Positions 1 to 64,000 of a stretch of DNA of 64,000 bases are shown piece by piece. The notes under the pieces were generated by a model. That model was not told the DNA's origin. It did not search any database and was given only the letters and a program-made list of their open reading frames with translations. Source of the DNA: Hyalangium gracile. GTDB lineage: Bacteria > Myxococcota > Myxococcia > Myxococcales > Myxococcaceae. The position numbers and the translations under genes are program-made. Where the stretch lies: assembly GCF_020103725.1 (NCBI RefSeq), contig NZ_JAHXBG010000012.1, forward strand, positions 62,001 through 126,000, written 5' to 3'. Each line of letters begins with the position of its first letter. Position 1 is the first letter of the stretch.

Positions 1-1696
1 TCTCGTAATTCTCCACGGACTGCCGGACCTTGGTCGCGTTGGGGTGATTGGGCGCCAGCTTCAGGAACTCGCGGTAGTGCCTGGCCGCCATGTCCCACTT
101 GGAGACGCCTGCATACGCGGCGCCCAGCACCATCTGGCACTCGGCCTTGTCCGGAGCCAGCTCCACGCACCGCAGGGCCCGGTTGAGCGCCGCATCATAC
201 TGCTTACCGCGCAGCGCCGTAGCGGCTTCGTTGTAGGCGAGCCGGGCCTCCTCCTCGGTGTCTTCCTGGGTCCGGGTGGGCGTCTTGTTCGGCGGTGGCG
301 TCGTCACCTTGACGGGCTCGGTCTTGGGCTGCGCCTTGCGAGCCTGCGCGATGGCGCCCATGAGCTTGTCGTACTCGGTGCCGGAGAACCGCGAGCCCTT
401 GGCGGGCCCGGCCAGGGACTCGGCCTCGTCGAGGTTCTTCGCCTCGAAGGCGGCCTGGGCCGCCTCCAGGGCCTTGGCGGCTTCCTGCTCGAGGGCGATC
501 TTGTCGGCGAGCTCCTCGCCCTCGGGCGGCAGCTTGCCGGCGAAGTTCTTCAGCTCGTCGGCGGCCCGCTCCAGCTTGCCCTCTTCGTAGGCCTTCCTGG
601 CGCTCTGGATGCGCGCCTTGCCCGCGTCCGCCACGGCGGTGTCCGGAGGCGCGCGGGGGGTGCCGGGGTCGGCCTCGGGAGGCTCGGGCTGCGCCGGCTC
701 GGGCGGCTTCTGGACCGGATCCTCCTGGGTGAGCTCGGGCGGCTTCTGCGGCTGCTCGGGCTGCTGGAAGGGGCCCACCTTGAGGAACCACGCGGCGCCG
801 GCGCCACCGCCCACCAGCAGCACGCCGAGCGCCAGCACCAGCGGCAGCTTCGAGCGGCCGGCCGAGCTCACCGAGCCCGCGGACTCGCCCGCGCCGACGA
901 AGCGCAGCTTCACGTGGCCCAGCTCGACGACGTCCCCGTTGCTGAGCGGCGCCTGGGCGTACGTCTCACCGTTGACGGTGAGCCCGTTGGCCGACTGCAT
1001 GTCGATGATCTTCCACTCGCCGTTGTCCTCGCGGACGACCTTGGCGTGGGTGCGCGACAGGGAGCGATGGTCGATGACGATGTCGTTGTCGTCGGTGCGA
1101 CCGATCTTCATCTCCGTGCGGATGCAGGCGTACTCCTGGCCCTTGAGCTCCGCGCTCACCACGACGAAGCGGGGAGCCTCCTCGGCCTCGAGCTCGACGA
1201 CCTTGCGGTTGCGGTTGCCCTCCACGTGCTCCATCTTGATGATGGCGGTGGAGTGACGGCGCTCGGCGGAGGCCGGCGCGGCCTCCTCCTCGACGGGGGC
1301 CTCCGTCTCCGTCTCCGGCTCGGAGTGGCCGTCCGCGTCGCCGGAGTCCTGAGGGGCGGGCGCGGGGGCGGGACGGGCGGCGGCGCGAGGGGCGGCGGCG
1401 ACGGCCGCGTCGCTCTGCAGCGCCAGATCGTAGTCACCGATCTGGATCAGATCGCCGTCCTTGACGGGCGACTGGCCGCTGATCCGCTCGCCGTTGATGC
1501 GAGTCCCATTGGAACTGCCCAGATCCTCCACCACGACATGCCCGTTCAGGCGCATGAGGCGAGCGTGGCGGCGGGACACGTTTCGTTCCGTCAGGCGGAT
1601 GGTGTTGCCTTCCTGACGGCCGATCGTGATCTCTTCGCGCACGAAGGGAACAACGGTCTTGCGCCCCTCGTCGTCTTCGATGATGAGCTTCAGCAC
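1..1696 (-). CDS. Tandem FHA-domain membrane protein with TPR-like C-terminus (partial, 3' end outside window)
   Basis: The frame is open from a GTG at 1696 to the window edge, about 565 codons, with no stop seen. Two forkhead-associated domains are visible: residues about 20-92 (GR at 26-27, SRRH at 41-44, SSNGT at 61-65) and about 193-267 (GR at 199-200, SRTH at 214-217, ANG at 236-238). FHA domains bind phosphothreonine peptides, so the protein probably works downstream of Ser/Thr kinases. An acidic Ala/Pro linker separates the FHA domains. One membrane helix follows at about 284-304, then a Pro/Glu-rich stretch and a helical TPR-like tail. The GTG start is chosen because FHA1 begins at once and no upstream ATG fits; its ribosome site is weak. 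The gene is divergent from the rhomboid gene at 1870, so the 173-base gap must hold both promoters. Confidence 0.85.
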   Translation of the reverse strand, partial: MLKLIIEDDEGRKTVVPFVREEITIGRQEGNTIRLTERNVSRRHARLMRLNGHVVVEDLGSSNGTRINGERISGQSPVKDGDLIQIGDYDLALQSDAAVAAAPRAAARPAPAPAPQDSGDADGHSEPETETEAPVEEEAAPASAERRHSTAIIKMEHVEGNRNRKVVELEAEEAPRFVVVSAELKGQEYACIRTEMKIGRTDDNDIVIDHRSLSRTHAKVVREDNGEWKIIDMQSANGLTVNGETYAQAPLSNGDVVELGHVKLRFVGAGESAGSVSSAGRSKLPLVLALGVLLVGGGAGAAWFLKVGPFQQPEQPQKPPELTQEDPVQKPPEPAQPEPPEADPGTPRAPPDTAVADAGKARIQSARKAYEEGKLERAADELKNFAGKLPPEGEELADKIALEQEAAKALEAAQAAFEAKNLDEAESLAGPAKGSRFSGTEYDKLMGAIAQARKAQPKTEPVKVTTPPPNKTPTRTQEDTEEEARLAYNEAATALRGKQYDAALNRALRCVELAPDKAECQMVLGAAYAGVSKWDMAARHYREFLKLAPNHPNATKVRQSVENYE

Positions 1697-1869
1697 GGGT
1701 CGGATCCGCTTACAGCTATAGCAGAAGGGGCAGAAGCGTTACAAGGTATGCATCCCCCGCAAAACACAGAGGAATTCGGCACGGTTGGCGCGAAGAGGCC
1801 ACCGTTGTCCATCGGACAGGTGGCCGCTGCGGCCGTCTTCCTGGGGGGGGAGCAGGAGGACCAACCCGC

Positions 1870-3468
1870 GTGAGCTCTCCGGTGCCAGGCCCCGGCGACG
1901 CCCGATCAGGCGACACCGTCCGAGGGCGGCTGGGGCGGGTGCCGTGGGTGACGCTGGGGTTGGCGCTGGTGCTGGTGGCCACCTATGGGTGGAGCGCGCT
2001 GGCCGGGCCGCTGGATGTGGACGCCATGGTGCGCTTCGGCGCCAAGGTGGGTCCGCTCATCACGGAGGCGGGGCAGCCCTGGCGGCTGCTGACGGCGAAC
2101 CTGCTGCACCGGGACGGGGTGCACCTGGGGCTCAACCTGCTGGTGCTGCTGGCGGCGGGCTCGGTGCTCGAGGGGACGTGGCGGCGGCTGGACTATGGGC
2201 TGCTGCTGGTGGTGGCGGGGCTGGCCACGATGACGTGCTCGCTGCTGTGGGCCGAGGAGGTGAGCGTGGGGGCCTCGGGCGTGGCGTACGGGTGCGTGGG
2301 CGCGCTCATCGTGCTGGGGCGCCGGTACCGGGCGGTGCTGTCTCCGGCGGGGAGGAGGATGGCGGGGGAGGGCGTGCTGCCGACGGTGCTCGTCTTCCTG
2401 TGGATGGGGTGGACCTCGGTGGGGGTGGACAACGCGGGACACCTGGGCGGCTTCGTCGCGGGGCTGCTGCTGGGGGTGTACCTGGTGCCGGAGCGGCTCA
2501 CCGCGAGCGAGCCTCGGGGCGTGGGGTGGGTGCGGGCGGGGAGCGTGCTGGCGGTGGCGGTGGGGCTGGCGGGGGTGGGGGTGCTGGGGCGCTCGGCGTG
2601 GCGTGTGGAGCGGGATGACGTGTTCGGGGTGTCGGTGGCGATGCCGGGGGGGTGGCGGCAGGGGGCGGATCGGCTGGGGCGGCTGGCCTTCTCCAACGGG
2701 TTGCCGGGGCTGGGGCGCGCCAGCTTCGCGGCGGAGGCCATCGAGGCCGGGGAGCCGGGGGATGGAGAGCTCCAGGCCGTGCGCTTCGTGGAGACGACGC
2801 TCTCGCCCGAGGGGGCGATGCCCGAGGGGCGGCCGATGAAGGTGCGGGGGCCGGAGGCGGCCTGGGTGAGCGGCGGGCGGGCGCAGCGGGTTCAGGCGGA
2901 GCTGCACGGGCCGGCGGGGGTGACGCACCTGAGGGCGCTGTTCGTGCCGCGGGGCGAGTTCGTGTACCAGCTGGTGTTCACCTGGCCGGATGCGTTCCCG
3001 CGGTATGCGCGCGTGGTGGAGCGGATGGTGGCGGAGCTGCGGCTGGAGGAGCCGGCGATGCTGCGCGAGGCGCGAGCGCGGGCGCTGCTGGTGCCCGGGG
3101 CGAGCGAGCCGCTGTCGGTGCTGGGCACGGCGCTGCGGCGGTGGGGCCGGCCGGCGGAGGCGGTGGATCCGCTCCTGGAGTCCGTGCGGCTGTCACCGTC
3201 GCAGGTGGGGACGCGGGTGGAGCTGGCGCGGGCGTTCCTCGAGTCGGGGCGTGTGGACGAGGGCTGCCGGGCCTCCGAGGAGGCGCTGGTGTACGGGCCC
3301 TCGGAGACGGTGGCGCTCGAGGCGGGGGTGCGCTGTGAGCTGGCGAGAGGGGACACGGCGCGGGCGCTGCTCAGGTTGGAGGAGGCCCGGCGCGTGGACC
3401 CGAGAGATCCGAGGCTGCGAGCCGCGGAGGCCGCCCTGCGTGCGACGCTGGGCGCTGGAGGCCGGTAG
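1870..3468 (+). CDS. Rhomboid-family intramembrane serine protease with TPR tail
   Basis: 532 residues. The N-terminal half (about 25-207) is a multi-spanning rhomboid core with all expected residues: HxxxN at His85/Asn89, the catalytic serine in GASG (Ser136), and the catalytic histidine in AGHLGGF (His191). A further hydrophobic segment lies at about 220-240. After it comes a soluble region ending in TPR-like helices (about 390-525). Rhomboids cut transmembrane segments of other membrane proteins; the substrate cannot be read from the sequence. The GTG start is supported by an AGGAGGA ribosome site at 1854-1860, nine bases upstream. The TPR extension suggests docking of a partner protein (inference). 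Confidence 0.85.
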   Translation: MSSPVPGPGDARSGDTVRGRLGRVPWVTLGLALVLVATYGWSALAGPLDVDAMVRFGAKVGPLITEAGQPWRLLTANLLHRDGVHLGLNLLVLLAAGSVLEGTWRRLDYGLLLVVAGLATMTCSLLWAEEVSVGASGVAYGCVGALIVLGRRYRAVLSPAGRRMAGEGVLPTVLVFLWMGWTSVGVDNAGHLGGFVAGLLLGVYLVPERLTASEPRGVGWVRAGSVLAVAVGLAGVGVLGRSAWRVERDDVFGVSVAMPGGWRQGADRLGRLAFSNGLPGLGRASFAAEAIEAGEPGDGELQAVRFVETTLSPEGAMPEGRPMKVRGPEAAWVSGGRAQRVQAELHGPAGVTHLRALFVPRGEFVYQLVFTWPDAFPRYARVVERMVAELRLEEPAMLREARARALLVPGASEPLSVLGTALRRWGRPAEAVDPLLESVRLSPSQVGTRVELARAFLESGRVDEGCRASEEALVYGPSETVALEAGVRCELARGDTARALLRLEEARRVDPRDPRLRAAEAALRATLGAGGR

Positions 3469-3522
3469 AGACAGCTCGAGGGGCATACCTGCAAGAGTGG
3501 AATGACGCGTGCCTACTCATTG

Positions 3523-3548
3523 CTGGTCTGCTTGTCATACCAGTTCGG
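3523..3548 (+). repeat. Intergenic palindromic element, copy A
   Basis: Left arm CTGGTCTG, loop CTTGT (3531-3535), right arm CATACCAG followed by TTCGG. It shares the loop and right arm with copies near 5.97, 28.6, 42.8 and 52.9 kb. It lies after the rhomboid gene and 36 bases before the next gene. Arm pairing here is 7 of 8. Confidence 0.85.
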
Positions 3549-3583
3549 TACCGGCTCGCCCCCAGGGGGCCTAGAGTCCGGAT

Positions 3584-4366
3584 ATGCGGAAGACCCATCT
3601 CTCTGTGTCCCGTGCGGCCCTCGTCCTGGCGCTGCTGGCGTTCCTGCCGGCGCGCGCCGAGGAGTCCGCCGCGGACATCGCGCGGAAGAGCCGCGAGCGC
3701 GGCGCGCTCAACCTGCTCGGCCTGAGCGCCCAGCTCAAGCTCACTACCGTGAGCAAGGACGGCAAGCGCCAGGAGCAGGTCGTCACCAACGCGGCGAAGA
3801 AGATCGGCGAACGGACGCACTCGCTCGTGCGCTTCCTGCAACCCGCCGGAGTCGCCGGAGTGGCCGTGCTCACGGTGGAGGGCGCCAAGGGCGAGGCTTC
3901 GGACATCTCGCTGTACCTGCCGAAGCTCAAGCGCGTGCGCAAGGTGGCGAACACGCAGCGGGGACAGTCCTTCATGGACACCGACTTCGCCTATGCGGAC
4001 CTCGGCGGCACCGGCGGTGAGAGCGACGACGCGATGAAGAAGGTGGGCGAGTCGAAGGTGATGGATCGCCTCGCATGGGTGCTGGTCGGCAAGGCAGGGC
4101 CCAGCTCTCCCTATGGAGAGGTGAAGGTGTACGTGGACCAGGAGACCTATGTCCCCACCCAGGTCGAGTACTCCGACAAGGAGGGCAAGCCCTTGAAGGT
4201 GTACCGGGTCGCTCAGCTCAAGCGCTTCAAGGACCGCGTCATCGCCGCCCGCTCTTCCATGGAGAACCTCCAGACGGGCTCGGTGACGACGATCGAGGTG
4301 TTGCAGCTCGAGGAGGCGCAGCTCGGTGACGAGGCCTTCACCGAGCGGGCGCTGGAACGCGGGTGA
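3584..4366 (+). CDS. LolA-like outer-membrane lipoprotein-sorting family protein
   Basis: 260 residues with a signal peptide (MRKTHLSVSRAALVLALLAF, cleavage probably after ARA near residue 25). The rest resembles the LolA-like family often annotated as outer membrane lipoprotein-sorting protein: a curved beta-sheet periplasmic fold, with typical segments such as LYLPKLKRVRKV and a MDTDFAYADL stretch. Such proteins usually sit beside an RND/MMPL permease and a DUF1302-type barrel. Here the barrel gene overlaps by four bases at the 3' end, but no permease is in the window. The likely role is periplasmic carriage of a lipid or lipoprotein to the outer membrane; the cargo is unknown. Confidence 0.75.
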   Translation: MRKTHLSVSRAALVLALLAFLPARAEESAADIARKSRERGALNLLGLSAQLKLTTVSKDGKRQEQVVTNAAKKIGERTHSLVRFLQPAGVAGVAVLTVEGAKGEASDISLYLPKLKRVRKVANTQRGQSFMDTDFAYADLGGTGGESDDAMKKVGESKVMDRLAWVLVGKAGPSSPYGEVKVYVDQETYVPTQVEYSDKEGKPLKVYRVAQLKRFKDRVIAARSSMENLQTGSVTTIEVLQLEEAQLGDEAFTERALERG

Positions 4367-5898
4367 GTCGCGCGCTCGCGCTTGGCCTGGCGCTCCTGTC
4401 GGCGAGCGCGCTCGCTTCGGCTGAGGACGGAGGGAGCACGCCGCCCGACGCGCCAGATGGCGGAGTGGGCATCGAGGCCTTCGAGCCGGCGCCCGAGGCT
4501 CCCGATGCCGTTGGGGCCATGCCGCTGGCTGGGCCCACGGTGCTGGTGAGCGGGAGCCTGCGACTCCAGGCCGGCGTGGATACCGGCTTCGAGGCCCGGC
4601 GGACCGACGGCCTCTCCGAGCGTGTAATGGATGGACGAGGGCAGGCCTCGCTCGCCACGGACGTGAAGCTGTCCCCATCGCTGCGGCTGCTCGTCGAGGG
4701 ACGGGCGCTCTGGCGCGCGAGCGCCGAGCGGGGCCTGGAGCGGAGCAAAGCCACCTTCGAGCCCACGCTCGGAGAGGCCTTCCTCGATCTCTACACCTCG
4801 CGTGTGGACGTGCGCGTCGGGCAGCAGACGCTGGCCTTCGGAGCAAACGCGGCCTTCGCTCCCACGGACGCGCTCAACCCGAGGGATCTGCGCCAGAGCT
4901 TCGTGCTCACCGAGCCGGAGGACGCGAAGCTGCCCGTCTTCGCGGCGCGGGCGCTGGGCGGGGTGGGGCCGCTCTCGCTCACCGTGGCGTGGGTGCCCTT
5001 CTTCACGCCGCACCGTTACGACGTCTTCGGCCAGGACGAGGCTCTCGTCCAGCCAGGGCTCGGAATGAGCCTCCCCTTCACGGTGGACCCCTCCGTTGAG
5101 GACGCGCTCCAGCCCCGGCTGCTGGAGACGGAGCGCCCGGCGGCGTTGCCGTGGCTCGGAGACGTGGGCCTGCGGGCGACCACCGAGCTCCGAGGTGTCC
5201 GCGTGGGCGGCTCCTGGGTATGGGTGAACGAGAAGCTGCCGGCGGTCCGGTTGGATCCCGAGCTGGACGCCGTGCTGCGCGCCCAGAGCCGGGGCGAGGC
5301 TCCAGACGCGGCGCTGCTGCTGTCGCTCCAGGAGCGTCTGCGCGCCGGAGAGACGCTCGTGACGGGCCGCTACGCGAGGCAGCACGTCTTCGGCCTGGAG
5401 GCGACGACGCTCTCGAGGACGGCGCAGCTCGACGTGGACGTGGGCTTCAGCCCGGCGCAGACGTTCTTCGACGAGCGGCTGCGGCCCGTGCGCAAGCCGG
5501 TGGTGAGCTGGGTGCTCGGAGTGTCCCAGGCGGAGGACTCCGACTTCCTCTACTCCGTCACCTACCTGGGGCTCGCCGTGCCTCGGGTGGCGGCTGACGA
5601 GCTGCTCGTCCTGCTGGAGCCGGGGACGGCCCGAGGCCAGGCGCGCACGGCCTTCCTGCACCTGCTGGTGGCCGAGGCGAGCTACGCCCCGCGAGGAAGC
5701 TCCTGGGAGCTGGGCTTCCGCGGCGCCTTCGAAGCCGTGCAGCGCTCCTTCGTGCTCGCACCCCGAGCGGGCTGGCGCTTCACGGAGCACGTGAGCGTGG
5801 GGCTCGCGGCCGAGGTGTACGCCGGCAAGCCCTACAGCCCGCTCGGCTACCTCGGCCGGAACGACCGGCTCCTCGGCTCGCTGCGCCTGACGCTATAG
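4363..5898 (+). CDS. Outer-membrane beta-barrel protein, DUF1302/alginate-export-like
   Basis: 511 residues starting at a GTG that overlaps the stop of the preceding gene (GTGA), so the two are translationally coupled. There is a signal peptide (about 1-20), then an acidic Pro/Asp-rich stretch, then alternating amphipathic strands consistent with a barrel. The segment VRVGQQTLAFG followed by DALNPRDLRQ resembles the conserved patch of DUF1302-type barrels that partner LolA-like proteins. It is probably the outer-membrane end of the same transport route as the upstream gene. Family assignment is by eye; the barrel prediction is firmer than the exact family. Confidence 0.65.
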   Translation: MSRALALGLALLSASALASAEDGGSTPPDAPDGGVGIEAFEPAPEAPDAVGAMPLAGPTVLVSGSLRLQAGVDTGFEARRTDGLSERVMDGRGQASLATDVKLSPSLRLLVEGRALWRASAERGLERSKATFEPTLGEAFLDLYTSRVDVRVGQQTLAFGANAAFAPTDALNPRDLRQSFVLTEPEDAKLPVFAARALGGVGPLSLTVAWVPFFTPHRYDVFGQDEALVQPGLGMSLPFTVDPSVEDALQPRLLETERPAALPWLGDVGLRATTELRGVRVGGSWVWVNEKLPAVRLDPELDAVLRAQSRGEAPDAALLLSLQERLRAGETLVTGRYARQHVFGLEATTLSRTAQLDVDVGFSPAQTFFDERLRPVRKPVVSWVLGVSQAEDSDFLYSVTYLGLAVPRVAADELLVLLEPGTARGQARTAFLHLLVAEASYAPRGSSWELGFRGAFEAVQRSFVLAPRAGWRFTEHVSVGLAAEVYAGKPYSPLGYLGRNDRLLGSLRLTL

Positions 5899-5955
5899 CG
5901 AACCTTGGCTTGAACCCCTTCGTCGGTGAATGCCCCCTGTCGGGCCGAACCAGGA

Positions 5956-5986
5956 CCGAACTGGTATGACAAGCAGACCAGTTCGG
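5956..5986 (-). repeat. Intergenic palindromic element, copy B
   Basis: Arms CCGAACTGGTATG and CAGACCAGTTCGG around the loop ACAAG (5969-5973); 12 of 13 arm bases pair. It is copy A in the opposite orientation. It lies between convergent genes ending at 5898 and 6037. No run of T follows, so it is not a canonical intrinsic terminator. Confidence 0.9.
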
Positions 5987-6036
5987 ACAGATCGCGCCCG
6001 GCAGGGCCTCGTCTTCATGGGCCCTCCTGAAAAGGG

Positions 6037-6936
6037 CTAGAGCGAGCTGAACGTCCGAACCATGAGCCGCGCGCCCGCCGTCCACTCGGTCTGCTTCGCC
6101 AGCCCCACGTCCTTGTGGGCATACGTCCCGTAGAGCTGGAGCCACAGCGGCTGGTTGTTCACCGCGAACAGGAGGCGCTCGATGCTCGCGTCCGCCCGCG
6201 CCCGGAACCGCCGGTCGCCCTCAAAAGCGTTGATCCACCCCGCCAGCGCCGAGGCGCGCAGCGTCCACCAGCCATCCACCGTCTCGTACCCCGTCTCCAG
6301 CACCCCGGACGTGAAGGGCGAGATCTCCTGCTCCAGCTCGCCATCCGGCATGCGACGCAGGGAGTGGCTCGCCGCGGGCCCGAACCCCAGCCACAGTCGC
6401 CCGCTCTCCGAACGGATGGGATCCAGCAGCAGCGCAGCCCGCCCCGTCTCCAGCGTCAGCCCCGGCCCCTCCCAGACCCTCCGCTCCAGGTGGCCCGCCC
6501 GCACCGCGAGCGTCACATCGAACGGGAAGGGGATGCGCAGCGGCCGCGAGGTGGGGATGAGGATGAAGCCCTCCTCCAGGTGACGGCGGTACGTGCCCTC
6601 ATACAAGGTGGTGGTGAGCGCCTGCCGCGTGTGGCCCGGAGTGCCCTCCGTGACGAGGATGCGGTGGGTGTTGAACCAGAGCATCCCCTTGCTCCGGCTG
6701 GTGCGCTCGGTGCGCAGCAGGATGCCCGCCTGCAGCGTGGGCAGCGCCACCCCGTCCCGCACCTGCAGCCCCGTCCCGAGCAGCAGCGCGTTGCCCGGAT
6801 CGAAGCAGGTGGGGAAGCGCTCGCCGCTCTCGTCCTCCGAGTAGCACTCCTCCCCCTGAGGCACCGCGGCGACCACCGACCCCTGGGGGCCAGGGGGCAG
6901 GGCGAACAGGAGGGCGGTGAGTCCGAGCGCGAGCAT
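6037..6936 (-). CDS. Predicted secreted beta-strand-rich protein, paralogue of its upstream neighbour
   Basis: 299 residues with an N-terminal hydrophobic signal (MLALGLTALLFALPP). No known family is recognised. The body alternates polar and hydrophobic residues as in an outer-membrane barrel and ends in a strand-like segment. The C-terminal block (AVNNQPLWLQLYG, then LAKQTEWTAGARLMVRTF) parallels the end of the neighbour (AINDQPVSLVVDG, then AAKWEWSGNAGLRVSLW), so the two look like a tandem duplication. The gene starts 12 bases after the neighbour stops, so they are probably co-transcribed. Two cysteines near the N-terminus (CYSEDESGERFPTCFDPG) could form a disulfide. Confidence 0.7.
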   Translation of the reverse strand: MLALGLTALLFALPPGPQGSVVAAVPQGEECYSEDESGERFPTCFDPGNALLLGTGLQVRDGVALPTLQAGILLRTERTSRSKGMLWFNTHRILVTEGTPGHTRQALTTTLYEGTYRRHLEEGFILIPTSRPLRIPFPFDVTLAVRAGHLERRVWEGPGLTLETGRAALLLDPIRSESGRLWLGFGPAASHSLRRMPDGELEQEISPFTSGVLETGYETVDGWWTLRASALAGWINAFEGDRRFRARADASIERLLFAVNNQPLWLQLYGTYAHKDVGLAKQTEWTAGARLMVRTFSSL

Positions 6937-6948
6937 GCCGTCCCGTTC

Positions 6949-8301
6949 CTAGCGAGCGCTCGCCAGCGGAGCGCTCCGCCGCGCCGGAGCCCACAGCGAG
7001 ACGCGCAGCCCCGCGTTGCCAGACCACTCCCACTTCGCGGCCACTCGGGGGATGTCGCTGCGCCAGGTTCCTCGCCCGTCGACCACCAGGCTCACGGGCT
7101 GATCGTTGATGGCCAGCAGGATGAGCTCGTAGCCGGCGCGGACCCTCAGGCGCTCGGGGCGCAGCGGGCGGCCCTCCACCCGGTCTCCCAGGAGCACCTG
7201 CTCCGCCTCCGCGCTGAAGAGCAGGTGGTGGAAGCCGTCCGTGTCCAGGGTGAGATCGCCCTCCAGCGCGGCGGTGGGCACCAGCGTGTTCATGCCATGC
7301 GTGCGGTCGCGCTCGATGGACGGGCCCGCCCGCAGCCGGACGAAGGAGACCAGGTCCTCCGAGTGCCACAGGTCCAGCGTGCCGTGCACCGCGGCCCAGG
7401 TGAGCACGCTCAGCTCGGAGTCCTCGCGCTCGATCGACTCCTGGTGGAGCGCCTCGACCCAGGCGCCCAGGTTGAGCCCGAAGTCGTAGCGGCGCGGCTT
7501 GCCGAAGAACGTGGTGATGCGGAAGAGCGGCACCTTGCGCTCGACGTTGAAGTCGTAGCGGACGAGCGTGAAGTCCAGGCTCGACTGGCCCAGGTACACC
7601 TCGGTGTCCAGGAACGTGAGCCGGTGGAGCCGGTGGTCCTCCTCGCCTCCCGGAAACTCGGTCCGGATGCCGAAGTCCACCCGGACGCGATCGGTCACCA
7701 CGTCGTTCCCGTGGCGCAGCAGGGGCGCCCACGCGCCGCCCAGGTAGATGCGCCGGTGCAAGTCGAAGTTGAACTGCATCACCCGGCCCTGCTCGTCGCG
7801 GTACCAGCCCGGAGGCGACTCGGCGATGGCGGGGACGAAGCGGTAGCCCTCCTGGACGCGCGTCTCGGCGCTGACCTCGGAGCGGTCGCAGTAGGAGGTA
7901 CGCAGCAGGGGGCGGTCCGTCTCCTCGCCGCTGGAGTCCAGCTCGTGGGCGGGGGCGATGAGGCAGCGGCGCGTCACCGGGTCGCACTGCATCCGGTACT
8001 CGCCGGAGGGGACCTGCTGGGTGGACGGCAGCCGGGTACAGAGGATGGGCTGGTCATACCGGAGCGAGGGGCGTGGCTCCTCCGGCGTCAGGAGCCCCGT
8101 CAGGTCGCTGACCGGGCCGCCCGGTTGCGCGCTCGGAGCGGGGGACGGCTTCTGAGCGGGTGTGTCGGTGGGCTGCTGCTGTGTCGTGCCCGGGTCGGAG
8201 CTCACTCCCTCCTGCGGTGTCCCGGGCGGGGGGGCACTCTCCTGGCCCTCGACCTGCGAGAGCAGCAGGGTCCAGCTGAGTGCGACTGCCTGGATGATCA
8301 T
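6949..8301 (-). CDS. Predicted secreted/outer-membrane protein of unknown function
   Basis: 450 residues from an ATG at 8301 preceded by GGGAGG. The frame stays open further upstream to 8877, but that part overlaps the divergent glycosyltransferase gene and lacks this ribosome site. A signal peptide (MIIQAVALSWTLLLSQVEG) is followed by a Pro/Gln/Thr-rich linker to about residue 65. Next come a short Cys-bearing region (MQCDPVTRRCLIAP) and a long strand-rich domain with NFDLHRRIYLGGAW and the C-terminal block shared with the downstream gene. No function is recognised. The pattern fits an outer-membrane barrel. It is divergent from the gene at 8552 across a 250-base gap. Confidence 0.7.
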   Translation of the reverse strand: MIIQAVALSWTLLLSQVEGQESAPPPGTPQEGVSSDPGTTQQQPTDTPAQKPSPAPSAQPGGPVSDLTGLLTPEEPRPSLRYDQPILCTRLPSTQQVPSGEYRMQCDPVTRRCLIAPAHELDSSGEETDRPLLRTSYCDRSEVSAETRVQEGYRFVPAIAESPPGWYRDEQGRVMQFNFDLHRRIYLGGAWAPLLRHGNDVVTDRVRVDFGIRTEFPGGEEDHRLHRLTFLDTEVYLGQSSLDFTLVRYDFNVERKVPLFRITTFFGKPRRYDFGLNLGAWVEALHQESIEREDSELSVLTWAAVHGTLDLWHSEDLVSFVRLRAGPSIERDRTHGMNTLVPTAALEGDLTLDTDGFHHLLFSAEAEQVLLGDRVEGRPLRPERLRVRAGYELILLAINDQPVSLVVDGRGTWRSDIPRVAAKWEWSGNAGLRVSLWAPARRSAPLASAR

Positions 8302-8551
8302 CTCGCCTCCCACATCAGACCCCGTCTCGGCCGGGGCCGGCCCTGGAGGCTTCTTCAAACCCCGTGCCCCTTGCCCAGAGAGCGAGCATTCGCGGGTTTG
8401 CCGCGCAGAGTGTGCAGCGTCCGGCACACTGCACGGCAGCCGTGACGCGGTCATGGCACAGAGGTGGAGGTCGACCCGGGGCGGTACGGGGGGTATAAGG
8501 CCGCGACCCGGGGTGTAGGCGGGCCTCATCCAGACGGAGGCATCCTGTTCC

Positions 8552-11059
8552 GTGGCCAGTGACGGCGAGCAGAAGCAGGCGGAGAACCAGCAGTCGGACA
8601 AGCCCCAGGAGGCCGACAAGCCCCAGGAGGCGGAGCCGGCTCGGCAGGCGGACGCGCAGCAGGCGGAGAAGTCCCTGCCGGCGGACGCGCAGCAGGCGGC
8701 AGCGCCTACAGCGGAGAAGGTCCAGGCCGAGCAGGCCCCGGTGGCGGCCCCTCCGGCGGACACTACGTCACAGCCGGAGAAGGAGCCCGAGTCCTTCGTC
8801 GAGGGCATCCTCGGCAAGAAGCTCCACGAGGAGAAGTGGATCCAGCGCTGGGGGACCCTGCCGCTGACGCTGCGCACCCTGCTGCTGGGCGGTGGGTTCG
8901 CGGCGCTGCTGCTGCTGCCCTACATCGGCGCCGTGGGCCTGTGGGACCCCTGGGAGACGCATTACGGCGAAGTGGCGCGGATGATGGTCATGCGCCAGGA
9001 CTACCTGTACCCCTTCTACGAGAACGCGTGGTTCTTCTCCAAGCCGCCGCTGACCATGTGGATGCAGGCGCTGGGGATGCAGGTGGTGGGGGCGCTGCGC
9101 GGCACGGGCGAGCTGGCCCGCTACACCGAGTGGGGCATGCGCATGCCGTTCGGCCTGCTCAGTGTCACGGCGGTGGCGCTGTTGACGCTGGCGGTGTCGC
9201 GGGTGGTGAGCCGGCGGGCGGGGCTCGCCACGGCCTTCGTGCTGACCACCATGCCGCTGTACTTCCTGCTCACCCGGCAGGCGGTGACGGACACGCCCTT
9301 CGTCACGACGATGATCTGCGCCATGGCGTGCGCCTTCATCGCCCAGCTGGACGAGACGACGAAGCGGCGCACGGCCTGGTGGTACGCCTTCTATGTCTTC
9401 CTGGGCCTGTCGGTGCTGGCCAAGGGCCTGCTGGGCCTGATGCCGGCGGCGTTGCTGGTGGTGTACGCGGCGCTGGCCGTCATCCCCTGGAGCTGGGACG
9501 CGGGGCGCGAGCACATCCTCTGGCTGCTCAAGCGCAGCGCTCGCAAGGAGGTGCGCGAGGGCAAGAAGCCCATGCCCGTGCTCTGGGGGCAGATGTTCCG
9601 GATGCGGCTGGGCACCGGCATCCTCGTGTTCGCCGCGGTGGCCGTGCCCTGGTACCTGGCCCTGAGCCTGTTCGACGGCGTGGATGACGAGGGCAAGAAC
9701 TTCTTCTACCGCTTCTTCATCCATGACCACCTGAACCGCCTCACGGCGGGCGTGCACACCACCACGCCGGGCGGCTCCTTCACCTACTTCATCGAGCAGG
9801 GCGGCTACGCCATCTTCCCGTGGGTGGCGCTGTTGCCCGGAGCCTTCGCCGTCGTGTCGCGGCTGCGGCTGCGCTCGGCGTCCAAGGCGGACCACCTGGC
9901 GCTGCTGGCCGTGGTGTGGGTGGCCTTCAGCTTCTTCCTGATGGCCTCCAGCGCCACGAAGTTCCACCACTATGTGTTCCCCGTCCTCCCCGGGCTGGCC
10001 ATCCTCATCGCCCTCTTCATCGATCGCCTCTGGCACGAGGGCCCCGCCGAGCACGCCGTGAGCCTGCTGTTCGGCCTGGTGCTCTTCGCCCTGGTGGGCA
10101 AGGACATGGCCGAGAACCCCAAGGAGTTCACGGACCTCTTCGTCTACAACTACGACCGGCCGTACCCCGCCGACCTCGTCAACAAGCCCATCGCCTTCTT
10201 CACCTCGCGCTCCCTGTGGATGGGTGACCTGGCCACGATGGTGCTCCTGGCGCTCGGGGTGTACACCTCGATGGACGCGTTCTTCTCCAAGGACCCCAAG
10301 GAGCACACCCCCGCCGCGCGCACCGTGGCGCTCCTGCTGCTGCTGTGCGGAGGCGTGGCGCTGATCTCCGTGGCCAATGAGGGCAAGGTGTCCTCCCTGG
10401 GCCTGCTCGGCATCGCCCTGATTGTAGTGGGCGCCTTCAGCGGCTGGGTGGCCCTGCGCTCCAAGAAGGAGGAGCGCCTGTGGAACGCCGGCCTCGCGGC
10501 GGCCTGGGTGATCGCGGGTGGACTGCTCGCCTGGCGGGGCTTCTCCACGTCCGTGGGCTCGGATGCGCTCTTGCGTGCGCTGATGGAGCCGGTGAACGTG
10601 AAGAAGGCCATGGGCATCGGCTTCGCGGTGGGCGGCACGCTCACCGTGGTGGGCGCGCTGCGCCGCTCGCGGGTGATGCTCTTCGGCACCTTCTGGATGT
10701 TCACCTTCAGCTTCGCGCTCTGGTTCAACTGGAACCACTGGGTGGACCTGTCCCACCACTGGACGCAGCGGGATTTGTTCTGGCGCTACTGGCGCCAGGC
10801 CAAGCCCGGCGAGCCCATCGCCGCGTTCATGATGAACTGGCACGGAGAGACGTTCTACTCGCGCAACACCGTGGAGCAGTTCCGCTCCGGGGACTCGAAC
10901 CAGCGCATGCGCAACTTCGCGGCCCAGCCCGGCCGCGAGTGGGCGCTCGTCGAGCACAACCGCCTGGGCATCCTGACCAACGCCATTGGCTCGGACAAGA
11001 AGGTGACCGTCATCGACCGGGGCATCAACAACAAGTTCGTCCTGGTGGCCATCGATTGA
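8552..11059 (+). CDS. ArnT/PMT-type lipid-carrier-dependent glycosyltransferase (GT39/GT83-like)
   Basis: 835 residues from a GTG with a GGAGG site about 11 bases upstream. The first 80 or so residues are a Gln/Ala/Glu/Lys-rich low-complexity cytoplasmic tail with QQAEK-type repeats. Then come about 12-14 membrane helices. The first periplasmic loop carries the family hallmark LWDPWETHYGEVAR, with the Asp/Glu expected to be catalytic, and later SKPPLTMWMQ. Enzymes of this type move a sugar from an undecaprenyl-phosphate carrier to lipid A, protein or another acceptor on the periplasmic side; the sugar and acceptor are not readable. The stop overlaps the TTG start of the following ABC gene. 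The acidic/basic N-terminal tail is unusual for the family. Confidence 0.8.
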   Translation: MASDGEQKQAENQQSDKPQEADKPQEAEPARQADAQQAEKSLPADAQQAAAPTAEKVQAEQAPVAAPPADTTSQPEKEPESFVEGILGKKLHEEKWIQRWGTLPLTLRTLLLGGGFAALLLLPYIGAVGLWDPWETHYGEVARMMVMRQDYLYPFYENAWFFSKPPLTMWMQALGMQVVGALRGTGELARYTEWGMRMPFGLLSVTAVALLTLAVSRVVSRRAGLATAFVLTTMPLYFLLTRQAVTDTPFVTTMICAMACAFIAQLDETTKRRTAWWYAFYVFLGLSVLAKGLLGLMPAALLVVYAALAVIPWSWDAGREHILWLLKRSARKEVREGKKPMPVLWGQMFRMRLGTGILVFAAVAVPWYLALSLFDGVDDEGKNFFYRFFIHDHLNRLTAGVHTTTPGGSFTYFIEQGGYAIFPWVALLPGAFAVVSRLRLRSASKADHLALLAVVWVAFSFFLMASSATKFHHYVFPVLPGLAILIALFIDRLWHEGPAEHAVSLLFGLVLFALVGKDMAENPKEFTDLFVYNYDRPYPADLVNKPIAFFTSRSLWMGDLATMVLLALGVYTSMDAFFSKDPKEHTPAARTVALLLLLCGGVALISVANEGKVSSLGLLGIALIVVGAFSGWVALRSKKEERLWNAGLAAAWVIAGGLLAWRGFSTSVGSDALLRALMEPVNVKKAMGIGFAVGGTLTVVGALRRSRVMLFGTFWMFTFSFALWFNWNHWVDLSHHWTQRDLFWRYWRQAKPGEPIAAFMMNWHGETFYSRNTVEQFRSGDSNQRMRNFAAQPGREWALVEHNRLGILTNAIGSDKKVTVIDRGINNKFVLVAID

Positions 11060-11973
11060 GTGGCATCCAGGTCCAGGGGCTCGCCAAGCGCTTTGGCGCG
11101 CGCACGGCGGTGGAGGGGCTGACGTTCGACGTGCGCCCTGGCGAGGTGTTCGGGCTGCTGGGCCCCAACGGGGCCGGGAAGACGACCACGGTGCGCATGC
11201 TCACCGGCCTGCTCCAGCCCTCCGAGGGCGAGGCCGTGGTGTGGGGCTTCTCGGCGCGCACCCAGGGCGAGGAATTGCGGCGCAGCGTGGGCCTGCTCAC
11301 CGAGCAGCCCGGCCTGTATGACAGGCTGACCGCGCGCGAGAACCTGCGCTTCTTCATCAAGCTGCACGAATTGGACGAGGCGACGGTGTGGCCCCGGACG
11401 CGGAGCTACCTGGAGCGCTTCGGGCTGGCCGGGCGTGAGGACGAGCCGTGCGGCGGCTTCTCCAAGGGCATGCGCCAGAAGCTGGCCATCGTCCGCACGC
11501 TGGTGCACGACCCGAAGGTCATCTTCCTGGACGAGCCCACCTCCGGGCTGGATCCCGAGTCCGCGCGCGCCGTGCGAGACGCGGTGGCGGAGCTGGCCTC
11601 CGAGGGGCGCACCATCGTGCTGTGCTCGCACAACCTGGCGGAGGTGGAGCGGCTGTGCTCGCGGGTGGCCATCATCCAGGGCCGACTGCTCGCGCTGGCG
11701 CCGCTGGGAGAGCTGCGGCGCTCGGGGCAGGCGCTGGACATCCGCGTGGAGGGGGACGCCGGGAGCTTCCTGCCGGCCCTGGCCGCGCTGCCCTTCGCCC
11801 CCAACGTGCTGCACGAGGGCTCGCGCCTGAAGGTGATGCTCACGGACGACGCGCAGGCGCCCGAGGTGCTCGCGTGCCTGGTCCACGCGGGCGCGCGGGT
11901 GCACAGCGCGGTGCCCTCGCACCGGCCGCTCGAGGAAGTCTACCTGGAGCTGATCCGCCAGGGGAGGGTGTGA
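11056..11973 (+). CDS. ABC transporter ATP-binding protein (drug/lipid exporter type)
   Basis: 305 residues. The frame is open upstream, but the ABC domain begins immediately after a TTG at 11056 that overlaps the upstream stop (TTGA); no ATG or GTG fits better. Walker A GPNGAGKT is at residues 36-43. The signature region is GGFSKGMRQK in place of canonical LSGGQ, and Walker B is VIFLDEPTSGLDP. The H-loop His follows in CSHNL. The C-terminal 90 residues are the extension typical of ABC-2 export ATPases (CcmA/NatA group). The gene is coupled to the permease at 11976, and the substrate is unknown. Confidence 0.88.
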   Translation: MSGIQVQGLAKRFGARTAVEGLTFDVRPGEVFGLLGPNGAGKTTTVRMLTGLLQPSEGEAVVWGFSARTQGEELRRSVGLLTEQPGLYDRLTARENLRFFIKLHELDEATVWPRTRSYLERFGLAGREDEPCGGFSKGMRQKLAIVRTLVHDPKVIFLDEPTSGLDPESARAVRDAVAELASEGRTIVLCSHNLAEVERLCSRVAIIQGRLLALAPLGELRRSGQALDIRVEGDAGSFLPALAALPFAPNVLHEGSRLKVMLTDDAQAPEVLACLVHAGARVHSAVPSHRPLEEVYLELIRQGRV

Positions 11974-11975
11974 GC

Positions 11976-12776
11976 ATGGCGTTCCGACCGAAGCGCGCGC
12001 TGGCCGTCTTCTGGAAGGACTTCCTGGATCTGCGCAAGAACATCGGCCTGCTGCTGTCCATGTGCATGCTGCCGCTGGTGTTCATCTTCGTGCCCATCGG
12101 CGTGGTGTGGACGTACGCCCAGCGGCCGGATGATCCGAACCTGCGCGTCATCGCCCAGTACTACGACCGGGCCCTGCCGCTGGGAGCCAACGCGGCGCGC
12201 TTCCTCATCGACCGGACGCTCACCGACTGGTTCGGCATGTTCCTGGTGATGCCTGTCTTCGTGCCCATCCTCATCTCCTCGCAGAGCGTGGCGGGAGAGA
12301 AGGAGCGGCGCACGCTGGAGCCGCTGCTGGCCTCGCCGGTGACGGCCGCGGAGCTGGTGGCCGGCAAGAGCCTGGCCTCGCTGGTGCCCGCGGTGGGCAT
12401 CTCCTGGGTGGCCTTCATCCTGTTCTGCATCGGCGTGGACATCGTGGCGTGGCCGCTGGTGAGGGGGCCGCTGATGCCCAATGCGCTGTGGTCCTTCGGC
12501 ATCTTCATCCTGGCGCCGCTGTTCGCCTTCTTCGGCAACGGGGTGGCGGTGCTCATCTCCGCGCGCGTGTCCGAGGCCCGCACCGCCCAGCAGCTCTCCG
12601 CCCTCGTGGTGCTGCCCCTGGTGGGGCTGGTGGGCGGCCAGGTGGCCGGCTGGCTCACCGCGGGTGTGGGCTACTACGCCGTGCAGGGCGTGGTGGTGCT
12701 GCTGCTGGACGCCGTGCTCCTGGTGGCCAGCATCCGCCTGCTCGATCGCGAGCGGCTCATCAGCCGCTGGGGCTGA
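11976..12776 (+). CDS. ABC-2 type transporter permease
   Basis: 266 residues from an ATG two bases after the ATPase stop, preceded by AGGGGAGGG at 11959-11967. A GTG six bases earlier overlaps the stop but sits too close to the ribosome site. Six membrane helices can be picked out, with a large extracytoplasmic loop after the first. The segment SVAGEKERRTLEPLLASPVTAAELVAGK is the coupling-helix motif of NatB/ABC-2 permeases (read as shorter pieces: EKERRTLEPLL, then SPVTAAELVAGK). It forms the exporter with the gene at 11056. Confidence 0.88.
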   Translation: MAFRPKRALAVFWKDFLDLRKNIGLLLSMCMLPLVFIFVPIGVVWTYAQRPDDPNLRVIAQYYDRALPLGANAARFLIDRTLTDWFGMFLVMPVFVPILISSQSVAGEKERRTLEPLLASPVTAAELVAGKSLASLVPAVGISWVAFILFCIGVDIVAWPLVRGPLMPNALWSFGIFILAPLFAFFGNGVAVLISARVSEARTAQQLSALVVLPLVGLVGGQVAGWLTAGVGYYAVQGVVVLLLDAVLLVASIRLLDRERLISRWG

Positions 12777-12962
12777 TCGGCCCGGGTCGACGGGCGCTTG
12801 CTCGGTCGGCTAGGCAAATCCCAGTGAAACTGGCATCTTGCGGGCAACGGTTCCCCCACCGATGGGCGAGCATGTAATGGCCCGGGCCGCTATCCGTATG
12901 GAAGACGCGGCGGCGTGGGTTTCTGTAGGTGACGCGGTCGACACGGAGGCGAAACGAACACG

Positions 12963-14015
12963 ATGGGTCTATTCGATTCGATCAAGGGCGAAGCGAAGCG
13001 CAACTTCATTGCCCGGGCGGACGAAGCCAAGGGTGAGATCATCTACAAGTATCCGGAGAAGAACATCCGGATGCTCACCCAGCTCACCGTGGACGCAGAC
13101 GAGATCGCGCTCTTCGTCAAGGACGGCCGCGTGGAGGGCAAGCTGGGGCCGGGGCGGCACACCCTGGACAGCAAGAACATCCCCTTCCTGTCCCGGCTGC
13201 TGGAGAGCTTCACCGGCGGCAACATGTTCATGACGGAGGTCTTCTTCGTCTCCACGCGCGAGCACCCGGGCGTGAAGTTCGGCGGCCCCATCGGCGACGT
13301 GAGGGACCCCGAGACGGGCCTGGGCATCGGCACCATGGTGTACGGTGACTTCTCCATCCGCGTGACGGAGCCGGAGAAGCTGGTGGTGGGCCTGGTGGGC
13401 ATGGGCCGCTCCAGCAACGAGGACTTCCTGGGCTGGTTCAAGAGCCAGGTCCTCAAGGTCACCAAGGATCGCATCGCCGAGCTGTTGGTGAAGAAGCGCT
13501 GGCCGCTGCTGGACGTGACGAGCGGCGCGTACACCGAGGAGATCGAGACCGAGGTCATCGCCGGCATCAAGCCGCACGTGGACACCTACGGCCTCACGGT
13601 GGTGCGCCTGGGCAACTTCCACGTCAGCATCAAGGAGGAGGACGAGGCGACCCTCAAGAAGTTCTCCAAGGACGTGGCCTACTCGCGCGTGGCCGGCGGC
13701 TTCCAGCAGTACGCGCAGGGCCAGGCGATGCTGGGCGCGGCCGAGGGCATGGCCAAGGGCGGTGGCGGCGGCTCGGACGGCGCCATGGCCGGCATGGGCA
13801 TGGGCATGGGCATGGGCATGGCCCAGATGTTCATGAACAACAACCAGCAGCAGCAGCGTCAGGGTCCCCCGCCCCAGGCGGAGGCCGCGGCGCCCCCGGC
13901 CGACACGCGCAGCCCCGCTCAGCGCCTGAAGGAGATCAAGGAGCTGAAGGATGCCGGCGTGCTCACGGATGAGGAGTACAACGCGAAGCGCGCGGAGCTG
14001 ATGAAGCTCCTGTAG
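12963..14015 (+). CDS. SPFH-domain protein with C-terminal SHOCT motif
   Basis: 350 residues. Residues about 30-250 form an SPFH/band-7-like domain of the virion-core-protein (YdjI-like) subgroup, recognisable from FVKDGRVEGKLGPGRHTL and EVFFVSTREHPGVKFGG. There is no clear membrane helix. A Gly/Met-rich spacer (about 270-290, repeated GM) and a Gln-rich stretch lead to a SHOCT helix pair at about 317-350 (RLKEIKELKDAGVLTDEEYNAKRAEL). SHOCT motifs act in oligomerisation or membrane/nucleic-acid association. The cellular role is unknown; relatives are often induced by envelope stress. The gene stands alone, with a 186-base upstream gap. Confidence 0.85.
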   Translation: MGLFDSIKGEAKRNFIARADEAKGEIIYKYPEKNIRMLTQLTVDADEIALFVKDGRVEGKLGPGRHTLDSKNIPFLSRLLESFTGGNMFMTEVFFVSTREHPGVKFGGPIGDVRDPETGLGIGTMVYGDFSIRVTEPEKLVVGLVGMGRSSNEDFLGWFKSQVLKVTKDRIAELLVKKRWPLLDVTSGAYTEEIETEVIAGIKPHVDTYGLTVVRLGNFHVSIKEEDEATLKKFSKDVAYSRVAGGFQQYAQGQAMLGAAEGMAKGGGGGSDGAMAGMGMGMGMGMAQMFMNNNQQQQRQGPPPQAEAAAPPADTRSPAQRLKEIKELKDAGVLTDEEYNAKRAELMKLL

Positions 14016-14120
14016 TCCCGTCTCGAGAGTCCGGAGGCCTCCACCGCACGCAGGGTGGGGGCCTCTGTCATTTCGAGCGCCCGCGATGCCGGTTCGGGCA
14101 TGCATGCGCAGGTTGGAGCC

Positions 14121-14756
14121 ATGGCAGGACAGGACTCAGAGCGACCCGAGGGCCTCGTCTACCTTCCCGACTTCCTGACGGGAGCGGAGGAGCGCGAGCT
14201 GCTGGAGCACATGCGCGCCGTGGCGTTCGCGGAGATCCGGATGCGGGGGCAGGTGGCTCGGCGGCGCACGGCGCACTTCGGCTGGCTCTATGGCTACGAG
14301 AGCTGGAAGGTGGAGCCCGGGCCGCCCATGCCGGACTACCTCCTGCCGCTCAGGGCCCGGTGCGCGGAGCTGATGGGCGAGGTGCCGGAGCGGCTGGTGG
14401 AGGCGCTCGTGAGCGAGTACACGCCGGGGGCCACCATCGGCTGGCACCGGGACGCGCCCATGTTCGGGCCGAAGGTGGTGGGCGTCTCGCTGGGGAGCGC
14501 GTGCCGGATGCGCTTCCAGCGCGGCAAGGGCGAGGAGCGGCGCACCTATGAGCAGGAGCTCCAGCCGCGCTCGGTCTACGTGCTGGGTGGAGAGGCGCGC
14601 GGCGCGTGGCAGCACAGCATCCCCGCGGTGAAGCAGACGCGGTACTCCATCACGTTCCGCACCCTGCGCGAGCGGAAGGCCTCGGCGCGCGCCCCCGGTG
14701 ACAGCACGGCGCGGCCGGCCGGAGCCGAGCCTGAGGAGTCGGTGCCCTCGCACTGA
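14121..14756 (+). CDS. alkB: AlkB-family 2-oxoglutarate/Fe(II) dioxygenase
   Basis: 211 residues from the ATG at 14121 (GGAG just upstream); in-frame starts at 14100 or earlier would add a short non-conserved leader. The double-stranded beta-helix core shows the iron ligands His109 and Asp111 (GWHRDAPMFG) and His165 (WQHSIPAV). The 2-oxoglutarate/substrate arginines are Arg174 and Arg180 (RYSITFR). Family members oxidatively remove alkyl groups from DNA or RNA bases. The N-terminal lid is of the short bacterial type. The final 30 residues (Ala/Pro/Glu-rich) are not conserved. Exact substrate preference is not readable. Confidence 0.85.
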   Translation: MAGQDSERPEGLVYLPDFLTGAEERELLEHMRAVAFAEIRMRGQVARRRTAHFGWLYGYESWKVEPGPPMPDYLLPLRARCAELMGEVPERLVEALVSEYTPGATIGWHRDAPMFGPKVVGVSLGSACRMRFQRGKGEERRTYEQELQPRSVYVLGGEARGAWQHSIPAVKQTRYSITFRTLRERKASARAPGDSTARPAGAEPEESVPSH

Positions 14757-14777
14757 TTTCGAGGTAGAGGGGCCTTC

Positions 14778-15638
14778 ATGGAGAGCCGTCACGAGCCTGG
14801 AGCCGATGTTCCGGGACAGGTTCCACCGGGAGTGGAGCCGGGAAAGCGGAGGAAGTGGACCTGGCGCCGGGTGCTGGCGCTGGCCCTGGTGGCCCTGCTG
14901 GCGTTCGCCGCCTACGAGTACCTGACCCTTCCGGACGCGGCACCCCTGCAGAAGAAGAACCCGGAGACGACGGCGCTCATCGAGCAGCGGGCGGAAGAGG
15001 CTCGGGAGGCGGGGCGCAAGCCACGGCGGAGACAGCACTGGGTGTCGATGTCGAACGTGCCCAAGCACGTGATCGACGCGGTGCTGATGTCCGAGGACGC
15101 GGGCTTCTATGTCCACGAGGGCGTGGACACCGCGGAGCTGGAGAAGGCGCTCGAGGAGGCGTGGAAGGAGGGGAAGCTGGGCCGAGGGGCGTCGACGATC
15201 ACCCAGCAGCTCGCCAAGAACCTGTGGCTGTCCACCGATCGCAGCCTGCTTCGGAAGGCCAAGGAGCTGGTGCTGGCGCGGCGGCTCGAGACGGAGCTCA
15301 CGAAGAGCCGCATCCTGGCCATCTACATGAACGTGGTGGAGTGGGGGGACGGCGTCTACGGCATCGAGGCGGGCGCGCGGGAGCACTTCGGCGTCTCGGC
15401 CCTCAACCTCAGCGTGGCCCAGGGCGCCATCCTCGCGGCGATGCTGCCGGCCCCGAGGAAGCGCTCGCCGAAGTCCGGCTCCAGGGCGCTGAAGCGCCGA
15501 GCCCACTGGATCATCGAGCAGATGCAGGCGGTGAAGCGCATCTCTCCCCAGCAGGGCTCGGCGGCTCAGGCGGAGATCGATCGAATCCTCAGCGGAAAGC
15601 CCGAGGCCGAGGACTCGACCGACGAAGAGGACGCCTGA
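14778..15638 (+). CDS. mtgA: Monofunctional biosynthetic peptidoglycan transglycosylase
   Basis: 286 residues. One membrane anchor lies at about 31-47, then a GT51 domain. The catalytic glutamate is Glu106 in MSEDAGFYVHEG, and the second conserved block is GASTITQQLAKNLW (about 138-150). The third block, RRLETELTKSRILAIYMN, is also clear. No transpeptidase domain follows, so this is MtgA rather than a class A PBP. It polymerises glycan strands from lipid II at the outer face of the inner membrane. The acidic tail (EDSTDEEDA) is unusual. It stops two bases before the stop of the convergent amylase gene. Confidence 0.9.
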   Translation: MESRHEPGADVPGQVPPGVEPGKRRKWTWRRVLALALVALLAFAAYEYLTLPDAAPLQKKNPETTALIEQRAEEAREAGRKPRRRQHWVSMSNVPKHVIDAVLMSEDAGFYVHEGVDTAELEKALEEAWKEGKLGRGASTITQQLAKNLWLSTDRSLLRKAKELVLARRLETELTKSRILAIYMNVVEWGDGVYGIEAGAREHFGVSALNLSVAQGAILAAMLPAPRKRSPKSGSRALKRRAHWIIEQMQAVKRISPQQGSAAQAEIDRILSGKPEAEDSTDEEDA

Positions 15639-15639
15639 G

Positions 15640-16917
15640 CTACTGCGTCCACACGGCGTAGTTGGTGCCGGAGGTGGCCAGCGTCCAGGTGCCGGAGGGA
15701 GCCCAGGCGCCGTAGCCGATCTTCACGGCCACCTTCTTGCCGGTGCTGCCGGTGATGATGGCGGCGTACTTGGAGCCGTCCGCCACCTGGATGCTCACCG
15801 TGGAGGTGCTGGTGATGCCCTGCGCCTTGCGGATGTCCATGAGCCGCTTGATGGCGTCGCGGGTGGCGGTGCCCCAGTCGAAGTAGTGCACCCAGTACAC
15901 GGTGGGGATGCCGGGGTGGGTCAGGATGTAGGCGTACCCCTGGAGGACCTTGTCGCCGGGGAAGGGCCAGTGGTTCTGGCCGCCGCTCGGGTAGCTCGGG
16001 CCGGTGTCGTGGTTGTCGATGAAGGTGACGGACCTGGCCGCCCACCAGCCGATGGCGCCCGCGGGCGCGCCCGCCGAGTCCCGAAGCTTGCCGAAGTCGT
16101 TGTTCTGCACCGCGTGCTGGAGCAGCCCCTTGGTGGTGAAGTCGAACGCGGCGGACCGGCCACCCGTGGCGTCGATCCAGTTCATGATGAGCTGGCGGTG
16201 CGGGTTGGGGTTGTTGATGTCCAGGTCCGTCCACAGCTCGCCCACGGAGAAGTACGGCGAGGTGCGCGAGTTGTACGAGCCCACGTAGGAGCCGTGGTAG
16301 CCCTTCACGTAGTCGTACCGCCAGCCGGCGAACCCGGCGCCCTTCAGCGTGTTGTTCATCCACCCGACGATGCTGTTCTGCACGTACGTCTTGGTGTGGT
16401 CGATGTCGCGCCCGGCGTTGAAGCCGTCGCCGGTGTCGGCGGCGCCCTTGGGCTGGGTGGTGACCCACTCGTCATTGCCGCAGACCGAGTCCGAGCCCCA
16501 GGTGGGAAAGGTGAAGTCCGCCCAGTTGGTGGTGCCCACGCGGTGGTTGATGACGATGTCGGCGATGGGCTTCACGCCCTGGCCGTTCAGCGCGGCCAGG
16601 GCGTTGCGCAGGTCCGTGGCGGAGCCGTACTTGCTGTCGAGCACCTCGAGCCGGCGGGGCAGGTAGCCCTCGTTGGAGCCGGCGTCGCTGGGGGGCGGCA
16701 GCCACACCATGGTGAAGCCGGCGTTCTTGATGGTGGCCGCGTTGTTCTGGATGACGCCCCACCACGGATACGTCTGGTACGAGTACCAGTGGAAGCCCTG
16801 CAGCATGACGTCGCTGCTGTTGCCGTCGAGCGGGCCCGCGCTGGCCAGCGGGGCGATGAGGACGAACGCGAGAAGGCCGGTCAGGGCCATCCAGGTCTTC
16901 TTCAGGTGAGTCAGCAT
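15640..16917 (-). CDS. Secreted alpha-amylase (GH13)
   Basis: 425 residues. A signal peptide (about 1-27, ending PLASA) shows export. The GH13 (beta/alpha)8 barrel has all four classic regions: DIVINH at 120-125, GWRYD with the nucleophile Asp202, the acid/base Glu227 in GELW, and FIDNHD with Asp304. The C-terminal 60 residues are an all-beta domain as in plant-type and bacterial short amylases. It hydrolyses alpha-1,4-glucans outside the cell. An AAGGAG ribosome site lies six bases before the ATG. No starch-binding module is visible. The gene stands alone, back to back with mtgA. Confidence 0.93.
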   Translation of the reverse strand: MLTHLKKTWMALTGLLAFVLIAPLASAGPLDGNSSDVMLQGFHWYSYQTYPWWGVIQNNAATIKNAGFTMVWLPPPSDAGSNEGYLPRRLEVLDSKYGSATDLRNALAALNGQGVKPIADIVINHRVGTTNWADFTFPTWGSDSVCGNDEWVTTQPKGAADTGDGFNAGRDIDHTKTYVQNSIVGWMNNTLKGAGFAGWRYDYVKGYHGSYVGSYNSRTSPYFSVGELWTDLDINNPNPHRQLIMNWIDATGGRSAAFDFTTKGLLQHAVQNNDFGKLRDSAGAPAGAIGWWAARSVTFIDNHDTGPSYPSGGQNHWPFPGDKVLQGYAYILTHPGIPTVYWVHYFDWGTATRDAIKRLMDIRKAQGITSTSTVSIQVADGSKYAAIITGSTGKKVAVKIGYGAWAPSGTWTLATSGTNYAVWTQ

Positions 16918-16996
16918 GTCGGCTCCTTGGTGAAGGCAGCGTGCTTATGGCATGCCTGGGAAGCCTCGGGCCATGTGGGAGGGAGGGAATCGAGCA

Positions 16997-17362
16997 CTAC
17001 CGTGTGCTGGGGGGGCCCAGGGTGCGCTGGATGAGCTCGACGAGCTCCGCGAGGCCGAAGGGCTTGGGCAGGAACGCGGTCGCCGGCAGGTGCTTCCAGG
17101 ATCTCGGAGGGCTGGCGCTCATGAGCACCACGGGCACAGCGCTCAGGAGGGAATCGGCCTTCATGGCCTCCAGCACGGCGGGGCCGTTCATCACCGGCAT
17201 CATGTAGTCCAGGAGGACCAGGCTCGGCCGCTCCGCCGCCATCTTCTCGAGAGCCTGCCGGCCATTGAGCGCAATGACCGTCCGGTAGCCCTCGTCCTGT
17301 AGGAAGTCCGAGAGGGCTTCGACGATGCCGAACTCGTCATCGACGATGAGGATGGGCCCCAT
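16997..17362 (-). CDS. Single-domain response regulator (CheY-like receiver)
   Basis: 121 residues, a receiver domain only. The acidic pocket is Asp8/Asp9, the phosphoacceptor is Asp52 (LLDYMMP), the switch Ser is in LMSAS (82-84) and the conserved Lys is Lys100 (LPKPF). There is no output domain, so it acts by protein contact or as a phosphate shuttle. It starts two bases after the stop of the KaiC-like gene and is surely co-transcribed, which makes the ATPase its likely partner (inference). No histidine kinase is encoded nearby. Confidence 0.9.
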   Translation of the reverse strand: MGPILIVDDEFGIVEALSDFLQDEGYRTVIALNGRQALEKMAAERPSLVLLDYMMPVMNGPAVLEAMKADSLLSAVPVVLMSASPPRSWKHLPATAFLPKPFGLAELVELIQRTLGPPSTR

Positions 17363-17364
17363 AC

Positions 17365-18861
17365 CTACGTGCCTCGGCGCTTGAGCCGGAACTTGTGGGA
17401 CTTGCGGTGGGTGGAGGAGGCCAGCGACAGGCCCGTCATCAACAGCTGCGCGTCCTCGATGGGCTCGCCGACGGAGAGGCCCTCGGGGGTGATGCGGAAC
17501 TCGCGCAGGAAGGGATCATGGCTGCTGGTGCGCAGCTTGAGGACGGCGAGGAAGCGGCTCAGCCCCGGGCCCACCTCCGCGCAGCGCAGGAAGAGGATGT
17601 TCTCGCAGATCATCGAGATTCCCCGGACGGGGAACTTCAGCTCGAGCCCGAAGAGCGACGCCGTCTCGACGCTGAACACCATCGTCACTCCGCGGGCGCG
17701 GCACTCGTTGACGAGCGCGGCCATGAAGCGCGAGATGCGCGGGCGATGGACGACCGCCTTGCTCAGGGCGTCGAAGCCGTCGATGAAGAGCCTGCGGACG
17801 CCGCGCTCGCGGATGAGGGAGATGAGCTCGCTCCCGATTGCGTCGAGCCGGTTCTCCGTCGCGGGGCGGTAGCTCAGCTCGAGCAGCCCCTTGTCGAGGA
17901 GGGAGTCCACCTGGAGGCCCACTCCGGCGGTCAGCTCGCGCGTGCGCTGGGGGCTGTCGTAGAAGGCGAAGTAGTGGGAGCGCTCTCCCTGGCGTGCGCC
18001 CTCCACGAGGAAGTGCAGCCCCAGCAGGGTCTTCCCGCTGCCGGGCGTACCGAAGAGCATGGTGGAGGAGCCTCGGAAGACGCCTCCGTGGAGCATGTCG
18101 TCCAGGCCCGGGATGCCAAAGGCCGTCCGGCCTTTCGCGGGCTGGTCCTGGAAGCTCTCTTCCACCAGGCTCTCGAGCCGGGGGTGGACGACGATGCCGC
18201 GGTCGGTGATGTCGAAGGTGTGCTGGCCTCGGAGGTGTCCGCTGCCGCGGAACTTGCGGATGGTCAGCTCGCGCACGGCGCGCACGCCGAAGGTGCGCTC
18301 GCGGAGGATGAGCAGGCCGTCCACCATGGTGTGCTCGGCCTTGAGGCCCTTGCCGCCACCGGTGGTGAGCAGGAGGGTGGTGCAGCCCACCATGCCCGTC
18401 ATCACCTGGAGGGCGTGGATGAACTTCTTGAAGGCCCGCTCCGTCGGGGCGACCTCTTCGGCCGCGACCAGGCCGTCGAGGATCAGCAGGGTGGCCTCGT
18501 GCGCCTTCACCTCGCGGCGGATGAGGTTGATGAGGGCGTCCAGCCCTCCCTCCTCGAGCACGGAGTAGGCGCTCAGGTAGGCCAGGGCGTCCGGGATGAG
18601 GGCGGGCTCGAAGAAGCTCATCGGGCGCAGGTTGCCGATCATGCGCGTGTGGGACTCGGCGAGCAGGGTGACGTAGAGGGCTCGGCCTCCCGCGCGGACG
18701 TGGTGGAAGCACACCTGGTTGCCGAGGATGGTCTTCCCGGCGCCGGGCATGCCCAGCAGCATGTAGACGCCGCCCTGGACGAAGCCTCCTCGGAGGATGG
18801 TGTCGAGGCCCGGGACGCCAGTCGGGACACGCTCGGTCTGTGTGGGTCTGTTCTCGGTCAT
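17365..18861 (-). CDS. KaiC-like double RecA-domain ATPase
   Basis: 498 residues from the ATG at 18861; longer open frame exists upstream but the domain starts here. Two RecA/KaiC domains are visible. Domain 1 has Walker A GMPGAGKT (37-44) and Walker B LLILDG (125-130). Domain 2 has GTPGSGKT (271-278) and RLFIDGFD (357-363). By eye the C-terminal part aligns well with KaiC CII (GISMICENILFL, then LSRFLAVLKLR, then REFRITPEG). At the KaiC Ser431/Thr432 positions it has Ser414/Met415. The paired glutamates after Walker A are AE in domain 1 and YD in domain 2. No KaiA or KaiB is encoded near. It is probably a signalling ATPase working with the co-transcribed response regulator. Confidence 0.85.
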   Translation of the reverse strand: MTENRPTQTERVPTGVPGLDTILRGGFVQGGVYMLLGMPGAGKTILGNQVCFHHVRAGGRALYVTLLAESHTRMIGNLRPMSFFEPALIPDALAYLSAYSVLEEGGLDALINLIRREVKAHEATLLILDGLVAAEEVAPTERAFKKFIHALQVMTGMVGCTTLLLTTGGGKGLKAEHTMVDGLLILRERTFGVRAVRELTIRKFRGSGHLRGQHTFDITDRGIVVHPRLESLVEESFQDQPAKGRTAFGIPGLDDMLHGGVFRGSSTMLFGTPGSGKTLLGLHFLVEGARQGERSHYFAFYDSPQRTRELTAGVGLQVDSLLDKGLLELSYRPATENRLDAIGSELISLIRERGVRRLFIDGFDALSKAVVHRPRISRFMAALVNECRARGVTMVFSVETASLFGLELKFPVRGISMICENILFLRCAEVGPGLSRFLAVLKLRTSSHDPFLREFRITPEGLSVGEPIEDAQLLMTGLSLASSTHRKSHKFRLKRRGT

Positions 18862-19100
18862 CGCGTGCTGGGAGGCTGAAGGTCCCCACGTATCGCATGC
18901 CTGCTCTGACTTGCCATCTCCGGAAAGAGGCGAGTGGCAGCGGAGGGAGGTGAGGGTTGGAAACTGGATGGGAGAGCGACCGTCTCCAGGTGGAGACTGA
19001 CGGTCTCGCAATCCGGACGGTGGAGCCTCTTACCCCTCGGTTGGATTGAAGGGGAGAAGCGGAGTAGACGGTGGAACGAACTCTGCACGGCAGGCGAGAT

Positions 19101-21548
19101 ATGCCCCCACTCAAGATTGCTGCTCCCTTGGTTTTGCTCCTTGCCTCTGCCTGCATTTCGCTTCCGGAGGTCGAACCGAGTGCGCCTCCGACGATCCTCG
19201 AGAGCACACAGTCGGCGACCCAGGTGCTGGCTGAGGCAGAGGTGGCCTTCCACGTCACGGCGCAGGACGCCGAGGCAAGCCCGCTGCGCTTCGAGTGGAC
19301 GGCCAGCATCGGGACGCTCGGGACTCCGACGAGCACCAACACCTCGAGCGATGTGACGTGGACGGCGCCACGGTGCGTGCCCGCGGGAGGGCCGGTGACC
19401 GTCACCGTGACGGTCAAGAACGACACCGAGCTCTCGGCGTCCAGGTCGTTCAGCATTTCAGCCAACCGCTGCCCGACTCCCGCTCTCGCCGCTGGGACCC
19501 GCCACTCGGTGGCTCTCCGCGGCGACGGTACGGTCTGGGCCTGGGGCAGTGTTCAGTCCGTCTTTGATCCCAGCACAGACCGTCTCATCCCAGTCCAGCT
19601 CGCAGGGCTGCATAGTGTCACGGCTCTTGCGGCGGGTGGCTTCCACTCCCTGGCCGTGCGTGCGGATGGGACGCTCTGGGCCTGGGGGGATAATGGAAAG
19701 GGCCAGCTGGGGGACGGGACGACCACCCATCAACTGGTCCCGGTTCAGGTTCCCGGGCTGAACGGAATCACCGCCGCTGCGGCCGGCTCTGAGCACTCAT
19801 TGGCGCTGAGCAGTGATGGGACCATCTGGGCCTGGGGCTTCAACGACAAGGGCCAGCTTGGGGATGGGACGACCACGAGCTCTCCCACTCCCATTCGAGT
19901 GCCTGGCTTGTCGGGGGTCACGGCCGTCGCCGCGGGGACCGACTATTCGCTCGCTCTTCGTAGCGACGGTACGGCCTGGGCCTGGGGCGTCAATAGTGAT
20001 GGTCAGCTTGGAGATGGCACCACCAGCGATCATCCCGCTCCAAGGCAGATTGCGGAGTTGACCAACATCATGGCCATCAGTGCAGGTACCTTCCACGCAC
20101 TGGCGCTGCGGAGCGACGGCACCGTCTGGGCTTGGGGCTCCAATATGTGGGGGCAGCTTGGCGATGGCACGACGAGCCGTCGGCTCACTGCCGTGCAGGT
20201 ACCTGGGATGACCAATATCACTGCGATTGCCGCGGGGGCCGCCCATTCCATGGCGCTGCGGAGCGACGGCTCCGTCTGGGCGTGGGGCTTCAATGGTTCC
20301 GGGCAGGTCGCAGATGGAACGCTCGTTGACAGGCTCAGCCCCAAGCAGGTGGCTGGAGTTGCCGGGATCACCGCCATTGCGGCAGGTGGGGTTCACTCAT
20401 TGGCCCTCGGCAGTGATGGAACCGCGCATGCCTGGGGCAGCAACGGCAGCGGGCAGGTCGGAGATGGAGTGTCTCCCAGACATCTGGTGCCCGCGCAGAT
20501 CCCGGGGCTGACGGGAGTGAGCGCAATCAGTGCTGGGTACTCGTTCTCCATGGCCCTGAGAGATGACGGTACCGTCTGGTCATGGGGATCCAATTTCGAT
20601 GGCGTACTTGGTGATGGCTCGACCACAGAGAAGCTCACTCCTGTGCAAGTCTCAGGGCTCTCGGGCGTGACTTCGATAGCTGCAGCGACCCACCACTCAT
20701 TGGCCTTGCGCAGCGATGGCACGGTCTGGGCATGGGGGGACAACTTCTTTGGCCAGCTGGGAGATGGAACGGCCATCAATCGATCAGTGCCTGTGCAGGT
20801 ATCTGGCCTGACCAACGTCACAGCCATTGCTGCTGGGGGGAACGGCTCATTGGCGTTACGCAACGACGGCACTGTCTGGGCTTGGGGCGGCATTAGCTAT
20901 CGTTCGCTGCCCACCCTTGTTCCGCTTCAGGTTTCGGGGCTGAGCAGCATCGCCTCCATATCCGTGGGGAACGGTTTCGCGCTAGCCCTTGGCAATGATG
21001 GGAGTGTCTGGTCCTGGGGCCATACCAGCGCCGAGGGCCAGCTCGGGAGTGGAACCACCGACGCCCGCTCTTCACCTGCAAGAGTGTCCGGCCCGGGGAC
21101 AATCAAGGCAATCGCCGCAGGGGGCTTGCACGCGTTGGCCCTGCAGAGCGATGGCTCCGTCTGGGCCTGGGGCGCCAACGGAGGCGGTCAGCTGGGGGAT
21201 GGAAAGACCGAGAGCCGGCTCTCTCCCTGGCATTCGACCGCGCTGTCCAGCATCACTGCCATTGCCGCGGGAGACGTGCATTCGCTGGCAGTGCGCAGCG
21301 ATGGCACCGTCAGGGGTTGGGGATTCAATGGGAACGGTCAGGTGGGCGATGGGGCGATGGCCAATCGACTCTATCCGGCGGAGGTCGTAGGCCTGACCAG
21401 CATCACTTCTGTCAAGGCAGGCGCACGCCACTCACTGGCTCTGCGCAGCGATGGCACCGTCTGGTCCTGGGGAGAAGCTGACTACGGTCAGCTGGGGGAT
21501 GGGACGTCGTGGCGGCGGCCGGTACCCGTCACGGTCTTGCTGCCTTGA
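19101..21548 (+). CDS. RCC1-repeat lipoprotein with 14 repeats
   Basis: 815 residues from an ATG at 19101 (a GTG at 19071 would only extend the signal). The lipobox is LASAC with Cys18, so the protein is lipid-anchored. An Ig/PKD-like domain (about 30-130) is followed by 14 RCC1/BNR repeats of about 50 residues (pattern AAG-HSLALRSDGTVWAWG, then GQLGDGT). Fourteen repeats would make two seven-bladed propellers. Such proteins are common in myxobacteria and usually of unknown function; surface binding is a guess. Codon third positions look less GC-biased than in neighbours. It is convergent with the metallopeptidase gene. Confidence 0.85.
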   Translation: MPPLKIAAPLVLLLASACISLPEVEPSAPPTILESTQSATQVLAEAEVAFHVTAQDAEASPLRFEWTASIGTLGTPTSTNTSSDVTWTAPRCVPAGGPVTVTVTVKNDTELSASRSFSISANRCPTPALAAGTRHSVALRGDGTVWAWGSVQSVFDPSTDRLIPVQLAGLHSVTALAAGGFHSLAVRADGTLWAWGDNGKGQLGDGTTTHQLVPVQVPGLNGITAAAAGSEHSLALSSDGTIWAWGFNDKGQLGDGTTTSSPTPIRVPGLSGVTAVAAGTDYSLALRSDGTAWAWGVNSDGQLGDGTTSDHPAPRQIAELTNIMAISAGTFHALALRSDGTVWAWGSNMWGQLGDGTTSRRLTAVQVPGMTNITAIAAGAAHSMALRSDGSVWAWGFNGSGQVADGTLVDRLSPKQVAGVAGITAIAAGGVHSLALGSDGTAHAWGSNGSGQVGDGVSPRHLVPAQIPGLTGVSAISAGYSFSMALRDDGTVWSWGSNFDGVLGDGSTTEKLTPVQVSGLSGVTSIAAATHHSLALRSDGTVWAWGDNFFGQLGDGTAINRSVPVQVSGLTNVTAIAAGGNGSLALRNDGTVWAWGGISYRSLPTLVPLQVSGLSSIASISVGNGFALALGNDGSVWSWGHTSAEGQLGSGTTDARSSPARVSGPGTIKAIAAGGLHALALQSDGSVWAWGANGGGQLGDGKTESRLSPWHSTALSSITAIAAGDVHSLAVRSDGTVRGWGFNGNGQVGDGAMANRLYPAEVVGLTSITSVKAGARHSLALRSDGTVWSWGEADYGQLGDGTSWRRPVPVTVLLP

Positions 21549-21596
21549 AAGACGGGGCCGCGTCACGGCGGCGCCCGGTCGATGTGTGGGCCCCGG

Positions 21597-23315
21597 CTAT
21601 TTTCCAGCGTCCGGAGCGCTGCTTGGCTCCGGTGGAGCCGTGGTCGGTGCGGGGGCGGGCGCCGGCGCGGGCGCTGGGGGGGCGTCGCTCGTCTTCGTGT
21701 CCAGGGTGATGGGGACCTGGAGCGTCGTGCCCAGGCGCAGCAGGAGCACGTCCGGCTCGATACCCTGCTCGCCAATCGCCTGCGCCACCTCCCTCGCGGA
21801 CAGGGCGTTGCCGCTCGCCCAGAGACCCTTGAGGAAAGTGCCGGCCTCGGCGCTGCGCCACCACGCCGGGCCGAAGCGGGCCTTGAGCTGGCCCTGGAGC
21901 TGCCCCGCCAGGAACCACGCCCGGAAGTTGTCCGCCGACTGGAAGAAGTCCTCCTGGTCCACTTGGTAGCGCGCCTCGTCCTCCGGCTTCAGCGGCATGG
22001 CGTCCGTGCGCTCCATGATGGCCTTGTAGAGCTCCTTCGCCTCCACGCCCTCCTGGCGGTGCAGCCCCAGCTGGTACAGCAGTCGCCCGGCGGCCCGCCG
22101 GATGAGGAACAGCTTGTGCGCGCTCGAGGCCGCCAGGTACTGCGCCCGCTGGTCTCCGCTCACCCCCGCGTGCTCCTCCAGCCACACCGGATCCTCCAGC
22201 AGATCCTCGAAGAGCGCCGCGTACACCTCGCCCACCGTGGGGTTGCCCAGCCTCGCCAGCTCGAAGCGCTGCTCTCGCGTGAAGCCGTAGTGCAGCGCAT
22301 GGCCCACCTCATGCAGCAGGCGCGCCTGGTGCAGCACGCCGCCGGCGGGCTTCTCCGACAGCCGCACGTCTCCCGGCACCTCGATGGGCAGCGTCAGCGG
22401 GCGCGGGTTCTTGCGCGGCAACTCCCTCGCGTCCAGGTAGATGTTGGGCATCTCCGTCAGGTCGATGCCCATCCCCTGCAGCGTGCCGTGCACGCGCAGC
22501 ATCGAGCCCTCCTTCGGGAAGGCGTCCTCCACCTCGCGCGAGCGGAACAGCCGGGGAATGTCCGCGCGGGTGATGCTCGCGAAGGGCAGGGCCAGCTCGC
22601 GCTGCGAGAGCCGCTCCATCACCGTGCGGTACGGCTCCTGGGTGGCCTTGAGGATCTCCTCCGCCAGCACGCTCAGCCGGCTCAGGTCCGCCTGGCGCAG
22701 CTCCGCCCCGAAGGCCTCGTACGAGGCGTAGCCCAGCTCCTTCACCAGCACCTCGGTGCGCTCCTCGCGCCGCCGCAGCGACTGGCTCAGCCGCTCGATG
22801 GCCGGCACCGCCGCGGCGTAGAGCGCGCGCCGCTTCACCGCGCTCTTCTCGTTGGCCAGCAGGCGCTCCAGGTCCCGGTAGCGCACCTCCCGGCCGTCCA
22901 CCGGGAAGGTGAGCGAGGCCTCCAGGTTCGCGATGGCGTCGTTGTACTCGGCCAGCTCGCGCGCCAGGTACTCCCCCGCGAAGTGCGACTGCAGGGCCGT
23001 GTACGCCCGCACCTCGCGCGGATCCTCGGTGAGCTGCCGCAGCCGGTCGATCTTCCGGATGTTCTCCACCGAGAAGAGCGCCTCCTTGCCCTGGTAGGTG
23101 GCGGCGATGTTCACCGGCTTGCCCTCCGTCCAGAGCTCCCACACCAGGCGGTTCTGGGTCTCGAGCAGCGCCTGGGCCTGGGCAGCCAGGTCCTTCACCT
23201 CGGTGGTGAGGCGCTGCGTCTCCGTGGGCACGGGGGGCGGAGCGGGTGGGGGCGCCTTGGGACAGGCGCTGATACAGAAGGCAACAGCCAGCAGGAAGGG
23301 AAGCCTTGGGTGCAT
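21597..23315 (-). CDS. Zinc metallopeptidase lipoprotein with HEVGH motif (M3-like)
   Basis: 572 residues from the ATG at 23315; the frame continues upstream through epmA on the other strand, which is a shadow. The lipobox is CISAC (Cys18). After a Pro-rich linker comes an all-helical body like the M3/M2 oligopeptidase fold. It carries HEVGHALHYGF near residue 333, with the third-ligand Glu expected in GEVYAALFEDLLEDP. The end is an Ala/Pro repeat tail. It probably cleaves peptides in the periplasm. The family assignment is by the motif and helical context; M2 or another gluzincin family is possible. Confidence 0.8.
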   Translation of the reverse strand: MHPRLPFLLAVAFCISACPKAPPPAPPPVPTETQRLTTEVKDLAAQAQALLETQNRLVWELWTEGKPVNIAATYQGKEALFSVENIRKIDRLRQLTEDPREVRAYTALQSHFAGEYLARELAEYNDAIANLEASLTFPVDGREVRYRDLERLLANEKSAVKRRALYAAAVPAIERLSQSLRRREERTEVLVKELGYASYEAFGAELRQADLSRLSVLAEEILKATQEPYRTVMERLSQRELALPFASITRADIPRLFRSREVEDAFPKEGSMLRVHGTLQGMGIDLTEMPNIYLDARELPRKNPRPLTLPIEVPGDVRLSEKPAGGVLHQARLLHEVGHALHYGFTREQRFELARLGNPTVGEVYAALFEDLLEDPVWLEEHAGVSGDQRAQYLAASSAHKLFLIRRAAGRLLYQLGLHRQEGVEAKELYKAIMERTDAMPLKPEDEARYQVDQEDFFQSADNFRAWFLAGQLQGQLKARFGPAWWRSAEAGTFLKGLWASGNALSAREVAQAIGEQGIEPDVLLLRLGTTLQVPITLDTKTSDAPPAPAPAPAPAPTTAPPEPSSAPDAGK

Positions 23316-23345
23316 GTGGGGGGCAATGTAACTTCCGCCGGGCCC

Positions 23346-24350
23346 ATGCCCAATCCAGTCCGTTGGAGAGCCGCCGCCGGCCGACAGGCGCTCCATGCCG
23401 CCCTCCGGCGCTTCTTCGCCAGCCAGGGGTACCTCGAGGTGGAGACCCCGCTGCTCGTGCCCGTCCCGGGCATGGAGCCCCACATCAACGCCTTCGAGGC
23501 TCCCTTCATCCCCGAGACGGACGTGGGCAAGCCCCGCTCGCTCTACCTGCACTCCAGCCCCGAGTACGCCATGAAGCGGCTGCTCGCCGACGGGGCAGGG
23601 CCCATCTTCCAGATCTGCAAGGTGTTCCGGAACGGGGAGGTGTCCCTCACGCACAACCCCGAGTTCACCATGCTGGAGTTCTACCGGCCCCACGCCGACT
23701 ACCACGCCATCATGCGCGACCTGGAGGAGGCGCTGGCCGAGGCGGGGCGCTCGGCGACGCAGGGTGAGCCCGGGGCGGACCCGGCCTTCTTCACCCGCGT
23801 GCCCTACGAGCGCGTCACCGTGCGGGACGCGGTGCTGCGCGCCACGGGGGTGGACCTGCGCGCCTGCCCGGACGGCCTGTCCCTCAAGCGCGCCGCCGAG
23901 GCGGTGGGGGTCCGCACCTGGGACGCGACGAGCTTCGATGATGTCTTCTTCCACCTCTTCCTGCAGAAGGTGGAGCGAGGGCTGGGGATGGAGCGGCCCA
24001 CCTTCCTCATCGAGTACCCGGCCTCCATGGCCTCGCTGTCGCGGCTGAAGCCGGGAGACCCGACGGTGGCCGAGCGCGTGGAGCTGTACGCCAAGGGCCT
24101 GGAGCTGGCCAACGGCTTCTCCGAGCTGACGGACGCGGCGGAGCAGCGCGCCCGGCTCGTGGAGGAGCAGCAGCTGCGCAGGTCGCTCAACCGCCCCGTG
24201 TACCCGCTGGACGAGCGCTTCCTGGAGGCCGTGGGGCGCATGCCGCCCTCCTCGGGCATCGCCGTGGGGCTCGATCGTATCCTCATGCTGCTGATGGGAG
24301 TCTCCAGCATCACGGACGTCCTCCTCTTTCCCGCCCACGAGTTCGTGTGA
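23346..24350 (+). CDS. epmA: EF-P--(R)-beta-lysine ligase EpmA (GenX/PoxA)
   Basis: 334 residues from the ATG at 23346. It is a stand-alone class II lysyl-tRNA-synthetase-like catalytic core with no anticodon-binding domain, which defines EpmA. Class II motifs are visible: motif 1 around YLEVETPLLVP, motif 2 FQICKVFRNGE followed by HNPEFTMLEFYRPHADY, and motif 3 GIAVGLDRILMLL. EpmA attaches beta-lysine to elongation factor P, helping ribosomes pass polyproline stretches. Pro-rich proteins are frequent in this window. Neither efp nor epmB is encoded here. The gene is coupled (GTGA overlap) to the acyltransferase at 24347. Confidence 0.92.
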   Translation: MPNPVRWRAAAGRQALHAALRRFFASQGYLEVETPLLVPVPGMEPHINAFEAPFIPETDVGKPRSLYLHSSPEYAMKRLLADGAGPIFQICKVFRNGEVSLTHNPEFTMLEFYRPHADYHAIMRDLEEALAEAGRSATQGEPGADPAFFTRVPYERVTVRDAVLRATGVDLRACPDGLSLKRAAEAVGVRTWDATSFDDVFFHLFLQKVERGLGMERPTFLIEYPASMASLSRLKPGDPTVAERVELYAKGLELANGFSELTDAAEQRARLVEEQQLRRSLNRPVYPLDERFLEAVGRMPPSSGIAVGLDRILMLLMGVSSITDVLLFPAHEFV

Positions 24351-25081
24351 TTCCAGCCTTCCTCAAGACGGTGTTCTCGGATGTCGTCGCGGCGGGGCTC
24401 ACGGGAGTCACCTCGCCGCTGACGTCCATCCTCTCCATCCGCGATCCACGGGATGCGGACGGCCTGCTGTACTACTGGGGCCGCTCGATGATGGCCGCCG
24501 CCGGAGCCACCCACACCGCGCGCGGCCTGGAGCACCTGCCCGAGGGCAACGTCGTCTTCGTGTGCAACCACCAGTCGAACTACGACGTGATCCTCTTCTT
24601 CGCCCACGTGCGGAAGCACACGCGGTGGGTGGCCAAGCGCGAGCTGTTCAAGATCCCCGTCTTCGGCCAGACGATGCGCCTGGCCGGCAACATCCCCGTG
24701 GACCGCGACGGGAGCGACTCGGACAAGAGCCGGCTCTCGGAGGCGGTGACGGCGGTGCGCGAGCGGGTGAGCGTCATGTTCTTCCCCGAGGGCACTCGCA
24801 ACTCGGACGGGAAGCTGAAGCCCTTCAAGAAGGGCGCCGCGGTGTTCGCCATCCAGGCGGGGGTGCCCATCGTGCCCATGGCGGTGTCCGGCACGCGCCT
24901 CATCCTGCCCAAGGGCAGCCTGGGCATCCGGTGGGGACACCGCGCGGCCCTGGTCATCGGCGAGCCCATCTCCACGCAGGGGCTCACCGTGGATGACCGC
25001 GAGGCGCTCACGCATCGATTGGAAGAGACCGTTGCGAAGCTCTACGCCGAGGCGTGCGAGCTCTCAGGAGACAGACCATGA
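24347..25081 (+). CDS. plsC: 1-acyl-sn-glycerol-3-phosphate acyltransferase (PlsC family)
   Basis: 244 residues starting at a GTG that overlaps the epmA stop. Acyltransferase motif I is NHQSNYD (HX4D), and motif III is FPEGTRN. A hydrophobic segment near the N-terminus suggests membrane association. The enzyme acylates lysophosphatidate to phosphatidate on the inner membrane. The stop overlaps the ATG of ppa. Myxobacteria carry several PlsC paralogues, so the precise substrate is uncertain. Confidence 0.88.
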   Translation: MIPAFLKTVFSDVVAAGLTGVTSPLTSILSIRDPRDADGLLYYWGRSMMAAAGATHTARGLEHLPEGNVVFVCNHQSNYDVILFFAHVRKHTRWVAKRELFKIPVFGQTMRLAGNIPVDRDGSDSDKSRLSEAVTAVRERVSVMFFPEGTRNSDGKLKPFKKGAAVFAIQAGVPIVPMAVSGTRLILPKGSLGIRWGHRAALVIGEPISTQGLTVDDREALTHRLEETVAKLYAEACELSGDRP

Positions 25082-25743
25082 AGAAGCCCCCGCAGCACGC
25101 ATTCCAGGCCCACCCGTGGCACGGCGTGAGCCCCGGCGCCGACGCGCCCGAGCGGATCACCGCGTACATCGAGATCGTCCCCACGGACGCGGTGAAGTAC
25201 GAGCTGGACAAGGAGACGGGCATCCTGCGGCTGGACCGGCCCCAGCAGTTCTCCAGCCAGTGCCCCACGCCCTACGGCTTCATCCCGCAGACGTACTGTG
25301 GCTCGAACGTGGCGAAGCGCGCCGCCGAGCGCACCGGCTACAAGGACATCAAGGGGGATGGAGACCCGATGGATGTCTGCGTGCTGACGGAGAAGGCCAT
25401 CACCAGCGGCAACCTGCTGGTGCACGCGGTGCCCATCGGCGGCTTCCGGATGATCGACGGCAACGAGGCCGACGACAAGATCATCGCGGTGCTGGAGTCG
25501 GACCTGGCCTACGGAGAGATCCAGCACATGGCCCAGGCGCCCCGGGCGATGCTGGATCGGCTCAAGCACTACTTCCTCACGTACAAGCAGATTCCGGGCG
25601 AGGGGAAGCGCAAGGTGGAGATCGCCGAGGTGTATGACAGGCCCGAGGCGCTGGAGGTCATCCGGCGCAGCCTGAAGGACTACCAGCGCCTCTATGGAAC
25701 GGGGAAGTCGGGCACCTTGCTCGCGAATCGCCGCAAGCGCTGA
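25078..25743 (+). CDS. ppa: Family I inorganic pyrophosphatase
   Basis: 221 residues from an ATG overlapping the plsC stop, with AGGAG at 25067-25071. The family I signature DGDPMDVCVL is present, with further active-site residues in QFSSQCPTPYGFIPQTY and in NEADDKIIAVL. It hydrolyses pyrophosphate in the cytoplasm, which pulls forward reactions such as the aminoacyl-adenylate step of epmA. The length is slightly above the usual 175-180 residues owing to N- and C-terminal extensions. Confidence 0.92.
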   Translation: MKKPPQHAFQAHPWHGVSPGADAPERITAYIEIVPTDAVKYELDKETGILRLDRPQQFSSQCPTPYGFIPQTYCGSNVAKRAAERTGYKDIKGDGDPMDVCVLTEKAITSGNLLVHAVPIGGFRMIDGNEADDKIIAVLESDLAYGEIQHMAQAPRAMLDRLKHYFLTYKQIPGEGKRKVEIAEVYDRPEALEVIRRSLKDYQRLYGTGKSGTLLANRRKR

Positions 25744-25755
25744 GCCCGCCTCCGC

Positions 25756-26940
25756 TCACTGGACCGAGAGCAGCCGCACCCGCTTGGTGATGCGGCGGTC
25801 CAGTGGCAGCCGCATGTCCACGAACTGCAGCGCCTCGTCGAACTCGAAGCTGAGCGTGGGCACGGGCGGGGTGATGGAGATGATGAGTTCGAACTGCCAG
25901 AGGCTCGTGAGCGTCTGCCGGCCGGCGAGCGCCTCGGGAGGAGGGGGCGGGAGCTGCTCGGCGGCGGCGCGCACGTCCTTCATGGCCTCCTTGTCCACCT
26001 GGACGTTGTTGCTGGGGGAGACGAGCGTCACCTCGAGCAGCTGCCCTTGCGTGTCCTGCACCACGCGGATGATGGCGCGGCGGGTGGCCAGGAACTGCTC
26101 TCGCATCTGCTGCCTCATCTCCCGGCGGGCGTTGAGGTTGGGGTCTCCGCTGGGCGGCCGGCGGTTCGGCTTGTCGGCGGCATCCGCCTCGAGGGGCGAG
26201 CCCGAGGAGCCATAGGCGGCGGCCCGGTCCCGCCAGATGCTGTTCCACGCCTTGCTGTTCTCCTGGGCCTGCTCCAGGAACCCCTTGAGGCCCTGGGAGG
26301 TGACGGCGCGCTCCGCATCCCAGGCCTTCAGCAGGCTCTTGCCGAGCTGGGTGAAGTAGGGGTGGACCAGCCCACGCTCCACCTTGCCCTTGCCCAGGCT
26401 GTTGAGGGCCAGGTTGTCGACGATCTGCTGCGCGGACTGGGTGGGGAGCCCTCCCGAGGGGACTCCTGCATCCACCGGGCCCACGGCGATCCCACCGCCC
26501 GGAGTGAGGGACGGGGAGGGGATGAGCCTGGGACTGGGAGTGAGACGGAGGCTGTCGGCACGGGGCGCATCCGCCGCCAGGGGCATGTCGGCGCGCGGGA
26601 CGTCGCTGGCGGGAGGAGGAGGCTCGGCAACCTGAGCCGTCGCCTCGGGCGGCGTCGCGGGGCGAGGCGGTGGAGGTGGAGGAGGCGCCTCCACGACCGG
26701 CCTGGGTGGGGGGCGTGGTGGCGCCGGAGCGGGTGGTGGAGGAGGAGGCGGTGGCTCGGGAGGCTGCGGAGCGGGTGGGGAGACCTCCACCTCCACGAAC
26801 TCGAGCGTCACCGGAGGAGGGGGAGGAGGACGGTTCGCGGCATCCCGCGCGTTCGCCGCCAGCAGGAGCCACGCGAGTGCGTGCACGCCCATGCTGAGGG
26901 CGAGGGCGAGCAGCAGGCGACGGGGAGGTGCCGGCGACAT
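25756..26940 (-). CDS. TonB-like protein with long proline-rich spacer
   Basis: 394 residues. A short cytoplasmic start and one membrane helix (about 8-28) are followed by a Pro-rich spacer to about residue 130, containing runs of 6-9 prolines. A C-terminal domain (about 260-394) resembles the TonB C-terminal fold, seen at RRAIIRVVQDTQGQLLEVTLVSPS and related segments. TonB proteins pass inner-membrane energy to outer-membrane receptors. No exbB, exbD or TonB-dependent receptor is near. The polyproline runs would make translation EF-P dependent. Divergent from the NAPRT gene across 122 bases. Confidence 0.75.
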   Translation of the reverse strand: MSPAPPRRLLLALALSMGVHALAWLLLAANARDAANRPPPPPPVTLEFVEVEVSPPAPQPPEPPPPPPPPAPAPPRPPPRPVVEAPPPPPPPRPATPPEATAQVAEPPPPASDVPRADMPLAADAPRADSLRLTPSPRLIPSPSLTPGGGIAVGPVDAGVPSGGLPTQSAQQIVDNLALNSLGKGKVERGLVHPYFTQLGKSLLKAWDAERAVTSQGLKGFLEQAQENSKAWNSIWRDRAAAYGSSGSPLEADAADKPNRRPPSGDPNLNARREMRQQMREQFLATRRAIIRVVQDTQGQLLEVTLVSPSNNVQVDKEAMKDVRAAAEQLPPPPPEALAGRQTLTSLWQFELIISITPPVPTLSFEFDEALQFVDMRLPLDRRITKRVRLLSVQ

Positions 26941-27062
26941 GGAGTCCTGGATCTAAACGCGGTCGCTCCATCGCGCTCGGCGCCGGTCGGGCGGAGCGTG
27001 GAGCATGAGGATGCCCCCACGCGCGGGATGATACTCTCCGCGGCCAGGAGGCAGATACCTAC

Positions 27063-28508
27063 ATGGCGACCTCGCTGCTCGCGACGGACGGCTACAAGTT
27101 CAGCATGGCGGAGGCGGGCTGGCCCCTGCGCCGGGAGACGTTCTATTACACCCACCGCAAGGGCGGCCTTCAGGTAGTCCCGCTGGACATCCCTGCCTTC
27201 ATCCACAAGCTGCTGCCCGAGCCCAGGCCCGAGGACTACGAGTTCCTGTCTCGCAACGACTACGAGATGGGCATCGGCTTCAAGGCGGGCATCCTGGGAA
27301 AGGATCGGCTCGTCATCCACGCGCTGCCTCGCGGAGCGCTCTTCTATCCGAAGGAGCCGGTGCTCTCGCTCTGCGGGCCCTCGGCCATGGTGTCCTGGCT
27401 GGAGCCGCTGCTGATCCAGCTCAACTTCCGCATCCAGGTGGCGACGATGGCGCTCATGGACCGGGAGGAGCTGGCCCGCGCCCTGGCCGTCGTCACCTGC
27501 GAGCAACAGAAGCACATCGCCCTGGAGACGCTCGATGAGGTGGGCGTCAAGGCCGTGCCCATCCGCGTGGACTCGGAGGGCTACCTGAACCGCGTCCGCG
27601 GCCAGGTTCGCGAACTGGTGGAGATCGTCGAGGACCCCAGCCGCATCTTCGAGGTGGGCCTGCGTGCCGCCACCTGTCTGGAGCAGCACGAGATCGCCCT
27701 GCGCGCCTGCAAGGAAGCGGGCGTGGTACGCACCAGCAACGTGGAGGGCGCCCGCGCGCTGGGGATGATCCCCGTGGGCACCATGGGGCACGAGCACATC
27801 CAACGCTATGGCTCGGATGAAGCGGCCTTCCGCGCCATGCGCGAGCGCCGACCGCAGCGCTCCAGCTACCTGCTGGACACCTATGACACGCTGGCCTCCG
27901 GCCTGCCCGCCGCCTTCCGCCTCATCCGCGAGGAGCCGGGCCGGAGCGACTCCATCCGCTTCGACTCGGGCAACAAGAAGCTCCAGTACCTCTACGCCGT
28001 GACGCAGGCACGCGATCTGGGCATCCGCCCCGTCCACATCCTCGAGGACGGCCTGGACGCGCAGGCCACTCGCGAGTTCGAGGAGCTGCGCCGGCAGGTG
28101 GGCTGGGAGCCGTCGGCCCAGTTCTACGGCTACGGGGGCCACATCGTCGCTCGCCCCATGGAGTGCCCGTTCACACGCGACCGGGTGGCCGCCGTCTACA
28201 AGCTGTCACTCACGGGGCACAACCCGACCATGAAGTTCGGCAACGAGCTGGCGGAGGGCAAGCAGAGCGTCCCGGGCTCGCCTGTCCTCTTCCGGCGCCG
28301 CCACGGCTCCGGTCCCATCGGGCTTATCGCCCAGGAGGGCGAGGCGCCGCCCGAGGGCTACTTCCAGCTCACGGACAGCGCTCCCGAATCCCCCTCGCTC
28401 GTGGGCTCCCACAACACCGGCGCCAAGGAGATGCGCGTCGCCTATACGCCCGCGACCCAGGCGCTCGTCGACGAGCTGCGTCGCCGCCACTTCCCTCAGA
28501 GTCGCTAG
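27063..28508 (+). CDS. pncB: Nicotinate phosphoribosyltransferase
   Basis: 481 residues with an AGGAGG ribosome site about 14 bases before the ATG. The start LLATDGYKFSMAE (substrate-binding DxYK, here TDGYKFSM) and the later TSNVEGARALGMIPVGTMGHEH (read as TSNVEGARALG then GTMGHE) are characteristic of NAPRTase. The segment FDSGNKK adds the phosphate-binding region. It makes nicotinate mononucleotide from nicotinate and PRPP in the Preiss-Handler route to NAD. A nicotinamidase-like gene lies 3.7 kb downstream on the same strand and would supply nicotinate. Confidence 0.9.
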   Translation: MATSLLATDGYKFSMAEAGWPLRRETFYYTHRKGGLQVVPLDIPAFIHKLLPEPRPEDYEFLSRNDYEMGIGFKAGILGKDRLVIHALPRGALFYPKEPVLSLCGPSAMVSWLEPLLIQLNFRIQVATMALMDREELARALAVVTCEQQKHIALETLDEVGVKAVPIRVDSEGYLNRVRGQVRELVEIVEDPSRIFEVGLRAATCLEQHEIALRACKEAGVVRTSNVEGARALGMIPVGTMGHEHIQRYGSDEAAFRAMRERRPQRSSYLLDTYDTLASGLPAAFRLIREEPGRSDSIRFDSGNKKLQYLYAVTQARDLGIRPVHILEDGLDAQATREFEELRRQVGWEPSAQFYGYGGHIVARPMECPFTRDRVAAVYKLSLTGHNPTMKFGNELAEGKQSVPGSPVLFRRRHGSGPIGLIAQEGEAPPEGYFQLTDSAPESPSLVGSHNTGAKEMRVAYTPATQALVDELRRRHFPQSR

Positions 28509-28545
28509 GCGGTCCAAAGAAGTCTCGTCACGACTCCGTCAGAGG

Positions 28546-28564
28546 CTGCCCCTGAAACGGGCAG
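28546..28564 (+). terminator. Weak hairpin downstream of the NAPRT gene
   Basis: Arms CTGCCC and GGGCAG pair perfectly around a seven-base loop, 38 bases after the stop. There is no T run, so terminator activity is only possible. Confidence 0.35.
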
Positions 28565-28617
28565 AGGGCCGAGTCGCGCCCGCGTCCGGTCCGCCCGCCT
28601 GCCGGGCGCGCTCTGTA

Positions 28618-28646
28618 CGAACTGGTCTACTTGTCATACCAGTTCG
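28618..28646 (+). repeat. Intergenic palindromic element, copy C1
   Basis: Arms CGAACTGGTCTA and CATACCAGTTCG around loop CTTGT (28630-28634); 10 of 12 arm bases pair. It is followed by GTACC, as is copy A. A second copy starts nine bases later in the same orientation. Confidence 0.9.
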
Positions 28647-28655
28647 GTACCAATC

Positions 28656-28684
28656 CGAACCGGTATGCTTGTCATACCAGTTCG
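28656..28684 (+). repeat. Intergenic palindromic element, copy C2
   Basis: Arms CGAACCGGTATG and CATACCAGTTCG around loop CTTGT (28668-28672); 11 of 12 arm bases pair. It is the tandem partner of copy C1. Confidence 0.9.
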
Positions 28685-28953
28685 CTACAAGTCCGCTGAC
28701 AGGGTGCCTCCCTGGCCAGGCCGGTGTCTTGGCTCAGGTGCCTCCCTCCAGGGTCCAGGACCTTCGGCCCACGTACCTGGTCGGCCCCGGGGCGGTCAGG
28801 CAGCAGGCTCTCGAGGGCCCTGGTCGCCCGTGACCCAGGCTGGGGAACGTGGCGCCGATTCTGGCCGCCCTGAAGGGGCTGCGGTTTAATCCGCGCCCTG
28901 GCGCGCCGCGAGGGCCCGGGGTGGGATCTGCCCGCGCGCACACGAGAGATTGA

Positions 28954-31900
28954 ATGAACGCACGTGCCTTGAAGATTGCCCCGTTTCTCTTTGGTTCGGG
29001 GCTGTGCGCACTGGTGTACCAGACCGCGTGGCAGCGCGAGCTGCGCCTCATCTTCGGAGCCTCCACCGCGGCGTCCGCGGCGGTGCTGGCCATCTTCATG
29101 GCCGGGCTCGGCCTGGGTGGCGCGCTGCTGGGTGGCCGCGCCGACAAGCACCGCCGCCCGCTGGAGCTGTACGGCAACCTCGAGGGGCTCATCGCCCTGA
29201 GCGCCGCGGCCACCCCGGTCCTCGTGTGGCTGGCGCGCAAGGTGTACGTCGCGCTGGGCGGCACGGTGGCGCTCGGCATGTTCGGCGGCAGCGTGGTGCG
29301 GCTGGTGCTCTCGGCGCTGCTGCTCGCCGTGCCCACGATCCTGATGGGCGGCACCCTGCCTGCGGCGGCTCGCGCGGCGGAGACTTCCGATGACGTACGG
29401 CGGCGCGCGCTGGCCGTGCTCTATGGCGTGAACACCCTGGGCGCCGTGGCCGGCGCGGCCCTGTCCACCTTCTTCCTGTTCGAGGTCTTCGGCACCCAGC
29501 AGACGCTGTGGCTGGCGTGCCTCGCCAACGGCCTCATCGCCGTGGCGGCGCGGGTCGCCTCGCGCTCGATGCCGGAGCAGGAGACCGCCGCGGCTCCCGC
29601 TGTCGCTGCTCCCGTGGCCGAGTCCCCGGCCTCGACCGTGGCGCCTCCGCCGCGTCGCTTCGTCCTGGCCGCCGCCGCGGCGGTGGGCTTCGCCTTCCTG
29701 CTGATGGAGCTCGTCTGGTACCGGATGCTGAGCCCGCTGCTGGGCGGCTCCACCTTCACCTTCGGCCTCATCCTCATCGTCGCGCTGCTGGGCATCGGCC
29801 TGGGAGGCGCGGCCTACGCGGTGTGGCGGCAGGACCGGCCCGCGACCATGCGGGGCTTTGCCCTGACGTGCCTCGCCGAGGCGCTCTTCATCGCCGTGCC
29901 CTATGCGCTCGGGGACCGGCTGGCCGTCGTCGCGATGATGCTGCGCTCGCTCGAGGGCTTCGGGTTCCTCGGGCTGGTGCTGAGCTGGGCCATGGTGGCC
30001 TCGCTCGTCATCCTCCCGGCGGCTTTCATCTCGGGCGTCCAGTTCCCCCTGCTCCTGGCGCTGCTGGGGCGCGGCCGTGACAACGTGGGCCGCGAGGTGG
30101 GCCTGGCGTACGCGTGGAACACCGTGGGCTCCATCGTGGGCTCGCTGGCCGGTGGCTTCGGGCTCATGCCGCTGCTGACGGCACCTGGAACCTGGCGGCT
30201 CGTCGTGGCGCTGCTCCTGGTGCTGGGCGCGGCGGCCCTCGTGCTGTCTCTGAAGCTGGAGCGCCAGCCCGGCAAGCTCTGGGTGCCCGCCCTGGCTGGA
30301 GCCCTGGCCGTGATGATGCTGATGGAGGCCGGCCCCACCGCCGCCTGGCGTCACAACCCCATCGGCGCCGGCCGCGCGCGGCTGGAGAAGCCCACGCTCA
30401 ACAAGCTGCGCAACTGGCTGGAGACGCCCCGGCGCGAGACGATGTGGGAGTACGAGGGCATCGAGAGCAGCGTCGGCGTGCTCGTGCGCGATGGCCCGGC
30501 CTTCCACGTCAACGGCAAGTCGGACGGCGGCAGCATCGGAGATGCCTCCACCCAGGTCATGAGCGGACTGGTGGGCATGCTGCTCCACCCGCAGCCGCGC
30601 AAGGCGCTCGTCATCGGCCTGGGCACCGGTAGCACCGCGGGGTGGATCGGTGCCGTGCCGGACGTGGAACGTGTGGACGTGGTGGAGATCGAGCCCGCCA
30701 TCCTCAAGGTCGCCGAGCACTGCTCGGCGGTGAACCAGAACGTCCTGTCCAACCCGAAGGTCCACACCTTCATCGGAGACGCGCGCGAGGTGCTGCTCGC
30801 CTCCCGCGAGAAGTACGACATCATCTTCTCCGAGCCCTCCAACCCCTACCGCGCCGGCATCTCCAGCCTCTTCACCCAGGACTTCTACCAGGCGGTGAGG
30901 GAGCGGCTGGCCCCCGGCGGCATCTTCATCCAGTGGCTCCAGGCGTACGAGATCGACGCCACCACGGTGAAGAGCGCCTACGCCACGCTGGCCTCGGTGT
31001 TCCCCTCCGTGGAGACGTGGCAGACCAACAGCGTGGACCTGCTGCTGGTGGCCACCGAGGCCCCGCTCACGTACGACGCCGACCGGATGCGGGCCCGGCT
31101 GGCCCAGGAGCCCTTCCACAAGGCCACCACCGTCGCGTGGTCCACCGATGAGCTGGAGGGCGTGCTAGCGCACTACATCGGTGGGGACCTGCTCGCCCGG
31201 AAGCTGGCGGAGGGGCAGGAGGAGCTCATCAACACCGATGATCTCTCCTTCATGGAGTTCGCCATCGCCCGGACGGTGGGGCGCACGGAGTCCGCGAAGC
31301 TCCCCGTCTCGCTGCGCGCGGGGGCTGCCAGCCTCCAGACGACGCGTCCCCAGGTGGGCAAGGGCACGGTCGACTGGGACCGTGTGGAGATGCAGCGAGT
31401 CCTCGTGGCCGCCGCCAGCCGTCAGAAGCTGCTGACATATCCCACGCAGGTGCCTCGCGGCGCCGCGGACCGCCAGCTGTTCGTCGAGCTGTTCACCCGC
31501 GGGGACGTGCCGGGCGCCGTTCGCCGGTGGCGCGAGGCGGGGTGGCAGCCCCGAGGCCTGGTGGAGCTGACGATGGTGGGGCAGGCGCTGGCGCAGATGG
31601 GGGATGAGGCCGCCGTGCCCGTCCTGGATCAGCTCCGGCCGCTGGCGCCCATGGAGGCGGAGACGCTACTCGGCGTCCTGCGGCTGCGGCAGGGGCGCTG
31701 GACGGAGGCCGCCAATGCCCTGGGGCTGGCCTACGAGGCGCTCCACCGCGAGCCCTGGGGGCAGCGCACCGTGGCCAGCCTCCTCATGGCGGCGACGCAG
31801 GAGCTGGCGCAGAAGGAGCGCTCGCTGGGCATGCGCCTCTATGCCCAGCTCGAGAAGCCTTTCGCTGGACTGGCGCTCCAGCCTCAGCGCGAGCGGGCCC

Positions 31901-32175
31901 GGCTGAGCCTGGCCCGGGTGCTCGACTGGCGCGGGCTCTGCCAGAAGGCGCTGCAGCCCTACGAGCAGCACCCGATGTGGCAGCGCGGCTTCCTGGTCGA
32001 TCGCTACGAGTGCTACGACGCCAACAAGGATCCGCTGCGCGAGCCGGCCCTGGCCTCGCTCTCCGCCTTCCTCATCGACGAGCCGCCCGCGCTCTTCGAG
32101 CAGGAAGGGGGCGGCCCGGTGCTGGACGAGTCCGACCCGGGCTCCAGCGCCGTGTCCCAGGACAACGCGCCCTAG
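28954..32175 (+). CDS. Fused MFS-like membrane/spermidine-synthase-like methyltransferase-fold protein with TPR tail
   Basis: 1073 residues. Residues about 1-465 hold two blocks of membrane helices separated by a Pro/Ala linker, matching the fused MFS/spermidine synthase family. A Rossmann domain follows, with the SAM-type loop GLGTGST near 554 and VEIEPA after it. The segment FSEPSNPYRAG lies near 625, where true spermidine synthases carry catalytic aspartates. The last 270 residues are TPR-like helices. The substrate is unknown; genuine polyamine synthesis is doubtful because the Asp pair is not conserved. The gene stands alone after a long intergenic region. Confidence 0.8.
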   Translation: MNARALKIAPFLFGSGLCALVYQTAWQRELRLIFGASTAASAAVLAIFMAGLGLGGALLGGRADKHRRPLELYGNLEGLIALSAAATPVLVWLARKVYVALGGTVALGMFGGSVVRLVLSALLLAVPTILMGGTLPAAARAAETSDDVRRRALAVLYGVNTLGAVAGAALSTFFLFEVFGTQQTLWLACLANGLIAVAARVASRSMPEQETAAAPAVAAPVAESPASTVAPPPRRFVLAAAAAVGFAFLLMELVWYRMLSPLLGGSTFTFGLILIVALLGIGLGGAAYAVWRQDRPATMRGFALTCLAEALFIAVPYALGDRLAVVAMMLRSLEGFGFLGLVLSWAMVASLVILPAAFISGVQFPLLLALLGRGRDNVGREVGLAYAWNTVGSIVGSLAGGFGLMPLLTAPGTWRLVVALLLVLGAAALVLSLKLERQPGKLWVPALAGALAVMMLMEAGPTAAWRHNPIGAGRARLEKPTLNKLRNWLETPRRETMWEYEGIESSVGVLVRDGPAFHVNGKSDGGSIGDASTQVMSGLVGMLLHPQPRKALVIGLGTGSTAGWIGAVPDVERVDVVEIEPAILKVAEHCSAVNQNVLSNPKVHTFIGDAREVLLASREKYDIIFSEPSNPYRAGISSLFTQDFYQAVRERLAPGGIFIQWLQAYEIDATTVKSAYATLASVFPSVETWQTNSVDLLLVATEAPLTYDADRMRARLAQEPFHKATTVAWSTDELEGVLAHYIGGDLLARKLAEGQEELINTDDLSFMEFAIARTVGRTESAKLPVSLRAGAASLQTTRPQVGKGTVDWDRVEMQRVLVAAASRQKLLTYPTQVPRGAADRQLFVELFTRGDVPGAVRRWREAGWQPRGLVELTMVGQALAQMGDEAAVPVLDQLRPLAPMEAETLLGVLRLRQGRWTEAANALGLAYEALHREPWGQRTVASLLMAATQELAQKERSLGMRLYAQLEKPFAGLALQPQRERARLSLARVLDWRGLCQKALQPYEQHPMWQRGFLVDRYECYDANKDPLREPALASLSAFLIDEPPALFEQEGGGPVLDESDPGSSAVSQDNAP

Positions 32176-32227
32176 CGGACCTCCAGGCGCCTATGATGGC
32201 GCAGCAACCCAGACCTCGGAGAACGTC

Positions 32228-33199
32228 ATGGCATTGCCCATCCCCCGCTTCCATGAGGACGCTCGCGCCGGACAGCTCTACCTCGAGCGCGCCGCCGAGG
32301 TCGCCCAGGAGGCCCGCCGCTACGCCGAGGCCCATCGCATCCGCCCCGCTCGCGAGGACCGCGTCCGCGTGGCCGCCTTCGGCATCGACGTGCAGGTGGC
32401 CTTCTGCACCCCCGGTGCCAGCCTCTTCGTCCCCGGCGCCGTCGAGGACACCCAGCGCGCGCTGCGCTGGCTCTACGCGAACCTGGATCGCGTGAGCGAG
32501 CTCGTCTTCTCGCTCGACACCCACCGCGCCTTCCAGATCTTCCACCCCTCCTGGTGGCAGGACGCCGGGGGGATGCCGCCGCCGCCGCTCACCCCCATCA
32601 CCTCCGCCGACATCCGCGACGGGCGCTGGCGGCCCACCCGCCACCCGGAGGAGAGCCTCGCCTACTGCGAGCGGCTCGAGTCCAGCGGCAGGTACATCCT
32701 CACCATCTGGCCCTTCCACGCGCTGCTCGGCGGCCTCAGCCACCCGCTCGTGCCCGCCGTGTACGAGGCCAGCCTCTTCCACACGCTCGTGCGCGACACG
32801 CAGACGTGGTTCGAGCTCAAGGGCGAGCACCCGCTCACGGAGAACTACTCCGTCCTCTCGCCCGAGGTGACCGAGGTGCGTGGCCAGAAGGTCGGCGCCT
32901 TCAACACCGCGCTCTTCGACCGGCTCATGTCCTTCGACCGCGTCTACGTCTTCGGGCAGGCCCGCTCCCACTGCGTGCTGTCCACGCTCATGGACCTGCG
33001 CCAGCACATCGAGAAGACGGACCCCTCGAAGATGGGCCGCATCTTCATCCTCGAGGACGCGATGAGCTCCGTGCCCGCGCCGCCGCTGGAGCCGCTGCCG
33101 CCCTCGCTCGACTTCCCGCGCGTGGCCGACGCCGCCTTCCGCGAGCTCCAGCAGGCGGGGATGCGCGTGGTGAAGACCACCGAGCCCCTCGACGTGTGA
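32228..33199 (+). CDS. Nicotinamidase-like isochorismatase-family hydrolase
   Basis: 323 residues, longer than the usual 180-220. The cysteine-hydrolase triad can be placed: Asp54 (FGIDVQVAF), Lys198 (ELKGEH, followed by ENYS) and Cys249 (QARSHCVLST). Metal ligands are likely Asp97/His99 (SLDTH) and a histidine near 106; WPFH (161-164) matches the WPxHC region. The KG-then-YS pattern is typical of nicotinamidases, which turn nicotinamide into nicotinate. That fits the nicotinate phosphoribosyltransferase upstream. GGAG lies just before the ATG. The N-terminal 45-residue helical extension is unusual. Confidence 0.78.
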   Translation: MALPIPRFHEDARAGQLYLERAAEVAQEARRYAEAHRIRPAREDRVRVAAFGIDVQVAFCTPGASLFVPGAVEDTQRALRWLYANLDRVSELVFSLDTHRAFQIFHPSWWQDAGGMPPPPLTPITSADIRDGRWRPTRHPEESLAYCERLESSGRYILTIWPFHALLGGLSHPLVPAVYEASLFHTLVRDTQTWFELKGEHPLTENYSVLSPEVTEVRGQKVGAFNTALFDRLMSFDRVYVFGQARSHCVLSTLMDLRQHIEKTDPSKMGRIFILEDAMSSVPAPPLEPLPPSLDFPRVADAAFRELQQAGMRVVKTTEPLDV

Positions 33200-33229
33200 G
33201 CCGGGGCGGCGTCCCCCGGCGCCACACCG

Positions 33230-34405
33230 CTACAGAGCGTTTCCGTCCGCGTGCTCGTCCCGGCGCCCCCGGTCGCGATCCCGGGCGTCGTGGGGCTTCA
33301 TGTGCCGGGCCGTGGAGGCCCAGCGCGCGGCGGCCGCCTTCAGCGCGAGGATGGCGGCCTCCTTGTCGAGCGCCGGGTTCCCCACGTCGATGACCTCCTG
33401 GAACATGGACGTGTCCAGGCCCTCCTCGCGCACCACCGAGCCCGCGAAGAGCACCACGGGCTTGCCCAGCTCCTTGCCCGAGCGCGCCAGGGCGGAGGGC
33501 CCCTTGCCCAGCGCCGTCTGCCGATCGAACCGCCCCTCGCCGGTGAGCACCGCGTCCGCCACCGCCACCCGCCGCTCCAGGTGGAGCGCTCGCGCCACCA
33601 GCCCATACCCCGAGACGATGTTCGCGCCCGCGAGCACCGCGAGCCCGTAGGCGAACCCGCCCGCCGCTCCCGCGCCGGGGACGCGGATGAACTCGGGCGC
33701 CAGGCCCTGGGCGAAGAAGGCCAGCGCCTCCTCCAGCTCCTCCACGAGCTGCGGATCCGCGCCCTTCTGCGGGCCGAAGAGCCGCGAGGCCCCATTCGGC
33801 CCGAGCAGCGGCGCCGTCACGTCCGTGGCCGCCAGCAGCTCCACCTCCACCAGCCGCGGGTGGGCCTGGCTGCTGTCCACTCGCGCCAGCCGGCGCAGCG
33901 CCGTGCCTCCGGGGGGAAGCTCCTGGCCCTCCGGGTCGAGGAAGCGGTAGCCCAGCGCCTTGAGCGCCCCGGTCCCCGCGTCATTCGTCGCGCTGCCACC
34001 CAGCCCGACGATGAGCCGCGAGCAGCCCGCGTCCAGCGCCGCCCGCATCAGCTCGCCGGTGCCGTAGGTGGAGGCCCGCCGGAGATCCCGCTGCTCCGGG
34101 CGGAGCAGGGACAGCCCCGAGGCCGCCGCCATCTCGATGATGGCCGTGCGTCCGCCCTCCAGCAGCGCATAGGCCGCCTGGACGGGCTCGCCGAGCGGCC
34201 CCTGCACGGTGAGCACGCGGCGTTCGCCCGGAGCTCCGGCGAGCAGCGCATCCACCGTCCCAGGCCCGCCATCGGCCAGCGGCGCGACATCCAGGAGGAC
34301 GTCGGGGGCCTCCTGGCGGAGCCCCGCGCGGAGCGCCTCGGCGGCCTCCGAGGCGGTGAGGGTTCCCTTGAACTCTTGAGGAGCGATCAGCCAGCGCAGG
34401 ATCAC
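33230..34405 (-). CDS. Glycerate kinase (GK-I/GarK family)
   Basis: 391 residues from a GTG at 34405 that overlaps the upstream stop (GTGA); the longer open frame upstream is a shadow of the next gene. The start IAPQEFKGTLTASEAAEA is the family N-terminus. Other family blocks are PLADGGPGTVDALL, GLGGSATNDAGTGAL, FGPQKGA and VLTGEGRFDRQTALGKGP (each seen in order). It phosphorylates D-glycerate to 2-phosphoglycerate. The C-terminal tail (about 30 residues, Arg/Asp-rich) is not part of the family core. It is convergent with the nicotinamidase-like gene, 30 bases away. Confidence 0.88.
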   Translation of the reverse strand: MILRWLIAPQEFKGTLTASEAAEALRAGLRQEAPDVLLDVAPLADGGPGTVDALLAGAPGERRVLTVQGPLGEPVQAAYALLEGGRTAIIEMAAASGLSLLRPEQRDLRRASTYGTGELMRAALDAGCSRLIVGLGGSATNDAGTGALKALGYRFLDPEGQELPPGGTALRRLARVDSSQAHPRLVEVELLAATDVTAPLLGPNGASRLFGPQKGADPQLVEELEEALAFFAQGLAPEFIRVPGAGAAGGFAYGLAVLAGANIVSGYGLVARALHLERRVAVADAVLTGEGRFDRQTALGKGPSALARSGKELGKPVVLFAGSVVREEGLDTSMFQEVIDVGNPALDKEAAILALKAAAARWASTARHMKPHDARDRDRGRRDEHADGNAL

Positions 34406-34746
34406 GGTTGGGTCTTCGCTTCCTGGGTGGGCTCCACCGTGACGGTCTCTCCCGGCAGGCCAATGGCGATGCACCGGGACTGGATGCCGTCCTCCACGCA
34501 CTGCTCGTGGGCCTTGCACCGGCCCCGGCAGGGCAGGGAGACGCAGTAGCCGGTGGTGGTGTCGCACGTCGTCCCGGTGGGGCACGCGGCGTAGCAGCCT
34601 CCCTGGGCGCGCGAGACGCCCGAGGCCGCCACCGCGATCGCGGTGTTGATGGCCGCGTCCGCCGCCCCTCCCGAGCCGCTCGACTGACAGCCCGCGCTCA
34701 GCGCCAGCAGCGCCACCGCGGCCCACTGCTTCCATCGAAGGTTCAT
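34402..34746 (-). CDS. Small Cys-rich lipoprotein
   Basis: 114 residues from an ATG at 34746 that overlaps the YkgJ-like stop by four bases. The lipobox is LSAGC (Cys20). After a Ser/Gly/Ala linker, a compact domain carries eight cysteines in pairs (CYAACP, TTCDTTTGYC, LPCRGRCKAHEQC, SRC), like small disulfide-stabilised modules. The style recalls the larger Cys-rich lipoprotein at 41984. Function unknown. Co-transcribed with YkgJ and glycerate kinase. Confidence 0.75.
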   Translation of the reverse strand: MNLRWKQWAAVALLALSAGCQSSGSGGAADAAINTAIAVAASGVSRAQGGCYAACPTGTTCDTTTGYCVSLPCRGRCKAHEQCVEDGIQSRCIAIGLPGETVTVEPTQEAKTQP

Positions 34747-35240
34747 CGCCGTTCCTCCACAGACTCCAGGGGCAAGGCCTCGGTGTGCCACTCCAGCAGG
34801 GGCCGGGGACCGGTGAGGGACGGCATCACCCGCTGCGACACGGCCTCCAGGCGCCGCAGGAGCGCGTCGACCGTGTCCGCGGGCTGCCGGGCGGGGCCGC
34901 GGATCCGCTCACAGAAGAAGGTGCGGCAGCCGAAGGGCCGATCCGCGTAGACGGTGCACCGCCGGCCCACGGCATCCAGGTACGGGCAGCCCCCATCCTC
35001 ACGGGGCGGGGGCAGCGCGCGCTGGGCCGAGAGCAGCTTCCACTCGGGGTACCACAGCCAGGGCTGGCGCTTGGTCACCGCCAGCTGGCAGCACTCGCCG
35101 CTGGCCGGACAGGAGAAGGCGGCATAGGCCGCGTCCGCCTGTCGGTAGATGGCCCGCAACTCCTGAAGCGCGCGTGCCTCCGCGACGGCCCCGCTCGCGG
35201 GAGGGGTGTCGTCCTCATCGTCCCAGTTCCGCAGTCCCAT
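34743..35240 (-). CDS. YkgJ-family zinc/iron-chelating cysteine-cluster protein
   Basis: 165 residues. The family cysteine cluster is clear: SCPASGECCQL near 43-53, GCPYLD near 84, RCTVYADRPFGCRTFFC near 93-109. Such proteins bind a metal through the cysteines; their role is poorly defined. It is the first gene of a tightly coupled run with the Cys-rich lipoprotein and glycerate kinase (ATGA and GTGA overlaps). It starts 49 bases after the rlmI-like gene stops, so it may share that transcript. Confidence 0.85.
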   Translation of the reverse strand: MGLRNWDDEDDTPPASGAVAEARALQELRAIYRQADAAYAAFSCPASGECCQLAVTKRQPWLWYPEWKLLSAQRALPPPREDGGCPYLDAVGRRCTVYADRPFGCRTFFCERIRGPARQPADTVDALLRRLEAVSQRVMPSLTGPRPLLEWHTEALPLESVEERR

Positions 35241-35289
35241 CCGATTCTTCTTTTCTCATAATGGAGGGGTTGCGGTCGAACGGCGAGCC

Positions 35290-36573
35290 TCACAACACAC
35301 GCAGGACGAAGCACTTCAGGTAGCGCGTTTCCCTCAAATTCAGGAGTACCGGGTGATCCTTGCCGGCTCCCCGGCGCTCGATGATCTGCACACGGCGCCG
35401 TGCGTCAGCCGCGGCGGAGGCCAGCATGTCCTCGAAGGACTGCTCGTCCACGTGGTAGGTGCAGCTGGCGGAGATGAGGTAGCCGCCGGGCCGCAGCAGC
35501 TGCATGGCGCGCAGGTTGATCTCCTTGTACCCGCGGACGGCGGCGGCCACCGCGTCCTTGTTCTTGGCGAAGGAGGGCGGGTCCAGGACGATGGTGTCGA
35601 AGCGGCGCCCCTCGTCCACCGCGTCCCGGAGGAAGTCGAAGGCGTTGGCCACGACGACGTCCAGGTTGGTGAGGCGGTTGGCGGCGGCGTTCTCCCGCAG
35701 CTGCGCGGCGGCGTCGTCGGAGATCTCCACGGCGGTGACGCGCTGGGCCCGGGCGGCCAGCTGCAGCGCGAAGCCCCCCACGTAGGAGAAGCAGTCCAGC
35801 GCCTCGCCCATGGCGTACTGGGAGGCCATGACGTGGTTCTCGCGCTGGTCCAGGAAGGCACCTGTCTTCTGGCCCTCCAGCAGGTCCGCGCGCATGCGCA
35901 CCAGGCCCTCGTCGAAGGAGACCGGGCCGGGCAGCTCGCCGCGCAGCAGGCCCTTCTCCGGCTGCAAGCCCTCCAGGTTGCGGACCCCCACGTCCGAGCG
36001 GTTCACGATGCCGCGCGGCTTGAACAGCTCGGTGAGCAGGTTCGCGATGAGCTCCTTGCGGCTCTCCATGGCGGGCACGAGGAACTGGACGCTGAGGTAG
36101 TCGCCGTAGCGGTCCACCACGAGCCCCGGGAGCTGGTCCGCCTCGCCGTGCACCAGGCGGTAGGTGGTCTCTCCGGGCAGGGCCTTGCGGCGCATCGCGT
36201 CGGCCGCGGCCAGCCGCTGGCGGAAGAAGTCCGCGTCCACCGGGACGTCGTCATAGGAGAGCCAGCGCAGGGAGATCTTCGAGTGCTTCGAGTAGAAGGC
36301 CTTTCCGAGGAACCAGCCTCGCCCGTCGGTGACGCGCACCACCTCGCCGCCGGCCAGGCCTGGGTCTCCGTTCAGGTCGGCGCGGTAGATCCACGGGTGG
36401 CCGCCCTGCCAGCGCTCGACGCCGCGGCGGACGAGGGAGACCTGGGGGAGCCCGTCCGGGCCGAGCTCCGGCGTGGTGCGGTCGGGGGCCGGCTTCTCGG
36501 GGCGGTGAGGCCGTCCCCGGCCGTGCTGCGAGCGCGGGTGGTTTCCCCTCTTCTGTCCGGGCGTCATGGGCAT
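35290..36573 (-). CDS. rlmI: 23S rRNA (cytosine-5)-methyltransferase RlmI-like
   Basis: 427 residues from an ATG at 36573, or 36567. A basic His/Arg/Pro-rich leader of about 40 residues precedes a PUA domain (about 42-120), then the Rossmann methyltransferase domain. Visible motifs are FLDQRENH, the SAM loop region DCFSYVGGFALQLA, VEISDDA, VLDPPSFAKNK and SCTYHVDE. RlmI methylates C1962 of 23S rRNA using a Cys in the active site; SASC supplies one. The gene is divergent from the small membrane protein gene at about 36605. Confidence 0.85.
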   Translation of the reverse strand: MPMTPGQKRGNHPRSQHGRGRPHRPEKPAPDRTTPELGPDGLPQVSLVRRGVERWQGGHPWIYRADLNGDPGLAGGEVVRVTDGRGWFLGKAFYSKHSKISLRWLSYDDVPVDADFFRQRLAAADAMRRKALPGETTYRLVHGEADQLPGLVVDRYGDYLSVQFLVPAMESRKELIANLLTELFKPRGIVNRSDVGVRNLEGLQPEKGLLRGELPGPVSFDEGLVRMRADLLEGQKTGAFLDQRENHVMASQYAMGEALDCFSYVGGFALQLAARAQRVTAVEISDDAAAQLRENAAANRLTNLDVVVANAFDFLRDAVDEGRRFDTIVLDPPSFAKNKDAVAAAVRGYKEINLRAMQLLRPGGYLISASCTYHVDEQSFEDMLASAAADARRRVQIIERRGAGKDHPVLLNLRETRYLKCFVLRVL

Positions 36574-36604
36574 GGTCGTGGCGCGGCGTATACTGCCAAC
36601 CCGC

Positions 36605-37120
36605 GTGAGATACGAGCTGCTCCTTCAGACAATGGTTCCCGGGACGCCTTATGACAGCGCCCGGGTGGATGCCCTCCTCACGGAGAAGGGTGTGTTCGCG
36701 CGCCCGGACGGCCAGCGCATCTGGCGGCTCAAGAACGGGGACGTGGAGGTGGGGCTGGTCCGGGAGAACGGGCAGGTCATCGCCACGGAGCTGCGCGTGC
36801 CGCTCTCGGACAAGACGGAGCTGGTGCGCGAGGTGGTGGAGGAGGGCGCCGCGCTGGCCACCGCCGCCGAGGCCCGGCTCATCGATCCCCAGCTCGGCAG
36901 GACGCTGACGGCCAACGACAGCGGCTCGGTGGCCGACCAGTTCCTGCGCACCGCGCGCTACGCGGGCGAGATGATGGGCGTGTCCGAGGCCGTGGCCGCC
37001 AGCTACGCGCCCCCGCCCGAGGTGCTGCCCTCGAGCGTGAAGTACTTCGTGGCCATCGTGGGCGGGCTCATCTTCCTTTACGTGCTGGTGACGTCGCTCA
37101 TGGAGAAGCTCGGCGGCTGA
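36605..37120 (+). CDS. Conserved-looking hypothetical protein with C-terminal membrane anchor
   Basis: 171 residues if the GTG at 36605 is the start; an upstream ATG at 36566 overlaps the divergent rlmI gene and is less likely. The body is mixed alpha/beta with an acidic helical middle (LVREVVEEGAALATAAEARL). A single helix anchors it at about 148-166 (YFVAIVGGLIFLYVLVTSL), with the bulk probably cytoplasmic. No family recognised. The next gene (DUF1499) follows after 40 bases on the same strand. Confidence 0.7.
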   Translation: MRYELLLQTMVPGTPYDSARVDALLTEKGVFARPDGQRIWRLKNGDVEVGLVRENGQVIATELRVPLSDKTELVREVVEEGAALATAAEARLIDPQLGRTLTANDSGSVADQFLRTARYAGEMMGVSEAVAASYAPPPEVLPSSVKYFVAIVGGLIFLYVLVTSLMEKLGG

Positions 37121-37160
37121 AAGCTGGATTTCCGGCCCCCAGTCGAGCAAGCCTGCACGC

Positions 37161-37892
37161 ATGCTTCGCTCCTGGTCGGTCCGGATCTCCCTCTTCGCGG
37201 CCTTGCTCTCGGTGCTGGGGCCGCTGCTCGCGCTCTCAGGCCTGCTGTCCGGCCTGTATGGCTTCTTCCTCTTCGTGCTCGGGGCCCTCGTGGGCTTCGT
37301 GGGGGTGATGGCCGGCATCATCGCCGCGCTCCGAGGGCGGGTCCGGCCGGGGCTCACCGCGGTGGGGCTGGGCCTCGCGGTGATGCTGGTGGTGCTGTTC
37401 CCCGGCTTCGCCTCCGGGGGGCGGCCGCGCATCAACGACATCAGCACGGATCTGGAGGACGTGCCCGCGCTGACCCAGGCCCAGGCCGCGCCCGAGAACA
37501 AGGAGCGGGACATGGCCTACCCGGCGGACTTCAAGCCCGTGGTGCGCGAGTTCTACAAGTCCCTGGCGCCTCTGAAGGTGAGTGCCCCGCCGGACACGGT
37601 GTTCCAGCAGGCCCTGGCGCTGGCCCGCGAGCAGCCGCGCTGGCAGGTGACGACGGTGGATCCGCAGGCGCGGACCTTCGAGGGCGTGGTGGAGACGAGC
37701 CTGTTCCGCTTCCGGGATGACTTCGTCGTGAGGGTCCGGCCGGAAGGCGAGGGGAGCCGCGTGGACATGCGCTCCAAGTCCCGCGTCGGCAAGGGGGACC
37801 TGGGCGCCAATGCGCAGCGCATCGAACAGTTCTTCCAGGCGCTCGCCCCCCGGGTCGGCGCGGGGGCGGCAAAAGCGGGCGCGGCGCATTAG
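37161..37892 (+). CDS. DUF1499-domain membrane protein
   Basis: 243 residues. Three membrane helices occupy about 8-85. The DUF1499 domain follows: RINDISTDLEDVP near 94-106, and VDMRSKSRVGKGDLGANAQRI (read as VDMRSKSRVGKGD then GANAQRI) near 200-222, both typical of the family. Function is unknown for this family. The final 15 residues are Ala/Gly-rich. FxsA follows nine bases later, so the two form an operon. Confidence 0.85.
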   Translation: MLRSWSVRISLFAALLSVLGPLLALSGLLSGLYGFFLFVLGALVGFVGVMAGIIAALRGRVRPGLTAVGLGLAVMLVVLFPGFASGGRPRINDISTDLEDVPALTQAQAAPENKERDMAYPADFKPVVREFYKSLAPLKVSAPPDTVFQQALALAREQPRWQVTTVDPQARTFEGVVETSLFRFRDDFVVRVRPEGEGSRVDMRSKSRVGKGDLGANAQRIEQFFQALAPRVGAGAAKAGAAH

Positions 37893-37901
37893 GGAGGAAG
37901 C

Positions 37902-38414
37902 GTGGCGAAATACCTCCTCCTCGCGTTCATCGTGGTGCCGGTGCTGGAGCTGTACCTGCTCGTCGTCCTGGGCCGGCAGTTGGGCCTGGCACCCACCCTG
38001 GGGCTGCTCCTGGTGACGGCCCTGCTGGGGTCCGTCCTCGCCAAGAGGGAAGGGCGGCGCGTCCTCCGGAGCTGGCAGACCCAGGTGGCCCAGGGCCGGG
38101 TGCCCGAGGAGGGCATCCTGAGCGGCGCCCTGGTGCTGCTGGGCGGGCTGCTGCTCATCCTCCCGGGGTTCATCACCGACGCGGTGGGCCTGTTCCTGCT
38201 CCTTCCTCCGACGCGGCGGTGGGTGGCCGGCCGGGTCCGTCGCTCGATGGAGCGCGGCATGGCCACCGGCTCGATGCGGGTGACGACCTGGACGTGGAGC
38301 GGCTCTGCCCAGTCGCGCCCGTCAAGGGAGACCTTCGGGACGCCCTCGCCTCCGAGCCGCCAGATTCCAGGCGAGGTGGATGCCGAGTTCACCGACGACA
38401 AATCCGGGCGCTGA
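37902..38414 (+). CDS. fxsA: FxsA-family inner-membrane protein
   Basis: 170 residues from a GTG with a GGAGG site six bases before it. The FxsA core (about 1-110) has the family start LLLAFIVVPVLELYLLV and the GFITDAVGLFLLLPPTR segment, with three to four membrane helices. The C-terminal 60 residues are polar and Ser/Arg-rich. In E. coli FxsA relieves exclusion of phage T7 by F plasmids, but its native role is unclear. The stop overlaps the ribosome site of the next gene. Confidence 0.88.
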   Translation: MAKYLLLAFIVVPVLELYLLVVLGRQLGLAPTLGLLLVTALLGSVLAKREGRRVLRSWQTQVAQGRVPEEGILSGALVLLGGLLLILPGFITDAVGLFLLLPPTRRWVAGRVRRSMERGMATGSMRVTTWTWSGSAQSRPSRETFGTPSPPSRQIPGEVDAEFTDDKSGR

Positions 38415-38422
38415 GGACACCC

Positions 38423-39544
38423 ATGCGGCTGTGCTCCCTCCCGAGGTCTTCTCCTCTGTCGGGCCTGCTCCATGTGGCGCTCGTGGCTGGCCTGATGGCG
38501 TGCGGACACCACCGGACGTCCGGTCCCGGCAGTCCACCCGATCTGCTCGATGACGGGTGGCCCGTCTCCTCCCTGGAGGCGGAGGGCATGGCCCCCGAGC
38601 CTCTCGCGGAGCTCGAGCGGCGTATCGAGAAGGAGGAGATCCGCGCGCCGGACTCCCTCCTCATCGCGCGCCACGGCAAGCTCGTGTACGAGCGGTACTG
38701 GAACGGCTTCAAGAGCGACGAGCTGCATGATCTGCGCTCGGCCACGAAGAGCTTCACCTCGCTGCTGACGGGCATCGCGCTGGAGCAGCACCTGCTGCCC
38801 GGCGTGGACACCCCCATCCTGCCGCTGCTCCAGAAGTACGCGCCGCTCGAGAACGCGGACGAGCGCAAGGAGCGAATCACCGTGCGCCGCCTGCTCGAGA
38901 TGCGCACGGGCCTGGCGTGCAACGACTGGGAGGAGGACTCCCCCGGCAAGGAGGAGAAGATGTACGACTCCAAGGACTGGGTGAGGTTCGTCCTCGACCT
39001 GCCGATGGCGGAGGAGCCTGGCCAGTCCACCGTGTACTGCACCGGTGGCGTGATGGTGCTGGGGGCGCTGGTGGAGGAGGCCGCCGGAGTGAAGTTCCCC
39101 GAGCTGTCCCGCCGCCACCTCTTCGAGCCGCTGGGCATCACCCGCTTCAAGTGGCAGGAGGCGAACGGCGGGCGCACCGACACCGGTGGCCACCTGCGCC
39201 TGCGCCCCCGGGACTTCGCGAAGCTCGGCCAGGTGATGCTGGAGGGAGGCAGGTGGCAGGGACGGCAGCTCGTCTCGGAGGCCTGGATCCAGGCGTCGAC
39301 CACCAGCGAGCGGCGCCTGGGGGACTCCCGCTACGGCTACCTCTGGTGGCTCAACACCTTCGGCGTGAGCGGCACGCCGGTGGAGGCCTGGTTCGCGCGC
39401 GGCAACGGCGGCCAGTACACCTTCGTCTTCCCCTCGCTCGACCTGGTCGCCACCTTCACCGGCAGCTTCTACAACGAGCCGGAGTCCGACCTGGCCATCC
39501 TGCTGGTCGGCCAGTTCGTGCTCGCCTCGGCGCTGCGGCAGTAG
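38423..39544 (+). CDS. Serine hydrolase lipoprotein, beta-lactamase class C/esterase fold
   Basis: 373 residues from an ATG at 38423 with GAGG eight bases upstream. The lipobox is GLMAC (Cys27). The beta-lactamase-family serine motif SATK is at 106-109 (DLRSATKSFTS). The second motif region VYCTGG replaces the usual Tyr-x-Asn with Tyr-Cys-Thr, and GNGGQY near 330 stands in for the KTG region. Such proteins act as esterases, peptidases or DD-peptidase-like enzymes; the substrate is unknown. It is convergent with the FecR-type gene, only nine bases apart. Confidence 0.82.
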   Translation: MRLCSLPRSSPLSGLLHVALVAGLMACGHHRTSGPGSPPDLLDDGWPVSSLEAEGMAPEPLAELERRIEKEEIRAPDSLLIARHGKLVYERYWNGFKSDELHDLRSATKSFTSLLTGIALEQHLLPGVDTPILPLLQKYAPLENADERKERITVRRLLEMRTGLACNDWEEDSPGKEEKMYDSKDWVRFVLDLPMAEEPGQSTVYCTGGVMVLGALVEEAAGVKFPELSRRHLFEPLGITRFKWQEANGGRTDTGGHLRLRPRDFAKLGQVMLEGGRWQGRQLVSEAWIQASTTSERRLGDSRYGYLWWLNTFGVSGTPVEAWFARGNGGQYTFVFPSLDLVATFTGSFYNEPESDLAILLVGQFVLASALRQ

Positions 39545-39553
39545 CGGTCAGGG

Positions 39554-41146
39554 CTACGGCAGCAGCGCGGCCCTGGCCTCCTTGACGTAGCGGCCCTTGG
39601 GGAACTCGCGCAGGTAGCGGCGGTACTCGGCCTCCGCCTCCGCCTTGGCCAGGCGCTCCTCGAAGCACCGCGCCCGGAGGTAGCGCGCCTGCTCGCGGAA
39701 CTCGCGGACCCGGCTGCGCTCGGCCAGCTCCGCCAGCCCCACCAGGAAGCTCTCGCACGTCCGGGCGGCGAGCTGCTCCCGGGCGTGCCACAGGAAGCGG
39801 GCATCCGCGGCGTCAGGCTCCGAGCCTCCCGGCTCCGGCGGCGTCCAGGGAGCCGGCGAGCCCGTGCGCGACGTGGCTTCCGGAGCCGAGGTCGACGGCG
39901 CCACCACCATGGACTCCAGCGGCTCCGGGCTCGTCGGCACGGGGTAGGGGGCGATCTCCGAGCCGGCGGCCTCCTCGCCCGGCAGCGCCGTGCCTGCCAC
40001 GGCGGACGGGCTCTTCACCGGCGCGGAGCTCGCGGGCTCGGCGGGAGCGGTCTCCTGGGGCGGCGGCGCGGAGGCGGGGGACTCGGGGACCAGCGCGGGG
40101 GCCACACCGCGAGACGCGGCGGCGCTCCCTGGCACCGGGCTGGGACGGGGCGAGGAGGACGCCTCGGCCGGCGGCGCCTTCAGCTCCTGGAAGGCCCGGC
40201 GATCCTGCGCGGAGAGGGGCCGCGCCTTGGGAGCCGGCTGGCCCGCGCGCACCTCGAGCCGCTCTCCCGCGCCGACGAAGCGGACCGGCTGTCCCTCGGT
40301 CTCGACGCGCACCTTGCCCTCGAGCACGGCCACCACCGCGCCGCGCTCGGTGCACTCGACGGAGAAGACGGTGCCCACCACGGAGGCGCGCACTCCCGCC
40401 GCCTCCACGGTGAAGCCCTCCCGGGCCACGTGCGAGGCCTCCACGGCGAGCCGTCCGCGCGTGACGGTGAGCTGCACGTCCTTCGCCTCGGTGCGCGCCA
40501 GCGTCACCTCCGAGTTCGGAGACAGCCGCACCCGGCTCTCATCCGGCAGCCGCAGCAGGGCGTCGGACTTCGCGCGCGTCCGCACGGAGCTGCCGGAGCG
40601 AAGCTGGGTGCCTGCCTGGAGCGAGCGCTCCGGAGCGTTCGCCTCCCGGATCCACGCTCCCGCCGCGCTCTCGACGCGCGTGGCGACGGCCACGGGAGCA
40701 GGCGAAGGCTCCACGGGAGCAGGCGAAGGCTCCCGCGCCGCGAGCTCCTCACGCGGGGCCGGCGCCACCGGCGCGGAGGGCTCCTCCCGGACCGCGACCG
40801 GCGCGCTCTGCTCGGGCCCCGGCGCCGAGGGCCGCAGCACCACGAGGGCGAGCAAGGCCGCCATCACCCCCACCGCGGCAAACGCCCACGGCCACAGGGG
40901 CTTGCGCTCCATCCCGGTCAGCCGCCGCGCCGCGGCACTCTGGATGCGCTCGTCCGTCTCGGCCCAGCGCACCGCGGGCACCTCCGCCCGCACCGTGTGG
41001 AGCAGGGCCTGGGCCTGGCGCACCTGCGTCAGCTTGCGGGCGCACTCCTCGCAGCTGGCGACGTGGGCCACCACACGGGCCTTGTCCTCGGCCTCCAGCG
41101 CGTCCGCGGCGAAGGCCCACAGCGCGTCTGTCTCATGGGGCCCCAT
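39554..41146 (-). CDS. Zinc-finger anti-sigma/FecR-domain membrane protein
   Basis: 530 residues. The N-terminus has an anti-sigma zinc finger, HVASCEEC (His28, Cys32, Cys35). One membrane helix follows at about 84-104, then a Pro/Glu linker. A FecR-type beta domain lies at about 180-310 (GTQLRSGSSVRT, SPNSEVTLART, GTVFSVECTE). After a long Pro/Ala/Ser linker, the last 100 residues are TPR-like (ARFLWHAREQL to the end). It overlaps the sigma gene by 14 bases and is surely its regulator. The FecR part probably senses an envelope signal in the periplasm. Confidence 0.85.
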   Translation of the reverse strand: MGPHETDALWAFAADALEAEDKARVVAHVASCEECARKLTQVRQAQALLHTVRAEVPAVRWAETDERIQSAAARRLTGMERKPLWPWAFAAVGVMAALLALVVLRPSAPGPEQSAPVAVREEPSAPVAPAPREELAAREPSPAPVEPSPAPVAVATRVESAAGAWIREANAPERSLQAGTQLRSGSSVRTRAKSDALLRLPDESRVRLSPNSEVTLARTEAKDVQLTVTRGRLAVEASHVAREGFTVEAAGVRASVVGTVFSVECTERGAVVAVLEGKVRVETEGQPVRFVGAGERLEVRAGQPAPKARPLSAQDRRAFQELKAPPAEASSSPRPSPVPGSAAASRGVAPALVPESPASAPPPQETAPAEPASSAPVKSPSAVAGTALPGEEAAGSEIAPYPVPTSPEPLESMVVAPSTSAPEATSRTGSPAPWTPPEPGGSEPDAADARFLWHAREQLAARTCESFLVGLAELAERSRVREFREQARYLRARCFEERLAKAEAEAEYRRYLREFPKGRYVKEARAALLP

Positions 41147-41846
41147 GGACGCCTCCCGCGCGCGGCTTGTCGAGCAGTCGGTGCATGGCCTCGGTGAACT
41201 CCAGTCGCGCGTGGTGCAGGCGGCTACGCACAGTATTGACCGAGCTTCCCACGGCCTCGGCGATCTCGTCCGGACTCATCCCACACAGCTCGTAATAGAC
41301 GAAGACGATGCGCTTCTTGGGCTTGAGCCGCTCCAGGGCCAGCTCCACCAAGCGGGCAGCCTGCCGCCGCGCGGCCTCCTGCTCGGGATCCTGGCCGGTG
41401 GCCAGCACCTCCGGCAGCACCTCCATCGGATCCTCCGGCCGCCGCCGCTTCCAGCGCAGGTGCGAGAGCGCCACGTTGGAGCACACCCGGTAGAGGAACG
41501 TGCGGAAGCGCGACTCGCCCCGAAACCCCTTCACCGCCGACAGCAGCCGCAGGTACGTCTCCTGGAGCAGGTCCTCCACATCCGCCCGGTTGCCCACCAG
41601 GTGGTGCAAGGTGCGAGCCGCATCCACCCGCGTCAGCTGGTAGAGGCGCTCAAAGGCGGTGGAGTCCCCCTGCTGGATGCGCCGGACGAGCGCGAGCAGC
41701 TGGGCCTCCTCGGGGGCCTGGGTGGCCGGGGGAGCCAGGCCGAGCCGCTCTCCGAGCGCCGGTGACGTCTCCTGGGAAGGTTCTCCGCGGAAGAACAACC
41801 AGGGCCCCCGAGGGTGGGTGGTGATTTGGATGGTCCAGGCCAGCAC
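41133..41846 (-). CDS. ECF-type RNA polymerase sigma factor
   Basis: About 237 residues from a GTG at 41846, which has GGAGGT just upstream though at only three bases. An in-frame ATG at 41861 is the alternative. Region sigma2 is seen in FERLYQLTRVDAARTLHHLVG and DVEDLLQETYLRLL, sigma4 in ALERLKPKKRIVFVYYELCGMSPDEIAEAVGSSVNTVRSRLHHAR (read in pieces as RIVFVYYELCGMS, IAEAVGSSVNTVRSRL). The N-terminal 50 residues are not conserved. It directs RNA polymerase to its own regulon; the target promoters are not identified here. Confidence 0.87.
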   Translation of the reverse strand: MLAWTIQITTHPRGPWLFFRGEPSQETSPALGERLGLAPPATQAPEEAQLLALVRRIQQGDSTAFERLYQLTRVDAARTLHHLVGNRADVEDLLQETYLRLLSAVKGFRGESRFRTFLYRVCSNVALSHLRWKRRRPEDPMEVLPEVLATGQDPEQEAARRQAARLVELALERLKPKKRIVFVYYELCGMSPDEIAEAVGSSVNTVRSRLHHARLEFTEAMHRLLDKPRAGGVHGAP

Positions 41847-41983
41847 AGTACCTCCGTGCACCTGGGTTGCCGCACCTGCGGAAAGCGATCAAAAAGGAAA
41901 TTTGATCAAGATCGAGGGCTTCGGACACCAAGCCCGTCAAACCGAGGACGGTTGGCCGGACCGCCTCGTTCGGAGCACCCCCA

Positions 41984-42736
41984 ATGCCGAACGCCCCCTC
42001 TCGCCTCTCCTTGTTGGTTCCCCTCGTCGCCCTGGTCTTCTCCACCGGATGCGTCATCGAGCACGATGGCCACGACTGGTACGAAGACGAGTACAGCTAC
42101 TGCGAGGACTCGACCGACTGTCGCTACAACCAGTTCTGCCGCAATGGCACCTGTCGCGACATCGACTCGAACGCAAAGCGGTGCACCTCCGGTTCCCAGT
42201 GTGGGTGGGGGGAGAGCTGCATCGACGGCGTGTGCTGCCAGTCCTGCGATCAGGACTCGGACTGCAGTGGGGGCGGCAGGTGCGGCAACGACAACTACTG
42301 CGATCCGAAGCCGCCGCCCCCCCAGGACGGTGGGACGCCGGACGGGGGCAGCTGCCAGGAGCCGGACGGGGGCGCCTCGTGCCGCCAGAACAGTGACTGC
42401 GGCTACGGCAACTACTGCATCAACGCCGTCTGCTTCCGCGGGTGCACCACCAACACCCAGTGCTCGGCCAACGAGACGTGCCAGTCCGGGCTGTGCCGCC
42501 CGTCCCCGCTGAACCAGTGCACCACCAACGCCCAGTGCCCGGCCTCGCAGGACTGCGTGGACGGCCAGTGCCGCGCGCCCTGCAGCTACGCCTCGCAGTG
42601 CCCGTCGGGCTACTCGTGCCAGATCGGCTACTGCCTGCCGGGCTCTGGCTCCGGCAATGGCTCCGGCCAGGTGTGCAACGTCAGCTGCGACTGCCCCTCG
42701 GGCGAGCGCTGCGTGGGCGGGCGCTGCTCGCGCTGA
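41984..42736 (+). CDS. Cys-rich lipoprotein with repeated disulfide modules
   Basis: 250 residues. The lipobox is FSTGC (Cys23). About 36 cysteines fall in repeated units of the form C-x5-DC-x6-FC-x4-C (for example CEDSTDCRYNQFCRNGTC), with at least five units to the end. A Pro/Asp/Gly-rich spacer (about 108-128) splits the array. This pattern is common in myxobacterial lipoproteins and resembles eukaryotic EB/dickkopf-like modules. Function unknown; adhesion or scaffold roles are guesses. It is divergent from the sigma-factor gene across 137 bases, so it may be a target of that sigma factor. Confidence 0.82.
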   Translation: MPNAPSRLSLLVPLVALVFSTGCVIEHDGHDWYEDEYSYCEDSTDCRYNQFCRNGTCRDIDSNAKRCTSGSQCGWGESCIDGVCCQSCDQDSDCSGGGRCGNDNYCDPKPPPPQDGGTPDGGSCQEPDGGASCRQNSDCGYGNYCINAVCFRGCTTNTQCSANETCQSGLCRPSPLNQCTTNAQCPASQDCVDGQCRAPCSYASQCPSGYSCQIGYCLPGSGSGNGSGQVCNVSCDCPSGERCVGGRCSR

Positions 42737-42770
42737 CCCGGGGAGGTGCCCGTGTCGGGCGCGCGCGCCG

Positions 42771-42799
42771 CCGACTGGTATGCTTGTCATACCAGTTCG
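42771..42799 (+). repeat. Intergenic palindromic element, copy D
   Basis: Arms ACTGGTATG (42774-42782) and CATACCAGT (42788-42796) pair perfectly around loop CTTGT (42783-42787). It lies between convergent genes ending at 42736 and 42886 and is followed by two GC hairpins. Confidence 0.9.
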
Positions 42800-42823
42800 C
42801 AGACCGTCGGACCGACAGGCGGC

Positions 42824-42846
42824 GGTCCGGTCCCTGAGGACGGACC
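42824..42846. terminator. GC-rich hairpin between convergent genes
   Basis: GGTCC and GTCC (42824-42833, with one bulged G) pair with GGAC and GGACC (42838-42846) around a CTGA tetraloop. It is a nine-pair stem with no T run, a plausible bidirectional transcription stop. Confidence 0.5.
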
Positions 42847-42870
42847 GACCCGCGGCGAATCGCGGGTCGG
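42845..42870. terminator. Perfect 10-base-pair hairpin between convergent genes
   Basis: CCGACCCGCG and CGCGGGTCGG are exact complements around the loop GCGAAT. It overlaps the preceding hairpin by two bases and lies 16 bases from the end of the minus-strand gene. Confidence 0.55.
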
Positions 42871-42885
42871 CCGTGGGTCCGGCGG

Positions 42886-43389
42886 CTACTGGGTGTCGGC
42901 GCCGTTGGCGGGCATGATCTTCACCCGCTGACCGTCGTCTCCGGTGACGGCGGTGCCCGAGGCCCGCTGCTGCTCGGGCGAGGGCGTGCCGATGGCGAAG
43001 CTCGAGACGCTGGTGCGGTGCGAGCCCTTGAACGTGCCGTCCACCGCCACCACGAGGTGGGAGCGGCCGGTGCCCGGGGTGAAGGCGACGTCGAAGGTCG
43101 TCTCCGAGCCCTGGGTGAAGTTCGAGTTGTCCACGGGCGTGGCGGCGCTCTTCACCACCAGGCCATCCGCGCCATGGACGTTGATCTTCACACCCGTGGC
43201 CGCGGCGTCGAAGCGGACGGTGACGCGGGCCTGATCTCCCTGGAGATCGGCCTTCACCGCCACGGGCGCGGAGACCTTGGCCGTCTCGTGCTGGGAGGTG
43301 GAGTTCGGGGCCGCCGGGGCCGAGGAGGAACAGGCGGCGGACGAGAGCAGCGTGAGGCTCGAGAGGACTGCGAGTGCCATGCGGTTCAT
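42886..43389 (-). CDS. Small lipoprotein of unknown function
   Basis: 167 residues from an ATG at 43389 with GGAG upstream. The lipobox is LSSAAC (Cys20). A Ser/Ala-rich linker leads to one beta-sandwich-like domain (VKADLQGDQARVTVRFDAA to FTPGTGRSHLVVAVDG). No family recognised. It starts 37 bases after the metalloprotease gene on the same strand, so the two are probably co-expressed; it may be an inhibitor, chaperone or partner, but nothing in the sequence shows this. Confidence 0.72.
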   Translation of the reverse strand: MNRMALAVLSSLTLLSSAACSSSAPAAPNSTSQHETAKVSAPVAVKADLQGDQARVTVRFDAAATGVKINVHGADGLVVKSAATPVDNSNFTQGSETTFDVAFTPGTGRSHLVVAVDGTFKGSHRTSVSSFAIGTPSPEQQRASGTAVTGDDGQRVKIMPANGADTQ

Positions 43390-43426
43390 GTGCGCTCCAG
43401 AGGTGTGTGCGGGCATCGAGGCCGTG

Positions 43427-45070
43427 TCACGGGCTCTTGATGGAGATGGAAACGGCGTATTCACCGGACTGCTCCTCGAAGCCGGTCACCACCAGGACGT
43501 ACCTCACGTCCGGCTGGGACATGAAGTTGAAGGTCTCCGTGCCGGTGAGGTTCTCGTCGGCCTGGCCCACGCGCACGCCCTTCTGGTAGGCGGCGATCGC
43601 CACGTCCGAGGCGGAGTTGGCGGTGATCGTCATGCGCGACCCGTTGCCGGTGAACACGTAGTACTGGTTCTGGCCCCACTTGTTGGAGTCGAGGCCGCCG
43701 TCCAGGAAGATCGACCGGCTGAACGGGTATGCCGTCACGTTGGTGTACATGTCGCGCAGTTTGGAGTCTCCGTCGCCAAAGGCCGTGGTGATGGGCCCCA
43801 TGCTGTAGCGGTTCAGCAGCGTGTTCACCGCGTTCACGTTCACGCCGGGCTGCGCCTTGAGCCCCGTGATGAACGAGCCGATGGTGGTCATGCCCTCCGT
43901 CGTCTTCTGGGGGCCCACCAGCACGTCATAGATGGGGCCCAGGCCCAGCGCGACCGTGTCAAAGGACGACTCGTTCGAGCCCGAGTCGTAGAGATCGTAG
44001 AGCAGGCGGAGCACGCTGTACTCCGAGAAGACGCTGGGTGTCGGATCGTCGGTGGGGCTCGGCGCCGTCTCGGCATCGAAGCCGAAGGCCCCCGGGGGGC
44101 CCGAGCTGCTGCTGCCCCAGGCGGTGTCCGTGTAGATGGACTCGGGCAGGAGCATCGCCGCGATGGCGTTGCCGTAGCCCTCGCCGAAGGCGATGCGCGG
44201 ATCCAGCACGTCCCCCGCGCTGTGCGGGCCACCCGGGCTGTCCGAGCGCGAGAGGCCGTCCTCGAAGTAGTGCCCCCACTCGTGGACGATGACGTGCGAG
44301 TCGAACTCGTCGGTGTCGACGCCCGTCTTGCCCAGGATGTAGATCTCCTTGTCCCCGAAGGCGTAGTGGGACGTGCCGATGAAGCCCTGCTTCTTGTCAC
44401 CCGACTGGGGGACGTTGTCCGGGCTCCAGTTCACCCGGAGCGCCGGGAAGCTGACCTGGCGGACCGCCATGAAGCCCTTGGCGGCGGTGTACATGCTGTC
44501 GAGGATGGCGAAGGGCGCCGCGGTGCGCTTGGCGGCGTCGTAGCTGGAGCCGTTCCAGCCATGGGTGGCGCGCAGGTTCTTGGTCGTGGTGCCGGAGCTG
44601 ACGGTATCCCCGATGCCCCAGATGGCGTCCGCGTCCGTGTTGTCCTCGACCTGGATGGTCGGGTTGCTGCTCTTGGCCAGCGCGACGATGGTGACGGCGC
44701 CGGTGGAGCCCGCCGTGAAGGAGAGCTGGTAGTTGCCCTGCTCATCCGTGTTGGTGGTGCCGAGCACGTTCGAGCCCTGGCGGGCCTGGACGACGGCGTT
44801 GCGCACGGGCTTCTCGGTGACCTGGGCGAAGGCGAGCGTGCCGGAGCGCGTCGAGGGGTTGTAGATGGCCGGGACGAAGTCGTAGGTCACCTTGCCGCTC
44901 ACGGACATGGGACCGCCGCCACCGCCGCCGCCTCCTCCACCGCCGCCACCCCCACCTCCACCGCCATCACCTCCATCTTCCTCCACACAGCCCGCGGTCA
45001 AGGCAAGGGCTGCAGCGAGTGCCAGCAATCGGAACGGTCGGCCCAGGATGGCCCTACGAGGCGGATGCAT
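43427..45070 (-). CDS. Secreted zinc metalloprotease lipoprotein with HEWGH motif
   Basis: 547 residues from an ATG at 45070. The lipobox is LTAGC (Cys28). A run of 18 glycines (residues 36-53) follows, encoded by a C-rich simple repeat on the plus strand at about 44910-44963. Next is a carboxypeptidase-regulatory-like beta domain (about 56-135), then the protease domain with HEWGHYFEDG near 262. The end (about 450-547) is a beta domain like bacterial pre-peptidase modules (FTGNGSRMTITANSASDVAIAAY). It probably acts outside the cell or on the surface. The glycine run may vary in length between strains. Confidence 0.82.
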   Translation of the reverse strand: MHPPRRAILGRPFRLLALAAALALTAGCVEEDGGDGGGGGGGGGGGGGGGGGGPMSVSGKVTYDFVPAIYNPSTRSGTLAFAQVTEKPVRNAVVQARQGSNVLGTTNTDEQGNYQLSFTAGSTGAVTIVALAKSSNPTIQVEDNTDADAIWGIGDTVSSGTTTKNLRATHGWNGSSYDAAKRTAAPFAILDSMYTAAKGFMAVRQVSFPALRVNWSPDNVPQSGDKKQGFIGTSHYAFGDKEIYILGKTGVDTDEFDSHVIVHEWGHYFEDGLSRSDSPGGPHSAGDVLDPRIAFGEGYGNAIAAMLLPESIYTDTAWGSSSSGPPGAFGFDAETAPSPTDDPTPSVFSEYSVLRLLYDLYDSGSNESSFDTVALGLGPIYDVLVGPQKTTEGMTTIGSFITGLKAQPGVNVNAVNTLLNRYSMGPITTAFGDGDSKLRDMYTNVTAYPFSRSIFLDGGLDSNKWGQNQYYVFTGNGSRMTITANSASDVAIAAYQKGVRVGQADENLTGTETFNFMSQPDVRYVLVVTGFEEQSGEYAVSISIKSP

Positions 45071-45170
45071 TCTCTGCCTTTCTCTTTCGACGGATGCAGC
45101 GCGCATTCTCCCCGGGCCCTGCCCCAAAGTTCAAATGGCAAGGTCAGGTTGACTGCTTGGGGAGCGGGTT

Positions 45171-46121
45171 TCAGCGGGAGCGGCTGGGGCCAGGCGCCAC
45201 CATGCGCCAGCAGCGGTGGATCTCCTTGCGCTGGAAGTCCTCCGGGATGGAGGCGGGGGTGAGCTCCTCCACCTCCATGTCCTGGACGGCGGCGTCACGC
45301 AGCTCGAAGCCCAGGAAGTTGGTGGAGAAGTAGAGGACGCCGCCGGGCGCGAGCACGTCCCGGATGGCGGCCAGCAGCCGAGGGTGGTCCCTCTGGACGT
45401 TGAAGCTGCCGCTCATGCGCTTGGAGGTGGAGAACGAGGGCGGATCGCACACGACGAGCTCGTAGCGCTCGGGCTCGTCGGCCTGCTCCTCCAGCCACGG
45501 CAGCACGTCGGCGCGGATGAGGGTGTGGCGCGGGTCCGCCAGGCCGTTGAGCGCGAGGTTCTCCTCGGCCCAGTCGAGGTACGTGTTGGACAGGTCCACC
45601 GTCACCGTGCGCGCGGCTGCTCCCGCGGCGGCATAGACAGTGAAGGCGCCCGTGTACGCGAAGAGGTTGAGGAAGCGCTTGCCTCGGGCCTCCTCGCGGA
45701 CGCGGGCCCGGGTGAGCCGGTGGTCCATGAAGAGGCCGGTGTCGAGGTAGTCGCCCAGGTTCACCCAGAACTTCAGGCCCTGCTCCTCGACGACGAGCCG
45801 CTCGCTGCCCTGGCCCTGGCGCTCGTACTGCTTGCGGCCCCAGGGCTGAGGCGTGTGCGTCTTGACGTGGATGTGCTCGGCGGGGACCTCGAGCACGCGA
45901 GCCACGGCGGCGAGCACCTCCTCGCGCTGCTCCTCCACCGTGCCTGTCCGGAGGGCACGCCGGCGAGGGTACTCCACCAGGTGCACCCGGTCCCCGTACA
46001 CGTCCACGGCATAGGGGTACTCGGGGATGTCCCGGTCATAGACGCGGAAGCAGGTGAGGCCGCGCGCGTGCGCCCACTTCCGGAAGTGGCGGGCGTTCTT
46101 GCGCAGCCGGTTCTCGAACAT
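45171..46121 (-). CDS. Class I SAM-dependent rRNA methyltransferase, RlmI/RlmK-like
   Basis: 316 residues from an ATG at 46121; the frame is open upstream but the conserved start MFENRLRKNARHFRKWA begins here. It resembles the C-terminal (RlmK) half of RlmKL: LVVEEQGLKFWVNLGDYLDTGLFMDHR, then FLNLFAYTGAFTVYAAA, VDLSNTYLDWAEEN and VVCDPPSFSTSK. RlmK makes m7G2069 in 23S rRNA, but RlmI-type activity is possible. No PUA domain is present, unlike the gene at 35290. It is divergent from udgX with about 43 bases between. Confidence 0.8.
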   Translation of the reverse strand: MFENRLRKNARHFRKWAHARGLTCFRVYDRDIPEYPYAVDVYGDRVHLVEYPRRRALRTGTVEEQREEVLAAVARVLEVPAEHIHVKTHTPQPWGRKQYERQGQGSERLVVEEQGLKFWVNLGDYLDTGLFMDHRLTRARVREEARGKRFLNLFAYTGAFTVYAAAGAAARTVTVDLSNTYLDWAEENLALNGLADPRHTLIRADVLPWLEEQADEPERYELVVCDPPSFSTSKRMSGSFNVQRDHPRLLAAIRDVLAPGGVLYFSTNFLGFELRDAAVQDMEVEELTPASIPEDFQRKEIHRCWRMVAPGPSRSR

Positions 46122-46164
46122 ACCTGTTGGATTGTGAGGTGTGTGCTTACCCTGTGGAGTAGCC

Positions 46165-46854
46165 ATGCCCAAGCGACCCTCTTCCCTGGAAACCGCTGCC
46201 CCCCTCATCCCTGAGTCGCCCACGTTGGACAAGCTCCGAGAAGCCGCCGCAGGCTGCCGGGCGTGTCCTCTCTGGAAGACGGGGACGCAGACCGTCTTCG
46301 GCGAGCAGGAGGGGCGGGACCGGCGGGGGCCTCGGGTGATGTTCGTGGGGGAGCAGCCGGGCGACCAGGAGGACAAGGCGGGCAGGCCCTTCGTGGGCCC
46401 GGCCGGCCGGCTGCTGAACGAGGCCTTGAAGGTCGTCGGCATCGACCGCCGGCAGGTGTACGTCACCAACACGGTGAAGCACTTCAAGTGGGAGGAGACG
46501 CAGGGCAAGAAGCGCATCCACGCCAAGCCCGCCTCCGGAGAGATTCGCGCCTGCAAGCCGTGGCTGGAGGCGGAGATCCGCGTGTTCCGGCCGGACATCA
46601 TCGTCTGCCTGGGCGCCACCGCGGCCCAGGCGCTGCTGGGCAGGGACTTCCGGGTGACGAAGCAGCGGGGGCAGCCGACTGCCTCCGAGTACGCCCGGGT
46701 GGTGGTGGCCACCGTCCACCCGTCGTCGATCCTCCGGGCTCCGAAGGAGGAGGACCGCAAGGCCGCGCTCCGGGCCTTCATCGAGGACCTGCGGGGGGTG
46801 GCCGAGCTGCTCGAGGGCGAGCGGGCAGGGGAGGGGGCTGCGGCCCAACTGTGA
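46165..46854 (+). CDS. udgX: UdgX-type uracil-DNA glycosylase
   Basis: 229 residues from an ATG with GGAG five bases before it. Motif A is GEQPGDQED (62-70) and motif B is HPSSILRA (185-192). Between them sits KKRIH (115-119), the insertion that defines UdgX, with His119 the residue that becomes covalently joined to uracil-containing DNA. Four cysteines (Cys31, Cys34, Cys130, Cys148) fit the 4Fe-4S cluster of family 4 relatives. UdgX binds uracil in DNA tightly and does not simply release it. Its cellular role is not settled. It stands just ahead of the cystathionine gene on the same strand. Confidence 0.9.
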   Translation: MPKRPSSLETAAPLIPESPTLDKLREAAAGCRACPLWKTGTQTVFGEQEGRDRRGPRVMFVGEQPGDQEDKAGRPFVGPAGRLLNEALKVVGIDRRQVYVTNTVKHFKWEETQGKKRIHAKPASGEIRACKPWLEAEIRVFRPDIIVCLGATAAQALLGRDFRVTKQRGQPTASEYARVVVATVHPSSILRAPKEEDRKAALRAFIEDLRGVAELLEGERAGEGAAAQL

Positions 46855-46917
46855 CGGTGTGTGCAGGGGGGTAACTGCCTCTCCCCGGGGGCTGGATGAC
46901 TGTGGTAGGCCCCTGGC

Positions 46918-48063
<1,146 letters not shown>

Positions 48064-48119
48064 CCCGCCTCACGGAGCCTGAGGGCAGGAGCGCCTGGCT
48101 GCCTCCTGCCCTTTGCCCC

Positions 48120-48587
48120 TCAGCGCTTCTTCGGCGACTTGCCCACACCGATCTTGCGGGCCACGCGCTTCACGGACTTCTTGGCCGCCGCGGCCACGCG
48201 CGACACGATCTTGCTCCCGCTGGCGGACTTCGGAGCGGCGGCAGGGGCCTGCCGGGGGCTCTTCCTGCCGGTGACGGCCTTCTTCGCCGCGGGTGCCTTC
48301 TTGGCCGCAGAGGCCTTCCTGGCCGCAGGTGTCTTCTTCGCCGCGGCGCGTCGGCCAGTTCCCGCGCCCTCCTTGGCTGCCGCCCTCCGCGCCGTCTTCT
48401 TCTTCTGGTAGCGCTGGATGGTCTCGGCGTGGGGCTGCCGGAAGCCGCTGGGCGCATCGGGCGGCGCGCTCTTCTGCTGGCCCAGCTTCTGTTTGTCCTC
48501 GTCGTTGCCGAGTCGCGGGCCGGAGCCCTGTACACCCAGCATCGGCTGTTGTTGATGGAAGGGATATTCGCTGTAGCTACGGCCCAT
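48120..48587 (-). CDS. Small basic protein with histone-H1-like Lys/Ala/Pro tail
   Basis: 155 residues from an ATG at 48587 with GGAGG just upstream; the open frame extends to 48692 but the ribosome site favours this start. The first 65 residues are polar and Gln/Pro-rich with no known domain. The rest is a lysine/alanine/proline tail with repeats such as AAKKTPAARKASAAKKAPAAKK, read as AAKKTPAARK, ASAAKKAPAAKK, and a second basic block near the end (RVAAAAKKSVKRVARKIG). This looks like the DNA-binding tail of bacterial H1-like proteins. It may bind DNA; no fold is visible. It is convergent with the cystathionine gene. Confidence 0.75.
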   Translation of the reverse strand: MGRSYSEYPFHQQQPMLGVQGSGPRLGNDEDKQKLGQQKSAPPDAPSGFRQPHAETIQRYQKKKTARRAAAKEGAGTGRRAAAKKTPAARKASAAKKAPAAKKAVTGRKSPRQAPAAAPKSASGSKIVSRVAAAAKKSVKRVARKIGVGKSPKKR

Positions 48588-48760
48588 CGCATCCTCCAGA
48601 GGCGGGGGCGGAGCACACCCGCCCAGGTTCATGCTCCTCAAGCTGGACATGCCTCGAAGCGTTGGCGAGCCGTGCCGATGGCTGGGGGGCAAGGAAGCAA
48701 CCCTCTCGCATACCCCGCATCGCGCTTCCCAGGGCTGGAGCGGTGCCTACCTTGACCCCC

Positions 48761-49036
48761 ATGAATCCGGTCAAGATCTACACGAAGGCCACGTGCCCCT
48801 ACTGCATCCGCGCCAAGCAGCTGCTCGACAGCAAAGGCGTGAGCTACGAAGAGATCCGCATCGAGGGTGATGCCTCCAGGCGGAGCGAGATGATCGCCGC
48901 GGCGAACGGACGAACCACCGTGCCACAGATCTTCATCGCCGGTCGCCACGTCGGCGGCTGTGACGACCTCTACATGCTCGAGGACTCCGGCCGGCTCGAC
49001 GAGATGCTGGGGCTCGGCGTGCAGCCGGGAGTCTGA
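48761..49036 (+). CDS. grxC: Glutaredoxin (GrxC type)
   Basis: 91 residues. The dithiol active site is CPYC (12-15), with the TVP cis-proline (RTTVPQIFI) and the glutathione-binding GG (GRHVGGCDD). It reduces disulfides and glutathione mixed disulfides in the cytoplasm. It lies between the two transsulfuration genes, which make cysteine, a precursor of glutathione. It faces the cystathionine beta-synthase gene. Confidence 0.92.
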   Translation: MNPVKIYTKATCPYCIRAKQLLDSKGVSYEEIRIEGDASRRSEMIAAANGRTTVPQIFIAGRHVGGCDDLYMLEDSGRLDEMLGLGVQPGV

Positions 49037-49063
49037 GCCTCCCCGGCCCGCGCCGGAAACACC

Positions 49064-49107
49064 AAGGGCCCCCAGCTCCCCGACTCGCGGGTGGCGTGGA
49101 GGCCCTT
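49064..49107. terminator. Possible bidirectional hairpin between convergent grxC and CBS genes
   Basis: AAGGGCCCCC (49064-49073) pairs with GGAGGCCCTT (49098-49107) at 9 of 10 positions around a loop of about 24 bases. The large loop and lack of a T run make this tentative. Confidence 0.35.
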
Positions 49108-49132
49108 CGTGCTACCGGGACGCCGAGAGGGC

Positions 49133-50500
49133 TCAGGCCCCGGTGCGGTGCAGGTAGTCGATGAGATCGATCTTGGTGACGATGCCGACGATCTTCTCGC
49201 CCTCCTTCACCACGGCCACGTTGTCCTGGGAGAAGATCTCCCGCAGGCGGTTGATGCTCGTGTCCGGGGAGACGGCGCCCTGCATCGGCGCGACGATGGC
49301 GTCGATCGTGTCGTTGAACCGCGCCTTGTTGGCCACCAGCGCGTTGAGCAGATCGTACTCATGGACCATGCCCACGGCGCGGCCGTCGCTGTTGAGCACC
49401 GGCATCTGGCTGATGCCGTGCTTGCGCATCAGCTCCACCACCTGGTCCACCTTGTCGCCCTTGCGAGCGGTGAGCACCTCGCGGCGCTTGTCCCCGATGA
49501 TGTCGCGCACCGTGCCCGCGCCCTTCTCCTCCAGGAAGCCGTTGTCGCGCATCCACTCGTCCGAGTGGAACTTGCTGATGTAGGCCATGCCCGAGTCGGG
49601 CAGCACCACGACGATCGTCTTGCCCTTGCCGACCTCCTTGGCCAGCTGCACCGCCACGTGCACCGCCGCGCCCGCCGAGCCGCCGGCGAAGATGCCCTCC
49701 TCGCGCGCCAGCCGCCGCGCCGCGACGAAGGACTGACGGTCATCCACCTGCCGCACGTCGTCCACCACCTTGAAGTCCATGGCGCCGCACAGCATGTCCT
49801 CGCCGATGCCCTCCACCTTGTAGACGTGCGGGGTGGTGAGCTTGCCCGTCTTGAAGTAGCCCTCGTACACCGAGCCCTCCGGGTCCACGCCCACGTTCTT
49901 CAGCCCGGGGATCTTCTCCTTCAGGAACTTGCCGGCGCCGCTCATCGTGCCGCCGGTGCCCAGGCCGGACACGAAGTAGTCGAACTTGCCCTCGGTCTGC
50001 TCGTAGATCTCCGGGCCGGTGATCTTGTAGTGCGCCTCGATGTTGTCCGGGTTGTGGTACTGGTTGAGCATGAACGAGCCGGGCGTCTCGCGGTGCAGGC
50101 GCTTGGCCGTCTCGTAGTAGCTGCGCGGGTCCTCCGCCGGCACGTTCGTCGGCGTGACGACCACTTGAGCGCCCAGCGCCTTGAGCCGGTTGATCTTCTC
50201 CAGGGACATCTTGTCCGGCATGGTGAAGATGCACTTGTAGCCCTTCACCGCGGCGGCCAGCGCCACGCCCATGCCGGTGTTGCCGGAGGTGTTCTCGACG
50301 ATGGTGCCGCCGGGCTTGAGCTTCCCCTCCCGCTCGGCCTTCTCGAGGATGTAGAGCGCCATGCGGTCCTTGATGGACGCGCCCGGGTTCATGAACTCGC
50401 ACTTGACCAGGACCGTGGCGTCGTTGGGCCCGACCATCTTGTTGAGCTTGACGAGCGGGGTGTGGCCAATGGCCGTGAGGATGTTCTCGTGGATGTCCAT
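49133..50500 (-). CDS. Cystathionine beta-synthase with C-terminal CBS-domain pair
   Basis: 455 residues. The fold-type II PLP core has the PLP lysine Lys44 (NPGASIKDRMA) and the substrate loop TSGNTGMG. Its phosphate loop is GLGTGGTMSGAG. Two CBS domains follow at about 340-395 and 400-452. They probably sense S-adenosylmethionine, as in other CBS enzymes. No heme-binding N-terminus is present. It joins homocysteine and serine to cystathionine in reverse transsulfuration. It is divergent from the AmgK-like gene across a 282-base gap in which no riboswitch could be recognised. Confidence 0.9.
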   Translation of the reverse strand: MDIHENILTAIGHTPLVKLNKMVGPNDATVLVKCEFMNPGASIKDRMALYILEKAEREGKLKPGGTIVENTSGNTGMGVALAAAVKGYKCIFTMPDKMSLEKINRLKALGAQVVVTPTNVPAEDPRSYYETAKRLHRETPGSFMLNQYHNPDNIEAHYKITGPEIYEQTEGKFDYFVSGLGTGGTMSGAGKFLKEKIPGLKNVGVDPEGSVYEGYFKTGKLTTPHVYKVEGIGEDMLCGAMDFKVVDDVRQVDDRQSFVAARRLAREEGIFAGGSAGAAVHVAVQLAKEVGKGKTIVVVLPDSGMAYISKFHSDEWMRDNGFLEEKGAGTVRDIIGDKRREVLTARKGDKVDQVVELMRKHGISQMPVLNSDGRAVGMVHEYDLLNALVANKARFNDTIDAIVAPMQGAVSPDTSINRLREIFSQDNVAVVKEGEKIVGIVTKIDLIDYLHRTGA

Positions 50501-50782
50501 CGTGGCTTCCAGGCAGGGGTTGCGGGCGGCCCTTATACGTCGCCGCTCCCCATCGGGTCGACAGGGGCCGGACCTCGGGCAGTCACTGGGGAACAGCGGA
50601 GTGGGGGCTGTCCTTCCGGGAACCCTGAGCAGGACTGATGGTGCCGCACCACGTCATTTCGGAGCCCGTCGCGTAGGCGACAGCCCGGGTGCCTGCCTGG
50701 CGTGCCTGCATCTCCTCCTTTGACCCACCCCCCGGTGGCCCCCATACTGGCGGCCTCCCCATCCCTTGGAGATTTCTTCCGT

Positions 50783-51823
50783 ATGGAACTCGAGGCCGCC
50801 CTGCGCGACCAGGTGGGCAAGGCCGTTGGCCGCCCCGTTCCCAATGCCGCCATCAAGAAGCTGAAGGGCGATGCGAGCAACCGCTCGTACTACCGCGTCG
50901 GCACACCCCCGGAGAGCTGGGTGGTGATGGTGATGCCGCTGGATGCGACGAAGAAGAGCGAGGAGGCCACCAAGGGCGAGCCGCCCAAGGAGCTGCCCTT
51001 CGTCAACGTCCACCGCTACCTGGAGAAGCTGGGCGTCCGGGTGCCGCGCATCCTTCGCTACGACGAGCCGGCGGGGATGATGGTGCTGGAGGACCTCACG
51101 GACACCACGTTCGAGGCGGCGCTGGACGGTGGCAAGCACCGGGACGCGCTCTACGGGCGGGCGGTGGAGCTCCTGGCGCGCCTGCGCCACCAGGCCGAGC
51201 GCCAGCCGGACCCGGACTGCCTGGCCTTCACTCGGGCCTTCGACGAGGACCTGTACGACTGGGAGCTGCACCACTTCCGCGAGTGGGGCCTGGAGGCCTG
51301 GAGTGGCAAGAAGCCCACCGACGCCGAGCGCGCCGAGCTGGACCGCACCTTCCGGGAGATCGCCCGGACGCTGGCGGCGGCGCCGCGCGGCTTCACGCAC
51401 CGCGACTACCAGAGCCGCAACATCATGGTGAAGGAGGGCGAGCTGGTGGTCATCGACTTCCAGGACGCCCTGCAGGGCCCTCGGCAGTACGACCTGGTGG
51501 CGCTGCTGCGCGACAGCTACGTGGAGCTGGACCGGGACTTCGTGGACAAGATGCTGGACCGGTACATCGACGCCTTCGCGGACGCGGGCGGCGAGAAGAT
51601 CGACCGCGGTCCGTTCAAGGACTTCTTCGACCTGCTGACCATCCAGCGCAAGCTGAAGGACGCCGGGCGCTTCGAGTTCATCAACCGGGTGAAGGGCAAC
51701 CCGGGCTTCCTGGTGTCCATCCCGGCGTCGCTGCGCTACGTGAAGGCGGCCTTCTCGCGGCGCCCGGAGCTGCGCAAGCTGCAGGAGCTGATCAGCCGGT
51801 ACGTCCCCGAGCTCTCCGCGTGA
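50783..51823 (+). CDS. AmgK-like sugar kinase (aminoglycoside-phosphotransferase family)
   Basis: 346 residues from the ATG at 50783; the frame opens earlier but without conserved sequence. The phosphotransferase core shows GDASNRSYYRV near 29-39, VLEDLTD near 101-107, the catalytic loop HRDYQSRN at 206-213 and IDFQD at 224-228. AmgK phosphorylates the anomeric carbon of MurNAc or GlcNAc in peptidoglycan recycling. It is followed 10 bases later by a MurU-like nucleotidyltransferase, the pairing expected for this pathway. The kinase family is broad, so the specific substrate is inferred from context. Confidence 0.75.
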   Translation: MELEAALRDQVGKAVGRPVPNAAIKKLKGDASNRSYYRVGTPPESWVVMVMPLDATKKSEEATKGEPPKELPFVNVHRYLEKLGVRVPRILRYDEPAGMMVLEDLTDTTFEAALDGGKHRDALYGRAVELLARLRHQAERQPDPDCLAFTRAFDEDLYDWELHHFREWGLEAWSGKKPTDAERAELDRTFREIARTLAAAPRGFTHRDYQSRNIMVKEGELVVIDFQDALQGPRQYDLVALLRDSYVELDRDFVDKMLDRYIDAFADAGGEKIDRGPFKDFFDLLTIQRKLKDAGRFEFINRVKGNPGFLVSIPASLRYVKAAFSRRPELRKLQELISRYVPELSA

Positions 51824-51833
51824 CCCACTCTTT

Positions 51834-52862
51834 ATGAAGGCGATGATCCTCTGCGCGGGCCTGGGGACGCGCCTGCGCCCGCTGACCGAGCGCTGGCCGA
51901 AGCCGGCGCTGCCGTTCCTGGGGCAGCCGTTGCTGCGCTACCACCTGGCGGTGCTCAAGGCGGCCGGAGTGACGGCGGTGGGCATCAACACGCACCACCT
52001 GCCGGAGGTGATGACGGACACGGCTCGGGCCGAGTGCGAGCGCGCCCGGCTGCCGCTGCACGTGGTGCACGAGCCCGTCATCCAGGGCACGGGCGGCGGC
52101 ATCCGCGGCCTGCGAGACTTCCTCTCCGAGGACGACTTCATCGTCTTCAACGGGGACATCCTCTTCCCGGTGGATCTGCGGCCGGTGGTCGAGGCGCACC
52201 GGAAATCGGGCGCGGCGGCCACGATGGTGCTGATGCCGATGCCGGAGAACGAGAAGTACGCCGCGGTGGAGATGGATGCCGAGCGGCAGGTGCGCCGGAT
52301 CGGCGGGCATGGGCCTGGGGGCACGGGGCTGAGCCCGTGGCACTTCACGGGCGTCCACGTCATCTCGCCGCGCGTCTTCGACTTCATGTCTCCGTCGGGC
52401 CCCGAGGACATCAACCGCGACATCTACGTGCGGGTGATGCAGGCGGGGCTGCCGGTGCGAGGCGAGGTGGTCCAGGCGTACTGGTCCGATCTGGGCACGC
52501 CCTCGCGGTACCTGGCCACGGTGCGGGACGTGCTCTTCGGGCGCGTGCCGCTGGAGGGGCTGGGGAAGGCGTCGCCGTTCGTATCGGCGCCTCGGGGACA
52601 GGGGAACTGGTGGGCGCACCCGGAGGCTCGGCTGGGAGCCGCGAAGGTGGCGGGCCCCGCGTACTTCGGCGCCGGCTGCGAGCTGGCGGATAGCGCACGT
52701 GTGGGCTCCGCGGTGGCGGTGGGGGAGGGGGCTCGGATCGGGGATGGGGCGCGGCTCAACCGGGTCGCCGTCTTCGAGGACACCGAGGTGGCCCCTGGCG
52801 AGGAGCTGGTCGAGGTGCTCGCCTGGGGCGCTCACCGCGTCCCCGCGCCTCTGGCTCCCTGA
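51834..52862 (+). CDS. MurU-like nucleotidyltransferase with C-terminal beta-helix-like extension
   Basis: 342 residues. The nucleotidyltransferase signature GLGTRLRPLTERWPKPALP is at about 9-27; the Asp of FNGDI and the Lys of the PKP segment fit the catalytic site. The last 90 residues (WWAHPEARLGAAKVAGPAYF onward) look like left-handed beta-helix hexapeptides, as in GDP-mannose or UDP-sugar pyrophosphorylases but absent from short MurU. It joins a nucleotide to a sugar-1-phosphate, probably the product of the kinase before it. Start at 51834, ten bases after that stop. Confidence 0.75.
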   Translation: MKAMILCAGLGTRLRPLTERWPKPALPFLGQPLLRYHLAVLKAAGVTAVGINTHHLPEVMTDTARAECERARLPLHVVHEPVIQGTGGGIRGLRDFLSEDDFIVFNGDILFPVDLRPVVEAHRKSGAAATMVLMPMPENEKYAAVEMDAERQVRRIGGHGPGGTGLSPWHFTGVHVISPRVFDFMSPSGPEDINRDIYVRVMQAGLPVRGEVVQAYWSDLGTPSRYLATVRDVLFGRVPLEGLGKASPFVSAPRGQGNWWAHPEARLGAAKVAGPAYFGAGCELADSARVGSAVAVGEGARIGDGARLNRVAVFEDTEVAPGEELVEVLAWGAHRVPAPLAP

Positions 52863-52888
52863 GCCGGTCCGCCGGTCGAGCCGGCGCT

Positions 52889-52916
52889 CAACTGGTCTAC
52901 TTGTCGGACCAGTTCG
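52889..52916 (+). repeat. Intergenic palindromic element, copy E
   Basis: Arms AACTGGTCTA (52890-52899) and CGGACCAGTT (52905-52914) around loop CTTGT; 8 Watson-Crick pairs plus one G-U. It lies between convergent genes ending at 52862 and 52947. It is the most diverged copy (CGG in place of CAT). Confidence 0.85.
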
Positions 52917-52946
52917 CGCGCCGGTCCGCCGAGCTCCAGGCTCGCG

Positions 52947-53351
52947 TCAGGCCAGGGCCGGGGCCGAGCGCCGCAGGCCGGCGTACTCCAGCCCGGCGAA
53001 GACGGTGACGGCGAGCGCCTGGCCCACGGTGAAGAGGTAGCCCAGGAGCGTGGGCTCGGCCCAGCCCGTCACCAGCAGCAGGATGCTGTCGACGACCCAC
53101 AGCAGGTTGACGGTCACGATGAACCACACGGCTCGGTGCGAGACGTGGGGCTTCGCGGCGAAGTACAGGACCAGGGCCCCGAAGGGGATCAGGATGATGC
53201 CGGCCGTCCGCAGCAGGGCCGTCTCCAGCCCCAGCAGACCCTCCAGGGGGACGGCGGCGAACAGCAGCAGGGCACCCATGGCGCCACAGGCAATCCCATC
53301 GGCCAGCAGGGCGCGGCGCAGCAGGTTCCACGAGCCAGTCATCGCGTTCAT
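52947..53351 (-). CDS. Small four-helix membrane protein of unknown function
   Basis: 134 residues from an ATG at 53351 with GGAG about ten bases upstream; an ATG nine bases further in is possible. Four membrane helices can be seen (about 12-30, 40-60, 72-92, 100-122), with LLWVVDSILLLVTGW in the third. It resembles small integral proteins regulated by a divergent XRE gene in other bacteria. The XRE regulator at 53496 is divergent from it, so that protein may control it (inference). Confidence 0.7.
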   Translation of the reverse strand: MNAMTGSWNLLRRALLADGIACGAMGALLLFAAVPLEGLLGLETALLRTAGIILIPFGALVLYFAAKPHVSHRAVWFIVTVNLLWVVDSILLLVTGWAEPTLLGYLFTVGQALAVTVFAGLEYAGLRRSAPALA

Positions 53352-53495
53352 ATCGGTTATCTCCGGTGAGGCGGGTTGGGGCGGCGGCTCACGAGTCGTC
53401 CGTCGCTTCATGGTCAAGATGCGCGCCGGCCTGTCCGGTGTCGATTACGTCCGAGGTAATTGGTGCGCTGAGGGCACGCCCCTATCCTTCGGAGC

Positions 53496-54332
53496 ATGAC
53501 GACGACGACCTCAGCGCAGGGCCGCCCGATAGGAGAGCTGCTCCGCATGTGGCGCCAGCGACGTGGCTTCAGCCAGCTCGAGCTGGCGCTTCGTGCCGAG
53601 GTCTCCGCCCGGCACGTCAGCTTCCTGGAGACGGGCCGCTCGCAGCCGAGCCGGGACATGCTGCTCCACCTCGCGGAGGAGCTGGAGATCCCCTTGCGCG
53701 AACGCAACACGTTGCTGATGTCCGCCGGGTTCGCCCCGGTCTACCCCGAGCGGAGCCTCGAGGATCCCGCGCTCAAGGCCTCGCGTGAGGCCGTCGAGCT
53801 CGTGCTCGCGGGCCACGAGCCCTACCCGGCGCTCGCCGTGGACCGGCACTGGACGCTGATCACCGCCAACCGCGCGGTGGCGCCGCTCCTCGAGGGAGTC
53901 GCACCCGAGCTGTTGACGCCTCCTCTGAACGTCTTGCGGCTCAGCCTGCACCCTTCAGGGCTCGCGCCCCGGATCGTCAACCTGGAGCAGTGGCGGAGCC
54001 ACATCCTCACCCGGCTCCACCGGCAGATCGAGCTCTCCGGGGATGAGAAGCTCACCGCGCTCCTGGAGGAGCTCCGCGCCTATGGCGCTCCGGGCGGCAA
54101 GGCCTCCTCGCCCAAGACCGTTCAGGAACTGGACTACGCGGGGGTGGTGATTCCCATGCGCCTTCAGAGCCCCCACGGGGTCCTCTCGTTCTTCAGCACC
54201 ACCACCGTCTTCGGCACTCCGGTCGACATCACCCTCGCCGAGCTCGCCATCGAGTCCTTCTTCCCCGCGGATCCGGCCACGGCCGCGGTGCTCAGGCGCG
54301 CCGCGGAGGGCTGGGCCCGCACGGACGCCTGA
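53496..54332 (+). CDS. XRE-family transcriptional regulator with MmyB-like ligand domain
   Basis: 278 residues. The N-terminal helix-turn-helix (about 11-70) reads LRMWRQRRGFSQLELALRAEVSARHVSFLETGRSQPS, seen in pieces as RRGFSQLELALRAEVS and FLETGRSQPS. The C-terminal two-thirds is an MmyB-like PAS-type domain (PALAVDRHWTLITANRAVAPLL, LRLSLHPSGLAP), which binds a small ligand or fatty acid in relatives. It is divergent from the membrane protein gene at 53351 and probably regulates the 144-base gap between them. Confidence 0.87.
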   Translation: MTTTTSAQGRPIGELLRMWRQRRGFSQLELALRAEVSARHVSFLETGRSQPSRDMLLHLAEELEIPLRERNTLLMSAGFAPVYPERSLEDPALKASREAVELVLAGHEPYPALAVDRHWTLITANRAVAPLLEGVAPELLTPPLNVLRLSLHPSGLAPRIVNLEQWRSHILTRLHRQIELSGDEKLTALLEELRAYGAPGGKASSPKTVQELDYAGVVIPMRLQSPHGVLSFFSTTTVFGTPVDITLAELAIESFFPADPATAAVLRRAAEGWARTDA

Positions 54333-54346
54333 GCTCGCGCCGTTCG

Positions 54347-56074
54347 TCACGGATGGGAGCGGCCGCTGCGGAGCTGCTGCTCGATCTGGCGACGGATGTC
54401 GGGCGGGAGGCTCTCGAAGCCCTGCATCGAGGCGGTGGTCTCGGGGGCGGTGGGCAGCTTCTTGAACAGCTCCACGCCGGGCTCGAAGCGGGTGCGCTGG
54501 CCCAGGTGGGTGGCGTAGACGGCCGTGTCCACCGCTCCCTTCACGAAGAGCTCCGCGGCCCCGGTGGCCGAGGTCGTCTCCTTGCCGAAGCGCAGGGACT
54601 GGGTGCCGCCGCCCTCGAGGGTGAGCTCCACCACGGCCGACGGCTTGCCCAGCCCCGCATCCGCGTCGCTGACGGGCGTCTCCAGCCACCTCGCGGCGCG
54701 AAGGCCCTTGAGCTCGCTCAGCTGGGCATCCACCCGGCTCGGATCGAACTCGAAGCCCGCCGGCAGCTTCTCGGGCTGCGTGAGCTTCCAGGTGGAGCCG
54801 TCCTTGACCACCACCGTCTTCTTGCCGCCGGCCTGGATGGAGAGCCGGGTGACCTTCTGGGGATCGAAGCTGAGCAGGGACAGGTCGCGCAGCTCGGTCA
54901 GCCGCTTGCGCAGCCCCTGGGCGACGGGCGCGGACACCATGTAGAGCTGCGCATCCCCCTCCTTGCGAACGGGCACCAGCCCCAGCGTCTTCGAGGCGCC
55001 GTTCAGGTCGTCCAGCGTGATGGCGCCGTCCTTCGGGTTGGCGGCAAAGCCACCCGTGTCGAGCCGCGCGAACGCCGCCGGATCCGACATCAGGCGGGTG
55101 GCGACCTTGCGCAGGTCCTCTTCCTGCTCGGGGGTGGCGGCCACCTTCTGGAGGTCCTCGAGGGTCACCTTCGAGTCCGCGGTCCCCGCTCCGTCCGCGA
55201 ACGAGAACCGCTGCTTGAGGAGGCTGGCATCCGGGGCGTCCCGCGGATCGCTCTGCGTGCCCAGGTGCACCGTGACGACCTTGCCGTCCTTGAGCCGGGC
55301 TTCGAGCACGTCATGCGGTCCCGCCAGACCGGTCTTGTCGTCGCTCAGGCCCTGCGCGAAGTCCTGCGCCGAGAGCGAGGTGAGCTGGTGCACCATGGAG
55401 CGCGCCACCTGCGGGTCGAAGCGGAAGTCCGCTGGCGGCTGGGCGGGCTCCTTCAGCTTCCAGCTCCCGGCGTCTCCGGCCTCGAGGGTGTAGGGCTCGG
55501 CACCGGCCGGGCGGACCGTCACCTGCGCCAGCTCCTCCGGCTTCAGCTCCATGAAGTCCCGCTTGCGCCAGGAGTTGAACTCCCGGCGAGCGATCCAGCC
55601 CAGGCGGCTGGGCGTGGCGAACACGGTGTTGCTACCGGCCTTGCGCACATAGGTGCCATTCCTGGCCGTCTTGCCGAAGATGAGCTCGGCCACGGGCTGG
55701 CCTCCCTTCAGCAGCCGCACCTTGCTGCCATGGGCGTCATCCACCTCGAGCTCGGCGTGCTTCTCGGCCCGCTCCGTCACCAGCTCGGAGCTGTTCAGGG
55801 CCGGCAGGCTGTCCAGCGCGGAGCGCACCTGCACCTCGTCGGCGGGGTGCTTCGTGTCCGGCTTCGCCGGATCGATCACCACCCAGGCGTCGCCCTCCTT
55901 GCGCAGGGTGGCGGACCGCGGGCCGGAGAACTCCAGGCCCGAGATGGCGTCCTTCTCCAGGCCGCTCAGCTCGAGCTTCGTGACGCCCTCGCTCACCTGG
56001 CGCTCGCGCGTGGTGAGGAAGAGCAGGAGGAGGACCGCAAAGACTCCAATGGCAACGAGCGTTCCTTTCTTCAT
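54347..56074 (-). CDS. DUF4340 protein of the Gld-type ABC operon
   Basis: 575 residues. One N-terminal membrane helix (about 7-21) and a large periplasmic body. The repeated beta-rich units match DUF4340 (LRKEGDAWVVID, LKLTQPEKLPAGFEFD style segments: WKLKEPAQPPADFRFD, WKLTQPEKLPAGFEFD). The family always accompanies GldG-like proteins. Last gene of a four-gene operon; 28 bases separate it from the GldG-like gene. The function is not known. Confidence 0.85.
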   Translation of the reverse strand: MKKGTLVAIGVFAVLLLLFLTTRERQVSEGVTKLELSGLEKDAISGLEFSGPRSATLRKEGDAWVVIDPAKPDTKHPADEVQVRSALDSLPALNSSELVTERAEKHAELEVDDAHGSKVRLLKGGQPVAELIFGKTARNGTYVRKAGSNTVFATPSRLGWIARREFNSWRKRDFMELKPEELAQVTVRPAGAEPYTLEAGDAGSWKLKEPAQPPADFRFDPQVARSMVHQLTSLSAQDFAQGLSDDKTGLAGPHDVLEARLKDGKVVTVHLGTQSDPRDAPDASLLKQRFSFADGAGTADSKVTLEDLQKVAATPEQEEDLRKVATRLMSDPAAFARLDTGGFAANPKDGAITLDDLNGASKTLGLVPVRKEGDAQLYMVSAPVAQGLRKRLTELRDLSLLSFDPQKVTRLSIQAGGKKTVVVKDGSTWKLTQPEKLPAGFEFDPSRVDAQLSELKGLRAARWLETPVSDADAGLGKPSAVVELTLEGGGTQSLRFGKETTSATGAAELFVKGAVDTAVYATHLGQRTRFEPGVELFKKLPTAPETTASMQGFESLPPDIRRQIEQQLRSGRSHP

Positions 56075-56101
56075 AGGTACCCTCGCAATCAGCTCCAGTT
56101 C

Positions 56102-57733
56102 TCAAGTCATGGCCACGTTCCGGCTCGCCTCACGCCTGCGCCAGCGCACCACTCCGTAGAGCGCCAGCAGCAGCGGCAGCCCGAGCGCGTTGCCGAACTT
56201 CACCCCGTTGCGCGTGGCCTCGCTCAGCTCCTGCTGCAGCGGGGCTCCCGCCAGGCCGCGCGTGCGCATGGCCAGCAGCGCCGGATCCAGCAGCAGCCAG
56301 TCCGCCACGTTGAGCAGCAGCGCCTGGTTGGGCCGCGCCATGAAGTCGTCCCACAGCAGGGACGAGCCGCCCACGACGATGACGCGGGACTCGCCCTGGC
56401 TGTCGGCCAGCACCGGCCCGTTGGGGCTGGAGGCGTTGGCCTCCGAGGCGAAGTGGCTCTTGAGCTTGCCGCTCACCTGCACCATCAGGTTGTAGGGCCC
56501 GGCGGGAGTGATCGTCTCGTTACGCCAGTCGCGCCGAGGGTCGATGTTGTACGGCTTGGACTCCAGCCAGCTCTTGGCGGAGGAGCGGGCCAGGACGGTG
56601 GCCTGGGTGCCCTCCACCGGCTGGGTCGTCACATCCGTCACGAACGGGAAGGTGACGCCCGAGAGCCCCCGGGTGACGGGGCTGTCCACCTCCAGCCGCT
56701 GTAGCTGCGGGATGAAGGGGAAGGGCACCGGCATGGACACCACCATGAAGCCGCGGCGCTCCTCCACGTTGAGGTGCGCCGACTGGACGTCCGCCACCAG
56801 CTTGTCGCCCACGGTGATGCCGTAGGTGGCCAGCAGGGGCCCCAGGCCGTGCTCGGCCGGGGTCGTCTCCAGCGTCCGCGTGTCCACCTGCACCGAGTCC
56901 AGGAAGAAGGCCGCGCTCTTGCCCTTCATGAGGAACTGGTCCACCGCGCGCAGCTCCTCGGGCTTGAAGGCCGTCTTCGGCCCCAGGACGAGGAGCGCGT
57001 CCACGTCGTCGTCCACCTTGTCCTTGCCCGTCAGGTCCAACGGGCGGACGTCATAGAGCTGCGACAGCATCGCCTGGAGCCGGGTGAACTTCTCATGGAG
57101 GGCCGGCTCCCCGTGGCCCTGGAGGATGGCCAGCACCGGCGTCTTGGGCCGGGTCATCTTCCGGATCAGGCTGGTCAGGTCGTACTCCAGCGTCCCCACG
57201 TCCTGGACCACCGGGATGACCTCCTTCTTCTCCTGGTGCTTGATGACCAGCCCCATGTAGGCCCGCTTCGTCTGCATCTGGTCCTGCTCGATGACGCGGA
57301 TCTCCACCGGCTGGATGCCCAGCGAGGACAGCTCGCGCTCCACGCTGGTCTGCTCGCGGAACTGGCGCCCGAAGATGTCCCGCTTCACCTCGCGCCTGGC
57401 CTCCTTGTCCTCCTCCGTCTCCTGGGCGGACGGATCGATGAACTCGAAGGAGAGCTTCCCCTGGGAGGCCGAGCGGTACTCGGCCAGCAGATCGCGCACG
57501 TAGCGCGCGTTGCCGGAGTAGGGCGCCGGCAGGTTCTCGGTGAAGTAGGCCGTCACCGTCACCGGATCCTCGAGGCCGGCCATGGTGTCCTTGGACGCCC
57601 TGGCCAGCGTGTAGACGCTCTCCTTCGTCACGTCCACACGGAAGAAGGTGCGGACGGCGAGCAGGTTGAGCAGCACCACGATGCCCACGAGGGCCATCAG
57701 GAAGACAGTCGCGTTGCGAGAATCAGCACGCAT
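56102..57733 (-). CDS. GldG-like ABC-associated auxiliary membrane protein
   Basis: 543 residues. A membrane helix lies near the N-terminus (about 9-29) and another at the C-terminus (about 515-533). Between them is the GldG/ABC-type-uncharacterised domain: VYTLARASKDTMAGLEDPVTVTAYFTENLP, ELSSLGIQPVEIRVIEQDQ (each read in shorter pieces), and the later LLVLGPKTAFKPEELRAVDQFLMKG. In Bacteroidetes GldG is a gliding component, in others its role is unclear. It lies between the permease and DUF4340 genes. Confidence 0.85.
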   Translation of the reverse strand: MRADSRNATVFLMALVGIVVLLNLLAVRTFFRVDVTKESVYTLARASKDTMAGLEDPVTVTAYFTENLPAPYSGNARYVRDLLAEYRSASQGKLSFEFIDPSAQETEEDKEARREVKRDIFGRQFREQTSVERELSSLGIQPVEIRVIEQDQMQTKRAYMGLVIKHQEKKEVIPVVQDVGTLEYDLTSLIRKMTRPKTPVLAILQGHGEPALHEKFTRLQAMLSQLYDVRPLDLTGKDKVDDDVDALLVLGPKTAFKPEELRAVDQFLMKGKSAAFFLDSVQVDTRTLETTPAEHGLGPLLATYGITVGDKLVADVQSAHLNVEERRGFMVVSMPVPFPFIPQLQRLEVDSPVTRGLSGVTFPFVTDVTTQPVEGTQATVLARSSAKSWLESKPYNIDPRRDWRNETITPAGPYNLMVQVSGKLKSHFASEANASSPNGPVLADSQGESRVIVVGGSSLLWDDFMARPNQALLLNVADWLLLDPALLAMRTRGLAGAPLQQELSEATRNGVKFGNALGLPLLLALYGVVRWRRREASRNVAMT

Positions 57734-57746
57734 GGGAGCACCTCAC

Positions 57747-58466
57747 TCACTGGCGGACCGCGGCCAGCGACCGCGTCGTCATGAGCAGACCGATGGCGGT
57801 CAGGCTCAGGTAGAAGAGCAGATCCCTGCTGTCGAGCACCCCGCGGGAGATGTTCTCGAAGTGGTAGTCCACCGAGAGGTACTGGAAGAGCTCCGCCAGC
57901 GCGTCCGGCAGCAGCAGGGCGAACTTGTCCACGAAGTAGAAGGCGAAGCACAGCAGCAGCCCGATGATGAAGCCGACGATCTGGTTGCGGCTCAGCGTGC
58001 TGGCCCACAGCCCCATGGCGATGAAGCTGGAGGCCATCAGCAGCAGGCCCAGGTAGCCGGCCACCACCGGGCCCCAGTCGAAGCTGGCGCCCTGTGCCGT
58101 CAGCGCCGCCACGGTGACGGGGTAGGGCAGCGTCCACAGCAGCCCCACGCCCATCATGGCCAGCGCCGCGAGGAACTTGCCCGCCACCACCTCCCAGTCG
58201 CGCAGCGGCATGCTCAGCAGCAGCTCCAGCGTGCCCGTCTTGCGCTCCTCGGCCACCAGCCTCATGGTGATGGCGGGGGCGAAGACGACGAACAGCACCG
58301 GCGAGATGCCGAAGAAGCCGCGCAGCGACGCCTGTCCCGCCAGGAAGAGCGTGCTGAAGTACATCCACCCGGCGACCAGCAGGAAGCCGCCGAGCACGAT
58401 GTACGCAATCGGAGAGTTGAAGAAGGTCTTGAACTCACGTCTGGCGATCGCCAAGGACGTACTCAT
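57747..58466 (-). CDS. ABC-2 permease of the Gld-type transporter (GldF-like)
   Basis: 239 residues with six membrane helices. The start SLAIARREFKTFFNSPIAYIVLG is typical of GldF-type permeases, and the coupling helix is ERKTGTLELLLSMPLRDWEVV. It starts 42 bases after the ATPase stop and ends 13 bases before GldG. With the ATPase it should form the membrane pore of the system. Confidence 0.88.
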   Translation of the reverse strand: MSTSLAIARREFKTFFNSPIAYIVLGGFLLVAGWMYFSTLFLAGQASLRGFFGISPVLFVVFAPAITMRLVAEERKTGTLELLLSMPLRDWEVVAGKFLAALAMMGVGLLWTLPYPVTVAALTAQGASFDWGPVVAGYLGLLLMASSFIAMGLWASTLSRNQIVGFIIGLLLCFAFYFVDKFALLLPDALAELFQYLSVDYHFENISRGVLDSRDLLFYLSLTAIGLLMTTRSLAAVRQ

Positions 58467-58508
58467 GGCCTGAACCTCTCTTTATGTAGGGCGATGAATG
58501 GGGGGAAC

Positions 58509-59525
58509 TCAGGCAACCGCGGAGCGGGCGCCGTCGGAGTTCTCCGCCGCCGGACGCGGCGTGTCGGAGTTCTCCGCCGCGGTCAGCTTGCGGAAGGTCT
58601 CCTCGAGGCTGATCTGCTGGCGTCGGACCTCGAGCAGCAGCAGGTCATTCTTCACGGCCGCCTCGAACAGCGAGCGGCGCGGATCCTCGAGCCCGTACCG
58701 GAGCGTGAAGCCGAGCGTGTCGGCGCCCTCGCCCTCGGTGGTCTCCACGCGCGACACGCCGGGCACGGCCGCCAGCAGCTGGCGCACCGCCCCCGGGTCG
58801 AGCCGCGAGCCCGTGCGCGAGGCCAGCACCACGGCCACGGCGCCTCCCTCGCCCGACGTGAGCCGCTCGGGCGAGTTGTCCGCCACCAGCCGGCCGTCGC
58901 TGATGATCAGCACGCGGCCGCAGGTGCTCTGCACCTCGCTGAGGATGTGGGTGCTCAGGATGACCGTCTTCTCGCGCCCCAGCTCCTTGATGAGGTTGCG
59001 GATCTCGACGATCTGGTTGGGGTCCAGGCCCGTGGTGGGCTCATCCAGGATGAGCAGGTCCGGATCATGGAGGATGGCCTGCGCCAGGCCCACGCGCTGC
59101 CGGTAGCCCTTGGACAGCTGGCCGATGTCCTTGCCCAGGTGGTTCTGCAGGCCGCAGCGCTCGGCGGTGCGCAGGATGCGCGCCTTGCGCTGGGCCGGAG
59201 GGATGCCCCGAAGCTCCGCGATGAAGCCCAGGAACTCCCGGACCATCATCTCCTCATAGAGGGGGTTGTTCTCCGGCAGGTATCCAATGGAGCGTCGCGC
59301 GGCCACAGGATCCACCGCCACGTCCACCCCGGCCACCTTCGCCGTCCCCGTGCTCGGCGTCACGTAGCCGGCCAGGATGCGCATGGTGGTGGACTTGCCT
59401 GCGCCGTTTGGACCGAGAAACCCGACCACCTGGCCGCGTGGAACCTCGAAGCTCAGCCCACGCAGCGCCTGGGTGGCGCCATAGCTCTTGGTCAGCCCTT
59501 CGATCTGAATCATCGATTGCGTCAC
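58509..59525 (-). CDS. ABC transporter ATP-binding protein of the Gld-type operon (GldA-like)
   Basis: 338 residues from a GTG at 59525 with GAGGTG seven bases upstream. Walker A is GPNGAGKS (38-45), the signature is LSKGYRQRVGLA, and Walker B is LLILDEPTTGLDP. The stretch SIGYLPENNPLYEEMMVREFL is typical of GldA/gliding-motility ATPases. The last 90 residues are the usual extension, ending in a repeated AENSD motif. First gene of the four-gene operon. Confidence 0.88.
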   Translation of the reverse strand: MTQSMIQIEGLTKSYGATQALRGLSFEVPRGQVVGFLGPNGAGKSTTMRILAGYVTPSTGTAKVAGVDVAVDPVAARRSIGYLPENNPLYEEMMVREFLGFIAELRGIPPAQRKARILRTAERCGLQNHLGKDIGQLSKGYRQRVGLAQAILHDPDLLILDEPTTGLDPNQIVEIRNLIKELGREKTVILSTHILSEVQSTCGRVLIISDGRLVADNSPERLTSGEGGAVAVVLASRTGSRLDPGAVRQLLAAVPGVSRVETTEGEGADTLGFTLRYGLEDPRRSLFEAAVKNDLLLLEVRRQQISLEETFRKLTAAENSDTPRPAAENSDGARSAVA

Positions 59526-59690
59526 GATTTTCACCTCGTGAAGCGCGCCTAATTCCGCGCGGCGGGCGAAGTAGAAATCGGCATTACCCAGCACGGGTAC
59601 GAGCCTGACTCGCCCCGCTGAGGCAATCGAAAAGGGGGCCAGAAACTCCCCGAAAAAATCATCTATTCCCGGCTCGGGAACGTGGGCGGG

Positions 59691-60455
59691 TCAGCTGTTG
59701 TAGTAGCGAACCAGCACACAGGTGACGTTGTCGTTACCACCCGCGGCGTTGGCCAGATCGATGAGCTGGGAGCAGGCCTTCTCCAGCTCCGAGGTGCGCC
59801 CGAGCACCTCCTGGATCTGCGGATCGGTCACCATGCCGGACAGGCCGTCCGAGCAGAGCAGGAAGACGTCGCCCTCCTTCGGCTCGATGCGAGTGACGTC
59901 CACCACCACGGACTCCTTCATCCCCAGCGCGCGGACGATGACGTTCTTGTGGGGGAAGTTCTCGATCTCCTCCGGCGTGAGCTTCTTCGCCTTGAGGTAG
60001 TCGTTGAGCAGGGAGTGGTCCTCCGTCACCTGCTTGAGGGTGCCGTCCCGGAAGAAGTAGACGCGGCTGTCGCCCACGTGCCCCACGTAGGCCGTGGCAT
60101 TGGCGAAGTACACCGTGACGATGGTGGTGCCCATGCCCTTGAACTTCGTGTCGCCGGCGGCGCGCTCGAAGATCTTCGAGTTCGCCAGCTTGATGCCGGT
60201 GGCCAGCCGGTTCTCATCGTAGTTGCGCGTCTTGTCCATCTTGAAGGGCCACGTCGCGTCCGCGTCGCGCGACGTCATCCGGAAGAACTCGCCGAGCTCC
60301 TCCACCGCGATCTTGGACGCGATCTCTCCAGAGGAGTGCCCGCCCATGCCGTCGGCGACGCAGCAGAGGTTCTCCTCCGGCAGCAGGAGGTAGTTGTCCT
60401 CGTTGTGGTTGCGCTTCATCCCGACGTGGGTGATGCCTGCTACCTCGATGCGCAT
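59691..60455 (-). CDS. PP2C-family Ser/Thr protein phosphatase
   Basis: 254 residues from the ATG at 60455. All PP2C motifs are present: HVGMKRNHNEDN, VADGMGGHSSGE (metal-binding Asp), GTTIVTVYF, VGHVGDSRVY, LCSDGLSGMV and GGNDNVTCVLV. It removes phosphate from serine/threonine, opposing the many kinases typical of myxobacteria. FHA proteins such as the one at 1-1696 read such marks. It stands alone, 165 bases from the ABC operon. Confidence 0.92.
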   Translation of the reverse strand: MRIEVAGITHVGMKRNHNEDNYLLLPEENLCCVADGMGGHSSGEIASKIAVEELGEFFRMTSRDADATWPFKMDKTRNYDENRLATGIKLANSKIFERAAGDTKFKGMGTTIVTVYFANATAYVGHVGDSRVYFFRDGTLKQVTEDHSLLNDYLKAKKLTPEEIENFPHKNVIVRALGMKESVVVDVTRIEPKEGDVFLLCSDGLSGMVTDPQIQEVLGRTSELEKACSQLIDLANAAGGNDNVTCVLVRYYNS

Positions 60456-60562
60456 GCTGGGGAGCTCGTGTGACGCGTGGCTGTGGGACGCGTGGAAACA
60501 GTCCTGCAGGTTAACAAAGCGCCCCTGAGGGGGCAAAACCGATCCTCACCTTCCTGTGGCGC

Positions 60563-60946
60563 TCATTCGGGGGCCGTCTGCCCGGCGGCCGGGTCCACGG
60601 GCTCGAAGAGCAGCTTGTCCCCCTCCTGGGTCTGGCTTCCCGCCAGCGTCCCCGCCGGTAGCTCCAGCACCGAGTGGGCCTTGAAGTACACCGAGCTGAG
60701 CCTCCAGGGGGGCATCGCCGGGATCTGCTTGACGATGAGCCCGTCCGGGTCCAGGAAGGCCACGTCGATGGGGATGCGCATGAAGAAGGTATGGATGGAG
60801 TTGCAAGGAACGATGTGCATGCCCTCGCCGAACGCCAGCGAGCGCCGTCCCATCAGCCCCATGAAGCGGTCCATGAACGAGCTGGCCCGCTCGGCGCGAT
60901 CCGCCAGCAGCTTCCCCCGCGTCAGATTGTTCACCTTCCAGCGCAT
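60563..60946 (-). CDS. DUF192 protein
   Basis: 127 residues. The family core is complete: FMDRFMGLMGRRSL, GEGMHIVPCNSIHTFFMRIPIDVAFLD, and VLELPAGTLA (each a short piece). DUF192 proteins are small beta-barrel proteins often secreted; this one has no signal peptide. Function unknown. It is divergent from trmL, with only 17 bases between starts. Confidence 0.88.
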   Translation of the reverse strand: MRWKVNNLTRGKLLADRAERASSFMDRFMGLMGRRSLAFGEGMHIVPCNSIHTFFMRIPIDVAFLDPDGLIVKQIPAMPPWRLSSVYFKAHSVLELPAGTLAGSQTQEGDKLLFEPVDPAAGQTAPE

Positions 60947-60963
60947 GCCGAGCGTTCTACCCC

Positions 60964-61467
60964 ATGCTTGAGCCTCTCGCGCGGCCGCTGCACCTGGTAC
61001 TGGTGTCGCCGCAGATTCCCCCCAACACCGGCAACGTCGCCCGCCTGTGCGCGGTGACGGGCAGCCGGCTCATCCTCGTGGAGCCGCTCGGCTTCTCCAT
61101 CGCGGACCGGGACCTGAAGCGCGCCGGCCTGGACTACTGGGACAAGGTGTTCCTCAAGCTGTATCCCACCTATGCCTCCTACCTGGCGGACTACCCGGAG
61201 GCCCGGCGGTGGCTGTTCTCGGCCCGGGCGACTACATCCCTGTATGCCGCGCGGTTCGAGCCGGGGGATCACCTGGTGTTCGGCTCCGAGGTGACGGGGC
61301 TGCCGGCCGAGCTGATGGAGGGCGGATCCGGGCAGCCGGTGACCATCCCCATGCTCCCGGAGCGGCGCAGCCTCAACCTGTCCACCTCCGTGGGCATTGC
61401 CACCTACGAAGCATTGCGTCAGGTCCAGCTGGGGGAGGCGGCCAGGCAGCCGCCCCCGGCAAGTTGA
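60964..61467 (+). CDS. trmL: tRNA (cytidine(34)-2'-O)-methyltransferase TrmL
   Basis: 167 residues. It is a minimal SPOUT methyltransferase: PQIPPNTGNVARLCAVTGS at the N-terminus, FGSEVTGLP in the middle and the knot RRSLNLSTSVGIATYEALRQ near the end. TrmL methylates the wobble base of leucine tRNAs. Length is normal for the family. The last ten residues are a non-conserved Ala/Pro tail. It is followed 33 bases later by the hexad-repeat protein on the same strand. Confidence 0.92.
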   Translation: MLEPLARPLHLVLVSPQIPPNTGNVARLCAVTGSRLILVEPLGFSIADRDLKRAGLDYWDKVFLKLYPTYASYLADYPEARRWLFSARATTSLYAARFEPGDHLVFGSEVTGLPAELMEGGSGQPVTIPMLPERRSLNLSTSVGIATYEALRQVQLGEAARQPPPAS

Positions 61468-61500
61468 GGGTCCCCGTAGAGGGAATAGACTCGGGGGGCA

Positions 61501-64000
61501 ATGTCTCCCTCTCTCGTCGCTGACGCCCTCTACTCCGCCCACAAGTCTCGCGCCACCGGGCAGCTCACGCTCCATGCGGGGGGGAGGCAGTCCCGGCTCT
61601 TCCTGCACGAGGGGAACCTGGTCGGCACGCAGCTGGGGTTCGGCTTCCAGAGCCCGGCGCAGGCGCTGCTGCTGAGCGGTCGGCTGAAGGTGGAGGCGCT
61701 GGACGCGCTCTGGGCTCGGGGTGGGGCGGGCAGGCCGGATGAGGACCTGCTCGAGGAGCTGGGCCTCGAGGAGGGCGCGGTGGCCGAGCTTCAGGTGCTC
61801 GCCCACGTGCGGCGGCTGAGCCAGCTGGCCGAGCGCTCCGCGTTCGAGCCGGGCGAGGTGGAGGAGATGTTCCGGCCCATTGCCGGCGCCCGGGTGATTC
61901 GGGCCGCGCTGGAGCCGGCGGTGGGGGAGGGGCGAGGGGCGAGGGTGTACCGCTGCGCGGATGTGGCGGCGTGCGAGCCGTGGCTCTCGAGCGAGGAGGA
62001 GCGGGCCTTGCTGGGGACGCTGGGGGCCTTCCGGCAGCCGGAGGCGCTGAAGCTGGCTCAGGAGGTGTTGCTGCAGCTGCTCGAGCGCGAGGGGCTCGTC
62101 GAGTCCCTGAGCGTCGAGGAGTGGGAGGCGCGAGAGCGGGCACGGATCGAGGAGGAGGCGCGGCTGGCGGAGGAGGCGCGGCTGGCGGAGGAGCGTCGGC
62201 TGGCCGAAGAGGCCCGGCTGGCGGAAGAGGCTCGACTGGCGGAAGAGGCTCGACTGGCCGAGGAGCGACGGCTGGCGGAAGAGGCGCGCTTGGCGGAAGA
62301 AGCGCGTCTGGCCGAAGAGGCGCGGCTGGCGGAAGAGGCGCGGCTGGCGGAAGAGGCGCGCAAGGCTGAAGAGGCTCGGCTCGCAGAAGAGCTTCGTCTG
62401 GCCGAGGAGCGTCGGCTGGCGGAAGAGGCGCGCAAGGCTGAAGAGGCTCGTCTGGCCGAGGAGCGTCGGCTGGCGGAAGAGGCTCGGCTGGCCGAAGAGG
62501 CCCGACTGGCTGAAGAGGCCCGACTGGCTGAAGAGGCTCGGCTCGCAGAAGAGCGTCGTTTGGCGGAAGAGGCCCGGCTCGCGGAAGAGGCGCGATTGGC
62601 CGAGGAGGCGCGGCTCGCCGAAGAGGCTCGGCTCGCGGAGGAGAAGCGCCTGGCAGAGGAGGCTCGGCTCGCCGAAGAGGCTCGGCTCGCGGAGGAGAAG
62701 CGCCTGGCGGAGGAGAAGCGCCTGGCGGAGGAGGCGCGGCTGGCGGAAGAGCGTCGTCTCGCGGAAGAGGCGCGATTGGCTGAAGAGCGCCGGCTGGCCG
62801 AAGAAGCTCGTCTGGCGGAGGAGGCGCGGCTCGCTGAAGAGCGGCGCTTGGCCGAAGAGGCCCGGCTGGCGGAAGAGGCTCGGCTGGCGGAAGAGGCGCG
62901 GCTGGCCGAAGAGCGTCGTTTGGCGGAAGAGGCTCGTCTGGCGGAGGAGGCTCGTCGCGCTGAAGAGGCCCGTCTGGAGGAAGAACGCCGGCTGGCGGAA
63001 GAGGCTCGACTGGCCGAAGAGGCGCGGATTGCTGAAGAGAAGCGTCTGGCCGAGGAGGCTCGCCTAGCTGAAGAAGCGCGGCTGGCGGAAGAGGCTCGGC
63101 TCGCGGAGGAGCGTCGTCTGGCCGAAGAGGCCCGGCTGGCGGAAGAGGCTCGCCTCGCGGAGGAGCAGCGTCTGGCTGAAGAGGCCCGACTGGCCGAAGA
63201 GGCCCGCCTGGCTGAAGAGGCCCGATTGGCTGAAGAGGCCCGCCTGGCTGAAGAGGCCCGGTTGGCCGAGGAGCGTCGTCTGGCCGAAGAGGCCCGGCTG
63301 GCTGAAGAGGCCCGTCGAGCCGAGGAGGAGCGTCTGGCTGAAGAGGCCCGGCAGGCTGAAGCGGCTCGCCTGGCTGAGGAGGCGCGACTCGCAGAAGAGA
63401 GGCGCCTTGCGGAAGAAGCGCGTCTGGCCGAGGAGGCTCGTCGCGCTGAAGAGGAGCGCCTGGCTGAAGAGGCCCGTCAAGCCGAGGAGGCCCGTCTCGC
63501 GGAGGAGCGAAGGCTGGCTGAAGAGGCACGACTGGCCGAGGAGGCTCGGCTCGCCGAAGAGGCACGACTGGCCGAGGAGGCTCGGCTAGCTGAGGAGGCC
63601 CGGCTAGCTGAGGAAGCGCGTCGGGCGGAAGAGGTTCGCCTCGAGGAAGAACGTCGGCTGGCGGAAGAGGCTCGGCTGGCTGAAGAGGCTCGCCTCGCGG
63701 AGGAAGCGCGTCGGGCTGAAGAAGCGCGTCTGGCGGAAGAGGCTCGGCTGGCCGAAGAGGCTCGACTGGCTGAAGAGGCCCGGCAGGAGGAAGAGCGTCG
63801 TCTGGCGGAAGAGGCTCGACTGGCTGAAGAAGCGCGGCTGGCCGAAGAGGCGCGGCTGGCCGAAGAGGCTCGCCAGGCCGAGGAGAAGCGTCTGGCGGAA
63901 GAGGCGCGTCAGGCGGAAGAGGCTCGGTTGGCCGAAGAGGCCCGACTGGCAGAAGAGGCTCGACTGGCTGAAGAGGCCCGGCAGGAGGAAGAGCGTCGTC
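61501..64000 (+). CDS. Very long RLAEEA hexad-repeat protein with DUF4388-like N-terminus (partial, 3' end outside window)
   Basis: The frame is open from an ATG at 61501 to the window edge, at least 833 codons. Residues about 1-75 resemble a DUF4388/PATAN-type domain (ALYSAHKSRATGQLTLHAGG, RLFLHEGNLVGTQLG). Residues about 80-214 are a helical region. From residue 215 on, nearly every six residues read R-L-A-E-E-A, about 103 units by 64000. Variant units carry ER, EK, RK, RQ or RR. It should form a very long, highly charged helix. Function unknown; TolA-like and other spacer proteins have similar but shorter repeats. It follows trmL, but there is no sign that it is functionally linked. Confidence 0.85.
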   Translation, partial: MSPSLVADALYSAHKSRATGQLTLHAGGRQSRLFLHEGNLVGTQLGFGFQSPAQALLLSGRLKVEALDALWARGGAGRPDEDLLEELGLEEGAVAELQVLAHVRRLSQLAERSAFEPGEVEEMFRPIAGARVIRAALEPAVGEGRGARVYRCADVAACEPWLSSEEERALLGTLGAFRQPEALKLAQEVLLQLLEREGLVESLSVEEWEARERARIEEEARLAEEARLAEERRLAEEARLAEEARLAEEARLAEERRLAEEARLAEEARLAEEARLAEEARLAEEARKAEEARLAEELRLAEERRLAEEARKAEEARLAEERRLAEEARLAEEARLAEEARLAEEARLAEERRLAEEARLAEEARLAEEARLAEEARLAEEKRLAEEARLAEEARLAEEKRLAEEKRLAEEARLAEERRLAEEARLAEERRLAEEARLAEEARLAEERRLAEEARLAEEARLAEEARLAEERRLAEEARLAEEARRAEEARLEEERRLAEEARLAEEARIAEEKRLAEEARLAEEARLAEEARLAEERRLAEEARLAEEARLAEEQRLAEEARLAEEARLAEEARLAEEARLAEEARLAEERRLAEEARLAEEARRAEEERLAEEARQAEAARLAEEARLAEERRLAEEARLAEEARRAEEERLAEEARQAEEARLAEERRLAEEARLAEEARLAEEARLAEEARLAEEARLAEEARRAEEVRLEEERRLAEEARLAEEARLAEEARRAEEARLAEEARLAEEARLAEEARQEEERRLAEEARLAEEARLAEEARLAEEARQAEEKRLAEEARQAEEARLAEEARLAEEARLAEEARQEEERR
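62143..64000 (+). repeat. 18-base-period tandem repeat encoding RLAEEA hexads
   Basis: About 103 units of 18 bases without a phase break inside the window. The DNA units differ mainly at third codon positions (GAAGAG, GAGGAG and similar), so the array is old or under selection for protein sequence. The opposite strand also stays open for 2 kb, as an artefact of the composition. Confidence 0.9.

Follow-up and report, generated by a model that had tools for sequence, protein, structure and literature searches.

The window analysed here is a 64,000-nucleotide stretch of Hyalangium gracile DNA, corresponding to positions 62001-126000 of contig C12 in a draft assembly of 11.7 Mb and 81 contigs. 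A gene for a very long repeat protein starts in the window close to its right-hand end, and less than half of the protein is encoded there. Following the contig across the window end, with no N letters in the fetched stretch, we met neither a stop codon nor a frameshift at that point, and the reading frame continued to a total of 2197 aa. The features are listed below (all on the plus strand; window positions unless stated otherwise).

60964..61467, plus strand: upstream neighbour, which we take to be a TrmL-like RNA methyltransferase (open-reading-frame list; synteny)
61501..64000, plus strand: part of the gene inside the window, 833 aa, frame open to the window end (open-reading-frame list)
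C12:123501-130094, plus strand: whole gene, 2197 aa, stop at C12:130094
61501..62142, plus strand: N-terminal DUF4388-like domain, residues 1-214 (Pfam PF14332 below cut-off; orthologue matches)
62143..64000, plus strand: hexad array R-x-x-E-E-x, residues 215-833 in the window, continuing outside to residue 1197
Residues ~1198-1967, outside the window, plus strand: degenerate helix and proline/acidic linker, containing the conserved RRQRLLRRAMENMG motif
Residues ~1968-2034, outside the window, plus strand: J domain (Pfam profile match)
Up to residue ~2171, outside the window, plus strand: TPR (Pfam profile match)

A DUF4388-like head had been proposed for the N-terminus, and the comparison with orthologues favours one: the protein's own N-domain scores 20.1 bits with PF14332 (E 7e-4), below the cut-off of 25, and DUF4388 matches with E up to 1 were obtained for each of the 14 aligned close orthologues, the best at 1.5e-4. 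GlutR_N also matched the N-domain of one of these 14 at 1.7e-4. Judged by these profile matches the N-terminus is probably a diverged DUF4388 domain, a fold assigned from sequence because AlphaFold, given 14 N-domain sequences, reached a pLDDT of only 42, too low for the model to enter a fold search. At the C-terminus the J domain (PF00226) scores 44.5 bits against a cut-off of 27.8 and TPR_2 41 bits against 27. The HPD tripeptide is intact and invariant in 9 of 9 aligned C-termini, and no DnaJ zinc finger was matched in the stretches scanned. AlphaFold modelled the H. versicolor C-terminus with a mean pLDDT of 78 (pTM 0.42; J and TPR stretches mostly 89-98), and a Foldseek search of the PDB with this model gave 25 matches at E <= 0.001 among those listed, nearly all of them TPR proteins or designs based on them. 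No J-domain structure was present among the best 50 rows, so the J domain is likewise called from its sequence. The linker between array and J domain contains conserved islands, the clearest being DLWRIV...SFEAAL.QVD.HLESLV and RRQRLLRRAMENMG.

The highest 19-residue hydropathy value is 0.93 and no transmembrane stretch was found, which points to a probably cytoplasmic protein. Of the two compartments originally considered, the periplasm is disfavoured by this value and by the J and TPR domains at the C-terminus. A minus-strand frame runs through the array as well (window 61565-64000, 811 aa; 1359 aa in the contig) and is taken as a by-product of the repeat.

The combination of domains resembles several known systems in part. 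With DUF4388 and PATAN proteins, which we assume to carry one and the same domain and which include cyanobacterial phototaxis response regulators and the REC-DUF4388 neighbour of our gene, the N-domain has its sub-threshold DUF4388 match in common. Unlike those response regulators the protein has no receiver domain, and its DUF4388 domain is joined to J and TPR domains. It shares with the Hsp70 co-chaperones that we take to be named class C J-domain proteins a J domain with HPD, TPRs and no matched DnaJ zinc finger; unlike in these, the J domain comes behind a giant helix and precedes the TPRs. By description it can also be likened to SgmX and FrzS, polar TPR/coiled-coil scaffolds of Myxococcus xanthus, as a multi-domain protein that contains TPRs or long helices. 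SgmX is found together with two PATAN proteins of M. xanthus, MXAN_3211 and MXAN_4965 (PMC11580455, in excerpt).

The gene order is well conserved. We found a TrmL-like match upstream in 32 of 35 loci, and in 33 of the 35 loci with a C-terminus found a REC-DUF4388-TPR gene follows 26-567 bp past the match end (H. versicolor and Citreicoccus are counted twice; loci L076 and L078 have no such gene). The H. gracile copy of this downstream gene, L003:7248-10139, lies outside the window and encodes REC-DUF4388, a proline-rich middle and C-terminal TPRs. Elsewhere in the window, two near-identical 38-bp direct copies at 28618-28695, by eye seemingly internally palindromic and AT-richer than their surroundings, are possibly operators, and a tandem repeat of 18 bp in 3.8 copies is located at 48276-48344.

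The hexad array and its variation among orthologues

Tandem Repeats Finder (TRF) gave the array a score of 1432 (period 18, 102 copies), compared to 114 for the next best array in the window. The whole array comprises 163 hexads R-x-x-E-E-x (residues 215-1197) in two registers: the first contains 129 units and ends at residue 988, followed by a five-residue unit (989-993) and 34 further units to residue 1197. The motif RxxEExR was counted 165 times over the whole protein. The window holds 103 complete hexads in a single register, as had been noted, the break at 989-993 lying outside it; the stated minimum of 100 RLAEEA units holds for the pattern (102 of 103 fit R-x-x-E-E-x), not for the exact hexamer (68 of 103). 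All 163 hexads have R at position 1 and E at position 4; L occurs at position 2 in 126 of them, A at position 3 in 156, E at position 5 in 159 and A at position 6 in 123. Residues 215-1203 contain no Pro or Gly, and 45% of them are uncharged, mostly Ala and Leu. The 84 RLAEEA units of the first register are encoded by 51 different 18-mers, and among the 163 hexads pS is 0.65 and pN 0.11 (pN/pS 0.17). These two results rule out chance or a low-complexity DNA effect and confirm the array as a real protein pattern; at the sequence level they show constraint on its amino acids. When the H. gracile genome was searched with a 120-residue piece of the array, it yielded only the gene itself and two weak hits at other places (25% and 40% identity).

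One match to the N-domain was found in 31 of 35 genomes of the same family, H. gracile included, and a match in 43 of 59 genomes overall. The bacteria concerned are soil predators akin to Myxococcus; the nearest named relative among the loci compared is Hyalangium versicolor, with 90% identity in the N-domain. Eighteen of the 31 family genes could be read full-length; 12 are cut by a contig end shortly behind the N-domain and one (G016) within it, as would be expected of an assembly-breaking repeat. All 18 full-length genes, our own included, carry both the N-domain and the last 215 residues, i.e. most of the J domain and the TPRs (tblastn). Long arrays were confirmed in six genomes of 1-3 contigs (113 hexads in G004, 102 in G005, 105 in G013, 83 in G017, 141 in G028 and 60 in G034), the array of P. 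fallax has at least 207 hexads and meets the contig end, and two family members have one-hexad genes with frames of 923 and 975 aa. The comparison of repeat numbers, made between species with one genome each, thus gave a range from 1 to at least 207 hexads, which speaks against the suggested ruler of set length. In a tree of 24 sequences, hexad numbers are 60-165 throughout the two main groups (19 rows; support 83/87 and 82/88); five further rows, with 1, 1, 18, 32 and 77 hexads, sit on long branches and their place is unsure.

The arrays of M. xanthus AM003 and Myxococcus sp. CA023 comprise 104 and 111 hexads, and the DNA identity of the two genes is 97% in the 200 codons before the array compared to 81% within it. 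In 6 of 6 species pairs the array was less similar (0.73-0.86) than the preceding 200 codons (0.87-0.97). The 99 gaps in the six pair alignments are all multiples of 3, and only 14 of them are multiples of 18. As far as the sequences compared show, copy number and DNA letters of the array change fast between species and the amino-acid pattern is kept. In Corallococcus sp. AS-1-6 (L062), the N and C parts lie in different frames, the shift being located within the hexad array and due either to a sequencing error or to a real break.

Codon usage in the array

The array has a GC3 of 0.65 compared to 0.93 in nine neighbouring genes, and uses GAA (42% vs 4%), GCT (33% vs 4%) and CGT (30% vs 6%) far more often; for 35 window genes, picked for GC3 > 0.85 and hence biased upward, GC3 was 0.92 and the GAA share 5%. 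In 23 of 23 arrays GC3 was lower and the GAA share higher than in both flanks of the same gene (excluded from this set were both one-hexad genes, L062 with its broken frame and all genes truncated behind the N-domain). Ala codons ending in T or A were raised in 22 of the 23 arrays relative to the N flank (all but G004) and in 21 relative to the C flank (all but G004 and G034). Uniform C-to-T mutation is disfavoured as the cause, CTT not being raised (0.02 in both).

GAGGAG accounts for 37 of 165 Glu pairs in the hexads of the array, compared to 65 of 78 in window genes. Followed by G it creates AGGAGG, the presumed ribosome-binding consensus. With the 23 arrays pooled, and units therefore not independent, GAGGAG was clearly rarer before G (391 of 2227 cases) than before another base (134 of 392); the corresponding numbers for window genes are 20 of 31 and 45 of 47. 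Of the 18 arrays that have five or more non-G units, 12 agree with AGGAGG avoidance and six disagree (G005, Citreicoccus, G028, G017, G014 and M. qinghaiensis). Because GAGGAG before non-G is still far below background in the arrays, avoidance of AGGAGG is at most a partial contributor to the underuse. Longer arrays did not have a lower GAGGAG share (Spearman -0.12, p 0.60). One array, L050 (G024), avoids GAGGAG mainly via GAGGAA instead of the usual GAAGAG, its GAGGAG share being 0.10 vs 0.25 expected with the two codons independent.

Exact repeats of up to 74 nt occur within the array, and the ten listed all sit at whole-hexad offsets, which demonstrates block duplication. Compared to recodings with the codons of neighbouring genes, the gene has 231 exact repeats of >= 30 nt (recodings: mean 203, SD 43) and a longest repeat of 74 (recodings 48); it lies below the recodings only in 24-nt repeats (443 vs 569, SD 67) and in unit-to-unit identity (0.743 vs 0.796). 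Since repeats of >= 30 nt are no fewer than in the recodings, protection against recombination is only one of several readings of the codon shift, beside tRNA demand and translation speed. A tendency to keep identical units apart was looked for and not found: the same-codon share at lag 1 exceeded that of far pairs in 16 of 23 arrays, was lower in six and equal in one (0.34 vs 0.33 in our array). The excerpts of the literature matches listed gave no natural precedent for codon scrambling, which is no proof of absence.

Helix type

The original prediction described a rigid lone helix without the hydrophobic seam of a heptad coiled coil. The mean hydrophobic moment (periods 3.4-3.8) is 0.047 in the first part of the array (z -5.1 against composition shuffles), 0.044 in the second (z -2.2) and 0.040-0.058 in seven further arrays, all of them below their shuffles (z -1.4 to -8.8), compared to 0.121 and 0.117 (z +3.9 and +3.5) for SMC coils of the same genome. 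The designed repeats AEEEKRK and AEEAKKA gave 0.057 (z +4.3) and 0.129 (z +10.7); single helices are thus set apart by the level of the moment rather than by z, AEEEKRK itself lying above its shuffles. We counted 0.0 hydrophobic networks per 100 residues in the array vs 4.4 and 8.8 in SMC, using spacings as quoted in an excerpt of PMC5812594; this count ignores Ala, so that AEEAKKA also scores 0.0, and together with the z of AEEEKRK this means that seam measures lack specificity for single helices. The best hydrophobic fraction at positions a and d is 0.24 (SMC 0.56 and 0.59). The predicted lack of a heptad seam is upheld by these numbers, and period six means that no side chain stays on one face.

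An ordinary parallel heptad coiled-coil dimer, which the E-rich helical sequence might suggest, is very unlikely in view of this a/d fraction and of a moment of 0.047 where SMC has 0.12. A COILS-type score of ~1.5 could be cited in its favour, although it was rejected as non-discriminating, two designed single helices scoring higher (2.2-2.6). Still more improbable, to the point of being hardly credible, is an alpha/beta coiled coil with beta-layers built from inserted hexads or nonads. Six-residue insertions are indeed one of the two kinds giving such layers (PMC4786415, as excerpted), but the beta-layer units IENKAD and MATKDD in that source sat between heptad GCN4 adaptors, whereas the array shows no heptad flank and its units should be strong helix formers.

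Charge networks are frequent, with 59 per 100 residues in the array, 6 and 7 in SMC and 90 in the single alpha-helix (SAH) of myosin-10. The predicted spacing of Arg to Glu at i+3 and i+4 is present: R/K to E pairs per residue amount to 0.18 at +3 and 0.20 at +4, and E to R/K pairs to 0.19 at +3 and only 0.02 at +4 (AEEEKRK, in the same order: 0.27, 0.40, 0.43 and 0.29). Like the SAH or ER-K helices of myosin-6, myosin-10, caldesmon and the designed AEEEKRK, the array is long, free of Pro and Gly, rich in R and E and without a hydrophobic seam, it has opposite charges at i,i+3/i+4, and it would form a spacer between domains. It differs from them in its strict hexad period, in the Leu and two Ala of each unit, in its charge (55% vs 69-86% in the controls; myosin-10 0.69, AEEEKRK 0.86) and in its length of 989 residues, compared to the 40 to ~200 typical of SAHs in the available part of PMC5347031. 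Charged residues, Asn and Gln make up 0.58 of the array, where about 80% is given as the SAH criterion (PMC5812594, in excerpt). According to excerpts of PMC5347031, the Ala-rich AEEAKKA, with a charged fraction of 0.57, apparently dimerised, and Arg-rich repeats aggregated or oligomerised. Because of this case and of a charge content under that of the SAH controls, we do not file the array as an SAH, although by its sequence it would work like one. The lone helix of the original prediction fits an uninterrupted, helix-favouring array without heptad seam and is weakened by a charge content (0.55) below that of characterised SAHs. A search of the PDB with a 220-residue stretch gave no sequence relative at E 0.001, a weak test with a low-complexity query.

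The attribute 'rigid' finds no support. Residues 215-1203 have a contour length of ~148 nm at 0.15 nm per residue, about ten times the published persistence length of ~15 nm (PMC5347031, in excerpt), which for a worm-like chain gives ~63 nm end to end; with 148 nm along the chain and ~63 nm between the ends, the helix would be a tether and not a ruler.

The helices could also associate sideways into bundles or a condensate. Eighteen residues correspond to five turns, so the hexad geometry would create three equivalent faces on which a Leu-Ala-Ala patch alternates with Arg/Glu; the uncharged 45% and the association of AEEAKKA and Arg-rich repeats (PMC5347031, as excerpted) point the same way. 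AEEAKKA, however, owes its moment of 0.129 to one-sided Ala, and the array stays at 0.047, far below its shuffles. The lack of a PDB relative of the low-complexity stretch also counts against association, though it says little. Taken together we regard sideways association as unlikely.

Origin of the insertion and possible role

The distant set comprises twelve loci from other families: nine scanned first, L070 and L072 besides, and as the twelfth L077, which is a different DUF4388 protein. DUF4388 was over the cut-off in 9 of 9 scanned loci and the J domain in 8 of 9, the exception (L071) being cut by a contig end. By eye, all eight J-bearing relatives have the HPD and none has a hexad array between DUF4388 and J; six of these eight have the same downstream neighbour as the family. 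L070, with DUF4388 over the cut-off and no J match at E 0.001 in its 762-aa frame, may be another kind of protein. Because the eight relatives have DUF4388, linker and J without the array, the array is, on this comparison, a lineage-specific insertion, and the ancestral form was probably DUF4388-linker-J-TPR. A further locus from another family carries a TrmL-like gene directly upstream:

G035:C33, bases 2-1636, minus strand: L072/L096, syntenic DUF4388 gene with a 13-residue repeat, running off the contig

Its DUF4388 domain (51.5 bits, over the cut-off) is followed by a helical stretch that ends in an E/R/A repeat of 13 residues (self-identity 0.66 at lag 13 over the last 80 residues) with 0.0 hydrophobic networks in the last 150 residues and a moment no different from shuffles. 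No J match was found at E 0.001, the gene being cut by the contig end. Helix insertion seems to have occurred at the same site at least twice, the second case resting on this one cut gene.

The array may be a tolerated, almost neutral expansion that separates two functional heads, with selection removing only those units that would break the helix or its translation. The span from 1 to at least 207 hexads would agree with this, as would the array-less relatives, whose heads are the same and whose downstream neighbour agrees in 6 of 8. We nevertheless hold it to be unlikely, given the pN/pS of 0.17 between hexads, the count of >= 60 hexads throughout both main tree groups (19 rows), the codon shift in 23 of 23 arrays and a second helical repeat, with another unit, that L072 from a different family carries at this site.

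Our preferred reading, to which we assign a probability of roughly one half, is a single-copy, probably cytoplasmic J-domain adaptor with an inserted, expandable and mostly monomeric helix as semi-flexible tether. It draws on what the sequences display, namely the architecture, synteny, intact HPD, lack of a heptad seam, amino-acid constraint and fast turnover of array DNA. The DUF4388 (PATAN-like) head would bind a signalling or polar partner, and the C-terminal J domain and TPRs would bind clients and, given the HPD, recruit an Hsp70. Between the heads, ~165 hexads, helical and mostly monomeric in the cell, would act as the expandable tether: as each unit turns the side chains by ~240 degrees no hydrophobic stripe would arise, and any number of units could be added with no coiled-coil register arising or being disrupted. 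The Hsp70 proteins of M. xanthus number 15 (PMC8265645, in excerpt), and the presumed target of cyanobacterial PATAN regulators is the type IV pilus (PMC7690835, in excerpt). Searches for a partner, a phenotype or an M. xanthus locus tag of the orthologue yielded none; in the excerpts of the literature matches listed, DUF4388 had one unrelated mention and RLAEEA led to oomycete nuclear signals.

A bolder form of this adaptor reading, which we put forward tentatively and hold to be unlikely in full, is a natural protein-polymer tether. Its strict hexad would have been selected as register-free, so that 60-200 units can lengthen without forming a coiled coil, and the J-TPR head would be placed tens of nm from the DUF4388 head. 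Helices would have been inserted at least twice with different units, and a natural 'codon scrambling' would have been favoured by selection as a guard against recombination between repeats and against internal AGGAGG ribosome-binding motifs, of which there would otherwise be well over a hundred.

If the array forms one helix, it would be about five times longer than the typical single-helix range (PMC5347031, as excerpted) and would reveal a rule by which nature builds long helices free of coiled-coil register. The orthologues of this one syntenic gene, with anything from 1 to over 200 units, would offer a ready series on tether function, and the codon pattern may serve as a natural case for the stability and clean translation of highly repetitive genes.
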